Source: a virus
Length of the DNA stretch: 37,395 bases
IMG/VR virus record: IMGVR_UViG_3300037839_000669
Span: 1 to 37,395 of that record
Reading direction: 5' to 3' (one strand)
Part shown: positions 1 through 37,395 of the stretch, piece by piece
Numbering within the stretch: the stretch's first letter is position 1
How the letters are laid out: every line of letters begins with the position of its first letter
Notes under the pieces: generated by a model
What the model saw: the letters and a program-made list of their open reading frames with translations, nothing else
Told to the model about the DNA's origin: nothing
Database searches by the model: none
Translations under genes and position numbers: made by a program

Positions 1-249
1 ATAATAGAATGTAAAACCATAGATTTTATTCCAAACTTCGCTATTTGTTGTTAAAAGAAGATTACATTGAGAAGCATAAATCATTGCATCAACAAAGCAG
101 GAATTAGGAAGATTAGTTATATTGTTGTATTTTTTAAGTTCAAAACCAATTTTTAAACAAGAGACCCAAGATACGATTAATGCAACCCCAACAAGTAATG
201 TTTTTGTTTTCCAGGCCCAGAGTTTACTTATTTTTTTTGTAGTCTTCAA
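1..249 (-). CDS. Membrane-anchored protein, truncated by window edge
   Basis: An open frame runs from a TTG codon at 249 off the left end with no stop. The visible 83 residues are a basic N-terminus (MKTTKKISK), one hydrophobic segment (about residues 17-34, LLVGVALIVSWVSCL), then a soluble part containing NSCFVDAMIYASQCN. It overlaps the end of the upstream gene by 26 bases, which is the usual packing here. No ATG exists in this frame near the start, so the TTG is inferred. The cysteine after the membrane segment could be an active-site residue of a papain or transglutaminase-like fold, but too little is visible to say. No function assigned. Confidence 0.55.
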   Translation of the reverse strand, partial: MKTTKKISKLWAWKTKTLLVGVALIVSWVSCLKIGFELKKYNNITNLPNSCFVDAMIYASQCNLLLTTNSEVWNKIYGFTFYY

Positions 250-1384
250 GGCAAGATTTAAATTTAGATTTGTCATCACCTTTTTTTGTAGGAACACATT
301 TTTTTAAGAACTCATTAAATTTTTGAGCTTCAATGGTTGTCATTTTTTTGTATTCTTCGTCTGCTTCTATTTGATATTTATCAGAAGCTTTAACTAGTTG
401 AATTTCTGTTTTACCAAGCATATCCCCTTTTTTCCAAGTTGATCCATCGTTTGTGCATTCATACATTACTGCGTATCCCATATCTTCTGGTAAGTCGCGA
501 ATTTCTTTAACGATTCCTTCGCTACCATAATGCTTACATTCTGCATTTACATTTTTGACTTTATCACCAACTTTAAACATCATTGAAGCACTTGATTCTT
601 CATTTTCTTTATTAAACATCACATAATTATGGATAGTAATCATGTAGTCTTCTGCAAGAATTGCCATTTGTTGTAAGAATGGTTCTGTAAGATTTTCTTT
701 AACCATTGGATCATTTAATTTATTTAAAATGTTTTGAGCGTGGACTTGAATTGAAGTGATAGACCCAACTATCATGCCATAAAAATCTTCTTTGTAATCT
801 TGTAGTTCTTCTTCTGGAGATTCCATTTCTTCTACATTATGTAAGTCGGCTGTCATTAATTCATTCTGATCAAATTCTGTTTCGCCGTCCCACTCGTATT
901 GTTCGTTAGAGTAATCTTCTGCTTGAGCTTTTTTCAGTGCTTCTGGAGTTGGGCGATCTTTTGAACCAGGTTTTGCTGGTTTATAATTTTTGCCCATTCT
1001 TTTTTTCTTTTGCTGAATGTTGTACCAAAGACCTTTACTCTTAGCTTGAACGTCTATTTCAAAATTAACCTCTTCTTCACTTCCAGTAATTTTACTAACT
1101 GGTTTTGCACTCCACATTTTGCAACTCCAATAATTGGCTTTATATTTTGGACCAGGATTATCGCAACCATGTCTTGATCTATATGCTTTGCGTCTTTCTG
1201 GATTGTCTCTTTTAATAGACATATTTGGATCGCCGAAAGTAACTTTTACGATATTACCTTTATCATTCTTTACATAAACGCCAAATTTCTTTTTGCTTCC
1301 AGAAGGAAGTCTAAATGGTTTATTAAGTGGTGCTTTGCCTTTTTTAGCTAAACTAGAACTAAAATCAATTTCTACTTGTTTCAT
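224..1384 (-). CDS. Phage protein with RRKxYRxRHxCDNPGPK motif
   Basis: 386 residues, function not established. Residues about 30-95 carry a striking conserved block: a GVYVKN strand, FGDPNMSIKRDNPERR, then RHGCDNPGPKYKANYWSCKMW, with two cysteines and several aromatic residues. I recall this block from proteins of large aquatic phages, where its role is unclear to me. The middle is acidic (EEMESPEEELQDYKED). Residues about 268-335 look like a small beta barrel (FKVGDKVKN..GSEGIVKEIR) resembling a KOW/SH3-like module. The C-terminus is lysine-rich. It is the fourth of a co-directional run with two small paralogues upstream, whose promoter-like elements suggest virion-stage expression. A structural or scaffold role is inference only. 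Confidence 0.75.
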   Translation of the reverse strand: MKQVEIDFSSSLAKKGKAPLNKPFRLPSGSKKKFGVYVKNDKGNIVKVTFGDPNMSIKRDNPERRKAYRSRHGCDNPGPKYKANYWSCKMWSAKPVSKITGSEEEVNFEIDVQAKSKGLWYNIQQKKKRMGKNYKPAKPGSKDRPTPEALKKAQAEDYSNEQYEWDGETEFDQNELMTADLHNVEEMESPEEELQDYKEDFYGMIVGSITSIQVHAQNILNKLNDPMVKENLTEPFLQQMAILAEDYMITIHNYVMFNKENEESSASMMFKVGDKVKNVNAECKHYGSEGIVKEIRDLPEDMGYAVMYECTNDGSTWKKGDMLGKTEIQLVKASDKYQIEADEEYKKMTTIEAQKFNEFLKKCVPTKKGDDKSKFKSCLEDYKKNK

Positions 1385-1387
1385 AAA

Positions 1388-1675
1388 TTACTCAACGTAA
1401 TAGAATAAAGAACATGCGTCGTTGCCTGATGAGAAAATATGATTATTTCCAGTTACTGCAATTGTTGCTGGAAAATCAGAATTACCAGCTGCGATATAAG
1501 CTATGATTGATCCATTGTTATTGTTTTGTTTTAAAACTGTATTAGAGTGAGCATTTGCTCCTAGTAAATAAATTGTGGTATTTGGTCCTTGACCTGATAA
1601 TACTACTCCAGATAACAAAGTATTGGCAACTTGAGCTACTCCTTCAAAACCTGCTTCTCTATAATATTTTGCCAT
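1388..1675 (-). CDS. Small putative virion protein, paralogue of the next gene upstream
   Basis: 95 residues beginning MAKYYREAGFEGVAQ. It aligns over its length with the protein encoded at 1694-1996: both share MAKY(Y/F)RE(A/V)GFE, IYLLGA, SDFP(A/S)TI and a terminal LFYY. The composition (Gly, Ser, Thr, Asn, alternating hydrophobic residues) suggests an all-beta fold such as a capsid decoration or tail-surface protein. That is inference from composition and neighbourhood. A GTGTAATAACA element lies 16 bases upstream of the ATG, the same distance as in front of its paralogue, so each copy seems to have its own promoter. The family is not recognised. Confidence 0.8.
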   Translation of the reverse strand: MAKYYREAGFEGVAQVANTLLSGVVLSGQGPNTTIYLLGANAHSNTVLKQNNNNGSIIAYIAAGNSDFPATIAVTGNNHIFSSGNDACSLFYYVE

Positions 1676-1680
1676 GATAT

Positions 1681-1691
1681 TGTTATTACAC
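1681..1691 (-). promoter_or_regulatory. GTGTAAT-type promoter element
   Basis: GTGTAATAACA on the minus strand, 16 bases from its first G to the ATG at 1675. Member of the recurrent GTGTAAT class described in the findings. No clear -35 hexamer. Confidence 0.6.
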
Positions 1692-1693
1692 CT

Positions 1694-1996
1694 TTAAGAG
1701 TTATCTATGTAGTAAAAAAGAGTTACTCCAGCGGTTGCAGTTGTCACAAGCCAAACTCCTTTATTTTCTGTTACTTTTATTGTAGATGGAAAATCAGACA
1801 TTCCTCCACCTATATTTACTATATTTGCTCCAGAGCCATTTGTTTCATGCAGTCTGATATCATCAAAAGTAGAAGCTCCAAGTAAATATATACTCAATCC
1901 CTCTCCAGGTGCAGCTATAATTAATGATCCATTTGTAGAAGAGCTTGCTGTTAATGCAACGTTTTCAAATCCCACTTCTCTAAAATATTTAGCCAT
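1694..1996 (-). CDS. Small putative virion protein, tandem paralogue
   Basis: 100 residues starting MAKYFREVGFENVA. This start was chosen over an in-frame ATG 18 bases upstream because it matches the paralogue at 1388-1675 exactly and leaves the GTGTAATTATA element outside the coding sequence. The two proteins are clearly related but diverged, so the duplication is old. The sequence is rich in small and beta-forming residues with no membrane segment, signal peptide or catalytic motif. A role as a minor capsid or fibre component is plausible from context; nothing in the sequence proves it. Confidence 0.78.
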   Translation of the reverse strand: MAKYFREVGFENVALTASSSTNGSLIIAAPGEGLSIYLLGASTFDDIRLHETNGSGANIVNIGGGMSDFPSTIKVTENKGVWLVTTATAGVTLFYYIDNS

Positions 1997-2000
1997 GATA

Positions 2001-2012
2001 TTATAATTACAC
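2001..2012 (-). promoter_or_regulatory. GTGTAAT-type promoter element
   Basis: GTGTAATTATAA on the minus strand, 16 bases from its first G to the ATG at 1996. Spacing and sequence match the element of the paralogous gene downstream. Confidence 0.6.
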
Positions 2013-2039
2013 AAAATTAATGCTGATAGGTTAAATACT

Positions 2040-2458
2040 TGGACCAGGGGGAAATCGAATCCCCGTCTTTTAAAAAGTCAAATTAAAATACTACAAGTTT
2101 ATCTTATTCCGTTATTTCGCTATAGTGTCGAATAAGCAATTGAGCTATAGCTATTTATTTAAAAATGAATATAACCTTAGCTATATCCACCCTGAATAAT
2201 ATCTTTAAAAATTAAATAAAAAGGATTTAAAGACATACATCTAAATACCCATTATCCTACTAGATGTGTCATAGGTAACAGGTCGCAGATTTTTAGGCTG
2301 CGATTAGGTGCTTCTTATTGTGAGAAACTCTCAATGAGAAACTACCTTTTAGCTTAGCTGTTTTGGCAGTTAAGTGTTTTTGAAGCTGTTTAAAGAGTCT
2401 ACTTCAACTCTACTTGCATTTCAATTCCATTTTTTAAAATCGAAACCAGATCTGGCCC
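2040..2458 (-). ncRNA. ssrA: tmRNA (transfer-messenger RNA)
   Basis: One-piece tmRNA of about 419 nt that rescues stalled ribosomes. The ends form a tRNA-like domain: 5' GGGCCAG pairs with 3' CTGGTCC (7 bp, one G-U). The T arm is GGGGA-TTCGATT-TCCCC. The 5' part reads GATCTGGTTTCGAT, like the usual GATTCTGGATTCGAC. An H-type pseudoknot follows: AGAGT/ACTCT with loop TGAAG pairing to downstream CTTCA. The reading frame starts at GCC (2367) and runs 24 codons, beginning AKTAKL and ending HLIAA, to TAA at 2295-2293. The stop sits in a CGCAG/CTGCG hairpin as expected for helix 5, and the two other frames are blocked by stops. CCA is not encoded. A canonical promoter lies just upstream, so it is an independent transcription unit. 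Confidence 0.95.
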
Positions 2459-2490
2459 AATTAGAAAGAACTATAAACTACCTTACACGC

Positions 2491-2519
2491 ATTATACTTT
2501 ATCTATTAGTTTTTTGCAA
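2491..2519 (-). promoter_or_regulatory. sigma70-type promoter of the tmRNA
   Basis: Minus strand TTGCAA, 17-base spacer, perfect TATAAT. Predicted start near 2484, giving a leader of about 26 bases before the mature tmRNA 5' end at 2458, to be removed as in a tRNA precursor. Confidence 0.75.
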
Positions 2520-2707
2520 TCTTTTTTATAAGCGAAAACAAATTTTAATTTTAAACCATTAACATCTGAATTTATATATGATTGAACTAAACAAGGAAAC
2601 TCTTCAGGTTTGAAATTTTTATCAATATTATCCTCTGCTAGATTATAGCTTTTAGCTTTGCTTTTTGTGAATTTCATCCATGAGTTTTGATTTTTAATTA
2701 GTTCCAT
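2492..2707 (-). CDS. Small protein of unknown function
   Basis: 71 residues starting MELIKNQNSWMKFTKSKAK. The start at 2707 was chosen over in-frame upstream codons because a TATAAT ends exactly 7 bases before this ATG, matching other genes of the window that appear leaderless. The protein is lysine-rich with no membrane segment or recognised motif. It lies between the tmRNA and the divergent structured-RNA candidate. Its C-terminal codons overlap the tmRNA promoter, so it may be co-transcribed with, or simply precede, the tmRNA. No function can be assigned. Confidence 0.6.
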   Translation of the reverse strand: MELIKNQNSWMKFTKSKAKSYNLAEDNIDKNFKPEEFPCLVQSYINSDVNGLKLKFVFAYKKDCKKLIDKV

Positions 2708-2713
2708 GAAAAA

Positions 2714-2742
2714 ATTATATAAAAACATTTGACAAATTTCCA
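2714..2742 (-). promoter_or_regulatory. sigma70-type promoter, leaderless configuration
   Basis: TGGAAA, 17-base spacer, TATAAT on the minus strand. The -10 ends 7 bases before the ATG at 2707. It overlaps a plus-strand promoter (2729-2757), so the two face away from each other. Confidence 0.55.
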
Positions 2743-2757
2743 AGTTCTTTGTATCAT
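2729..2757 (+). promoter_or_regulatory. sigma70-type promoter of the structured RNA candidate
   Basis: TTGACA, 17-base spacer, TATCAT on the plus strand. Predicted start near 2764. No open frame of useful length follows on this strand, only the structured region, which argues for a non-coding transcript. Confidence 0.65.
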
Positions 2758-2763
2758 ACCAAT

Positions 2764-3075
2764 TGACATAGCCTTCTAATCATAGGCAATTTTGATAGTT
2801 TTATAGAAAATTATTTAGTATGTAGTCCGAGAGATAGCAACGCTGTGAAGACTTGCGACTATGAAAACTTCCCTTGTGCATAATATGGCTCGGGAATTAA
2901 TGTGTGGATGTATGGGACGGCAGCATGTACAGGAGTAAGCCACCTCGCTCCTATAAGTGCCGTAGTCTGTTTCCTCGAAAGAGGAAAATGGGAGTTAAAA
3001 GAAAAGTAGGGACTGCGTACTAGACACAACCTAAATATAATATATATGAGGGAAAGTCTTCTATGGGATATTAAA
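2764..3075 (+). ncRNA. Unidentified structured RNA candidate, about 300 nt
   Basis: A gene-free stretch behind a strong plus-strand promoter that folds well on paper. Pairings seen directly: GAAGACTT (2847-2854) with AAGTCTTC (3054-3061), 8 perfect pairs about 200 nt apart; AGTCC (2824-2828) with GGACT (3010-3014); AACTTCCC (2866-2873) with GGGAGTT (2990-2996, one bulge); ACGGCA (2917-2922) with TGCCGT (2958-2963); AGGAG (2931-2935) with CTCCT (2948-2952); and TTCCTC-GAAA-GAGGAA (2971-2986), a hairpin with a GNRA tetraloop. The GNRA loop exists only on the plus strand. The AGTCC/GGACT pairing crosses the long-range helix, so it is an alternative or a pseudoknot. It is not tmRNA or tRNA and I could not fit 6S, RNase P or a group I intron. 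Ends are approximate. Confidence 0.6.
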
Positions 3076-3096
3076 GAAAAGTTAATAAATACAAGA

Positions 3097-3618
3097 TTAG
3101 TACCAGATTTCAGTATTGATTGTTCTTAATACTTTAATCCAATTGTTAAGATGATAAGCTATCTTCTCTTTGTTTGAATTCTCGTATCCTTGTTTAGCTA
3201 TCATGTAGTAAGTCTTTTGATTAGGGTAACACCTTCTTGGTCTTTCCAACTTCTTATGAAAGAATCCTAAGAACACAGTAAAGTACTGAGCAGTATCTTC
3301 ATCTTTCTTTATATTAAAAATAAACTCATCTTCTAGCTTGTCTTTACTTATAACTGGATACTTTTTACTTATAGTATCACTTATGTATTCTTTTTCATTA
3401 AAATCATAATCTAAATCTTGGCTATATTTTAAAATAGATAGAACTGCAAAAAGCTTAAAACTGATACCAACTACCTCTTCACCATGCAAGTCTTGCGCTG
3501 ATGCTTTTGTTAGTATTGCTTCTATGGCTTCTGGGTCATTTATTAAACAGAAGGTCTTCTCTTCTGACAATTCTAGTTTTTTAGAAAGATATTCAATATC
3601 TTTATGAGTTACTATCAC
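3097..3618 (-). CDS. Hypothetical phage protein
   Basis: 173 residues from a GTG start (MIVTHKDIEYLSKKLELSEEK). Predicted mainly helical at the N-terminus, where residues about 5-60 resemble a small helical domain with an LSEEKTFCLI helix. The C-terminal part is basic (RPRRCYPNQKTYYMIAKQGYENS) and ends in tryptophan and tyrosine. No catalytic motif, signal peptide or membrane segment is visible. A CTGTAATAG element 14 bases upstream groups it with the putative late genes. It runs toward the structured RNA candidate, with the stop about 20 bases from that RNA's estimated end. Function unknown. Confidence 0.75.
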   Translation of the reverse strand: MIVTHKDIEYLSKKLELSEEKTFCLINDPEAIEAILTKASAQDLHGEEVVGISFKLFAVLSILKYSQDLDYDFNEKEYISDTISKKYPVISKDKLEDEFIFNIKKDEDTAQYFTVFLGFFHKKLERPRRCYPNQKTYYMIAKQGYENSNKEKIAYHLNNWIKVLRTINTEIWY

Positions 3619-3623
3619 TTAAT

Positions 3624-3632
3624 CTATTACAG
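3624..3632 (-). promoter_or_regulatory. GTGTAAT-type promoter element (CTGTAAT variant)
   Basis: CTGTAATAG on the minus strand, 14 bases from its first base to the GTG start at 3618. Confidence 0.45.
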
Positions 3633-3637
3633 CTAAA

Positions 3638-3970
3638 TTAGTTTTTATCGAAAAAATATTGTTGAATCAATTCAAAATTCCTATCAAGCTTATCTTCAAT
3701 CTTCTCCATAGCATTCTCTACAGTATCTTTTGTGGCATAAGTTGTGCTTACTTTTAAAGCTAGATCAGCAATATCTTGTTCGTTTTTTCTGCTCTCTGCT
3801 TCTAGCTCTTTTCTTAAAATTATAAAGTCGCTGAAAGTTTTATCATTCAAATCTTTCATTAGTTTTTCTTGCTTATCAAAAAGTGAAAACACTCTGGTAA
3901 ATAGCCATCCTCCTAGGAAAGATAATGCTCCTAAGACTAAATTAAATAATATGTTGATATCCAAATTCAC
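3638..3970 (-). CDS. Single-pass membrane protein with coiled coil
   Basis: 110 residues from a GTG start. One membrane segment near the N-terminus (about residues 6-30, ILFNLVLGALSFLGGWLFTRV) is followed by a long charged helix with heptad-like spacing (KQEKLMKDLNDK...ILRKELEAESRKNEQDIADLALKV...MEKIEDKLDRNFELIQQYF). Phages often carry such N-anchored coiled-coil proteins near tail or lysis genes, sometimes called holin- or spanin-like. Nothing here decides between these. A GTGTAATTAT element 14 bases upstream suggests late expression. No signal peptidase site is seen, so an N-in, C-out or C-in anchor are both possible. Confidence 0.75.
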   Translation of the reverse strand: MNLDINILFNLVLGALSFLGGWLFTRVFSLFDKQEKLMKDLNDKTFSDFIILRKELEAESRKNEQDIADLALKVSTTYATKDTVENAMEKIEDKLDRNFELIQQYFFDKN

Positions 3971-3974
3971 ATAT

Positions 3975-3984
3975 ATAATTACAC
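3975..3984 (-). promoter_or_regulatory. GTGTAAT-type promoter element
   Basis: GTGTAATTAT on the minus strand, 14 bases from its first G to the GTG start codon at 3970. Confidence 0.55.
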
Positions 3985-3997
3985 ATTATATATACTG

Positions 3998-5062
3998 TTA
4001 TAGTTTTAAATTAGAGAAATCCTCATCAGAAATATCTGTTTTTCTAGCTCCTATTTTATAGGATGAAATTTCTGTTTCTTGTGGTGCAACTTGCACTTTA
4101 CTACTGTCTAAATAGCTATCATGCCATCCAGCTATAGGGTTATCCTTTTGATTAAAGATCTTCTTATAGCCTAAGCTTCTTAATCTGCTATCACAAAGCC
4201 ACTTAGAGTAACCATCTAAAACCTCGGCATTTAATCCAAGTAAACTACCATTACTAAAGAGATATTGAGACCATTCACTTTCATTCTTTGCTGCTTGTTC
4301 ATAGAAAGCATAGATCTTGTCTTCATTTTTCTTTACAATAGATGTGAAGCCTTCTTCATCTTCATCACGAAGTATCTTTAACAGATTTTGAGAAGTAGCA
4401 AAATGCAAAGCTTCGTCTCTTTGAATGAATTTTATAATTTTAGAATTACCTTCCATCTTGCCACGATATCCAAAATAAAAGGAACAAGCAAAAGAAACAT
4501 AAAACACAAGCCCTTCCATTACATTAATAGAAAGAATAGCATCAAAAATCTTTTGTTTAGGATCTTTCTTTTCATCATCACCAAGAATTTTATCAAAGTT
4601 ATTTCTAATAAGTTCAGCGCGACTGGTAATTTCTTTGTCTTCCATTATGCTATCAAAGAATTTAGTTGGATCTGGGTAGACATTATTAAGAAGATAAGAA
4701 TAGCTATAACTATGAATGCCTTCAAATTGAGCCCAAGTATTCATGCAAATTTCAAGTTCTGGATTGCTTACATAATCTTTAAGAGAATGAATGCTACGAG
4801 AAAGCATGCTATCACCAAGAGTTTGAAATCTTAAATTACTATCAAATACAAATCTTTCAGTATCAGTTAAATTTTGATAATCACTTCTGTCTTTACCAAG
4901 AGCAATTTCATGAGGCCACCAAAAGTTTTCATTTTGCTTCTTAAACAATTCAAAAAATATTGGATATTTAAAACGATCATATCTTTGAAGATTAAGATCT
5001 TCTCCAAGAAACAAAGGTTGTTTAGTATAGTCTACGTTTTTTAAATTTAAAACTGTTTTCAT
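3998..5062 (-). CDS. nrdB: Ribonucleoside-diphosphate reductase, beta subunit (class Ia)
   Basis: 354 residues from the ATG at 5062 (MKTVLNLKNVDYTK); a further 12 codons upstream are open but would overlap nrdA. It supplies the di-iron tyrosyl radical for NrdA, which makes deoxyribonucleotides. Ligands are visible: an Asp in the TLGDSM region, EGIH in the second ligand helix, and the E of VMEG plus RDEALH for the second half. In HSYSYSY the last tyrosine falls at the place of the E. coli radical Tyr122. The C-terminal tail (DISDEDFSNLKL) should dock on NrdA. A GTGTAAATTA element sits inside the last codons of nrdA, 17 bases before this start, so nrdB may have its own promoter as well as reading through from nrdA. 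Confidence 0.93.
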   Translation of the reverse strand: MKTVLNLKNVDYTKQPLFLGEDLNLQRYDRFKYPIFFELFKKQNENFWWPHEIALGKDRSDYQNLTDTERFVFDSNLRFQTLGDSMLSRSIHSLKDYVSNPELEICMNTWAQFEGIHSYSYSYLLNNVYPDPTKFFDSIMEDKEITSRAELIRNNFDKILGDDEKKDPKQKIFDAILSINVMEGLVFYVSFACSFYFGYRGKMEGNSKIIKFIQRDEALHFATSQNLLKILRDEDEEGFTSIVKKNEDKIYAFYEQAAKNESEWSQYLFSNGSLLGLNAEVLDGYSKWLCDSRLRSLGYKKIFNQKDNPIAGWHDSYLDSSKVQVAPQETEISSYKIGARKTDISDEDFSNLKL

Positions 5063-5066
5063 AGGA

Positions 5067-7325
5067 CTATAATTTACACGCTCCGCTAGCACAATCATCT
5101 TCTTTTTGAGTCATAGATTGTTCTTTGTCACCATCATCTGTATTATTATAATATAAGCTTATTAAGCCAAGGCTATATGCATACATTATTTCTTTCATGA
5201 CTTTAGAATCTGGCAATATGTTATTCTCATAATGACTATAATTGTAGTATACATTAGTTGATATGGCCATGTCAATATACTTTTGAATAACAGCATTAAT
5301 TTTCAATAGCCCAATATTATCTTTGAGATCATAAGCTAGTTCGTAGTTCTCTTCATATTTTCCGATTCCTGGAACCATAACTGGAAGTTTGCCCATTTTA
5401 CTAGTCTTGTAAGTCATAAGACTACGAATTGGTTCAACACCATTTGTAGAGCATTGGATGACTGAACTACTTTCGCAAGGCATACAAGACGAAAGTGTAG
5501 AATGTCTTAGTCCAAACTCTTTTATATCTTTTCTTAATTGTTCCCAATCTAAAGATAATTTTCTTTTAACAATTTCATCTAATTTATCTTTGTATGTATC
5601 TATAGGTAATAGTCCTTGAGAATACTTTGTTCTATTAAATTTTTCACACTTGCCTTTTTCTTTAGCTATTTCAAGGCTAGACTTAAGAAGATAGTATTGG
5701 AAATGTTCCATCCATTCATCGAGGACTGTTAAAGCTTTATCAGAGCTATATTTTAATTCATTTTTAGCTAGATAAGCTGCAAGGTTTGTAATTCCAACTC
5801 CTAAACTTCTACGTTTCTTAGCAAAATTTTCAGCAGCAATATTAAAGTACTCTTGAATATCTATGATTTCATCAAGAAATCTCACGATTAGATCGCAGGT
5901 CTTTTCAAGATCTTGCCAATTTTTTATCTCTAGCATATTGACTGCTGAAAGGATACACATTCCAATTTCCCCGTTTTTATCATTATAATCATTTAAAGGA
6001 ATAGTAGGATGAATAACTTCTGTGCATAGATTACTCATTGTTACTTTATCAAGCCAAGCACCATGATCATTAGCATGATCAATATTAAGAATATAAATAC
6101 GGCCAGTCTCTACTCTTTCTTTAACTATAAGAGAAAACAATTTTCTAGCAGAAACTTTCTTTTTTATCTTTAATCTTTTAGATTCGCACTCTTTGTAAAC
6201 TTTATCAAAGTCTTTTGTTCCCCAAGCTTCATAAAGTTCTGGAACTTCAGCATTATTGAATAAGGTAATATCTTCATCTTTAAGAACTCTATCATAGAAT
6301 AGTTTACTCATACCAATTGTATAATCGAGCTTTCTGACTCTATTATCATCTGTACCAGCATTATTTTTTAATACTACCACATCTTCAATTTCATAATGCC
6401 ACCATTGAATATTGCAAGTTGCACTACCACCTCTTAATCCATTTTGTTGCCAAGCTTTTACGCTACTTTCATAAATTTTTAAGAATGGAATTAATCCAGT
6501 ATGAACTACTTCTCCATTTTTGATCGGAGATCCAATAGCTCTAATTTTTGAAACATCAATACCAATTCCACATCTATTTGCTGTGGCCATACTAACTGCT
6601 GTAGCACTAGCAGTAATACTTTCTCTTGTATCGTCCACACCAATAAGACAACAGCTTGCATAATTTTTACTAGAAGTTCTGACTCCTGCCATAATTGGCG
6701 TTGGAAGATTAATTTTGTGCTTGCTAATAGCATCATAGAATTTTCTTACATAATTGAGTCTTGTTTCAATTGGATAGTTAATAAAACTATAAGCTGCTAT
6801 TAATAGGTAAGCAAATTGAGGAGTCTCATAGATGACTCCATTAGTTCTATTTTTAATTAAATATTTATCGCAAAGTTGCTTTATACCAGCATAGGTGAAT
6901 ATAAAATCTCTGTCGTGGTCTATAAATTCGCCAATCTTATTAATTTCATCTGATGTATATTTCTCTAATACAATAGGATCATAAATTTTATTTTTTACAT
7001 TGTTTTGTATAAATTCTATTAATCTTGGAGCGTGTTTGCCATTCCAAACTTCTTTTCTTAGTTGATAATTAAGAAGCCTACTTGCTACATATTGGTAATT
7101 AGGACTAGATATAGATATAAGGTTAGCGGCACTTTCTATTAGTAGAGAATGAATTTCCTTTGATGAGATTCCATCTTTCATGCTAATTTTAGCATTGATC
7201 TCAATATCGGTTAAGCTAACATTTGAATAGCCATCGATTGCCCATTTGATGACTTTATTTATTTTTTCTATATCGAATTTCTCTAAAGTCTCATTTCTTT
7301 TTTTGATTAAAATTTGTTTACTCAT
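5067..7325 (-). CDS. nrdA: Ribonucleoside-diphosphate reductase, alpha subunit (class Ia)
   Basis: 752 residues, close to the 761 of E. coli NrdA. It reduces NDPs to dNDPs. The N-terminal ATP-cone is intact (about residues 1-95, ILIKKRNETLEKFDIEKINK), so dATP feedback control may be kept. Catalytic parts are visible: CCLIGVDD (first redox cysteine), NLCTEVIHP (radical cysteine and glutamate), VYYNYSHY near the C-terminus and the swinging CASGAC pair in the last ten residues. nrdB follows with a 4-base gap. The next gene on the other side is the divergent tail fibre. There is no intron or split, unlike several phage nrdA genes. Confidence 0.95.
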   Translation of the reverse strand: MSKQILIKKRNETLEKFDIEKINKVIKWAIDGYSNVSLTDIEINAKISMKDGISSKEIHSLLIESAANLISISSPNYQYVASRLLNYQLRKEVWNGKHAPRLIEFIQNNVKNKIYDPIVLEKYTSDEINKIGEFIDHDRDFIFTYAGIKQLCDKYLIKNRTNGVIYETPQFAYLLIAAYSFINYPIETRLNYVRKFYDAISKHKINLPTPIMAGVRTSSKNYASCCLIGVDDTRESITASATAVSMATANRCGIGIDVSKIRAIGSPIKNGEVVHTGLIPFLKIYESSVKAWQQNGLRGGSATCNIQWWHYEIEDVVVLKNNAGTDDNRVRKLDYTIGMSKLFYDRVLKDEDITLFNNAEVPELYEAWGTKDFDKVYKECESKRLKIKKKVSARKLFSLIVKERVETGRIYILNIDHANDHGAWLDKVTMSNLCTEVIHPTIPLNDYNDKNGEIGMCILSAVNMLEIKNWQDLEKTCDLIVRFLDEIIDIQEYFNIAAENFAKKRRSLGVGITNLAAYLAKNELKYSSDKALTVLDEWMEHFQYYLLKSSLEIAKEKGKCEKFNRTKYSQGLLPIDTYKDKLDEIVKRKLSLDWEQLRKDIKEFGLRHSTLSSCMPCESSSVIQCSTNGVEPIRSLMTYKTSKMGKLPVMVPGIGKYEENYELAYDLKDNIGLLKINAVIQKYIDMAISTNVYYNYSHYENNILPDSKVMKEIMYAYSLGLISLYYNNTDDGDKEQSMTQKEDDCASGACKL
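5070..5079 (-). promoter_or_regulatory. GTGTAAA-type promoter element inside the nrdA 3' end
   Basis: GTGTAAATTA on the minus strand overlaps the codons for Cys-Lys-Leu at the nrdA C-terminus and lies 17 bases before nrdB. The overlap with conserved codons means chance is possible. Confidence 0.4.
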
Positions 7326-7341
7326 AAGAGTTACTAGATCT

Positions 7342-7351
7342 TATATTACAG
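7342..7351 (-). promoter_or_regulatory. GTGTAAT-type promoter element (CTGTAAT variant)
   Basis: CTGTAATATA on the minus strand, 26 bases upstream of the nrdA ATG. Confidence 0.4.
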
Positions 7352-7468
7352 CATTATTAAACTATTTTAAAGCTAAAAAATTAAGTTTTGTGAATAAATT
7401 TTTATTCCTATTCTTTTGTGTGTACAATTTTTAATTGTTTAGGGTTTTAATTATAGTAAGTTATTTAT

Positions 7469-7478
7469 GTGTAATATT
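7469..7478 (+). promoter_or_regulatory. GTGTAAT-type promoter element
   Basis: GTGTAATATT on the plus strand, 14 bases from its first G to the tail-fibre ATG at 7483. No Shine-Dalgarno sequence lies between. Confidence 0.6.
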
Positions 7479-7482
7479 ATGC

Positions 7483-9378
7483 ATGCCAAGAATACTACAA
7501 TTAGAAGGTATAAACTCAAGTTCAAATATAACTTTTAGTACTGGAGCGACTATTGAAAGATTAAGAATTGATTCCAGTGGGAATGTTGGGATCGGGACGG
7601 ATAATCCTGTATCTAAATTGCACATTAAAGACGGAACAAACTTCAATCTTTTAATTCGTCAACAAGCTAGTAAACTACAATTTTTTTCCGCAACTGATGC
7701 ATACGGTACAATTCCAATAGATTTTCTTGCAACAAGTTATGCCTTTAATTATGGTGCTGGAAACGTAAATGCATTAACTATTAATTCGAGTGGGAATGTT
7801 GGTATTGGGACTGCGAGTCCAGTATCAGTTCTTGATATATCAAAAGCATCAGACACAAGCGAAAGAGCAATCAAGGTACAGAACTCCTCCTGTGATTTAT
7901 TTGTTGGGGTAGAGGGAACATCTGCAAATAGATTCGTAGGAAGTTCGGCTAATAATGCTTTCTTGGGGACAACAAGTGCCGCAGGAATAGAGTTTGCAAC
8001 AAATAATACTGTACGAGTTAAAATTGATTCGAGTGGAAACGTCGGCGTGGGAACTATTAGTCCTTTAACTAAATTAGATGTACGAGGAGTGGGATATGTA
8101 AGTCAACTTAATTTAAATTATGGTGTTGGTTCTGATGGTAATGGCATTATCAATGGTGGAACAAATTTGTATCTTCGCCCACAAGGGGGAGCACTTCGTA
8201 ATGATACAGGGCCTACATATTTAACTGGCGGCAATGTTGGGATTGGGACTGAGAGTCCAATAGATCAACTCTCTATAGGCGGAACAGGAAGAATAAATTT
8301 TGGAGGCTCTGTTGTTACAGACATTACTGCTGGAATTTATTTTCATACTGCTGGTAACACATTTTATGCAATTCACAGAACAGCTGGAGCATGGACAGCT
8401 AACACATATCAACAATTAAGAATGTCATTTGATACAGGAATAGTGCTTGATAGTGGCACAGCTTATGATAAAAGCTTTGTTAGAGTTGATGGAACTGGAA
8501 TAAGAGTAGCATCAGGAAATATTGGAATTGGAACATCAATAAAAGCTTTAACTCATAAATTAGAGATAAATGGTAGTAATTGGACTGATTGTTGTAGAAT
8601 AAATGCCAGCTCAACTTCTGGTGGAATAGACTTTTGGGATACCTCTTCTGGAACATTAGCAAGAAAAGGAGTTTTATATACAAATAGCGAAGGATTTGGA
8701 CTTCTTAATAGTGCAGCTGGTTGGGCTCTTAGAGTTACTCATAACTCATATGATGTAGTAATTCCTAATGGAAGTCTTGCACTTGGTAAAGATATTATAA
8801 CAAATGCAAATTATGGTTATGGACATGTTGGAGTATATTCAGAGTCAAGATTTCAAAGTGTTTTTGCTATGGGCACACCATTCACAATGAAAGCAGATGG
8901 AACTAGTTTAAGCGCTGGTGCTGGAGGTAATAATTTTTATGGAATTGCATGGTCTTATCCAAGTGTTGGTGGACAAGGAGCAAATTTAAATAATCATGGT
9001 GCTTTATTTGTAGTAAACGGGGCCACTCAAACAGCTATATCTTCTAGCATATGGTGCATTGGGAATATTACAGCTTACTCTGATGAAAGAGTAAAAACAA
9101 ATTGGAGAAATCTTGATAACAATTTTGTAGAAAAATTAGCTAAAGTCAAGAGCGGAATTTTTGATAGAACAGACGTAAATGAAAAAGAAAATGGATTTAA
9201 AACTCAAGTTGGAGTATCTGCTCAAAGCTTAAAAGAAGTTATTCCAAATGCTGTGACTTGTAATGTAGAAGGTATGCTTTCTGTTTCTTATGGTAATGCA
9301 GCAATGGTTTCTTGTGTAGAATTAGCAAAAGAAATTTTAAAATTAAAAGAAGAAATAGAAATCTTAAAAAATAAATAA
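7483..9378 (+). CDS. Tail fibre with C-terminal intramolecular chaperone (Peptidase S74)
   Basis: 631 residues from ATG at 7483 (MPRILQLEGINSSSN); open codons upstream have no ATG. The body is a beta-rich fibre with at least five copies of a short motif of the form (I/S)SSGNVG(I/V)GT-x-SP, spaced irregularly, a pattern typical of trimeric phage fibres. The C-terminus is a chaperone-of-endosialidase domain: YSDERVKTNWRNLD, GVSAQSLKEVIPNAV, SYGNAAMVSCVELAKE, then a terminal coiled coil. In this family the domain folds the trimer and cuts itself off before a serine. The junction here (about residue 544, ITAYSDERV) keeps the serine. Receptor binding is the likely role. Confidence 0.9.
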   Translation: MPRILQLEGINSSSNITFSTGATIERLRIDSSGNVGIGTDNPVSKLHIKDGTNFNLLIRQQASKLQFFSATDAYGTIPIDFLATSYAFNYGAGNVNALTINSSGNVGIGTASPVSVLDISKASDTSERAIKVQNSSCDLFVGVEGTSANRFVGSSANNAFLGTTSAAGIEFATNNTVRVKIDSSGNVGVGTISPLTKLDVRGVGYVSQLNLNYGVGSDGNGIINGGTNLYLRPQGGALRNDTGPTYLTGGNVGIGTESPIDQLSIGGTGRINFGGSVVTDITAGIYFHTAGNTFYAIHRTAGAWTANTYQQLRMSFDTGIVLDSGTAYDKSFVRVDGTGIRVASGNIGIGTSIKALTHKLEINGSNWTDCCRINASSTSGGIDFWDTSSGTLARKGVLYTNSEGFGLLNSAAGWALRVTHNSYDVVIPNGSLALGKDIITNANYGYGHVGVYSESRFQSVFAMGTPFTMKADGTSLSAGAGGNNFYGIAWSYPSVGGQGANLNNHGALFVVNGATQTAISSSIWCIGNITAYSDERVKTNWRNLDNNFVEKLAKVKSGIFDRTDVNEKENGFKTQVGVSAQSLKEVIPNAVTCNVEGMLSVSYGNAAMVSCVELAKEILKLKEEIEILKNK

Positions 9379-9381
9379 TTT

Positions 9382-10335
9382 ATGGCATTACAATCTTCTG
9401 GCCCAATAAGTTTAAATAATGTTAATGTAGAACTTGGATTAGGTGGTACTACATCAATTAATATGAATCAATCTAATTTTAGAATTCTATTCAAAAAGAC
9501 AACATCTTCAAGTCTTATTAGTATGTCAGATGGATATGGTAAAGCAAGAATGCCAACCACTATGCAAATCTTTGTTGTAGCTGGAGGAGGAGGTGCTGGT
9601 GGTGGAGGTGGAGGTGGTGGTGGAGTACTTCCTTTTTTTACTTTAACTCCAACTCAAGGAACACTATATGCTATTACTGTTGGAGCTGGTGGAGCAGCAG
9701 CAAGTAATGGAGGAAATAGTCAATTCACATCAACTTATGTAGCTATAGGTGGAGGTGGGGGTGGAAGTGGTCAAGGAGCTGCAGGAAAAAATGGTGGTTC
9801 TGGTGGTGGAAGTGCAAATCCAGGCAGAGGATCTTCTGGAACTCCTGGACTTGGATATACAACACCTACCTACGGTGTAGTCCAAGGTCAAAGAGGAGGA
9901 TATGGAAAAGACTATGGTAATTATCCATACCTTTCTGGAGGAGGAGGTGGTCAATCTGCTTCAGGTTTTGATGGAAGTTCTCAAACAGGTGTTGGATCAG
10001 GTTATACTTTAGATGCAGAAATTAGAACAATCCCACCATTTAGCTATACTGTTCCAGTATGGAATACTGTTACTACCACAGTAAGCTCTGGAGGAGGGCA
10101 ACCTGGTCACTACAATACAAATGGAGGAACTGGAGCTGGAGGAACTAGTTATGGAACATCTGCACAAATGTATGGTTGCGGTGGATATTACAATGGAGTT
10201 GGTAAAATTGGAATCGTTGTTGTAAAATATCCTGGAACTCAAAGTGGCACTGGTGGAAATCATATAACATATGTTTCTGCTAGCGATACAACTTATCACG
10301 TATTCACATCTGCTGGAAACTTTAGTTTCTCATAA
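9382..10335 (+). CDS. Glycine-rich tail fibre or adhesin protein
   Basis: 317 residues. The start MALQSSGPISLNNVNVELGL is a recognisable N-terminal module of tail-associated proteins in aquatic myoviruses; residues about 75-300 are glycine-rich, with runs of Gly separated by Ser, Thr and Tyr. Such regions form compact polyglycine bundles at fibre tips in some phages (as in the T4-like gp38 adhesin) and are often hypervariable. It lies 3 bases after the S74 fibre and before a third fibre-type gene, so the three are probably one receptor-binding module. Extended purine bias (GGA/GGT codons) comes from the glycine runs. Confidence 0.82.
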   Translation: MALQSSGPISLNNVNVELGLGGTTSINMNQSNFRILFKKTTSSSLISMSDGYGKARMPTTMQIFVVAGGGGAGGGGGGGGGVLPFFTLTPTQGTLYAITVGAGGAAASNGGNSQFTSTYVAIGGGGGGSGQGAAGKNGGSGGGSANPGRGSSGTPGLGYTTPTYGVVQGQRGGYGKDYGNYPYLSGGGGGQSASGFDGSSQTGVGSGYTLDAEIRTIPPFSYTVPVWNTVTTTVSSGGGQPGHYNTNGGTGAGGTSYGTSAQMYGCGGYYNGVGKIGIVVVKYPGTQSGTGGNHITYVSASDTTYHVFTSAGNFSFS

Positions 10336-10342
10336 AGGATAT

Positions 10343-10840
10343 ATGGCTCATTTTGCTTTACTAAATAATGATAATATAGTCATTGATATTATATCAGTGG
10401 AAAATAAAGATATATTAGATTCAGATAATTTAGAAAATGAAAAAATTGGTATTGATTTTTGCAATTCTTTGATCCCTGGAAAATGGGTGCAAACATCATA
10501 TAGTAAAAAATTTAGAAAAAATTTTGCAACAATAGGTATGATTTATGATCAAGAAAGAGATGCATTCATGAGTCCACGACCATATAAATCATGGATTTTT
10601 AATGATTACTCACTTACATGGTCTGCTCCAGTTATTAATAAATATGAAGAATATCTTAAACAGTATGGAAAAATTGGTGGCAAAAGTGAATGGGATGAAA
10701 AAAATTTAAAATGGATATATACTGGACCAAAAGTTTATAATAAAGAAGATTTATTAAATATACCACCACCTCCTACTGGAGGGCTTTCTGTACCAGATAT
10801 GAGTTATTTAAATAATACAGTTTTCTATCCTGGAGATTAA
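10343..10840 (+). CDS. Tail-fibre-associated protein of the MAHFA family
   Basis: 165 residues starting MAHFALLNNDNIVIDIISVEN, with AAAGGA just before the ATG. The pattern of MAHFA start, GKWVQTSYSKKFRKNFATIG, SPRPYKSWIF and a Pro-rich tail is one I recognise from aquatic myovirus genomes, always close to tail fibre genes. Its exact role is not known to me; a fibre cap or assembly factor is possible. The stop overlaps the stop of the convergent portal gene by a few bases, leaving no room for a separate terminator between the two transcription units. Confidence 0.75.
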   Translation: MAHFALLNNDNIVIDIISVENKDILDSDNLENEKIGIDFCNSLIPGKWVQTSYSKKFRKNFATIGMIYDQERDAFMSPRPYKSWIFNDYSLTWSAPVINKYEEYLKQYGKIGGKSEWDEKNLKWIYTGPKVYNKEDLLNIPPPPTGGLSVPDMSYLNNTVFYPGD

Positions 10841-12717
10841 ATTTTACTATTTCTTAATATTCCAGCAATATAAGAGTCTACTTGGTGATTCTCAGCAATT
10901 TCTAAAACTTCATTTATATTTTCTTTATTTTTGTCTATTGGATTCTCAACATAACTTGCAGCACTCTCTATCCATCCTGCAGAATCTTCATTTGATATAA
11001 TCATCTTAGAAATATCATTGACGATAGTTTTTTGTTGTTTATTTAATTTCTTAATCTTGAATTTTTCTTTAATTAAATTTGATACATGATCTTCAAGTTT
11101 TGAAGCTAGTGCAAAATTTTCACTTACTTTTGTAGCACTAAATTCTGCTTTTGATTGCTTGCCAGTTCCAATTGGACTAACATTTTTTGTAGTTTGTGGA
11201 GTTCCAGTTCCAGTTGGACGACCAGTTTGAGGTTGACTGCCACCAACCACAGGCACATAATATCCTTGATCTCTAAATTCTTTATATTTCTTTTGACTTT
11301 CTAAAGAGCTCTCTGGATCAGGTAAGCGACCAGTTTCAATAGCTAACAATCCTTCTTCTGGAGTCAATACTCCAAGCTCCATAAGACGATTATAAATTCT
11401 AGAATATTGAATATCATCCTTTAGGTCAATGTCTTCAAAATAAGGAGTAGGATAATTTTTAAATCCTAAGCTCTTACTGATTCTTACTATTTCTGGAAAG
11501 AGGAACTCACGGATAAAAGCTTCTCTAGCTTGCTTTAATCTTTCAATAAATACTTGGACTTTGATACTTTGATTAGCGAATTTTTCACTACCAATTAAAA
11601 TGTTATTTAGACCAATTTGAATATCTCTATCAATGACTTCATATTTTTTAGGATCAAGTATATCAGCAATAGCTGGAATAACAAATTCAGCTTTTGTTGT
11701 ATAGTCTGCTATTAGTACTCTACCAACGCTCTCATTTTGAAATAGGCTTTGCATAGCTTCTAAGTTCTTTTGATTGACTCCGCCTTTTTCTGGATCATTT
11801 CCCATAGTAACAAGTAAGATAGCTTGTTGAGTTGTTCTTGTTACGGCCATATCCATTTTACGCATCTCAGCTTTAGCGTTAATATCTTCAAGAACTGGAT
11901 AGCCCATTGGCACAGAAAATGGTTCATAATCTTGCTTCTTATAAAAAACAGCAACTAATCTTGCTGTGTCAAGAGGCATAATAGCCACGTTAGCTTTCTT
12001 TTGTATACTCTGCTTGACTTCTTCAGTTAAAGAATTATATACTTCCTTGTCTTCTTCTGTTCTCGGATTTCTAAGTCTTTCTAATTCATAGTCACTTAAA
12101 ACTTTATAAAAAGAGTTAGAAACAAAACTTATATTTCCACCAATTTGCACATCTGCAGGATTAATAATAATATATCTAGCAGGAAGAATAGCGACCCCAG
12201 CTTTGCTAATTCCAAATGTTTGGGTTATTTTAATTAAATCATCTTCTTTTATGCTAGTATCAAAACGGTAGATAAATACATTTCCTGATCTATAGTACTC
12301 TCTAAAAAACTTATCCTGAAAGCTCCAAAGGTTAATCTTATCAAACAAGGCTTCAAAAAAATCACGGCTTTTTTTACTTCCATTCTTAAAATAGATCTTA
12401 CTTGAACTAAACTCGGTCATTAGATCTATAGTATTTCTAAAGATAGCAAAATTATAATAGCACTTTTGGCATAATATAACAGCATCTCTAACGTCCATAT
12501 TAGAAGAACTATGAATATTAGTAGTTGATCTATTGAAAGGTATTAAACCATTAGATATATTAGCATACTTATCTGTACGTTCTATTGTAGCAGCTCTATT
12601 TCTTCGGCCTTTATCAGATGCTTTAGCTTCTTTTAAACCACCCAAAGCCATTAGAGGCTCTGCGTCTGTGGTTGTGAAGTTAGTTATTTTTTCGTCTTTT
12701 TTGATATTTTTAGCCAT
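10837..12717 (-). CDS. Putative portal protein
   Basis: 626 residues. Assigned mainly by position (directly after the large terminase, in the same direction, as in many T4-type phages) and by general features: a basic disordered N-terminus, NTIDLMTEF and FREYYRSGNVFIYRFD regions typical of portal wing/stem domains, a long helical stretch (about residues 395-440) and a Pro/Gly/Thr-rich segment (about 480-515) before a helical tail. The portal is the dodecameric DNA channel at one capsid vertex and docks the terminase. It is expected to be about this long (T4 gp20 524 residues). A GTGTAATAT element lies 25 bases upstream of the ATG. Confidence 0.78.
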   Translation of the reverse strand: MAKNIKKDEKITNFTTTDAEPLMALGGLKEAKASDKGRRNRAATIERTDKYANISNGLIPFNRSTTNIHSSSNMDVRDAVILCQKCYYNFAIFRNTIDLMTEFSSSKIYFKNGSKKSRDFFEALFDKINLWSFQDKFFREYYRSGNVFIYRFDTSIKEDDLIKITQTFGISKAGVAILPARYIIINPADVQIGGNISFVSNSFYKVLSDYELERLRNPRTEEDKEVYNSLTEEVKQSIQKKANVAIMPLDTARLVAVFYKKQDYEPFSVPMGYPVLEDINAKAEMRKMDMAVTRTTQQAILLVTMGNDPEKGGVNQKNLEAMQSLFQNESVGRVLIADYTTKAEFVIPAIADILDPKKYEVIDRDIQIGLNNILIGSEKFANQSIKVQVFIERLKQAREAFIREFLFPEIVRISKSLGFKNYPTPYFEDIDLKDDIQYSRIYNRLMELGVLTPEEGLLAIETGRLPDPESSLESQKKYKEFRDQGYYVPVVGGSQPQTGRPTGTGTPQTTKNVSPIGTGKQSKAEFSATKVSENFALASKLEDHVSNLIKEKFKIKKLNKQQKTIVNDISKMIISNEDSAGWIESAASYVENPIDKNKENINEVLEIAENHQVDSYIAGILRNSKI

Positions 12718-12733
12718 TTTTAATGATTTTTAG

Positions 12734-12742
12734 ATATTACAC
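12734..12742 (-). promoter_or_regulatory. GTGTAAT-type promoter element
   Basis: GTGTAATAT on the minus strand, 25 bases from its first G to the portal ATG at 12717, in the gap to the terminase stop. Confidence 0.5.
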
Positions 12743-14578
12743 CTATTTTAACATTATAGGAGTAAATGTGTCGTTTTCTAGTTTATTCTCTACTTTAATT
12801 AAATCAAAATATATCTTACTAGCCCAATTGCCTAACATAAGAGCTGTATATCTGTCTTTTCTTGCTCGAGTAGCGCTAGTATTCCTTTTTAAGTGTTGAG
12901 GCAAGTCAAAAGATTGAAGTCCTCGACTTGTGCTTTTTATTTCTATCAAACTGCATTCTTTCTTTGTGCCATAGATCATGTCATCTTGATTCTCAACAAA
13001 ATCAATTAAATTATCAAATCCAGTATTTTCTATATTAATACTATGTCCAGTAACTCTTCCAAATGCGTCTCCATTTGCAGATATACGACTAGCAAACCAT
13101 ATTTTCTTATGGTCTATACTTGCTTGAAGATATTCATTACCTTTACGAATAAATTCAATAGTAAATACCTGTTTGAAACATATTCTTTTAGTTTCTTTAT
13201 TGAATTGTCTTTTTGCATCCTTTAACATTAGATCATACTCTGTTCCCTCTGCATCCGAATTAATATCAAAAAATTTAAGATCAATGTTTGATTTTTTAAA
13301 TAATTCATTTTCATTTGCTGAGTCAATGAACTGATATCCAGCATTATCAATAATAACCATTTCCACATTAAAATTAGTCATTAAATAATGAAAATATAAA
13401 ATATGATCTTTAAGATCTCCACCAGCTACTGCATAAGAATGAACTATAGTTGCATCTTTTTTTTCTTCGTCTAGTTCAAGTACACTCATAGCAAAATAAT
13501 CAGAGCTTGGACTATTGCTGAAACTCGGATCAATAGCTATTATATATTTTTTATCTTTGTCTCCATATATTTTAGAAGTAGGAGATTCACCATCAGGGAT
13601 AGTGCATTCATGCATTTTTTTTGCTGAAAAATAACTATCACTACCATCTGTAAATTGAGCACAGTATTCTCTTAAAAATCCACTATGACTTAATCCACCA
13701 GCTTGAGCTTCTTCTATAATAGTCTTATCGATCATTTCTTCTGGTAGTGAATCATATCCCATTTGGCTTACAAAATATGTAGCATCTTTTACTTGATCTT
13801 CAGAATAGATATTTGAGATCCACTCCTTATAAGTTCTATATAAATTTTCAAATGTATAACTAGCAGAAGATAAAGCTATCATTTTAGATTTATTTGGAAA
13901 AACCACTCTATCTTCATGCTTCATCAATCCTTCAGAGATAAGTTTATCCTCCATCTCTCTTATTTGAATTCTTTCTTTCATATTCTGTGGGGCGACTAAG
14001 AACGGCATAAGCACATTTTTAATTATGTCTTCTGGTATAAGTAGGAACTCATCCAATACAAGAACATTCGCTCTGAAACCTCGAACCTTTTCACCATTCA
14101 AAGGTATAGCTACTATATTTCCACCATTGATTTGCCATTCAAATAAGTCATTTCTTTTGCTTTTAACTCCAAAAGCTTGTTGTAATAATTGGGCTTCTTT
14201 ACTATTTACTATTTTTTCAAGATTAGTAAATATATTTCTTGCTGTTCTGAATGTAGGACCAGCAATTAAAATTTTAGAATTAGGTTCAAAAATACATTGC
14301 AAAAAACAATATACGCTAGCTATAAAACTTTTTCCACAACCTCGACCAAAGATGCACATATTGAAATTACGATTAAAGAATGCTTTTAAAGTTATTTCTT
14401 GATATGGAGCCAGTTTAATTCCACTGATCAATTCGGTTGTTATTCCTAAATTTGCTCTTAAGAATTTTGCTAAACTTATTCTAGCCTCCTTGTCCATCAT
14501 TGGACCTTCAATTTTTAATAGCTCTTTGTTTATGTCTACTAAATCAGGTCTATTATATTTATTTGGAGAATGCCACAT
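12743..14578 (-). CDS. Terminase large subunit (T4 gp17 type)
   Basis: 611 residues, the length of T4 gp17. It is the ATP-driven motor that packages and cuts phage DNA. ATPase: Walker A GRGCGKS (about 78-84) and Walker B VLVLDEF (about 172-178). A coupling-type SSAS segment follows (ALSSASYTF). The C-terminal nuclease has the RNase H-like first aspartate in IIAIDPSFSNSPSSD, a second in MVIIDNAGYQ and a late acidic cluster (FVENQDD). No intein or intron interrupts it. The 3' neighbour is the portal; upstream genes overlap or abut, so the run from PhoH to portal is probably transcribed together. Confidence 0.95.
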   Translation of the reverse strand: MWHSPNKYNRPDLVDINKELLKIEGPMMDKEARISLAKFLRANLGITTELISGIKLAPYQEITLKAFFNRNFNMCIFGRGCGKSFIASVYCFLQCIFEPNSKILIAGPTFRTARNIFTNLEKIVNSKEAQLLQQAFGVKSKRNDLFEWQINGGNIVAIPLNGEKVRGFRANVLVLDEFLLIPEDIIKNVLMPFLVAPQNMKERIQIREMEDKLISEGLMKHEDRVVFPNKSKMIALSSASYTFENLYRTYKEWISNIYSEDQVKDATYFVSQMGYDSLPEEMIDKTIIEEAQAGGLSHSGFLREYCAQFTDGSDSYFSAKKMHECTIPDGESPTSKIYGDKDKKYIIAIDPSFSNSPSSDYFAMSVLELDEEKKDATIVHSYAVAGGDLKDHILYFHYLMTNFNVEMVIIDNAGYQFIDSANENELFKKSNIDLKFFDINSDAEGTEYDLMLKDAKRQFNKETKRICFKQVFTIEFIRKGNEYLQASIDHKKIWFASRISANGDAFGRVTGHSINIENTGFDNLIDFVENQDDMIYGTKKECSLIEIKSTSRGLQSFDLPQHLKRNTSATRARKDRYTALMLGNWASKIYFDLIKVENKLENDTFTPIMLK

Positions 14579-14579
14579 A

Positions 14580-15521
14580 TTAAATTATACCTAAATCAAC
14601 CAATAATTGCAAATCATATTTTTTTGAAAAACAATTTCCAGTTAATATTTTAATAAGTAGTTCTGAAGCCTTTTTTCTGCCATCAGTAAATACAAATTGA
14701 ATATTATCATATTTTTGGGATAGTTCTCTGACTCTATGAAATATAAATTCTGGGGTTGCTTTTATCTTTTTAGATATATGAGGTAAATAATTGAATGAAA
14801 GTGCATCATTTATAGATTCCTCAACAAGTATAACTAAATAGTAATTAGCGTTTTTAGCCCTTTCTATTTCATTATTAAATCGATCATAGCCAGCGCTCAT
14901 AGTACCAATGAAGTCTGAAAGATTTTTTCTTTCTACAGCGGTAAAACAGCATCTTTCTAAATTATTCAATGTATAATCTCCAAAATCTAATTTTGCCACT
15001 TGTTGCTGATATTTAAATCTAAGAGGATTTTGTTCTCTTGTATCTACCATTATTTGATGATTTTCTGATTCTTCAAATTTTAACTCTTCGCCTTCGTAGT
15101 TAGAGAACTTATTCTTAAGTCCAATTTTCTCACATATGCTATAGTAATTTAATTTATACTTATTAAAAGTAACTATTGATGGCATTATAGTAGAACGAAG
15201 TTCTACTTGAGTAGGGGAAAATACTAAATTTTTAGATTCTTTTCTTTTAATCAGCATATTTGTTAAGAAATTTTCTAAAAAACTAGGCTCTAAATTTTTA
15301 ATATATGCTTTGAGATTATTTTTATTATTAAAATCATCAATGAAATATTGATCTTTATTTTTAAAGTTTATCATTTCGGCAGTATATAGATCATATCTGG
15401 CGTAATACTTTTGATAATATTCTGCTGTATTTATCTTATGAGCTCTTAAGTGCAGATGTAGAATTTTATCTGCAGAAAAAAGTTCATTACATATTTTGCA
15501 TTCTACTTGCATTTTATCCAT
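14580..15521 (-). CDS. ERCC4-family nuclease with N-terminal zinc finger
   Basis: 313 residues. The N-terminus has CKICNELFSADKILHLHLRAH, a C2H2-like finger. The C-terminal half is an ERCC4/XPF-type nuclease: IMVDTREQNPL (metal-binding DTRE), LDFGDYTL and the signature AVERKNLSDFIGTM (ERKxxxD). Family members cut branched or flap DNA and often act with a helicase. It sits between the probable small and large terminase genes, with an 8-base overlap on its upstream side, so a role in resolving packaging or recombination intermediates is reasonable. The middle (about 60-145) has no motif that I recognise. Confidence 0.88.
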   Translation of the reverse strand: MDKMQVECKICNELFSADKILHLHLRAHKINTAEYYQKYYARYDLYTAEMINFKNKDQYFIDDFNNKNNLKAYIKNLEPSFLENFLTNMLIKRKESKNLVFSPTQVELRSTIMPSIVTFNKYKLNYYSICEKIGLKNKFSNYEGEELKFEESENHQIMVDTREQNPLRFKYQQQVAKLDFGDYTLNNLERCCFTAVERKNLSDFIGTMSAGYDRFNNEIERAKNANYYLVILVEESINDALSFNYLPHISKKIKATPEFIFHRVRELSQKYDNIQFVFTDGRKKASELLIKILTGNCFSKKYDLQLLVDLGII

Positions 15522-16593
15522 TTAAGACTTCATCTATAGATATACCCATAATCCTAGCTTTAATTTCATCTATTGTGCTAAGTCTTTCAATCTCTTTGGT
15601 TAACAATTCTTTTCTCATCTCTGCTAGCTTCAACATCTCCTTCCTACTCTCTTCTTCTTTCCATAGCTCTACAAGATTTAATATTGAAGCATTTTCTTTT
15701 ACTTGTTTACTTAATCTGTCACTTCTTTTGACTTTTAAATCTTGAAGTAATTTTTGTTGTCTACCAACAGATTGATTATATTCATTTCTAGAAGTACTAA
15801 TTGCTTCAACTAATGACATAGATATCTTTTCCCCAGCTTGAACTGCTTCGTCCATTTGAACCTGCAAGACACGAATAGTTTCTTGTATATTAGAAGATAT
15901 AATTACCTCAGTTGCTAGCACAATATATTGATCTACTTCTTCTTGAGTAAGATCATTCTTATCATAAGTATATCTTATGAAACTACTTTCAAAAAGTTCT
16001 CGCTCTTGTTCTTCTTGATAAGTATTAATTTGATGTAAAAAACGATAAGTATGCAGATACCCAATTAAAGATTGTATGTCTCTCTTTTGTTTGCCAGTTA
16101 ATTTACTTTCATCTATACCTTCGTGAACATACTTGTTAATTCTAGATAAACATCTATTAAATGTAGCTGGCGCTTTATAGTTACCTTCTGGAATGTTGCT
16201 TGGATCAGCATATACAATTTTTGTATCTAAAGTCTTAATTTGCTCTGCAACAGTTCTTGTTTCTTGATTTAAATTAGTTAATTGATTATTTTTAAAAATG
16301 ATTCTTGCTATTTCTACAGAAGTCATAGTAGAGCAACTATGGCTAATGTATTCTTTTTGCTCTTCAGTTAATTCAATTAATCCCTTTGCTTCGTATTCAT
16401 GACTTTTTTTAGGATTGATTTGTCTAGAAGCTAAATAGATTTTAATTGCTTTTCCTTGCTGACTTCTTCCGTCAAGTCCTTCTCCAAAAATTAACTTTGT
16501 TAAATCTGAAAGAGAAGGAGGATCATCTCTTCTAGAGTTCCACTCATCGAGTATCTGTTTCTTTTGCTCGTCTGTTAATTCTAAGTTATTCAT
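15514..16593 (-). CDS. Candidate terminase small subunit, two HTH-like repeats plus coiled coil
   Basis: 359 residues. Two related N-terminal units start LTDEQKKQILDEW and LTEEQKEYISHSC, each followed by a sequence that looks like a helix-turn-helix (SLSDLTKLIFGEGLDG and TSVEIARIIFKNNQLTN). The second half is highly charged and helical (YNQSVGRQQKLLQDLKVKR, EEESRKEMLKLAEMRKELL), suggesting oligomerisation. DNA-binding repeats plus a coiled coil close to the large terminase fit a small terminase, but the protein is long for that role and a second DNA-associated function is possible. It overlaps the sigma-like gene upstream by 4 bases. Confidence 0.5.
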   Translation of the reverse strand: MNNLELTDEQKKQILDEWNSRRDDPPSLSDLTKLIFGEGLDGRSQQGKAIKIYLASRQINPKKSHEYEAKGLIELTEEQKEYISHSCSTMTSVEIARIIFKNNQLTNLNQETRTVAEQIKTLDTKIVYADPSNIPEGNYKAPATFNRCLSRINKYVHEGIDESKLTGKQKRDIQSLIGYLHTYRFLHQINTYQEEQERELFESSFIRYTYDKNDLTQEEVDQYIVLATEVIISSNIQETIRVLQVQMDEAVQAGEKISMSLVEAISTSRNEYNQSVGRQQKLLQDLKVKRSDRLSKQVKENASILNLVELWKEEESRKEMLKLAEMRKELLTKEIERLSTIDEIKARIMGISIDEVLNG

Positions 16594-17267
16594 GATATAT
16601 CAATATCGTCACTATAAAGATATTTTTTAACTTTAATCATTATAGATTTTTTAATATTCTGTACTTGTTTATATCCTGGTGTACGATTTTTTTCATTTGT
16701 TTTATATCCCATACTTGCAGCTACTTGTTCTTCATCGCGGTGTTCTATATATAACAACTTATATACTTTCCATTCTGCAGGTTTCAGAACTTGTTCCATC
16801 TTTGTATGCAGATTTTTAGCGCTTTTTTCAATATCAATTTTAACATCTTGCATCTTATGTACTTCTTTTGTATGATTCTCTAAAGCTAATGGTAATTTAG
16901 TATCATGAGCATTTTTCTTGTTCTTTTCCCAAGCTGCATATAATGGACAAGCATTGCATTGTTTTCCATATATTGAACAATGATCTTCGTCCTCCGCTGC
17001 TGCACATTTTAGACATGGCCTAGAGTAGTTGCCATAATTATTTCTTATTAAATTCTTTATTTGATTACTGACAATCCTATTTATCCAAGGAGCCAATGGC
17101 TGATCAGTATCATACATACTCCATTTTTTATGTATATGTATTCTTAATATTTGAGCAACATCGTCAAAATCCATCCAAGCAAGAGACGTTAAATTCCATT
17201 TATGTTTTCTTTTGTAGATCTCTACATTAATTTCACTAAATCTTTCTTCAAATGTGGATTTTTTCAC
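16590..17267 (-). CDS. Sigma-like factor with an inserted cysteine cluster
   Basis: 225 residues. The first 95 look like sigma70 region 2 (FDDVAQILRIHIHKKW...PLAPWINRIVSNQIKNLIRNN). The last 70 look like region 4 (KPAEWKVYKLLYIEHRDEEQVAASMG then a basic helix). Between them is an insertion with CLKC, an isolated HC, and CNAC, enough to bind zinc. Phage sigma-like proteins direct host RNA polymerase to late genes (T4 gp55 is the model). The location among packaging genes and the presence of a second promoter class in this window make a late sigma role plausible. It overlaps its neighbours by 4 bases on both sides. Confidence 0.65.
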   Translation of the reverse strand: MKKSTFEERFSEINVEIYKRKHKWNLTSLAWMDFDDVAQILRIHIHKKWSMYDTDQPLAPWINRIVSNQIKNLIRNNYGNYSRPCLKCAAAEDEDHCSIYGKQCNACPLYAAWEKNKKNAHDTKLPLALENHTKEVHKMQDVKIDIEKSAKNLHTKMEQVLKPAEWKVYKLLYIEHRDEEQVAASMGYKTNEKNRTPGYKQVQNIKKSIMIKVKKYLYSDDIDIS

Positions 17268-17650
17268 GTATCATCTTCATCATTATCGGTATCGTCATCG
17301 CTTTCATCACTTTGAGTACCTCTTCTTAATGTTCCAGCTTCTTTTTGAAACTGTTTTAAAAAATCTTCTTTAGTTTTAATTGATTCATCTCCATCTCGAG
17401 TATAGATATTTTCTTTCTCCCCTTTGGCTAAATCTTTAAGTTTACTACCTTTTGGTCGATTAATTTCTATATCCCAATTCAAACTAGAGATATTTGGTTT
17501 TTGTATAATTTCAACATCTGGAACAATTGGCTTTGGAGATTGATTTACTTTACCAGTGCTTAAATTTACTCCACATTTATTACAAAAATTAGGTTTAACT
17601 TCCAGATACTGTATGGAATTTCCACATGAACTACAATATGTTTTCAGCAT
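17264..17650 (-). CDS. Zinc-ribbon protein with acidic tail
   Basis: 128 residues. The N-terminus has two CxxC pairs (YCSSCGNS and NFCNKCGVN), a zinc ribbon of the kind in transcription factors and DNA-packaging accessory proteins. The middle is basic and proline-rich. The last 20 residues are almost all Asp and Glu, suggesting a contact with a basic partner such as RNA polymerase or DNA-binding protein. It overlaps the sigma-like gene by 4 bases, so a joint role in transcription is an attractive guess. TAGAAA-17-TATAAT ends 7 bases before its ATG. Confidence 0.7.
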   Translation of the reverse strand: MLKTYCSSCGNSIQYLEVKPNFCNKCGVNLSTGKVNQSPKPIVPDVEIIQKPNISSLNWDIEINRPKGSKLKDLAKGEKENIYTRDGDESIKTKEDFLKQFQKEAGTLRRGTQSDESDDDTDNDEDDT

Positions 17651-17656
17651 ATTTCA

Positions 17657-17685
17657 ATTATATGCTTTAAATATATTTTTTTCTA
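17657..17685 (-). promoter_or_regulatory. sigma70-type promoter, leaderless configuration
   Basis: TAGAAA, 17-base spacer, TATAAT on the minus strand; the -10 ends 7 bases before the ATG at 17650. Confidence 0.5.
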
Positions 17686-17689
17686 AATA

Positions 17690-18415
17690 TTAATGAACCT
17701 CTTCGAACTTCTCAATTATATAAGCAAGAATATCATTTCTCATAATATCATCTGTTCCAAATTTAAAAGTCACTATTCCCTTGCTTTTGCTTTTTTCATC
17801 ATCAAAAAGTTGATATATTCTTTCAAATCCACTATTCTTAATATCTGATTGACGAATATCTCCAATAAATATTAATTTACTAAATTTACCCATTCTGGTG
17901 CTGACTAACAAAAGATCATGAATGCTTAAATTTTGAGCTTCATCACATATAATATAACTAGCATTAATACTAAGTCCTCTTAAGAATCCTAATGGAAGAC
18001 CCTTAACTCTCTCTTGCTTTAATAATAACTCTGCTTGACCTTTAGGGAGTAATTCATGAAGCTTATCCATTAAAGGCTGTAAATATGGATCTAATTTTTC
18101 ATGAAGATCACCTTTTAAAAATCCTAGATTATGAGTGCTACTTTCAACAGGATTACGAATATAGAATATCTCTCCTACCTTCTTATTATTAATTGCATGA
18201 AGAGCACAATAAACGCTTAACAAGCTTTTAGCTGTTCCTGCTGGCCCTTTACAGAACACCATCTTAGTAGATTTATCTTGCAAGGTTTGGATGAACTTTT
18301 TTTGATTCTCAGTCCAATTAAGATCTCTAATATTCAGGGGTTGTTGAATTTTATCTCTTTGAGGAACTACTGGCGACTTGTCCTCTTTTTGTTCTTTTCT
18401 ATGCTTTTTAGACAT
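17690..18415 (-). CDS. phoH: PhoH-like ATPase
   Basis: 241 residues. Walker A is GPAGTAKS (about 58-65), Walker B ASYIICDEAQN, with the following STRMGKFSKLIFIGD sensor region, all as in the PhoH family. PhoH-like proteins are common in aquatic phages, and their role (RNA handling or helicase-like) is not settled. The short form lacks the N-terminal PIN domain of PhoH2. It shares its upstream region with the divergent gene at 18471, which contains an 8-bp inverted repeat with GTGTAAAT in each direction. Confidence 0.9.
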   Translation of the reverse strand: MSKKHRKEQKEDKSPVVPQRDKIQQPLNIRDLNWTENQKKFIQTLQDKSTKMVFCKGPAGTAKSLLSVYCALHAINNKKVGEIFYIRNPVESSTHNLGFLKGDLHEKLDPYLQPLMDKLHELLPKGQAELLLKQERVKGLPLGFLRGLSINASYIICDEAQNLSIHDLLLVSTRMGKFSKLIFIGDIRQSDIKNSGFERIYQLFDDEKSKSKGIVTFKFGTDDIMRNDILAYIIEKFEEVH

Positions 18416-18430
18416 GAGGTTTCCATAACT

Positions 18431-18461
18431 ATTTACACCATATTTTAAATTAAGTGTAAAT
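18431..18461. promoter_or_regulatory. Palindromic bidirectional promoter/operator, ATTTACAC-N15-GTGTAAAT
   Basis: Perfect 8-bp inverted repeat with a 15-base spacer between divergent genes. Read rightward it gives TTTACA-17-TGTAAA before the GTG at 18471; read leftward it gives the same before the PhoH ATG at 18415. Each arm also carries the GTGTAAA element seen at other genes. Confidence 0.6.
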
Positions 18462-18470
18462 AAATTAGCC

Positions 18471-19106
18471 GTGGCTTACTTAAATGCTAATATACCTCCG
18501 ATAGAATGTTTCGTTAGAGGAAACTATTTAAGAAATCAAGAAGATAGTTTTGAGAAAAGATACAAGTGTCTAATCTTTGGTGTTACTAGTTTGCCCAGTC
18601 AAGCTCCGCTTTTTAATTTTCTTATGGAAGATGGTGGTATTTGGTGGCATGCCCCTATTAGTGCCTTCTGCTCTAAAGAAGATGCTCCAGATATGGAATT
18701 AAACGAATTAGAGCTTTGGGATAGTTTTAGTTATCATATATCTATAACTACTTTTTATTTATTAGAAAATAAAGTTATTAAATATACTGGAAGGTCTGGG
18801 GAACAATATCGTGGTCGTTATCTTTTCACATTGGATTGGGCTCATAGCGACTATAATGAAATGAATTTTGGATTTAGTCAAAAGCCAGATCAACATAAAG
18901 CTGGGCATGTTATAGAACTAGATAATGGAAATTTTGCAATACAACCAAACAATAGACTAAAAGTATTCGATCCAAGCTTCGCTACAAAACCAAATGAAGT
19001 GTTGTTGCAAAGAAAAATAAATAGTCATATATATACTGCTGAAAATAGTCCCAAATGGATTACAGAAGACAATAATAACTATGATTATAAAGTAAAGGAA
19101 ACGTAA
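18471..19106 (+). CDS. Hypothetical phage protein
   Basis: 211 residues from a GTG start (next in-frame ATG is far inside). Beta-rich and aromatic: FNFLMEDGGIWWHAPISAFC, an acidic stretch (KEDAPDMELNELELWDSF), then YTGRSGEQYRGRYLFTLDWAHSD and a C-terminal LDNGNFAIQPNNRLKVFD. No catalytic motif that I recognise; proteins of this type occur in T4-like aquatic phages without known role. Transcribed from the shared palindromic region. The next gene begins one base after the stop, so both are probably one unit. Confidence 0.75.
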   Translation: MAYLNANIPPIECFVRGNYLRNQEDSFEKRYKCLIFGVTSLPSQAPLFNFLMEDGGIWWHAPISAFCSKEDAPDMELNELELWDSFSYHISITTFYLLENKVIKYTGRSGEQYRGRYLFTLDWAHSDYNEMNFGFSQKPDQHKAGHVIELDNGNFAIQPNNRLKVFDPSFATKPNEVLLQRKINSHIYTAENSPKWITEDNNNYDYKVKET

Positions 19107-19107
19107 A

Positions 19108-19371
19108 ATGAAAAAAGAGATCAAAGTAACAAATAAAAATATTCAAGAAGGATCACTAGCTGATCCTCAAGGATGTGCTATAGCAAGATCACTCAAGGCT
19201 AGCGTTAGGAATCTAGATGGAGTTTCTGTATTAGCTGATCAGATTAAGATATTCTTAAAGAATGGTAAATCTTATTCCGCTGTAATGCCAACAGAAGGAA
19301 CGAAATTTATAAAAAGATTTGATAGAGGTCAACCAGTCAATCCACTAAAACTTAAATTAGAATTCGTTTAA
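19108..19371 (+). CDS. Small hypothetical protein
   Basis: 87 residues, with AAAGGA upstream of the ATG at a good distance. The sequence (NIQEGSLADPQGCAIARSLKAS...ADQIKIFLKNGKSYSAVMPTEG) is basic and likely a small alpha/beta domain; no known family. It directly follows the gene at 18471 and is followed by a weak hairpin terminator in front of the convergent FmdB-like gene. Confidence 0.72.
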   Translation: MKKEIKVTNKNIQEGSLADPQGCAIARSLKASVRNLDGVSVLADQIKIFLKNGKSYSAVMPTEGTKFIKRFDRGQPVNPLKLKLEFV

Positions 19372-19390
19372 TTTGAAATAAACGTTTTTA
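19365..19390 (+). terminator. Weak hairpin terminator
   Basis: CGTTTA, 8-base loop, TAAACG, then TTTTTA, overlapping the stop codon of the upstream gene. The stem is AT-rich with 6 pairs. It lies between two convergent genes. Confidence 0.45.
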
Positions 19391-19391
19391 A

Positions 19392-19745
19392 TTAGTCTTT
19401 GAACATCTCAGGATGTTTCTTCCCTTTTCGTTTCTTACTCCACTCTTTCCAATATTTCTGCTTTACTGGGTCTTTGCCACCATGAATTTTTTTACGAGCT
19501 TCTGATAGTTCTTTACTTTGATCGAATAGATCACCCATAGTGCCTTTTTTATTACCAGTCATTTCAGCGAATTTTCTAGAGTCCATAGACCCATCCATTT
19601 TCGTATCAACTCCCATTTGAGGAACAGTATAAACTCTATTCCATTTAATCTTTTTTTTATCAATGTATTCATGATCGTCATGGATACTTTGAATAATGCT
19701 AATAGTTTCTCCCGAAGAGGGATGTTGATATAAGTACTCTGGCAT
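19392..19745 (-). CDS. FmdB-like small protein lacking zinc cysteines
   Basis: 117 residues starting MPEYLYQHPSSGETISIIQSIHDDHEY, which matches the start of FmdB-type zinc-ribbon proteins found in many phages. The usual CxxC pairs are missing, so any zinc site is lost. The middle is variable; the C-terminus is strongly basic (KQKYWKEWSKKRKGKKHPEMF), suggesting nucleic acid binding or a packing role. It overlaps the glycosyltransferase gene by one base and should be translated from the same transcript. Its function is unknown. Confidence 0.65.
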   Translation of the reverse strand: MPEYLYQHPSSGETISIIQSIHDDHEYIDKKKIKWNRVYTVPQMGVDTKMDGSMDSRKFAEMTGNKKGTMGDLFDQSKELSEARKKIHGGKDPVKQKYWKEWSKKRKGKKHPEMFKD

Positions 19746-20833
19746 TATAGATAGGATAGAATTGAATCTACCATTTTTTCATATGTGAATTTATCTTGTA
19801 ATTTTATTCCAGCTGGATTGACTCTGCTTTTCTTAACTTTATCTATAGCAATATCACAAGCCTTAAGGAATTCATTATGATCAAAATCAAAAATATTACC
19901 TTGATTATAGATCGCACCCTTATGAAAGAAAGCTCCATCATAGGCTTCAGCTTTTCCACTAGGATTAACCAAAGTAGAATTCTCTTCGTTTGCCCAGCCT
20001 TTGTATGCGTGAGCATTTAATATCACTGAGTGCTTGCCTAAACATAAACTATTAAATTCTGGTAAACCCCACCCTTCAGCGCCACTCATACCAAGGATAA
20101 TATCTGAACTATTCAAATAATCATTATAAATACTATTAGTTGGCATAAAGCCCAAGAAGTTAATATTAAAATATTTCTTATTATCAAGAATATTTAAAAT
20201 TAGTTTTTGTTGATCTTCGGGTTTTACAAAGGGATTGAAAACTGAACAATTTAAATAATAGTCTTTGTTATTTCCATATTTCATTGCCCAAGCTTTAATA
20301 ATCTTAGCATGATGCTTTCTTCTTTCTAATTTGCCAACAACATTAAAGGTAATTCTATCATTTAAAACTTTAGAATTATTTTTAACGGAAAAGCTATCAC
20401 TATCAAATGCTAATGGCAAATATTCTACATTAGTTAAACCTACATCTTTAAATACGTTTCTTGAATATTCAGAAGATACAAGTACTTTATTATTATTCTT
20501 AATAATGTTTATTTCCTCTGAAGTTGGAGAGTCCAATTCATAAAACGTCAACAAGACTTGTTTATTACTATAACTCTCTAAAGAGCCATTTAAATGCCAT
20601 AACTTAAATACAGGATTAGATCTGCTATGATACTTAATAGATTTATCAGCACATGTTTGAATCCATTTGTTGAAATTTGTATCTGTATTATATACGCTAA
20701 GGTCTGCTTGAGAACCAATAAGAAATAGGCAGGGTTCCAGTTTTCTCTTATAGATTTCTCTTAAGATTCCAACTGAAACCTGCCCAAAGCTTACTGCATT
20801 AACAGGTAAATGTAATGCAAATTCTTGGCTCAC
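19745..20833 (-). CDS. Glycosyltransferase, GT-B fold (GT4-like)
   Basis: 362 residues from a GTG overlapping the upstream stop (GTGA). The C-terminal half has the GT4 pattern: a nucleotide-sugar domain starting VVGKLERRKHHAKIIKAW, LGFMPTNSIYNDYLNSSDIILGMSGAEGWGLPEFNSLCLG with the conserved acidic residue in the EGWGLPE loop, and a C-terminal helix. The N-terminal acceptor domain is shorter and diverged. Phages use such enzymes to glycosylate modified DNA bases or virion proteins, or to alter host surface sugars. With no base-hydroxylating pathway plainly visible nearby, the acceptor is unknown. Confidence 0.82.
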   Translation of the reverse strand: MSQEFALHLPVNAVSFGQVSVGILREIYKRKLEPCLFLIGSQADLSVYNTDTNFNKWIQTCADKSIKYHSRSNPVFKLWHLNGSLESYSNKQVLLTFYELDSPTSEEINIIKNNNKVLVSSEYSRNVFKDVGLTNVEYLPLAFDSDSFSVKNNSKVLNDRITFNVVGKLERRKHHAKIIKAWAMKYGNNKDYYLNCSVFNPFVKPEDQQKLILNILDNKKYFNINFLGFMPTNSIYNDYLNSSDIILGMSGAEGWGLPEFNSLCLGKHSVILNAHAYKGWANEENSTLVNPSGKAEAYDGAFFHKGAIYNQGNIFDFDHNEFLKACDIAIDKVKKSRVNPAGIKLQDKFTYEKMVDSILSYL

Positions 20834-21150
20834 AGAATATCTTCGTCTTCAGATGCGGCAGCTACAACAGCTACTTTTTTAGCGGTTGCTACTGGAGCAC
20901 TTTTAGTCGCTTCGATTGATTTATTTTCACCAGTCTTCTTTGGTTCAGATAAATACACTCTGAAATCTGGAGCTTTTTCGTTGTCTTTTTTGCTCTTATT
21001 AGAGAACACAACTACTTTGACCTCTTTTTGAGTACCGAATTCATCAACCTTAATATATCCACTTAGATATGTTTGGGTTGGACTCTTCCTCTTCCAGAGA
21101 GCACCAAGCTCTAGCTTTGACCAATCAGTTTTATTATTTGTTTCACTCAT
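20830..21150 (-). CDS. DUF736-like protein with acidic SSB-style tail
   Basis: 106 residues. The core (WSKLELGALWKRKSPTQTYLSG...APDFRVYLSE) is like DUF736, a small beta domain with an (A)PD(Y/F)RV motif. The C-terminus is an alanine- and lysine-rich linker ending in EDEDIL, which resembles the acidic tips of single-stranded DNA-binding proteins. A strong AAGGAG lies about 14 bases before the ATG, a good but long spacing. It neighbours a glycosyltransferase and a sigma-like gene. A DNA-binding role is an inference from the tail and size. Confidence 0.65.
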   Translation of the reverse strand: MSETNNKTDWSKLELGALWKRKSPTQTYLSGYIKVDEFGTQKEVKVVVFSNKSKKDNEKAPDFRVYLSEPKKTGENKSIEATKSAPVATAKKVAVVAAASEDEDIL

Positions 21151-21173
21151 TTTGTTTTTAGTATCTCCTTATT

Positions 21174-21776
21174 TTATATTTTATCAAACAAATCCTTACT
21201 TGTCAACTTATTTTTTAAAATTTGTACGCCTTTATTATGAAGATTAATTGCATTTTGAGTGCTCATATTCAATTTTTTAGCAATTTTAGTCCAAGTCTGA
21301 CTAGAAGGATCTTGAAAGTATCTCATATTAAATATTTCATATATCCTTCGATCTTTAATCTGCTCTAATAAAGACACCATATAATCCTTTAAATCATCTA
21401 GTTTACTATTAACTTGAGAATGAGAGCTTCGATCTATTAAAAATGTTATATCTTTTTGGTCTAAATATATTAAATCTTCTTTCTTGTTTATAGTATTTAA
21501 GCACTGATATCTAATTTGGTTTCCTAGCCAAGTTGAAAATTTTACTTTTTTGCTTGGTTTAAAAGACATGGCAGTTTTATATACTGTATAATCCTTTTGT
21601 TGATATACTTCATTTAAATCAATGTTCTTTACATTAAACGATGGAGTATATTTTTTATATATTTTATAGCATAATGGAGTATGTCTTTTTATAAGGATCG
21701 ACAAGCTTTCCTCACAATTGGTTTTTTGTACTCTCTTGATTAAATACCCGTCAGGTTTACTTTCTAAATTTATCAT
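21174..21776 (-). CDS. Sigma70-family-like factor
   Basis: 200 residues. Region 2-like: ESLSILIKRHTPLCYKIYKKYTPSF, then VYKTAMSFKPSKKVKFSTWLGNQIRYQCLNTINK, the usual position of the DNA-contacting aromatic and basic residues. Region 4-like: IYEIFNMRYFQDPSSQTWTKIAKKLNMSTQNAINLHNKGVQILKNKL, a helix-turn-helix with a clear turn. Compact, with no regions 1 or 3. It overlaps the dNMP kinase gene by 20 bases. It could direct the GTGTAAT class, the other sigma-like protein could do so, or they may act one after the other. Confidence 0.75.
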   Translation of the reverse strand: MINLESKPDGYLIKRVQKTNCEESLSILIKRHTPLCYKIYKKYTPSFNVKNIDLNEVYQQKDYTVYKTAMSFKPSKKVKFSTWLGNQIRYQCLNTINKKEDLIYLDQKDITFLIDRSSHSQVNSKLDDLKDYMVSLLEQIKDRRIYEIFNMRYFQDPSSQTWTKIAKKLNMSTQNAINLHNKGVQILKNKLTSKDLFDKI

Positions 21777-22350
21777 AATATTTTATAAATCCTTTCACGA
21801 TTTCGTTTAAATTTCCATCTTCCGATGCAGTATGATTAGACTCTACAGTATTCCATTCGATAGAGTAATCTGCTTTGCTCCTTAACTTTTCATTATTAAT
21901 AGACTCTTCTTCATTAGCTGGAGGGATTTCATCATCACCAAACATTCTAGTGATATGAACCATTACTCCATTATTATCATTTTTAAGCCAATGAAATTCA
22001 TCCTTTGGATAAATATCATATCTTACATCTGTGATAACTGGTATTTTATCAGATCTTAAAATCTCATTGATTTTCTTTTGAGCTAAACAAGTCCAATATG
22101 CTCCTTCGGTTTGATGTCTTTTAATCTTACCATATTCTACCATTAAGCCACGGATCAAGCTCTTTTCTTTAGTCTCGTCTGTAAATACGGATATACCGAT
22201 TTTAGATTTAACAAAATCATCTAAATCCTTTTTCAGTTCGAAAGCTAGAGCAACTTGTTCTACTTCTGGTATATATTTTTGAAGTATATTAAAAAAAGTA
22301 TCTTTACCTGATCTAGCGCATCCTGCTACGCCAATTATTTTATTTTGCAT
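21757..22350 (-). CDS. Deoxynucleoside monophosphate kinase
   Basis: 197 residues, like T4 gp1. Phosphorylates dNMPs with ATP, feeding DNA synthesis together with RNR and dCMP deaminase. P-loop GCARSGKDTF at about 10-19. The LIRGLMVEYGKIKRHQTEGAYW segment and ITDVRYDIYPKDE are typical of this family, and a lid-like basic stretch follows. TTGACT-17-TATAAT ends 7 bases before the ATG, a clean leaderless promoter. Confidence 0.88.
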   Translation of the reverse strand: MQNKIIGVAGCARSGKDTFFNILQKYIPEVEQVALAFELKKDLDDFVKSKIGISVFTDETKEKSLIRGLMVEYGKIKRHQTEGAYWTCLAQKKINEILRSDKIPVITDVRYDIYPKDEFHWLKNDNNGVMVHITRMFGDDEIPPANEEESINNEKLRSKADYSIEWNTVESNHTASEDGNLNEIVKGFIKYYDKFRK

Positions 22351-22356
22351 TACGGA

Positions 22357-22385
22357 ATTATAATTTATTTTAAATTAGAAGTCAA
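22357..22385 (-). promoter_or_regulatory. sigma70-type promoter, leaderless configuration
   Basis: TTGACT, 17-base spacer, TATAAT on the minus strand; the -10 ends 7 bases before the ATG at 22350. Confidence 0.7.
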
Positions 22386-22789
22386 GAATCTTCTTTTTTA
22401 GGAGTTTTTAAACTAGCTAAAAATACCAAATTTCTTATATCTTTTTCAGAGATGAACTTAGCATCACAATAATCTTTTTGATCTTTGATCTGGTCGCAGA
22501 AGTCGTTAATCACTTTAGCAATAAGGCTCGAAGTGAATCCGCTGATAGTGACATTTTGATCATAGGAGTTTAAAGGCTTTTTTAAAATATATACTTTTCT
22601 TTTACCTATCTGATGACTCTTTAGTAACTCGCTTTTTTCAAGATCATCTAAAGCCAAAATAAAGGCAATTTTAGTTGACTCTGGATTCTCAGATAAAATA
22701 ATTAAATCTTGATAATTTTCTTCGAATGAAAAGAAAGTATTTTTTGAGAAATACTCTAATAGCTTATTGCTAGCTTCGGTAATAGTCAC
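22382..22789 (-). CDS. Hypothetical helical protein
   Basis: 135 residues from a GTG start (MTITEASNKLLEYFSKN). The first 75 residues look like a winged-helix fold: a helix, FILALDDLEKSELLKSHQIGKRKVYILKK as recognition helix and beta hairpin. The rest is helical and ends in a charged tail (KTPKKEDS). A transcription regulator is plausible but not shown. A TATAAT ends 7 bases before the GTG. Its 3' end touches the promoter of the dNMP kinase gene, so this block contains separate units in the same direction. Confidence 0.6.
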   Translation of the reverse strand: MTITEASNKLLEYFSKNTFFSFEENYQDLIILSENPESTKIAFILALDDLEKSELLKSHQIGKRKVYILKKPLNSYDQNVTISGFTSSLIAKVINDFCDQIKDQKDYCDAKFISEKDIRNLVFLASLKTPKKEDS

Positions 22790-22795
22790 ATATTT

Positions 22796-22824
22796 ATTAT
22801 ATAAAACAAAACTTGCTTTTTCTA
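22796..22824 (-). promoter_or_regulatory. sigma70-type promoter, leaderless configuration
   Basis: TAGAAA, 17-base spacer, TATAAT on the minus strand; the -10 ends 7 bases before the GTG at 22789. It overlaps the divergent promoter at 22813-22841. Confidence 0.5.
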
Positions 22825-22841
22825 TAAATCTTATGTATAAT
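22813..22841 (+). promoter_or_regulatory. sigma70-type promoter of the long plus-strand operon
   Basis: TTGCTT, 17-base spacer, perfect TATAAT. The -10 ends 9 bases before the ATG at 22850. It appears to start the plus-strand run that begins with the micropeptide and the dCMP deaminase. Confidence 0.7.
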
Positions 22842-22849
22842 TATAAATT

Positions 22850-22912
22850 ATGACAATTAGCGTTATTTTAGGCATAATAATATTTATTTCAATGTCAATT
22901 AAAAGAAAATGA
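22850..22912 (+). CDS. 20-residue hydrophobic micropeptide
   Basis: Begins MTISVILGIIIF and ends KRK: a single membrane-spanning stretch with a basic C-terminus. The stop overlaps the dCMP deaminase start (ATGA). A strong TTGCTT-17-TATAAT promoter places its ATG 9 bases after the -10, so it would be the first, nearly leaderless, cistron of the operon. It may be a real membrane peptide or a leader that delivers ribosomes to the deaminase start. Confidence 0.5.
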   Translation: MTISVILGIIIFISMSIKRK

Positions 22913-23325
22913 ATAGAACATCCTTTGAAGATATGGCTATTAATATAGCTAAGGTAGTTAAAGAAAGGTCTGAAGACCCATATAAAAAAGTAGGAGCATG
23001 TGTTCTAGATGGTAATGGTAGAGTTTTAAGCGTTGGTTATAATGGAATCAAACCAAAGGCTCAAACAGATGATATCTTTTGGTCAGATAGAGATGATCGT
23101 AGAAAATACATAATTCATGCGGAAGCTAATGCTTTATCTTCAGTCTCTAGACTTGACAATCCTACAATCTTAGCGTCCACTCTTTTGCCATGTGCGTGTT
23201 GTGCAATGAATATATCTTCATATGGAATACAAAAAGTTTTATATATTGAAGACTATCCAAATGATCGATCAGCCTATGAAATATTAAAATTTCACGGAAT
23301 AGAATTAATTAAATATGAATCCTAA
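22909..23325 (+). CDS. dCMP deaminase family protein
   Basis: 138 residues. It makes dUMP from dCMP for thymidylate synthesis. Zinc site: HAEANAL (histidine ligand and catalytic glutamate) and LPCACCA (two cysteine ligands). The YNGIKP and DPYKKVGACV segments are typical of the family. No separate regulatory domain is seen; T4 gpCd is about 190 residues, so this is a short version. It overlaps the micropeptide by 4 bases and the dUTPase-like gene by 11. Confidence 0.9.
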   Translation: MNRTSFEDMAINIAKVVKERSEDPYKKVGACVLDGNGRVLSVGYNGIKPKAQTDDIFWSDRDDRRKYIIHAEANALSSVSRLDNPTILASTLLPCACCAMNISSYGIQKVLYIEDYPNDRSAYEILKFHGIELIKYES

Positions 23326-23734
23326 AATTGTATTCACTTCTCTTCATGGCAAGGGAATGAAACCCACAAACGAATATAAGAACGCTGTATATAGCATTTC
23401 TAGCGGAGAAAGATGTTATGTTCTTCCAGGAGAAAGAAAATTTATAAAAACTTTTATTGAAGTGGAAATTCCTGAAGGATACTTTGGTATAATCTATCCA
23501 AGAAAAGAAAATTATATAAGAAATGGACTATATCCATTCCAAGAAATCATCTTCCCACAAGAGAAAAAAGATTTGCTATTAATGGTAACTAATGTTAATA
23601 TACCTAAAGGTCCACTAATGATGACAGACAATGAAAGATTTTTGGGAGAGAGATCTAAGATAGATATTTATATCGGGGACAAAATCGCTAATATAATACT
23701 ATCTCCTATTACATTCTTTTCTTTTGATGGTTGA
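23315..23734 (+). CDS. dUTPase-fold protein with lost catalytic residues
   Basis: 139 residues. The fold follows trimeric dUTPase: a PGERKFIKTFIEVEIPEGYFGIIYPRK stretch where the conserved TGIxVxIPxGyxGxixpRSG motif should be. The usual serine-glycine is replaced by Lys-Glu (PRKENY), the later catalytic aspartate (GVIDxDYRG) is not present (FQEIIFPQEKKD), and a GDKIANIIL segment stands for motif 4. So it is probably not an active dUTPase; it may bind nucleotide or act as a regulator. It overlaps the deaminase gene, as real dUTPase genes often do with pyrimidine enzymes. Confidence 0.55.
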   Translation: MNPKIVFTSLHGKGMKPTNEYKNAVYSISSGERCYVLPGERKFIKTFIEVEIPEGYFGIIYPRKENYIRNGLYPFQEIIFPQEKKDLLLMVTNVNIPKGPLMMTDNERFLGERSKIDIYIGDKIANIILSPITFFSFDG

Positions 23735-23738
23735 AATT

Positions 23739-24254
23739 ATGAAAATTATATTTATATTAATGCTATTAAGTGTTTCGACTTGCTTTGCACAAAGGCAAGA
23801 AGCCACGATTACCAGAACATTCGGCACTAACAGCGTATATCCAAGGCAATTTCCATCAATGACTGTAAGGAAGATGAATGACAATGAATATTGGCTATAC
23901 GATAGTTTAAGTACTAATACAATTTTTCATAGGATATTTCCAACTTATATAGTGCGAAAACAAAACACTTATACTTCATCTCAAGGATGGGGAGTATATA
24001 GGACAACTTCTACTAACAGCGTATTTCCAACTCAATTTCCAGATAGATATATATCAAATCTAGATTGGAACTCTGAGAAGGGAAACAATATTGAAGATAA
24101 ACAAAACAATCGGGATTTTATAAAATCAAAATTCGATTCAGACAACTTAAAGTTTAAGAATGATAGCAATTTAAATCAAAGCTCAAGCTATACTTATACC
24201 AAAAGTCTTAGATCAGACAAGAAATCATCTTATTGTCCAGAGATTCCAGAATGA
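23739..24254 (+). CDS. Exported repeat protein
   Basis: 171 residues from ATG at 23739 (MKIIFILMLLSVSTCFA), a clear signal peptide with likely cleavage after CFA; further upstream codons add nothing to it. The mature part contains three diverged repeats built on T(N/S)-(S/T)-(V/I)-(F/Y)-P-x-x-FP, spaced about 38 to 45 residues apart. The C-terminus is charged and Ser/Asn-rich. It should act in the periplasm or outside. Exported phage proteins can block superinfection, modify the envelope or assist lysis; the sequence does not decide. Confidence 0.72.
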   Translation: MKIIFILMLLSVSTCFAQRQEATITRTFGTNSVYPRQFPSMTVRKMNDNEYWLYDSLSTNTIFHRIFPTYIVRKQNTYTSSQGWGVYRTTSTNSVFPTQFPDRYISNLDWNSEKGNNIEDKQNNRDFIKSKFDSDNLKFKNDSNLNQSSSYTYTKSLRSDKKSSYCPEIPE

Positions 24255-24598
24255 AAGATGCGTTTTTAATTTCATTTTTGAATACTCTTATTCTTTTGGT
24301 ATGGTTTCAAACTAATGCATTTGCAGAGTATTTCAAAAACTTCTTCATTATCAAAAAGATAATTAGGTCTTATAATTCTTCTCTTAAAGCGGATCTAAAG
24401 ACGAGTTTCGTTAACTTTCTGAGTTTAAATTATGATTGCTTTTTCGTTAGGTTGATTACATGTCCATTTTGCTTGAATTTTTGGATATCCATTTTAACTA
24501 GTTTTTTTGTTGGATATGAATTTTTTCCTTTAATTTATGTATCAAGCATGATATACTATAAGGTAGTGAACATACTGACTAAATATGAGCGAATTTGA
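24251..24598 (+). CDS. Membrane protein with CPFCLNFW motif
   Basis: 115 residues from the ATG at 24251, which overlaps the previous stop (ATGA). Two or three hydrophobic segments: FLISFLNTLILLVWF at the start and a C-terminal WISILTSFFVGYEFF...YVSSMIYY. A CPFCLNFW sequence, like those of small phage inner-membrane proteins, could place a metal or disulfide at the membrane face. It follows directly on the exported protein, so the two may work together in the envelope. Function unknown. Confidence 0.68.
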   Translation: MKDAFLISFLNTLILLVWFQTNAFAEYFKNFFIIKKIIRSYNSSLKADLKTSFVNFLSLNYDCFFVRLITCPFCLNFWISILTSFFVGYEFFPLIYVSSMIYYKVVNILTKYERI

Positions 24599-24890
24599 TA
24601 AAGATAAAGACTTACTTTTAATAGAGCATCATTGGGAGCTAGTTGTTATAATTAGTTCTTATAATCTAAAAGGAAATGATGGACAACTACCTGTATATGC
24701 AGATATATACAAGAAGGTAGGTCAAGACCCTCAATGCCCATGTAATAAAAACCATATAGCATATTTGAATAATATTAGAGATAATTTAAATAAGTTTTTG
24801 CTACCAGATGAGATTCAGAAGATAAAGAAAGAAGAAAACGCTAAGATAGTGCATGTAAAGAAAACAGATGGCTCGCTTTTAGAATTCTAA
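24585..24890 (+). CDS. Small hypothetical protein
   Basis: 101 residues, overlapping the membrane protein gene by 14 bases. It begins MSEFDKDKDLLLIEHHWELVV and contains a CPCNKNH sequence in the middle that may bind metal. The C-terminus is lysine-rich and ends KKTDGSLLEF. No membrane segment or export signal, no known family. It precedes the purine gene by one base and is probably translated with it. Confidence 0.68.
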   Translation: MSEFDKDKDLLLIEHHWELVVIISSYNLKGNDGQLPVYADIYKKVGQDPQCPCNKNHIAYLNNIRDNLNKFLLPDEIQKIKKEENAKIVHVKKTDGSLLEF

Positions 24891-24891
24891 T

Positions 24892-25998
24892 ATGAAGATA
24901 CAAATTGATGCTGGACTTGGATATGATGATATCTGCTTGCTCCCAAATTTCTCTGATATTTCTTCTAGAAAAGAAGTTAGTACAATAACTAAGATATCAA
25001 AAAATAAATATATAGATATTCCGTTAGTATTATCTCCAATGGATACTGTATCTTCAGTAAAATCATGCATAAAAATTAACAAAATTGGTGGAGCAGGAGT
25101 CCTTCATAGATTTATGAGCGCAGAAGATCAGATGTTAAAAGCTTGTAAAATTAAAAATGAGAGTGCATTTTGCATTTCTGCAATAGGATTAAAAGACTCA
25201 GAACATAGGATTAGTCTATTAGATAAATATACGGATGTATTTTTTCTAGATACCGCTAATGGTCTAGCTAAAAGCGTGGAAGACTTCTTAATTTGGTACA
25301 AGCAATCTCAATATAAGCAAGATATTATAGTAGGTAATACATTAACCAAGTCTAGCGTCTACAGATTAGCTAATTTAAAAGCAGATGGATTTAGACATTT
25401 AATTGGTCCAGGAAGCATGTGTTTAACTCAAATCAAGACTGGAATTGGATGTCCTAGTGTTACTGGGCTGTCTTATGCTTGGGAAGCTATTAGAAATTAT
25501 CAATTAGCTAATGCAGATCATTTTCGTCAAGAAAATCCTAAAGAAGAAGATCGTCCAAGTATTCTTGCTGATGGTGGAATAAGAAATCCAAGAGATTTAG
25601 TCAAAGCTATTGCTAGTGGAGCAGACGCAGTAATTTGTGGTAGAATTTTTGCTGGTTTAGCTGACGTTGTAGATGAAGAAAATATCATAGAAAAAGATGG
25701 ACGATTATTCGCTGCTTACAGAGGAATGGCAAGTAAAGACGTAGTTGAAGATTACGAACTCTATGATGGCAGTAAAAAGAATCTATTTGTCGAAGGAGAT
25801 AAAATTTTGATCCCTTTGATTCAAGACAAGACGATTGAAGATGTAGTTTACGATTATGCAAATGGCTTGAGAAGTGCAATGAGTTATCTTGGATTTAGGA
25901 GCATAGAAGAAATGCGTGGAGGCATTTGGGATAATAAAATTAAAGTAATTTCTCCAACTGCAAATAGCATGTATGAAGCTTTTGCTCATGGTAAATAA
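24892..25998 (+). CDS. IMP dehydrogenase / GMP reductase family protein
   Basis: 368 residues. Catalytic loop GPGSMCLTQIKTGIGCP with the active cysteine at about residue 177, phosphate-binding ADGGIRNPRD and ICGRIFAGL, and YRGMAS. The CBS domains of most bacterial IMPDHs are absent. The flap near residue 305 lacks the Arg-Tyr pair of IMPDH (KKNLFVEGDK), which leans to GMP reductase, but the rest fits both. It would redirect purine nucleotides between IMP and GMP. With adenylosuccinate synthetase nearby, the phage carries enzymes at both IMP branches. Confidence 0.85.
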   Translation: MKIQIDAGLGYDDICLLPNFSDISSRKEVSTITKISKNKYIDIPLVLSPMDTVSSVKSCIKINKIGGAGVLHRFMSAEDQMLKACKIKNESAFCISAIGLKDSEHRISLLDKYTDVFFLDTANGLAKSVEDFLIWYKQSQYKQDIIVGNTLTKSSVYRLANLKADGFRHLIGPGSMCLTQIKTGIGCPSVTGLSYAWEAIRNYQLANADHFRQENPKEEDRPSILADGGIRNPRDLVKAIASGADAVICGRIFAGLADVVDEENIIEKDGRLFAAYRGMASKDVVEDYELYDGSKKNLFVEGDKILIPLIQDKTIEDVVYDYANGLRSAMSYLGFRSIEEMRGGIWDNKIKVISPTANSMYEAFAHGK

Positions 25999-26000
25999 AT

Positions 26001-26306
26001 ATGATTGGCATAGACATTGTTGAAATTAAAAGATTTAGAAATAAAAAAGACTCATTTTTTAATAAAATCTTTTCGACAAGAGAGATAGCTGAAACTACAG
26101 AGTCCAATCTGTCTCAGAAACTAGCTGGTAAATGGGCAGCAAAAGAAGCCGCTTATAAAGCAGGTATATCACATATGAATAAAGATATTGAAATTCTTAC
26201 AGAGGATCGTAGACCAGTGATATATGTACATGGAGTCAAAAATAATGCAATGGTTTCAATAAGTCATGAAAAAGAATATGCCACAGCTGTAGTCTTTAAA
26301 AATTAA
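26001..26306 (+). CDS. acpS: Holo-acyl carrier protein synthase
   Basis: 101 residues, near the usual 120. It transfers 4'-phosphopantetheine from CoA to the serine of an ACP. Both magnesium-binding blocks are intact: GIDIVEIKRF near the N-terminus (Asp5) and LAGKWAAKEAAYKAG (Glu49). The end, VSISHEKEYATAVV, is typical too. A gene for a probable ACP lies about 1.7 kb downstream on the same strand. An AcpS gene in a phage is rare in my experience. It starts 3 bases after the IMPDH-type gene and should be in the same transcript. Confidence 0.9.
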   Translation: MIGIDIVEIKRFRNKKDSFFNKIFSTREIAETTESNLSQKLAGKWAAKEAAYKAGISHMNKDIEILTEDRRPVIYVHGVKNNAMVSISHEKEYATAVVFKN

Positions 26307-26314
26307 AGATATAA

Positions 26315-26983
26315 ATGAAAGCTGACATTCTGATATTCTCAGACGTTCATTTAGGGTCGCAAGACTGTCGAGCAAATGAGCTTTTAAAGATTCTTAAAAA
26401 AGTTAAAGTCAAAAAAATTATTATTGCTGGGGATCTTTTTGATCATCATAACCTGCATAGATTAAAAAAAGAACATTGGAAGGTTCTATCGAAGCTAAGA
26501 AAACTCTCAAAGAAATGTAAGATAATATACCTAATTGGTAATCATTGTTTCCTTAAAGCAGAATTTATGAGCATATTATTAGGCTTTCAATGTCAGAACC
26601 AATACGACCTTGATTACAATAATAGCAGGATTCTTGTTGTTCATGGAGACATATTTGATATATACTTTACTAAATATAAATTTCTTACGAATTTTGTGGT
26701 AAAACTTTATTATCTTATTAGAAAGTACACTCCATTCGCAGATGACGCTTTTAGAATTCTTAAAAATAGAACTAATAGCTTTGTAGAAAGAAGTTCTGAT
26801 TTGAAAAAGAATGCTATAAAATATATAGAATCCAATGGATATGATAAAGTAATCTGTGGACATAGTCATATACCCGAACATTCACAAAATTATATAAACT
26901 CTGGCAGTTTCTGTGAAGAAAAATGCACCTACATTATGATAGATAAAAAAGGTAACATACAATTAAATTATATCAATGATTAA
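26315..26983 (+). CDS. LpxH-like metallophosphoesterase
   Basis: 222 residues. All five binuclear-metal blocks are present in order: SDVHLGSQ (9-16), AGDLFDHH, IGNHC, VVHGDIFD and CGHSHIPE. The layout matches the UDP-2,3-diacylglucosamine diphosphatase-like branch, with its helical insert between HGD and GHSH (NFVVKLYYLIRKYTPF...RSSDLKKNAIKYI). The usual aspartate after GNH is a cysteine here, so activity may be changed. LpxH works in lipid A synthesis on an acylated sugar nucleotide, which makes the nearby ACP and AcpS genes suggestive of an envelope pathway. It overlaps the next gene by 8 bases. Confidence 0.78.
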   Translation: MKADILIFSDVHLGSQDCRANELLKILKKVKVKKIIIAGDLFDHHNLHRLKKEHWKVLSKLRKLSKKCKIIYLIGNHCFLKAEFMSILLGFQCQNQYDLDYNNSRILVVHGDIFDIYFTKYKFLTNFVVKLYYLIRKYTPFADDAFRILKNRTNSFVERSSDLKKNAIKYIESNGYDKVICGHSHIPEHSQNYINSGSFCEEKCTYIMIDKKGNIQLNYIND

Positions 26984-27968
26984 TAATGTAGATATCATCT
27001 TTGGATTATGCTGGGGAGACGAAGGCAAAGGCAAAATTTGCAACGCTCTATCAAGTAAATATGATTATGTTTGTAGATGGAATGGTGGACCAAATGCAGG
27101 ACATACTGTTTACTTAAATGATAAAAAATATAAAACACATTTAATTCCTTCTGGGATATTCCACAATAAGAAATCTATTATTGGTCCAAATTGCGTTATT
27201 AATATTGATAAATTTTTTGATGAACTAGATTATCTTAAAAAAGAAGGATTTGATACTTCTTTAGTTAAGGTCAGTCCAAAGGCACACATTATAACCCATA
27301 GACATATTGAATATGATCTTAAATTCTTGAAGCCTAAGCTCGGCACAACTGGTCAAGGTATCGCTCCTTGCTATTCAGATAAAATGTTAAGATCGGGCAA
27401 ATTAGCTAAAGACTATCTAGAGGCTAAATACATTTGGAATGGCGAACTAGAAGGAGATGTTATTTGTGAAGGTGCTCAAAGTTTTTGGTTAGATATTAAT
27501 TATGGTCATTATCCTTATGTGACAAGTAGTGAAACATTGCCTTACTCAGCTTGCTCTTTAGGTTTTAGTCCCAAGCTTATTAGAGACATAATTGGGGTAG
27601 CTAAAATATATGATACTAAAAGTGGAGTCGATCCTTTATTTCCAGAGTCTTTATGGGAAGACATAGAGTTGAATAGGCTAATAGAACTAGGGAAAGAGTA
27701 TGGCACTACCACAGGCAGAAAAAGACTAGTCAATTGGTTGAATTTTAATAAATTACTATATGCTGTTAAAGTATCTGGCACAACAAAATTGATAATCAAT
27801 AAATGTGATATATTACAAGAGCTGAATATATTTAAAATGAGGTTAGATAATGAATTTGGCCCTAACTTTATTAAGTTTAATGATTTTGACAATATGAAAG
27901 AATATATATCAAGAGAATTAAAGATGCATTGTGATGTGGTATTTTCTGGAGATAAGGAGAACATTTAA
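26976..27968 (+). CDS. purA: Adenylosuccinate synthetase, short form (PurA family)
   Basis: 330 residues, compared with about 430 in most bacteria but close to archaeal and phage members. It makes adenylosuccinate from IMP, Asp and GTP. The N-terminal GLCWGDEGKGKI holds the catalytic Asp, then NGGPNAGHTVY, GTTGQGIAPCYSDKMLR, EGAQSFWLDINYG and TTTGRKR. The archaeal-like size prompts a check for PurZ, which makes 2-aminoadenylosuccinate in Z-DNA phages; PurZ, as I know it, lacks this Asp, so normal PurA activity is more likely. No MazZ or DatZ gene is visible in this window. Confidence 0.9.
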   Translation: MINNVDIIFGLCWGDEGKGKICNALSSKYDYVCRWNGGPNAGHTVYLNDKKYKTHLIPSGIFHNKKSIIGPNCVINIDKFFDELDYLKKEGFDTSLVKVSPKAHIITHRHIEYDLKFLKPKLGTTGQGIAPCYSDKMLRSGKLAKDYLEAKYIWNGELEGDVICEGAQSFWLDINYGHYPYVTSSETLPYSACSLGFSPKLIRDIIGVAKIYDTKSGVDPLFPESLWEDIELNRLIELGKEYGTTTGRKRLVNWLNFNKLLYAVKVSGTTKLIINKCDILQELNIFKMRLDNEFGPNFIKFNDFDNMKEYISRELKMHCDVVFSGDKENI

Positions 27969-27975
27969 ATATAAT
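27947..27975 (+). promoter_or_regulatory. sigma70-type promoter, leaderless configuration
   Basis: TGGAGA, 17-base spacer, perfect TATAAT. The -10 ends 7 bases before the ACP ATG at 27982 and overlaps the end of the purA gene. Confidence 0.6.
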
Positions 27976-27981
27976 GTATAT

Positions 27982-28260
27982 ATGAAAACAATAAATCAAG
28001 ATTTTGTTAAAGATTCGATTCGCAAAGAGCTTCTTAAAGAGAAGAGAGATGTAGAGATTAATAGTTCTACTCTTCTTAAAGATTTCAATTTAGATTCTTT
28101 CTCTTTATTATCCATCGCCTCAGAAATTGAAGATGAATATTCTGTTTGGCTCATTAAAAATCCTCAACAAATAAGAGAGATGCAAAATAGCATGGAGACT
28201 TTTGGAGAGTTTGTTACATTTTTAGAGGCAAAAATCAATGATGCAACAAGGGCCAGATAG
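27982..28260 (+). CDS. Acyl carrier protein
   Basis: 92 residues from ATG at 27982 (MKTINQDFVKDSIRK). It has the ACP shape: helix I, the loop with LLKDFNLDSFSLL where Ser39 is the phosphopantetheine attachment serine (DSF in place of DSL), then an acidic helix II (IASEIEDEY) and a C-terminal helix (ETFGEFVTFLEAK). The longer loop between helices II and IV is unusual. With acpS in the same run, the phage could load it with phosphopantetheine itself. No ketosynthase or acyltransferase is visible in this window, so the acyl source would be the host. It has its own TATAAT 7 bases ahead. Confidence 0.8.
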   Translation: MKTINQDFVKDSIRKELLKEKRDVEINSSTLLKDFNLDSFSLLSIASEIEDEYSVWLIKNPQQIREMQNSMETFGEFVTFLEAKINDATRAR

Positions 28261-28561
28261 AGCAACTCAACGAGAAAGATTGTACGAGATAGCTAAATTT
28301 TATGGTAAAGATAAAGCGGACGCTAGACTTAACCAACTGATTGATATTTATCACGATAAACTTGATCAACTACCGATTCCCCGATCTAGAACAGATATAA
28401 CATATTATGTCTCTGATTTAATGAATGATATAGGAATAGACCTAGTTACATATGAAGAAAAATGGTGGACAAGGAATTCTTTCTATGTTGCAACAGCTAG
28501 CCAATTCGGATTTACAAAAAATGAATGGAAAAATCTTGTAGAGTATATAACAAATGTTTAA
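28238..28561 (+). CDS. Small hypothetical protein
   Basis: 107 residues; two consecutive ATGs (28238, 28241) fit equally well. It overlaps the end of the ACP gene by 23 bases, so translation should be coupled. Helical, with several Arg and Asp (QRERLYEIAKFYGKDKADARLNQLIDIYHDKL, then PRSRTDITYYVSDLMNDIG). No family recognised. The pairing with the ACP suggests it may be a partner of that pathway, but there is no direct evidence. Confidence 0.7.
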   Translation: MMQQGPDRATQRERLYEIAKFYGKDKADARLNQLIDIYHDKLDQLPIPRSRTDITYYVSDLMNDIGIDLVTYEEKWWTRNSFYVATASQFGFTKNEWKNLVEYITNV

Positions 28562-29303
28562 TTTTTTTAAAAAAGATAAAGTAAGAATATTATGCATAGA
28601 TGAAGCATTTGTTAATGCTTGGCCACCAATATACTCTAAAGATTTAAAAAGAGATTTTTTAAGTAAAGCTAACGAATATTATAAAAAAGATATAAAAAGA
28701 GAAAAAGACCCTACTTGTCCATTTGCAAAAATCAGAAATACGGCAAAATGTCCAGGAATTAGAGACATTGTTAATGCGGGGTATATTATTAGATTACATA
28801 AAGATATCAGAATTATCACTAATGGGGATGGAACTACTTTGAAATGCGAAACTCTTATAGACTCTAGTGATAAAAAAGATTTTGGATTCTTCAATCAAGA
28901 TCAATATGCAAATTTCGTCAAGACTTCAGAAAACTCTGTTAAAACTGTACTAAAGATAAATACTCCATGGATTTTTGATCATAAAGAATACTGCTTTCTA
29001 CAAACTCAACCTAGTTTCTTTGGAGAATGTAGATTTACTGTAATAGAAGGAATTTTAGATCCATTAAATAGTAGGGAAATTAATATTATAATGTTCTGGA
29101 ATGTTTTAGATGGCGTAGAGATATTAAGAGCTGGAACCCCGATATCTCAATTGATTCCTATAAAGAGAAAATTTCTACCTAAATTGGAGATTGAATATGA
29201 TCACAAGAATTTAAGACAAAAATTGATAAACTATGGCACATTCAATAACTCAGTAAATCACGATTATCTGAAGGTAGATACATTCATTAATCCAAAGCAT
29301 TAG
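28554..29303 (+). CDS. Hypothetical phage protein with CPFAKIRN and KCPGI segments
   Basis: 249 residues. A conserved-looking block, CPFAKIRNTAKCPGIRDIVNAGY, and a C-terminal RAGTPISQLIPIKRK remind me of uncharacterised proteins (DUF6065-like) in aquatic phages, with weak confidence. The middle alternates strands and turns (INTPWIFDHKEYCFLQTQPSFFGECRF, IEGILDPLNSREINIIMFWNVLDG), which suggests a beta-sandwich or jelly-roll such as a 2OG-oxygenase fold, but the HxD metal motif is not obvious. It overlaps its neighbour by 8 bases. Function unknown. Confidence 0.68.
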   Translation: MFNFFKKDKVRILCIDEAFVNAWPPIYSKDLKRDFLSKANEYYKKDIKREKDPTCPFAKIRNTAKCPGIRDIVNAGYIIRLHKDIRIITNGDGTTLKCETLIDSSDKKDFGFFNQDQYANFVKTSENSVKTVLKINTPWIFDHKEYCFLQTQPSFFGECRFTVIEGILDPLNSREINIIMFWNVLDGVEILRAGTPISQLIPIKRKFLPKLEIEYDHKNLRQKLINYGTFNNSVNHDYLKVDTFINPKH

Positions 29304-29305
29304 AA

Positions 29306-29334
29306 TTGAAATAGTCCCTAATATAAAGTATAAT
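29306..29334 (+). promoter_or_regulatory. sigma70-type promoter
   Basis: TTGAAA, 17-base spacer, TATAAT; predicted start near 29341, about 20 bases before the ATG at 29361. Lies in a 57-base gap after a stop codon. Confidence 0.6.
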
Positions 29335-29360
29335 AAAAATAGTAAATTATAAATATTTTT

Positions 29361-29537
29361 ATGCGTAAGAAAAAACCAATAGCAAAGAAGAAAAAGAAGT
29401 ATTATCTTCTTATATCAAAAAAAGACAATTTTCAATACGGGGTTTTTCCATATAGCAAAGAAGGACTGAATAATGCTAGATCTTATCTTAACAAGATTAC
29501 GACGAAGCCAGAATTATATACCATAAAACCAAGATGA
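29361..29537 (+). CDS. Small basic protein
   Basis: 58 residues. A lysine-rich N-terminus (MRKKKPIAKKKKKYYLLI), then a short fold ending KPELYTIKPR. The stop overlaps the next ATG (ATGA at 29534). The basic start could bind nucleic acid. It begins a cluster of four small genes (29361-30269) before the tRNA. Unknown function. Confidence 0.6.
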   Translation: MRKKKPIAKKKKKYYLLISKKDNFQYGVFPYSKEGLNNARSYLNKITTKPELYTIKPR

Positions 29538-29749
29538 AATTTAAGATTGTTAATATAAAGTACAGAAACGATGAAGAGGGTCCGATTGAAATGGAAGTAA
29601 ACGAACAAGATCTTTTAGAGTATAAAAAGGTTAAATTCATTAATAATTCTGGAGAGATGGAGAATGTAAGTCTGAATTTAGCTCTGTACTTGATTGCTAA
29701 AAATAAATTTAATAAAGAGATAGTAGCTTGTGACTTAGTTGACTCGTAA
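29534..29749 (+). CDS. Small hypothetical protein
   Basis: 71 residues, overlapping the previous stop by 4 bases. Acidic and helical (EMEVNEQDLLEYKKVKF...LNLALYLIAKNKF), ending ACDLVDS. No known family. Typical small early-type phage protein in a cluster without clear motifs. Confidence 0.6.
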   Translation: MKFKIVNIKYRNDEEGPIEMEVNEQDLLEYKKVKFINNSGEMENVSLNLALYLIAKNKFNKEIVACDLVDS

Positions 29750-29772
29750 GTTTAGCTATTAGATATAAACAC

Positions 29773-30009
29773 ATGAGTAGTGTATATTATAATATGAGCA
29801 ATACTGAAGAAGCTTTAGCATTATGTTCTGAATTTAGCGACCAATATGGAGTCGGAGTCTATGAAGAAAATGTAATAGCTGTTTATCTTGAAAAAAAATA
29901 TTATGAAGAATTATGCAAGATTTTAGATCATAAGGGCTTTCGTTTAGCCTCTTATGAGGTTTATGGTAAAGATGTTTTAGTGCAATTTAGACCTAAAAAT
30001 AAGAAATGA
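29773..30009 (+). CDS. Small hypothetical protein
   Basis: 78 residues. The pattern of short strands and helices (SSVYYNMSNTEEALALCSEF, YGVGVYEENVIAVYLEKKYYEELCKILD, ASYEVYGKDVLVQFRPK) suggests a small alpha/beta domain, possibly a ferredoxin-like fold. It ends by overlapping the next start (ATGA). Unknown function. Confidence 0.62.
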   Translation: MSSVYYNMSNTEEALALCSEFSDQYGVGVYEENVIAVYLEKKYYEELCKILDHKGFRLASYEVYGKDVLVQFRPKNKK

Positions 30010-30269
30010 ATCCATTCTTAGATCTAATAGAAAAGGCTAAAATGGCCATATTGTCTTCAGAGTTTCTAGAAAAAAATGCAGAAGAGCAATTTAAAAAAAT
30101 GGACGAATTAGATTCAGAGCCTTGGACTTTAGAGTTAGAGACAGAAAAGAAAATCACTTTAAATAAGATTAAGAACATCATTGGTAAAAGCGAAATAGAA
30201 TATAAAAATCTCGTTGAACTAGAAGCCGAAGTCAACAAGCACATAAAGAAAAAACCTAGAAAAGATTAA
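30006..30269 (+). CDS. Small coiled-coil protein
   Basis: 87 residues, nearly all helix and highly charged (FLEKNAEEQFKKMDELDSEPWTLELETEKKITLNKIKNIIGKSEIEYKNLVELEAEVNKHIKK). The C-terminus is basic (KKKPRKD). Likely forms a coiled coil. It overlaps the previous gene by 4 bases and is the last gene before the tRNA-Thr, 7 bases away. Confidence 0.62.
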   Translation: MNPFLDLIEKAKMAILSSEFLEKNAEEQFKKMDELDSEPWTLELETEKKITLNKIKNIIGKSEIEYKNLVELEAEVNKHIKKKPRKD

Positions 30270-30276
30270 ACTCTTT

Positions 30277-30348
30277 GCCAGAATAGCACAGAGGTAGTGC
30301 ATCTCACTTGTAACGAGAAGGTCATCGGTTCGAATCCGATTTCTGGCT
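30277..30348 (+). tRNA. tRNA-Thr (anticodon UGU)
   Basis: Acceptor GCCAGAA/TTCTGGC (7 pairs), D arm GCAC...GTGC, anticodon loop CTTGTAA with anticodon TGT, variable AGGTC, T arm ATCGG-TTCGAAT-CCGAT. The top anticodon-stem pair is A-C. CCA is not encoded and must be added. It reads ACA codons, common in an AT-rich genome. Its last base coincides with the end of the convergent HNH gene. Confidence 0.93.
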
Positions 30349-30833
30349 CACTTATTCTTCCAATTTTTACCTTGTGGACAATGTATATCTGTATGACAAT
30401 GGCTACATACTAATTTGCATTTTTTAGCTTCTTCAAGAACCTTATCCCAAGTTTTACTAGATAAGTTCTTCGTATTGACTTCAAACTCTTTTAAATCAGG
30501 ATCTATGTGATGAAATTGAAGATTGTGAAGGTTATCGTCATAACCACAGATACTGCATTTTCCTCCGAATTCTTCTACTAATTTTCTTTTTCTTTCATCT
30601 CTTCTTTTCTTGCAGCTTGTTTTGTAATGATTCTTATTGAATGTTTTCTTTTGTTCTAAAGTCATAGTTTGATAAGTTATAGCAGCTTTTTTCTCCATAT
30701 GTATTTTACTGGTATTATGAGAGCCTACTGGAGAACAGGTTGTGCAATACTTTCTTCTTTGAGCATTTATAATTTTGTCTTGATGTTTGATTTTTTTAGG
30801 GATACTTTCCCCACATTTTAAGCACAAACGCAT
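30348..30833 (-). CDS. HNH endonuclease with zinc fingers
   Basis: 161 residues. N-terminal zinc site from CLKCGES and CTTCSP, then a basic linker (TSCKKRRDERKRKLVEEF). The HNH domain is CSICGYDD...LQFHHIDP...CKLVCSHCHTDIHC, with the first histidine pair intact and zinc cysteines in CSIC/CSHC. Free-standing HNH genes in phages are often homing endonucleases; its place against a tRNA (its stop overlaps the last base of tRNA-Thr) fits an insertion near a conserved target. A TATAAT ends 8 bases before the ATG. Confidence 0.88.
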   Translation of the reverse strand: MRLCLKCGESIPKKIKHQDKIINAQRRKYCTTCSPVGSHNTSKIHMEKKAAITYQTMTLEQKKTFNKNHYKTSCKKRRDERKRKLVEEFGGKCSICGYDDNLHNLQFHHIDPDLKEFEVNTKNLSSKTWDKVLEEAKKCKLVCSHCHTDIHCPQGKNWKNK

Positions 30834-30840
30834 ATCTTAT

Positions 30841-30869
30841 ATTATATCATTTATTGGTATATCAAACCA
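30841..30869 (-). promoter_or_regulatory. Putative leaderless promoter of the HNH gene
   Basis: TATAAT (complement 30841-30846) ends 8 bases before the ATG at 30833; the -35 (TGGTTT) is poor, so confidence rests on the -10 and its distance. Confidence 0.4.
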
Positions 30870-30877
30870 TTTTATAT

Positions 30878-30906
30878 TTGACAAAAATTAATATATAAGA
30901 TATCAT
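30878..30906 (+). promoter_or_regulatory. sigma70-type promoter with a leader
   Basis: TTGACA, 17-base spacer, TATCAT; start near 30913, then AGGG ten bases before the ATG at 30928. Unlike most promoters here it leaves room for a Shine-Dalgarno site. Confidence 0.65.
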
Positions 30907-30927
30907 ATCGTATAGGGATTAATAAGC

Positions 30928-31113
30928 ATGTCAAAAATAAAATTAACTAAAAGACAAAAGAAAAGACTCTTAGCTAAAGGAAAACTAAGAGATGCTTTCG
31001 AACTATGGGTAGATCATCATAACCATAAAATGGAAATGATTAGGACTTTGACTGGTTTAGTAGGGGTCGTACTCTCTTGCATCATCATGCTTAAGGTCTT
31101 TGGAGTCATATGA
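30928..31113 (+). CDS. Small single-pass membrane protein
   Basis: 61 residues: basic N-terminus (KIKLTKRQKKRLLAKGKL), a HHNHKMEMIR stretch, then one membrane segment (LTGLVGVVLSCIIMLKVFGV) near the C-terminus. Tail-anchored topology. It overlaps the next start by 4 bases (ATGA). Own promoter with AGGG site. Function unknown. Confidence 0.62.
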   Translation: MSKIKLTKRQKKRLLAKGKLRDAFELWVDHHNHKMEMIRTLTGLVGVVLSCIIMLKVFGVI

Positions 31114-31421
31114 ATTGGATTAAAATATTAAATTTTATTGATGGAGTTTTTCCAGAAGAGAAAGTTCAACCAACTTTGGGAACACTTTACAAACTTAAAG
31201 GAGAAGAACTACCATTCAGATATATCAGATTTGCGAATGACTCTTATCCAAATAGACCCATATATCATTTTAAGCATCATCAACTCAAAGAATATAAGTT
31301 TACTAATTTAGACAAAGTCGAAAGAGAAGCCAATAAAGAAGAAGTCAGATTATATAATTTAATAAAAAATCATATAAATGAAACAGCTAGAAATAATCAA
31401 TATAGATTTGATGATTATTGA
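31110..31421 (+). CDS. Small hypothetical protein
   Basis: 103 residues. Features: WIKILNFIDGVFPEEKVQPTLG, YKLKGEELPFRYIRFAND, a HFKHHQLKEYKF segment rich in histidine, and a helical end. No family recognised. It lies just before the carbamoyltransferase, whose TTG start overlaps its stop (TTGA), so translation is probably coupled. Confidence 0.62.
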   Translation: MNWIKILNFIDGVFPEEKVQPTLGTLYKLKGEELPFRYIRFANDSYPNRPIYHFKHHQLKEYKFTNLDKVEREANKEEVRLYNLIKNHINETARNNQYRFDDY

Positions 31422-32914
31422 CAGTGAAACTCTTATGTTTAAGACTTTGCGAGCATGATAGTAGTTTTTGTTTTTTTGATGGAGAAGTTACAAAATACAT
31501 AAAATTAGAGAGGATAAAAGGAATTAAGCATTTTGCATACAATGACTTATATTCTTGGCAGAACGATTTTAAAAGTATTTTTAATGAAAGTGTTAGCTCT
31601 TTGGATGAAGTAGCGATCATTATTGATCCATGGATTTATGATAAGCCCTTAGATGAAAATGAGTTTCTTTTTAAAAAAATTGATTATTTAGATTTGCATT
31701 GTCCAGTTTGGAGGATAAATCATCATTATGCTCATGCTCTAAGTGTTCAAATACTAACAGATAGGAAATCAGATATTGATATCGTTCTTGATGGATTTGG
31801 TGATTTTGACCAAGCATGGACAGTTTTTAAACAAGGAGAAGTAATAGAAAAAGGTTCTTTAAAAAAATGTAGCTCAATTGGTATTGAAATGGCTCAAGCT
31901 GGTCTATCTTTGAATATAAAATGTGAAAATATAATTGATGTAGCTGGTAAGCTAATGAGCTTACAATCTTATGGAACTCTATCTAAAGATTTTCTAAATT
32001 ACTTAAATGGTTATTCTATTAGAGATTGTAAAAAACTATTCGATTTTAAGAATTGGATAAATTTTTTGCAAAATAAAGATGTGGCCGAATTGTCTCGTTT
32101 AGATTGGATAAAGACTTTGCATGAAAAGAGTAGTCATCTAATGTTAGACTTTTTTAAAGAGTTCGCAAAAAGAAATGAAAAAATAACATTTACAGGAGGA
32201 GTAGCTCAAAATATAATTTGGAACACTAGACTTAAAAATCATTTTCAAAATCTTACTATCCCACCTCACTCTCTTGACGATGGATTGACTTTAGGAGGCA
32301 TGGTATGGTTAAAGGGAAAGAATAGCTTACCAAAACTTAAATTTGATTCATTTCCTTATATTCAATATGATGAAAAGCCTAGAGCTTATCCTAGCAAAGC
32401 AACAATAAATGAAGCCGCTAATATTCTTGCAAATGGCTTTGCACTTGGATGGTATCAAGGTCATGGAGAAATCGGCCCAAGAGCTCTTGGTAATAGATCA
32501 GTTCTTTTAGATCCAAGACTTGAAAATGGTAAAAATATAATTAATGAAATTAAAAGAAGAGAGAGCTATAGACCTTTTGGGGCAACTGTTTTATATGAAT
32601 TCAAAGATGAGTATTTTGATATAGAAGAAGATCCATATATGCTTTTCGTTGCAAATATAAAGAATCCTAGTTATCTCAAATCAATAGCTCATATAGATAA
32701 CTCTTGCAGAGTCCAAACTCTAAAAAATGAAAATTCAATATTTAGATCTTTATTAGAGCGATTCCATGAAATAACAGGTTGCCCAATACTCTTGAACACA
32801 AGTATGAATATAGCTGGTAAGCCATTAGTCGGAACAATCAAGGATGCTGAAACATTTTTTCAAACAACAAATTTAAAATATCTAGTAGTTGGAAATGAAA
32901 TCCTCAAAAAATAG
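31418..32914 (+). CDS. Carbamoyltransferase (NodU/TobZ type)
   Basis: 498 residues from TTG (a GTG two codons later is a possible start). The N-terminal Kae1-like ASKHA domain has NHHYAHAL (about 102-107, metal binding), DIVLDGFGDFDQ and FTGGVAQNI. The C-terminal YrdC-like part has GPRALGNRSVLLDPR, YRPFGATV and LNTSMNIAGKPLVGTIKDA. It makes carbamoyl adenylate and passes the carbamoyl group to a hydroxyl. In phages this family has been linked to carbamoylated 5-hydroxymethylcytosine; other acceptors such as sugars are known. No cytosine hydroxymethylase is seen in this window, so the substrate is open. Confidence 0.88.
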   Translation: MTVKLLCLRLCEHDSSFCFFDGEVTKYIKLERIKGIKHFAYNDLYSWQNDFKSIFNESVSSLDEVAIIIDPWIYDKPLDENEFLFKKIDYLDLHCPVWRINHHYAHALSVQILTDRKSDIDIVLDGFGDFDQAWTVFKQGEVIEKGSLKKCSSIGIEMAQAGLSLNIKCENIIDVAGKLMSLQSYGTLSKDFLNYLNGYSIRDCKKLFDFKNWINFLQNKDVAELSRLDWIKTLHEKSSHLMLDFFKEFAKRNEKITFTGGVAQNIIWNTRLKNHFQNLTIPPHSLDDGLTLGGMVWLKGKNSLPKLKFDSFPYIQYDEKPRAYPSKATINEAANILANGFALGWYQGHGEIGPRALGNRSVLLDPRLENGKNIINEIKRRESYRPFGATVLYEFKDEYFDIEEDPYMLFVANIKNPSYLKSIAHIDNSCRVQTLKNENSIFRSLLERFHEITGCPILLNTSMNIAGKPLVGTIKDAETFFQTTNLKYLVVGNEILKK

Positions 32915-32927
32915 TTTTAGACTATTT
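32909..32927. terminator. Bidirectional hairpin between convergent genes
   Basis: AAATAGT, 5-base loop, ACTATTT, 7 pairs, spanning the stop codons of the carbamoyltransferase and the 2OG oxygenase genes. Read leftward it is followed by a short U run (TTTTTTG), so it best fits the oxygenase transcript. Confidence 0.5.
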
Positions 32928-33549
32928 CAAAATTTAATGTGAATGTGATTCTTTTTTTACTTGATGTGTTATACTTTACGAAATGACTCAAAGATGATGG
33001 GAAAATAATTAAATCTCCTTGCTGAACATCTAAAGGAGTATAGTTCGTCATATAAAATGATTTTTTTGGATCTTTTTTATTAATTTTATTAATCAAAGGC
33101 TTTCTAAATGAAAACTGAGCTTCTGCTGCGACGGAATTTGGATTAACGAATGTGGTTGCTAAGTGCTCAGATTCATCGAATGATACATAATGCACCAAAG
33201 AGAAATCATGTGGGAAATGAGTATGTGCCTCTTGAAATTGATTAATAGAAAATACATTGTACCAAGGATCAAAAATTTTAAATTCAGCAGGTTTATCTAA
33301 AAATTCTTCTAAAAATGAATTTATATATTTTGCATAAATAGGATTAAGCCACTCACTATCTAGCTTCATATTAGGATCATTACTCTTGTAGCTACTATGA
33401 ATTGAGCACTCCCAATCAGAAGGTATGATCACGGGCTTTTCATTTGAGTAAGCTTCAATTTTATTTAAAGATTTATCTAATATTTCTTGATTTTCTTGTA
33501 CTTGGGCTTTCCATATGAAAGCACCAAAAATTTGAGTGAACTCTGCCAT
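32917..33549 (-). CDS. 2OG-Fe(II) oxygenase family protein
   Basis: 210 residues from the ATG at 33549. The pattern HTHFPHDFSLVHYVSFDESEH, VQQGDLIIFPSSLSHFV and KRITFTLNFEIV gives the double-stranded beta-helix core with likely iron histidines and a C-terminal arginine for 2-oxoglutarate. It is the type annotated as 2OG-FeII_Oxy_5 in aquatic phages, whose substrates are unknown. Convergent with the carbamoyltransferase (stops 2 bases apart), so the two are not one operon but might act in one pathway. A TATAAT ends 7 bases before the ATG. Confidence 0.8.
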   Translation of the reverse strand: MAEFTQIFGAFIWKAQVQENQEILDKSLNKIEAYSNEKPVIIPSDWECSIHSSYKSNDPNMKLDSEWLNPIYAKYINSFLEEFLDKPAEFKIFDPWYNVFSINQFQEAHTHFPHDFSLVHYVSFDESEHLATTFVNPNSVAAEAQFSFRKPLINKINKKDPKKSFYMTNYTPLDVQQGDLIIFPSSLSHFVKYNTSSKKRITFTLNFEIV

Positions 33550-33555
33550 CACTAT

Positions 33556-33584
33556 ATTATAATAGTAATCTATGGTAAATTCGA
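33556..33584 (-). promoter_or_regulatory. Putative leaderless promoter of the oxygenase gene
   Basis: TATAAT (complement 33556-33561) ends 7 bases before the ATG at 33549; the -35 TCGAAT is weak. Confidence 0.45.
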
Positions 33585-33630
33585 TTAAAATGTATTGATA
33601 TTACTATGTTTTTTTATATAATAATATTAA

Positions 33631-33717
33631 GGAACGATGGCTGAGCGGTCTAAAGCAGAAGTTTACTAAACTTCCGATGGTTTATTCCATCCGTGGGTTC
33701 GAATCCTACTCGTTCCG
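33631..33717 (+). tRNA. tRNA-Ser with anticodon ACU
   Basis: Class II tRNA of 87 nt. Acceptor GGAACGA/TCGTTCC, D arm with GCTGAGCGGTCTAAAGC, anticodon stem GAAGT/ACTTC with loop TTACTAA, a long variable arm GATGG/CCATC, and T arm GTGGG-TTCGAAT-CCTAC. Discriminator G, no encoded CCA. The loop places ACU at 34-36, which pairs with AGU. Normal tRNA-Ser for these codons has GCU. All arms pair, so this is not a degraded gene. Confidence 0.92.
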
Positions 33718-33718
33718 A

Positions 33719-34213
33719 TTAGTTTCTTTTTTTAGTAGTTAATTTTCCACTTCCACCACTTTTTATCACATTATCACTCAAAAGAACTACTGGTTTTCCA
33801 TTAAAAGTTGAACTCCACCCAGTAACAAAATTTTTCTTACGATAAATTTTTAAATCAACAGGATTGTTAACAAAAAGAGCAGAAAATCCTGTAGGAACAT
33901 TTCCTAAGAAAATAAGTCTAGTTAATTTTGTGCAACCCCAAAATACTTGAGTACCAAGAGTTTTCAAGCCACTGCCAATAGTGACCGTGGTGAGGTTAGA
34001 GCAATTATTGAAGACAGAATTTCCAATACTCGTTACGCTGTCGGGAATAATTAGACTAGTTATAGTTGTGCAAAATGCGAATGCATTAACTCCGATGGCA
34101 GTTACTGGTAATCCATTATTAGTGCTTGGTATAGTAACAGCTCCAGCAGTACAACTATTACTGACTACTGAATAAGAAGTACCTCCAGCATTTAATGAGT
34201 AAGTTAAAGCCAT
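33719..34213 (-). CDS. BspA-type leucine-rich repeat protein
   Basis: 164 residues with two to three LRR_5 units: AFAFCTTITSLIIPDSVTSIGNSVF, NCSNLTTVTIGSGLKTLGTQVF and GCTKLTRLIFLGN, each about 23 residues. The N-terminal strand-rich part (MALTYSLNAGGTSYSVVSN) resembles a small capping region. Such repeats mediate binding to host surfaces or to other proteins and occur in phage tail proteins. A GTGTAAATTA element 19 bases upstream puts it with the other GTGTAA genes, so a virion role is plausible. The C-terminus is basic (GKLTTKKRN). Confidence 0.8.
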   Translation of the reverse strand: MALTYSLNAGGTSYSVVSNSCTAGAVTIPSTNNGLPVTAIGVNAFAFCTTITSLIIPDSVTSIGNSVFNNCSNLTTVTIGSGLKTLGTQVFWGCTKLTRLIFLGNVPTGFSALFVNNPVDLKIYRKKNFVTGWSSTFNGKPVVLLSDNVIKSGGSGKLTTKKRN

Positions 34214-34222
34214 ATATATCTT

Positions 34223-34232
34223 TAATTTACAC
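34223..34232 (-). promoter_or_regulatory. GTGTAAA-type promoter element
   Basis: GTGTAAATTA on the minus strand, 19 bases from its first G to the LRR-protein ATG at 34213. Confidence 0.5.
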
Positions 34233-34234
34233 CC

Positions 34235-34264
34235 TTATTTACTAATAAGAAAATGCCAAATATA
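34235..34264 (+). repeat. Diverged copy of the 33-base repeat unit
   Basis: TTTACTAATAAG at 34238 through GCCAAATATA aligns with the third repeat of the array at 34599-34694 with about 4 to 5 differences over 27 bases. Read as a promoter it gives TTTACT-17-TATAGT. Confidence 0.6.
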
Positions 34265-34265
34265 G

Positions 34266-34294
34266 TTGAAAAAACCACAAGATGTACATATAAT
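34266..34294 (+). promoter_or_regulatory. sigma70-type promoter, near-leaderless configuration
   Basis: TTGAAA, 17-base spacer, TATAAT; the -10 ends 9 bases before the ATG at 34303. Confidence 0.65.
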
Positions 34295-34302
34295 ACAAGG
34301 AT

Positions 34303-34599
34303 ATGAAAAATATTAAAAACATCCTACTAAGTCTCATTCTAACCTCAACTTCTTTTACCTTTGCTGATTCTGGCACAGCTGATCAATCTACGCCAGTAGC
34401 AGACGGCTTTCTAGCCGCAGGAGATGTTGTTCTTGTTCGTCCAGTTTCAACAGCAGCAACTATTGGAGCTTTTGGTATTTTTGTTGTGATTGCCCCATTT
34501 ACTGAAATGGCAGGATGCACAAAGGAAACATACGAAGGTCTAGTTGAGAGCGTTGGAAAGTTTAGTTTTGATCGTGACCTTGGCGATTTCAAAAAATAA
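34303..34599 (+). CDS. Small exported hydrophobic protein
   Basis: 98 residues. Signal peptide MKNIKNILLSLILTSTSFTFA, then a mature part with one further hydrophobic stretch (AATIGAFGIFVVIAPFTEMAG) preceded by DVVLVRPVS. The pattern DVLVRPVS, a membrane-like segment and a final VGKFSFDRDLGDF resembles small exported proteins of proteobacteria, sometimes poorly named multidrug transporters. This suggests acquisition from, or action in, a Gram-negative host envelope. It lies between two occurrences of the 33-base repeat unit. Confidence 0.7.
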   Translation: MKNIKNILLSLILTSTSFTFADSGTADQSTPVADGFLAAGDVVLVRPVSTAATIGAFGIFVVIAPFTEMAGCTKETYEGLVESVGKFSFDRDLGDFKK

Positions 34600-34694
34600 T
34601 ATTTGCTAACGAGATTTAGCCAAATATATCTATATTTGCTAACACGATATTTCCAAATATAACCATATTTGCTAACAGGAAAAAGCCAAATATA
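34599..34694 (+). repeat. Three tandem 33-base repeats with inverted termini
   Basis: Units start at 34599, 34632 and 34665, exactly 33 bases apart. Each begins ATATTTGCTAAC and ends CAAATATA, so each has an inverted ATATTTG/CAAATAT pair, with a variable middle of about 10 bases. Each also reads as TTTGCT, 17 bases, TATA(T/A)(C/G), like a promoter. The third ends at the start codon of the gene at 34694. Possible roles: tandem promoters, operator sites for a dimeric protein, or iteron-like sites. Confidence 0.85.
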
Positions 34695-34870
34695 TGAACC
34701 AAAAAAGTTCAAATAATGGTGCTGGAAAAGGAAGCAAACCAAGAAGTTGTTTCTCTAATAGGTTTAAACAAAACTATGATAGTATAAACTGGTCAGAGGA
34801 AAAAGATAAGTCGTTGATTAAAAAAGAATTAAAAAACAAAGATTGTTCATCTTTATATATTTATAGATAA
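34694..34870 (+). CDS. Small GKGxKPR-family protein
   Basis: 58 residues. The NGAGKGSKPR...FKQNYDSINW pattern matches a common small basic phage protein of unknown role (often written GKGDKPRP...NYDxIF). The N-terminal half is basic and disordered, the C-terminal half charged. Its ATG begins at the last base of the repeat array, with no Shine-Dalgarno sequence; the array probably controls it. Confidence 0.65.
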   Translation: MNQKSSNNGAGKGSKPRSCFSNRFKQNYDSINWSEEKDKSLIKKELKNKDCSSLYIYR

Positions 34871-34881
34871 TATATAGGAAC

Positions 34882-34910
34882 TTGACAGAGTTCGCAAAAA
34901 GTAGTATTCT
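34882..34910 (+). promoter_or_regulatory. sigma70-type promoter, leaderless configuration
   Basis: Perfect TTGACA, 17-base spacer, TATTCT; the -10 ends 7 bases before the ATG at 34917, so the start codon is the predicted first base. Confidence 0.7.
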
Positions 34911-34916
34911 TATAGT

Positions 34917-35816
34917 ATGCGAAAAGGAGTATGCTGTATTGTTTCAAGTTTAGCTGAACAAGATGAACCCATTAAGTTCAATACTATGACTTATGCTCGC
35001 TTCTCATCTATGGATAGAAAAGAAGCTGTTTCTACCTTATCTTCTAGGATATTAAACAATATGACTACCACTTATCAGTACATAAAGTATTGTGCCGACC
35101 ATAATCATACTTATAGAATTTCTTCTGATCTATTTCCTCTTATTACTTATGACAAGGCAAATGTAAAGCTAGAAGATTTACCAGACTATAATAAAATATT
35201 AGTATCATTTGATAGTATCAAGAACCTTATTCAATCTAAAAATGTTAGAGTATCTTGTCATCCCTCTGAATTTAATGTTCTTGCAAGCGATAATGAAAAT
35301 GCGATCACCAAAACAATTAAAGAATTAAACTTCTATGGTTGGTTTATGACTCAGATTGGTTGCTCACTAAGCTATGATGCACCTATGAATATGCACATAC
35401 ATAATTCCAAGGGTGATCTAAATGATATAGTTAAAAAGTTTATGAGTAATTTTAATAAGCTAACTGATGATGTAAGGTCTAGATTGGTTATAGAAAATGA
35501 TGATAAAGATACTTGCTGGTCAGTTAAGAAGCTAATGAGGCATTTCCATTCGGTTTCTAATATTCCTATTACTTTTGATTATCTTCATCACAAATGTCAT
35601 CCAGATAGCTTATCAGAAGAAGAAGCATTTCATCTTTCACGCATTACTTGGGGCAATCATACTCCACTATTTCATTACTCTGAGAGTATAGATGGACATA
35701 AGAATCCAAGGAAACACGCTGACTATGCAAAAAACTTGCCAAATACTTATGGTTATGATAATATAGATGTTGAGTTTGAATTAAAGATGAAAGAAAGATC
35801 ATTTGCAAATTTATGA
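34917..35816 (+). CDS. uvsE: UV damage endonuclease
   Basis: 299 residues, the usual length. It nicks 5' of UV photoproducts without a glycosylase step. The N-terminal MRKGVCCIVSSLAE matches the first strand, which fixes the start. Metal residues of the TIM barrel are visible: HPSEF, NMHIHNSKGD, VIENDD, ITFDYLHHKCHP and HYSES. Phages exposed to sunlight use such repair. It is preceded by a leaderless promoter. The next gene overlaps its stop (ATGA), giving an operon with a small membrane peptide. Confidence 0.9.
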   Translation: MRKGVCCIVSSLAEQDEPIKFNTMTYARFSSMDRKEAVSTLSSRILNNMTTTYQYIKYCADHNHTYRISSDLFPLITYDKANVKLEDLPDYNKILVSFDSIKNLIQSKNVRVSCHPSEFNVLASDNENAITKTIKELNFYGWFMTQIGCSLSYDAPMNMHIHNSKGDLNDIVKKFMSNFNKLTDDVRSRLVIENDDKDTCWSVKKLMRHFHSVSNIPITFDYLHHKCHPDSLSEEEAFHLSRITWGNHTPLFHYSESIDGHKNPRKHADYAKNLPNTYGYDNIDVEFELKMKERSFANL

Positions 35817-35902
35817 CACATAAAGTATATGAATTATTTGTGGTTATATTAGGTATGATAGCTAATATCGTACTTATTATAAACGCACTTCATCATTGGT
35901 AA
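35813..35902 (+). CDS. 29-residue membrane peptide
   Basis: Starts MTHKVYELFVVILG, overlapping the uvsE stop (ATGA), and ends NALHHW. One hydrophobic segment spans most of its length. It is the second very small membrane peptide in the window. Coupled translation with uvsE is likely. Function unknown. Confidence 0.5.
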   Translation: MTHKVYELFVVILGMIANIVLIINALHHW

Positions 35903-35909
35903 TTAACTT

Positions 35910-36455
35910 ATGAAAGAAAGACCATTAAAAAGATTTTTTCCAAAGGGAAAAGAGGATATAGATAAATACTTTATTATAGACGAAGAGAACCAAAAGATTT
36001 ATAATCGCAAGACTGGAAATGAATTAAAATTTAGTCCCAGCAAAGGAAATTATCCAAGGTTAAGATTTAGAATAGGAAAACAAAGCATTTATATAAAAGC
36101 CCATTTGTTATTTTGGTATTATAAATATGGTGATTTGCCACCTAAATTAGATCACAAGAATAGAAAAAGCGAAAATTATCAACTAGAGAATTTAAGACCC
36201 GCCACAAGTAGGCAGAACAATCTTAATTCTGAATATACGAAGAAAACAAATACGCATCTTCCCAAGCATATTTATAAAGTAAAGAATAAAAATACTTTAT
36301 TTGTGCGAATAGATGGTAAATATATAGGTTGCTCCACGGACTTACAAAAAGTTATTCAAATAAGAAACAAGGCTTATGAAACTATCTTTTCAGAAGAAGA
36401 TCGTAAATTCTTATCTTGTGATACATATGTCAAAGATAAAATTGACAAAGTTTAA
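35910..36455 (+). CDS. HNH homing endonuclease (HNH_3 type)
   Basis: 181 residues. Central HNH_3 pattern: IKAHLLFWYYKYGDLPPKLDHKNRKSENYQLENLRPATSRQNNLN, with His, Asp-His, and two Asn. The C-terminal part (KHIYKVKNKNTLFVRIDGKYIGCSTDLQKV) resembles an AP2-type DNA-binding module, common in such enzymes. The first 55 residues are a basic domain. It is free-standing between uvsE and unknown genes, so a homing element is likely. Confidence 0.85.
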   Translation: MKERPLKRFFPKGKEDIDKYFIIDEENQKIYNRKTGNELKFSPSKGNYPRLRFRIGKQSIYIKAHLLFWYYKYGDLPPKLDHKNRKSENYQLENLRPATSRQNNLNSEYTKKTNTHLPKHIYKVKNKNTLFVRIDGKYIGCSTDLQKVIQIRNKAYETIFSEEDRKFLSCDTYVKDKIDKV

Positions 36456-36469
36456 ATAAAGAGTAATAT
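36442..36469 (+). promoter_or_regulatory. sigma70-type promoter, leaderless configuration
   Basis: TTGACA, 16-base spacer, TAATAT; the -10 ends 7 bases before the ATG at 36476. It lies in the 3' end of the HNH gene. Confidence 0.55.
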
Positions 36470-36475
36470 AAGTAT

Positions 36476-37120
36476 ATGGGTATGTTTAATTATGTTAAAG
36501 TAGAACAAGAGCTTCCTCTTAACGAGGAACTAAAAGCTCTTAATAATGATTGGCGAAAAGAACCATTTCAAACAAAAGATTTAAATGAAAGTTTAATGGA
36601 TACCTATATCATAAGAGACAATAATCTTTTTAAAGTAGAATCTCACGGACATTGGGAAGATAATCCAGACTATGTAGAAGGTAAGACATATAGAGAATTT
36701 TTTAATAAAAACAAGTGGGTAAAAGATAGGGAAGAAGAAGTCTTTTGCTCTAATACAACCGCTTCATTTGAGTTTGGAACTTATATTTTAGGTAAGACGG
36801 AGAGCGATAACGATATTTTTCCAGATTGGAAAGCTGTGGTAGTAAAGGGAGTGGTTACGGAATTGACTTTAGTAGAAGATTATTTTAAAAAATCAAGCAA
36901 AGATAGAGTCGAGTTAGATAAAAGATTCCAAAAGCAGATTGAAACACATCAAAGCAAAATGAAGTGTCCAGTTTATAGTTTTTACTTTAATTATTATGTT
37001 AAACCTCTTGAGTCTTTGGGTAGGAAAATCTCTTATAATTTAAATAAACCTATTAAGGTTTTGAATTGGTTACAATGGAAAGGGATTTCCAAAGCTGTAA
37101 ATCTATTAACACCAAGATGA
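36476..37120 (+). CDS. Hypothetical phage protein
   Basis: 214 residues starting MGMFNYVKVEQELPLNEELKAL. The N-terminal 130 residues are strand-rich (DTYIIRDNNLFKVESHGHWED, NTTASFEFGTYILG, VVVKGVVTELTLVED); the rest is a long helical and basic stretch. I recall similar MGMF(D/N)YV... proteins in large phages, without a known role. Leaderless promoter. It overlaps the AbrB-like gene by 4 bases. Confidence 0.72.
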   Translation: MGMFNYVKVEQELPLNEELKALNNDWRKEPFQTKDLNESLMDTYIIRDNNLFKVESHGHWEDNPDYVEGKTYREFFNKNKWVKDREEEVFCSNTTASFEFGTYILGKTESDNDIFPDWKAVVVKGVVTELTLVEDYFKKSSKDRVELDKRFQKQIETHQSKMKCPVYSFYFNYYVKPLESLGRKISYNLNKPIKVLNWLQWKGISKAVNLLTPR

Positions 37121-37302
37121 AATACAATATACCAGTTCAAAAACATAAAGACGGATATCTTTATATAGAGTTTCCAAAAAAACTAATGAAAAAGATGGGC
37201 TGGGAAACTGGTGATACGATAGATTGGCACGATAACAAAGATGGAACTTTTTCTTTGCTCAAAGTTGTAAGTCCTTCTAAATCAAAAAAAAACAAAGTTT
37301 GA
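37117..37302 (+). CDS. AbrB/SpoVT-like small DNA-binding protein
   Basis: 61 residues from ATG at 37117, overlapping the previous stop (ATGA); longer in-frame codons upstream fall inside that gene. The swapped-hairpin pattern is clear: VQKHKDGYLYIEFPKKLMKKMGWETGDTIDWHDNKDGTFSLL, as in AbrB-like or antitoxin-type regulators. It is too short to carry more than this domain. No toxin partner is visible on either side, so a stand-alone regulator is likely. Confidence 0.7.
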   Translation: MKYNIPVQKHKDGYLYIEFPKKLMKKMGWETGDTIDWHDNKDGTFSLLKVVSPSKSKKNKV

Positions 37303-37327
37303 CCATTTGGTTAGTCCAGTATATACT
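37299..37327 (+). promoter_or_regulatory. sigma70-type promoter, leaderless configuration
   Basis: TTGACC, 17-base spacer, TATACT; the -10 ends 7 bases before the ATG at 37334. Confidence 0.7.
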
Positions 37328-37333
37328 GAGACT

Positions 37334-37395
37334 ATGAAGTTAGATACAATTTATAAAAAGACAAAGACTGGCAAAGTCCAAGAGTGGACTATTGA
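37334..37395 (+). CDS. Truncated gene at window edge, possibly DNA ligase
   Basis: Only 20 residues are visible, from ATG at 37334: MKLDTIYKKTKTGKVQEWTI. The Y-K-x-x-x-x-G-x-x-x-x-W-x-I pattern is like the start of phage ATP-dependent DNA ligases or WGR-type domains. The evidence is short; the leaderless promoter supports a real gene. Confidence 0.4.
   Translation, partial: MKLDTIYKKTKTGKVQEWTI

Follow-up and report, generated by a model that had tools for sequence, protein, structure and literature searches.

The stretch of DNA analysed here, referred to as the window (G000), is a virus record fragment of 37,395 bases. Its gene content is T4-like and includes nrdA, nrdB and tail fibre genes, together with a tmRNA gene at 2039-2458 (-). 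Compared with catalogued phages, the best identity is about 52% for NrdA and about 43% for NrdB, and the closest catalogued relatives of both proteins belong to Pelagibacter myophages and cyanophages. Around 80 contigs of the uncultured clade to which the window belongs were fetched for comparison. These are inferred to be uncultured freshwater T4-like phages, the freshwater habitat being read from sample identifiers and not from any tool result. The tmRNA is of the one-piece type, with a predicted tag that is unusually long (24 residues, AKTAKLKGSFSLRVSHNKKHLIAA), and blastn of this gene against 50,697 phages returned no match. The product of orf224 (window 224-1384 (-), 386 aa) matches phrog_7595 over its N-terminal 90 residues. 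On the plus strand of the window lies a structured non-coding RNA with its own promoter, the features of which are the following (window coordinates).

2729..2757 (+), sigma-70-type promoter, TTGACA-17-TATCAT; supported by its site score and a spaced -10 in 59/61 homologues
2766..3084 (+), structured non-coding RNA, entire element; ends inferred from conservation and distance to the -10
2771..2787 (+), P1 hairpin (2771-2774/2784-2787); 100% paired in 30 sequences, equalled by 0/300 null sets
2795..2814 (+), P2 hairpin (2795-2802/2807-2814); by inspection only, unscored, alignment ambiguous; not established
2816..2828 (+), P3 long-range helix, 5' strand; phylogeny-aware null test
2834..2862 (+), P4 hairpin with invariant GCAA (2834-2837/2859-2862; 2841-2843/2855-2857); covariation tests
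2847..2854 (+), pseudoknot PK1, 5' strand, in the P4 loop; complementary in 61/61 testable homologues
2869..2896 (+), P5 hairpin (2869-2873/2892-2896); covariation tests
2904..2907 (+), pseudoknot PK2, 5' strand, GUGG; covariation tests
2917..2963 (+), P6 hairpin (2917-2922/2958-2963; 2932-2936/2947-2951); 58 compensatory cells vs 6.7 in the null
2940..2943 (+), pseudoknot PK2, 3' strand, CCAC, in the P6 loop; covariation tests
2970..2987 (+), P7 hairpin, GAAA loop; 38 compensatory cells vs 4.4 in the null
2991..3010 (+), direct repeat 1, core AAGAAAAG at 2999-3006; repeat comparison among homologues
3010..3022 (+), P3 long-range helix, 3' strand; phylogeny-aware null test
3030..3051 (+), P8 hairpin (3030-3032/3049-3051); weak support, 71% paired; not established
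3054..3061 (+), pseudoknot PK1, 3' strand; complementary in 61/61 testable homologues
3066..3084 (+), direct repeat 2, at the 3' end, core AAGAAAAG at 3074-3081; repeat comparison among homologues

The first-pass annotation of this locus had proposed the TTGACA-17-TATCAT promoter, the absence of a coding frame and the location of the neighbouring genes on the other strand, and all three claims held. The promoter, which scores 11/12, is the top plus-strand site within 2500-3700, and all but two of the 61 homologues have TTGACA and a spaced -10 placed suitably ahead of the conserved start, the background being 0.13 sites per kb per strand. Plus-strand ORFs do not exceed 39 aa and indels between homologues are not multiples of three; short ORFs and frame-breaking indels thus rule out a protein-coding reading. 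The extent of the RNA, previously given as 2764-3075, had to be corrected to one running most likely from 2766 to about 3084 (+), since conservation begins at ACAUAG and stops at AAAGAAAAGUUA. Both ends are inferred, the 5' end from a near-invariant ACAUA(G) start located 8 nt past the -10 and the 3' end from the stop of conservation, and an end at 3075 truncates copy 2 of a direct repeat that had been missed. The perfect 8-bp helix 2847-2854/3054-3061 was confirmed and is now recognized as pseudoknot PK1, while the reported 6-bp GNRA hairpin is real but comprises 7 bp (2970-2976/2981-2987, GAAA loop). The folding energy of the plus strand has a z of -3.1 to -3.3, with 0 shuffles as good, and folding of the opposite strand is weaker (z -1.7).

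The homologue search, covariation test and Rfam comparison suggested in that annotation were all carried out, and each outcome favoured its interpretation. Homologues were found in related phages: blastn and iterated nhmmer gave 102 matches (E 2e-21 to 5e-89), with 61 distinct near-full-length RNAs, 280-320 nt in length across the family, plus one remote member (L204). Four subfamilies are distinguished. Subfamily A comprises the window type and the L043 type and usually adjoins the tmRNA; subfamily B comprises L029, L060 and L095; subfamily C contains L067, L078 and others; and subfamily D is L204. The P8 hairpin is short in the window RNA and long in subfamily B. Every matching record holds a single copy of the RNA. 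A covariance model built from A and B only recovers the left-out subfamily C (E 4e-6 to 1.5e-9), and one built from A, B and C recovers subfamily D (E 7.8e-6). The family can be taken as real with near certainty.

Strong covariation persists against all three kinds of control (shuffled, slid and phylogeny-aware). In alignment A3 (30 pairs), 93.4% of cells are paired, compared with 27-45% when partners are slid, and 194 cells are compensatory, compared with 63±6 after shuffling. Because the clades are deep, a tree-based simulation was added as a phylogeny-aware null, in which substitutions were simulated along the tree (n=300) over the eight helices P1, P3-P7, PK1 and PK2. Against this null the eight helices show 93.8% pairing vs 64.5±3.2 and 213 compensatory cells vs 39±12, values that 0/300 simulations reach, and each helix alone exceeds at least 296 of the 300 simulations on pairing. 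The significance of single pairs is limited (3/61 pairs in a two-set test vs 13/53,956 elsewhere), and an all-against-all covariation analysis, which has little power and is weak because deep clades dominate, gave 2 pairs at E up to 0.05. In PK1, the P4 loop is complementary to the segment preceding the 3' repeat in every testable homologue through 12 different solutions (e.g., GAAGACUU/AAGUCUUC, AAGGGCU/AGCCCUU, AUAGGCU/AGCCUAU, CAAAGCUU/AAGCUUUG and GCAAGCUU/AAGCUUGC), and exchanging the partners between unlike sequences shortens the duplex from a mean of 7.5 bp to one of 4.8 bp. What the covariation shows is a fold whose helices are held together by two pseudoknots. The invariant residues, several of them unpaired, are GCAA, UGUAG, UGnAAGG and AUAAGUG.

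No known family accounts for this RNA, in agreement with the first-pass annotation. A cmscan of the window and eight loci against Rfam 15 (4,227 models) gave no match for this RNA at the gathering score, and a cmscan relaxed to E 10 (window and one member each of L043-type A, C and D) gave chance-level matches at most; identity with a known RNA family is ruled out by both searches. The misfit to RNase P RNA, 6S RNA and group I introns that had been reported also held: these share with the new RNA the size class and a long-range helix crossing another, but differ in helix order and give no covariance model match even at E 10. The tmRNA (RF00023) is likewise rich in pseudoknots and is the adjacent gene in the lineage of the window, but it is a separate gene without sequence or structure match to the new RNA. 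More similar in kind are ROOL and GOLLD, which are also phage-encoded, stand-alone, pseudoknotted orphan RNAs, often near other RNA genes. Nevertheless, they measure about 600-850 nt and have other folds, whereas the new RNA measures 280-320 nt, has no Rfam match, carries a concertedly evolving direct repeat and adjoins the tmRNA in the lineage of the window. Membership of ROOL or GOLLD would require a covariance model match and 600+ nt, and the new RNA shows neither in a search of all Rfam models.

Searches outside the clade were negative within their scope. Using the window, the L043 type and subfamily C as queries, blastn found no homologue in 50,697 catalogued phages, and the pattern GGAGTYAAAAGAAAAGTDRG matched 15 contigs among 84,980 bacterial and archaeal genomes, none of them homologous. 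An R2 search of 200 genomes of one bacterial phylum plus six others found nothing, which is weak evidence in the absence of a positive control, and R2 gave no match in the full records of pelagiphages HTVC008M and Mosig and phage C48C1. No description of the RNA was found in the open-access literature, most subscription papers being outside coverage. The RNA class is judged to be new, 'orphan phage ncRNA' (ROOL, GOLLD; PMC12286853) being already known as a general bin.

The genomic context of the RNA differs between subfamilies. In B, C and D it is usually followed, at a distance of about 100-145 nt, by nrdA in the same orientation. In subfamily A, the cassette nrdA-nrdB-orf3638-orf3097 is inverted relative to the RNA, which is convergent with the nrdB-end/3' end. 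Other neighbours surround the RNA in L091, L134, L110 and L075. Together with the conserved promoter, these changed contexts uphold the earlier reading of an independent unit. As the RNA and the inverted nrd cassette run towards each other, leader function is excluded for the window and a function in trans follows. Riboswitch candidates associated with RNR, the nrdJ motif among them (Rfam), likewise adjoin ribonucleotide reductase genes; compared with these, the new RNA lacks an Rfam match, has its own promoter and is not an nrdA leader in the window. The existence, the structure and the stand-alone nature of a non-coding RNA of about 320 nt belonging to a new family are shown.

Further observations concern the neighbourhood. 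The cassette is inverted as a block between subfamilies (window 3097-7325 vs L029, L060 and L067), and the RNA and orf224 hold their mutual orientation despite this inversion; orf224 lies next to the RNA on its upstream side and is divergent from it in B and in several members of C, and it is also close by in A. In L060, L095, L067 and L074, a conserved A/T-rich element with TTTTTCTTTTTT and the -10-like CTGTAACAT precedes nrdA. This element, seen between the RNA and nrdA in B and C, could represent a separate nrdA promoter, with which it is consistent, and possibly one of the phage middle type.

The RNA also carries a direct repeat of about 20 nt, one copy of which is internal, after P7, and the other at the 3' end, about 75 nt apart. 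Both copies follow the motif GGAnnUCA(A)-core-U, copy 1 always having one extra A (UCAA-core vs UCA-core), and their flanks differ in every subfamily. Within every testable RNA the two copies share one 8-nt core, which differs between RNAs: AAGAAAAG in subfamilies A and B, UUGGGAAG in subfamily C, CUGGGAAG in L041, UUGGGAAA in L028 and L004, and GGGAAAAAG in subfamily D. Concerted changes have occurred at least six times between RNAs. Examples are U>C in both copies in L041 and G>A in both copies in L028 and L004 (whose repeats were judged identical by eye). In the scripted comparison, two rows scored as different and one artefact row reflect mis-picking, the script having taken a downstream AAGAAAAG or overlooked repeat 1. 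Directly past the core, U>A is found in both copies of L074, and the pyrimidine two bases before the shared A is U in both or C in both in two A lineages. In L028 and L004 (about 3602-3640), AAGAAAAG is also present just downstream of repeat 2, although their core is UUGGGAAA. The repeats are predicted to be more unpaired on average than the remaining RNA (0.73 and 0.69 vs 0.43), but for repeat 2 of two subfamily C members the prediction gives no particular openness (0.35-0.44). Pairing of the repeats with P1 inside the RNA was ruled out by the absence of covariation.

Given that the repeats change in concert, either both copies answer to one partner or conversion keeps them alike. Conversion is disfavoured because of the constant one-base difference and the differing flanks, and a nucleic-acid partner is favoured over a conserved protein because the core is rewritten fast. 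The complements of the core are CUUUUCUU for A and B, CUUCCCAA for C and CUUUUUCCC for D. Duplex scans of five large contigs for a conserved complement of the repeats gave only self matches and unshared sites, and exact-complement scans of six large contigs and the window gave only self matches and sites unshared between close relatives. Since these scans revealed no conserved complement in the large contigs or the window, the partner, which has not been identified, probably belongs to the host. The two repeats, predicted to be open on average, might offer the accessible sequence complementary to a host sRNA that a sponge would need. The only hint of a partner from Rfam is that at L043:11155-11178 (+) the antisense of repeat 2, in its A and B form, resembles the seed of the sRNA RybB (CUUUUCUUUGAU, 12 nt) with an E of 8.5, which is chance level, though of note for a sponge model.

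A two-bait decoy mechanism is proposed as the best explanation of these features. In this model, the RNA, which acts in trans and, as its contexts show, is not the leader of any fixed gene, would be transcribed from its own host-type promoter, its folded body being a scaffold that presents two identical, mostly single-stranded repeats to one partner. The partner would not be encoded in the phage contigs examined; the simplest candidate is an mRNA or small RNA of the host, which base pairing would titrate, and a sequence-specific RNA-binding protein is the alternative. In the infected cell, the RNA would then serve as a decoy, a sponge or an anti-sRNA. This function is inferred, with neither an identified partner nor transcript data, and the mechanism as a whole falls slightly short of being the probable one. 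There is a precedent for a bait-like phage RNA in AgvB, which imitates the mRNA targeted by the host sRNA GcvB (PMC4104026). The proposed likeness, namely titration of a host RNA by a phage RNA that imitates its target, is one of analogy in manner of working and not of ancestry: RNAs of the AgvB type are unusually short prophage sRNAs, whereas the new RNA is large, has two pseudoknots and comes from T4-like phages. The less open second repeat of subfamily C may count against a decoy, and repeat identity could also arise by gene conversion. With regard to the first-pass suggestion of a new class of regulatory or catalytic RNA, the new class is supported, a trans-acting bait or decoy is leaned to, and nothing argues for catalysis.

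Among the rival explanations, the one that survives best, and remains possible, is that the RNA serves as a scaffold, either structural or bound by protein (an RNP or an assembly of RNA alone, comparable to ROOL and GOLLD). The two repeats might then be bound by a protein of the phage or the host, or mediate RNA-RNA assembly, instead of being base-pairing baits for a host RNA. Two pseudoknots and many invariant residues, which imply a rigid tertiary fold, speak for this reading, and it is favoured by the fact that assembling orphan phage RNAs are known (PMC12286853). Against it, a protein site is normally conserved, yet the core changes wholly between subfamilies and always in both copies; in addition, ROOL is roughly twice as long as this RNA, and Rfam reveals no similarity between them. 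A ribozyme or a remnant of one (e.g., permuted or trans-acting intron-like), with the repeats as cleavage or splice sites, is unlikely. The double-pseudoknot architecture, the conserved loops and the duplicate sites in single-stranded positions would suit it, but Rfam searches revealed no similarity to any catalytic family, the helix order misfits group I introns and RNase P, the repeat cores vary freely, unlike active-site residues, and a cut at the internal repeat would part the strands of P3 and PK1. Similarly doubtful is the view that the concerted repeats are functionless and held alike by gene conversion or slippage, the RNA acting otherwise, e.g., through its loops. The repeats are indeed short, direct and only about 75 nt apart, and no partner was found, but wholesale conversion would erase the constant one-nucleotide difference and the distinct flanks. 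Finally, the view that the RNA acts in cis on the ribonucleotide reductase operon, as its leader or riboswitch, for which the position upstream of nrdA in B, C and D would argue, is very unlikely, as a leader should keep a fixed position upstream of nrdAB but orientation and distance vary between subfamilies, the RNA is convergent with the cassette in the window's own subfamily, the A/T-rich element with CTGTAACAT intervenes in B and C, and contexts differ in L091, L134, L110 and L075.

It is uncommon for a new structured RNA class to show this degree of covariation, and T4-like phages have so far contributed few such classes. To return to the decoy, a bolder version of this reading, which is no more than a possibility, is that of a double-pseudoknot modular decoy with two swappable and always identical recognition elements, re-targeted in each lineage to a host regulatory RNA. 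Twin repeats that are identical within an RNA yet rewritten between phages lead to a testable prediction about the partner, and the homologue set and alignments allow an immediate search in metatranscriptomes. If the decoy reading is true, T4-like phages of lake bacteria would reprogram their hosts with a re-targetable RNA.

Follow-up and report, generated by a model that had tools for sequence, protein, structure and literature searches.

A phage gene block encoding an acyl carrier protein together with its predicted activating enzyme

Acyl carrier proteins (ACPs) have been described as auxiliary metabolic genes of phages, namely in Erythrobacter phage vB_EliS-R6L, Vibrio phage R16F, Alteromonas phage R22Y and Rhodobacteraceae prophages (PMC5463345, PMC10152775, PMC11705849, PMC8224337). 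Like the gene described here, they are small and free-standing, and their function is called unclear or speculative in the available text of these papers. The same text mentions no phage holo-ACP synthase (AcpS), whereas the phage described here has the activating enzyme, inherited together with the carrier, so that the role of the phage ACP becomes testable. The literature searched, which lies mostly outside subscription journals and was available in part, yielded no description of an AcpS-ACP pair in a phage.

The phage AcpS aligns with the bacterial enzyme (solved structures 3hyk and 1f80) over its length, including the conserved blocks, but is shorter. In delta-proteobacterial loci the gene is found in the arrangement pdxJ-acpS-NAD(P)HX-epimerase (names assigned by eye), whereas the phage gene is part of a purine operon. 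LpxH, the UDP-2,3-diacylglucosamine diphosphatase, has the closest solved fold to a phosphoesterase encoded next to the phage AcpS, although the phage protein is only 17–20% identical to it, carries GNHC in motif III and scores far below the NCBIfam cut-off. PurZ, the 2-aminoadenylosuccinate synthetase of Z-genome phages, belongs to the same phage-borne family as a further neighbour (PHROG 1211 bears the PurZ name), from which it differs in that the neighbour stays below the PurZ cut-off and has an invariant GDEGKG of the PurA type.

The window, i.e., the whole stretch of DNA that was analysed, comprises 37,395 bases with 31% GC (viral record IMGVR_UViG_3300037839_000669). Judging by its sequence it is a fragment of a tailed phage, and it carries a terminase (PF03237), a ribonucleotide reductase, PhoH, a tmRNA and two tRNAs. 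The tmRNA tag and the tRNAs gave no clear lead to the host. On the plus strand a gene block extends from 22,909 to about 30,270, in which genes for a dCMP-deaminase-like protein, a dUTPase-like protein, an uncharacterized protein, a DUF1360-like protein and another uncharacterized protein are followed by those for an IMP dehydrogenase/GMP reductase (IMPDH/GMPR)-like protein, AcpS, a metallophosphoesterase, PurA, ACP and small uncharacterized proteins. The features relevant here are the following:

24,233 to 24,598, plus strand: DUF1360-like protein (Pfam 5.2e-4, 20.4 bits against a cut-off of 21)
24,892 to 25,998, plus strand: IMP dehydrogenase/GMP reductase family protein (Pfam IMPDH 5.4e-63)
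26,001 to 26,306, plus strand: AcpS, a 4'-phosphopantetheinyl transferase of the holo-ACP synthase type, 101 amino acids (Pfam, TIGR00556, solved AcpS structures, motifs)
26,315 to 26,983, plus strand: metallophosphoesterase with LpxH fold and GNHC as motif III (structure comparison, profiles)
26,976 to 27,968, plus strand: PurA-type adenylosuccinate synthetase, 330 amino acids (Pfam 7.4e-81, GDEGKG kept)
27,970 to 27,975, plus strand: TATAAT, candidate -10 element for leaderless transcription of the ACP gene, whose ATG follows after 6 nt
27,982 to 28,260, plus strand: acyl carrier protein, 92 amino acids (profiles, fold, motif), with the predicted attachment serine S39 in N-L-D-S-F
28,238 to 28,561, plus strand: uncharacterized protein of 107 amino acids, whose gene overlaps the 3' end of the ACP gene

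The original prediction had named three genes, AcpS, an LpxH-like enzyme and ACP. These are real and lie in one block, but PurA and the IMPDH/GMPR-like gene had been missed. The protein with the LpxH fold is indeed located between AcpS and ACP, but so is PurA, which separates the phosphoesterase from ACP. In the relatives of the phage the order IMPDH/GMPR, AcpS, phosphoesterase, PurA, ACP is kept, with a homologue of the 28554 gene after AcpS and a gene for a 72-residue protein before PurA; these two are not always present, and the phosphoesterase is missing in the record G007. The recurrence of the same gene set in one order is far beyond chance. A role in defence was dropped, since PADLOC returned two weak matches only (ThsA, 0.0012, for the phosphoesterase and a homing endonuclease, 0.0027, for the 24585 protein).

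The AcpS exceeds the cut-offs of Pfam ACPS (2.4e-13, 50.5 bits, cut-off 25) and of TIGR00556 (68.5 bits, cut-off 45.35), while the narrower equivalog TIGR00516 was not reached (43.2 against 59.8). Solved AcpS structures were matched from 9e-9 and align along the whole length. The original prediction of an AcpS with both magnesium motifs holds, as D5, R11, K48, E49, K53 and S86-I87-S88-H89 are invariant in nine aligned sequences; for these Asp, Lys-Glu and Ser-His blocks we take the roles generally assigned to them in AcpS. The nearest cellular AcpS found in one genome scan are 43–49% identical, and no donor is named because none exceeds 49%. In a collection of isolate phages the only AcpS matches were four short unannotated records labelled 'Listeria phage', which we infer to be bacterial contamination.

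The ACP of the window alone stays below the Pfam cut-off for PP-binding (PF00550; 16.0 bits, E 0.015, cut-off 20.8), which is exceeded by six of the 12 ACPs of the clade. The NCBIfam ACP model gave 2.7e-6 and 27.5 bits against a cut-off of 66, and a profile of eight ACP relatives matched solved ACPs from 2.2e-5. The AlphaFold model (pLDDT 82.6, 11 alignment rows) matches almost only ACPs among known structures, with a probability near 1 and E values of only about 0.01. Hence, the ACP with a DSF serine that had been proposed is borne out: the attachment motif D38-S39 is present, S39 is invariant in 11 aligned sequences and the model predicts the four-helix ACP fold. A single-sequence tblastn search of the isolate phage collection, which is a weak method, gave no match to the window ACP at E values up to 1. 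As this search missed the published phage ACPs too, it is no proof that isolates lack ACP.

The ACP gene likely starts with the ATG at 27,982 and not with the GTG at 27,931 given in the mechanical ORF list. Exactly 6 nt lie between the TATAAT and this ATG in 12 of 12 sequences. Among the 371 genes predicted in the window and in six relatives, the spacing between TATAAT and the start peaks at 6, 7 and 8 nt with 22, 13 and 8 cases, and any other spacing accounts for at most 6. A Shine-Dalgarno-like core was found for only five of 44 window genes examined. This fits a common arrangement in the clade, in which the TATAAT would serve as the -10 element of leaderless transcripts. A general promoter scan gave 54 matches against 43.8 in shuffled sequences (sd 6.2), a count so close to the shuffles that the evidence is the conservation of the TATAAT and not the scan match. 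The promoter of its own that had been claimed for the ACP gene is thus upheld only as a sequence pattern, as distinct from a mapped transcript start.

The original prediction had proposed to look for co-occurrence of ACP and AcpS in phages. A scan of IMG/VR with the PurA of the window yielded 80 viral loci, which were scored by means of phage ACP and AcpS profiles: the pair is found in 11 of them, neither gene in 69, and never one alone. Furthermore, 48 records (the window, the loci L030 and L002, and 45 of the 80 PurA loci) were searched along their whole length with Pfam models. AcpS was detected in 14, of which 13 also gave PP-binding, and the other 34 have neither; the only record with AcpS and no carrier (L002/G002) ends inside PurA, before the site of the ACP gene. 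Many of the records searched are fragments, and these counts of presence and absence cover sampled stretches rather than whole genomes. On a PurA tree of 76 rows the presence of ACP needs two changes but may still go back to a single origin; the placement of L060 beside L091 is weak.

Such a patchy distribution could be that of an insertion of host origin that is confined to one subclade and has little effect, and the pair also evolves faster than the neighbouring enzymes. Median dN/dS values (Nei-Gojobori, restricted to pairs with pS between 0.05 and 0.6) are 0.233 for AcpS (39 of 78 pairs) and 0.257 for ACP (only 12 of 66 pairs, maximum 1.094), compared with 0.082 for IMPDH/GMPR (17 of 78), 0.086 for PurA (35 of 78) and 0.042 for the phosphoesterase (16 of 66). 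AcpS and ACP are therefore under purifying selection, though less constrained than their neighbours. Neutral decay of AcpS in the relatives, which the original prediction had named as evidence against itself, is not seen at this median. The clade's 13 AcpS genes and 12 ACP genes all have open frames. Together with the invariant residues, this makes a mere passenger highly improbable.

The phosphoesterase shares the fold of LpxH. In a Foldseek search with its model (pLDDT 79.8, with an insertion at low confidence) LpxH occupies ranks 1–25, and in VIA-align it comes first (Z 17.6–19.3, rmsd 2.8–4.2, 170–214 residues aligned), followed by YfcE with 16.1. A profile of 29 phosphoesterase sequences finds E. 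coli LpxH at 8.9e-6. The equivalog cut-off of NCBIfam LpxH was missed by far (41.6 against 134 bits), and motif III is invariantly G75-N76-H77-C78 in the 29 aligned sequences, in which the form of E. coli LpxH, GNRD, is absent. The fold, and the position next to AcpS in 10 of the 11 ACP-bearing loci, would suit a scheme for a Gram-negative host in which ACP, AcpS and phosphoesterase jointly remodel its lipid A or an acylated sugar nucleotide related to it. However, the phosphoesterase occurs in 31 of the 80 PurA loci, 21 of them among the 69 without the pair, and G007 keeps the pair without it. These counts, with the divergent motif III and the low LpxH score, make the lipid A scheme distinctly unlikely. 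They also led us to reject the enzyme as an obligate partner of the pair, and the earlier suggestion that it takes part in the same acyl step is not supported. It is an optional neighbour.

The IMPDH/GMPR-like gene is located directly 5' of AcpS, and the phosphoesterase and PurA have AcpS on one side and ACP on the other. With the pair placed among purine genes, a role in nucleotide metabolism is a live rival: a modified purine, made with the IMPDH/GMPR-like and PurA-type enzymes, could obtain an acyl or aminoacyl group from the carrier. Which activity the former has, IMPDH or GMP reductase, is left undecided, because the protein reached none of the NCBIfam equivalog cut-offs for the two. GDEGKG is invariant in 21 aligned PurA sequences, and a PurZ/2-aminoadenine pathway was rejected, as the PurZ model gave 102.8 bits against 300 and the enzyme was filed as PurA-like. 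A nucleotide or DNA modification is improbable not only on this account, but also because most of the 80 loci have PurA and the IMPDH/GMPR-like gene but lack the pair, and because in one distant relative (L242) no purine gene lies near the pair.

A broader AcpS alignment (the G001 row, three phage rows of the window clade and nine cellular rows) was used for a further scan, which gave 56 viral loci. In 44 records, with G001 and 11 window-clade loci left out, a PP-binding carrier was found in 18, 13 of them over the cut-off. The original prediction had called the pair unusual; this agrees with the isolate collection searched but not with viruses from metagenomes. Terminase PF03237 was detected in nine of 23 records tested, belonging to the window clade and to some of settings (a), (b) and (c) below. 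It was found in no record tested of setting (d), whose viral status therefore depends on how IMG/VR classifies these records. Only one of the 23 (G060) has Gp23 (PF07068), which was of no help.

Setting (a) consists of distant relatives of the window phage (L242/G077, tentatively also L250/G085 and L256/G091), which share the DUF1360-like gene with it. Their AcpS and carrier genes lie in the neighbourhood of ribonucleotide reductase, DUF1360 and further genes in common with the window. Pfam missed the ACP-like ORF of L250 and L256. It matches the window family weakly (hhalign probability 14%), but its profile finds solved ACPs as first matches (E 0.011), and it is tentatively regarded as a putative ACP.

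Setting (b) is the record G066, from a relative of the window phage, whose terminase and portal-like protein are 67% and 52% identical to those of the window. It has the order ACP-AcpS-acyl-AMP ligase-SDR, adjoined by genes for a RmlD-like protein, a DegT aminotransferase, a hexapeptide transferase, a glycosyltransferase and a sugar dehydratase. The AMP-binding enzyme was found in this one of 31 records.

A ketosynthase, which a complete phage type II fatty-acid or polyketide system would have along with the carrier, was detected in nine of 50 AcpS-bearing records, and each record of setting (c) (G056, G057, G062–G064) has one; in the loci L216, L217 and L227 a primase-like gene (assigned by eye) is followed by AcpS, and an ACP-like gene is followed by a ketosynthase-like gene. 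Setting (d) (G001, G053, G058, G089) has a ketosynthase throughout. In addition, desaturases were confirmed by Pfam in G001 and G089, and a FabZ-like protein was found in G089 and, by eye, in G058.

Several viral lineages may thus carry their own AcpS and ACP, with the window as the minimal form, directed at acyl groups for lipids or glycans; this generalization is put forward tentatively. Equally provisional is the view that wider forms add ketosynthase, FabZ-like dehydratase and desaturases, or an acyl-AMP ligase with amino-sugar genes.

Our preferred reading, to which we give a probability of roughly 45%, is that the phage has a viral acyl-carrier module of its own, which activates itself and serves such an acyl transfer. 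Homology, invariant motifs and co-inheritance make it very probable that the phage AcpS modifies the phage ACP. It would transfer 4'-phosphopantetheine from host CoA to S39, and the resulting holo-ACP would receive an acyl group from the fatty-acid-synthesis enzymes of the host or from a phage enzyme encoded beyond the sampled fragments. The acyl group may then be passed to an acceptor, most likely an envelope lipid or a glycan of the surface or virion; in some relatives the phosphoesterase with the LpxH fold may assist, without being a core part. As the pair is kept or lost together, the phage probably hands acyl groups to a molecule of the host cell. Transfer to a lipid or glycan is the leading candidate for the end use, though we hold it with reserve, because carriers elsewhere are found with acyl-building or acyl-activating enzymes, in G066 also with amino-sugar genes; as these partner enzymes come from other lineages, the end use is proposed by analogy. 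The acyl-carrier step run by the phage itself, as originally suggested, is plausible given that the pair is co-inherited, its motifs are conserved and other AcpS-bearing viruses carry carrier-using enzymes.

No acyl-transfer enzyme was recognised among the operon proteins scanned, and the 13 window-clade records, all of them fragments of at most 47 kb, yielded neither a ketosynthase nor an AMP-binding enzyme nor any other enzyme for loading or transfer. This would also suit a decoy or regulator, i.e., a phage holo-ACP, kept in the holo form by AcpS, that binds host partners of ACP or soaks up acyl groups and CoA and thereby retunes host lipid synthesis or the alarmone response. Binding to SpoT is known for E. 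coli ACP (PMC3340395). A decoy does not obviously need an AcpS of its own, however, and in other viruses the carrier is paired with acyl-handling enzymes, so that we regard this explanation as unlikely.

Confidence is high for the components and moderate for the biology. The acyl group on purified phage holo-ACP would directly reveal the product that the phage makes or draws on. To judge from the wider survey, chemistry on carrier proteins seems to be a strategy that recurs among viruses and not a stray host gene. If the proposed module is real, viruses would make their own thioester-bound acyl groups and attach them to lipids or glycans, either in the infected cell or on the virion.

The 52.6-kb viral contig IMGVR_UViG_3300013006_001903 (loci L111-L113) encodes a ketosynthase together with an ACP and an AcpS. 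It also carries about 12 desaturase-like ORFs, which were assigned by eye with one desaturase checked by Pfam, and its gene content resembles that of an unsaturated-fatty-acid or polyyne cluster. In a relative of the window phage (record G066, locus L231, 3647-10455), genes for an ACP, an AcpS, an acyl-AMP ligase and an SDR are embedded among sugar-nucleotide, aminotransferase and acyltransferase genes. Three loci of other phages (L216, L217, and L227) show a primase-like gene followed by AcpS, and a ketosynthase-like gene is located immediately 3′ of the ACP-like gene.

A small conserved gene of about 72 amino acids lies between the phosphoesterase and PurA genes in relatives (e.g., at about 6990-7216 in locus L005), but is absent from the window.

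The ACP gene is one of several whose start codon follows a TATAAT 6-8 nt upstream; examples in the window are:
17650, minus strand, start codon
22350, minus strand, start codon
22789, minus strand, start codon
27982, plus strand, start codon of the ACP gene
Since this arrangement is frequent across the clade and Shine-Dalgarno-like cores are scarce (5 of 44 genes in the window), leaderless transcription is possibly widespread in these phages.

Further genes of the window are:
2040-2458, minus strand, phage-encoded tmRNA (Rfam, 97.7 bits)
24892-25998, IMPDH/GMPR-like gene
26976-27968, PurA gene
31418-32914, NodU-type carbamoyltransferase gene
32917-33552, putative 2OG-Fe(II) oxygenase gene
34917-35816, UvdE-like UV endonuclease gene
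The tag peptide of the tmRNA is unusual. Among the relatives, the NodU-type carbamoyltransferase was found in some only.

The IMPDH/GMPR-like and PurA genes form a recurrent combination in this phage group, close to a dCMP deaminase gene, in the window and among the 80 loci found with its PurA (L031-L110), across which 57 distinct IMPDH/GMPR-like proteins were counted. One idea is that the two enzymes may convert host G into A nucleotides and thereby supply the AT-rich phage.
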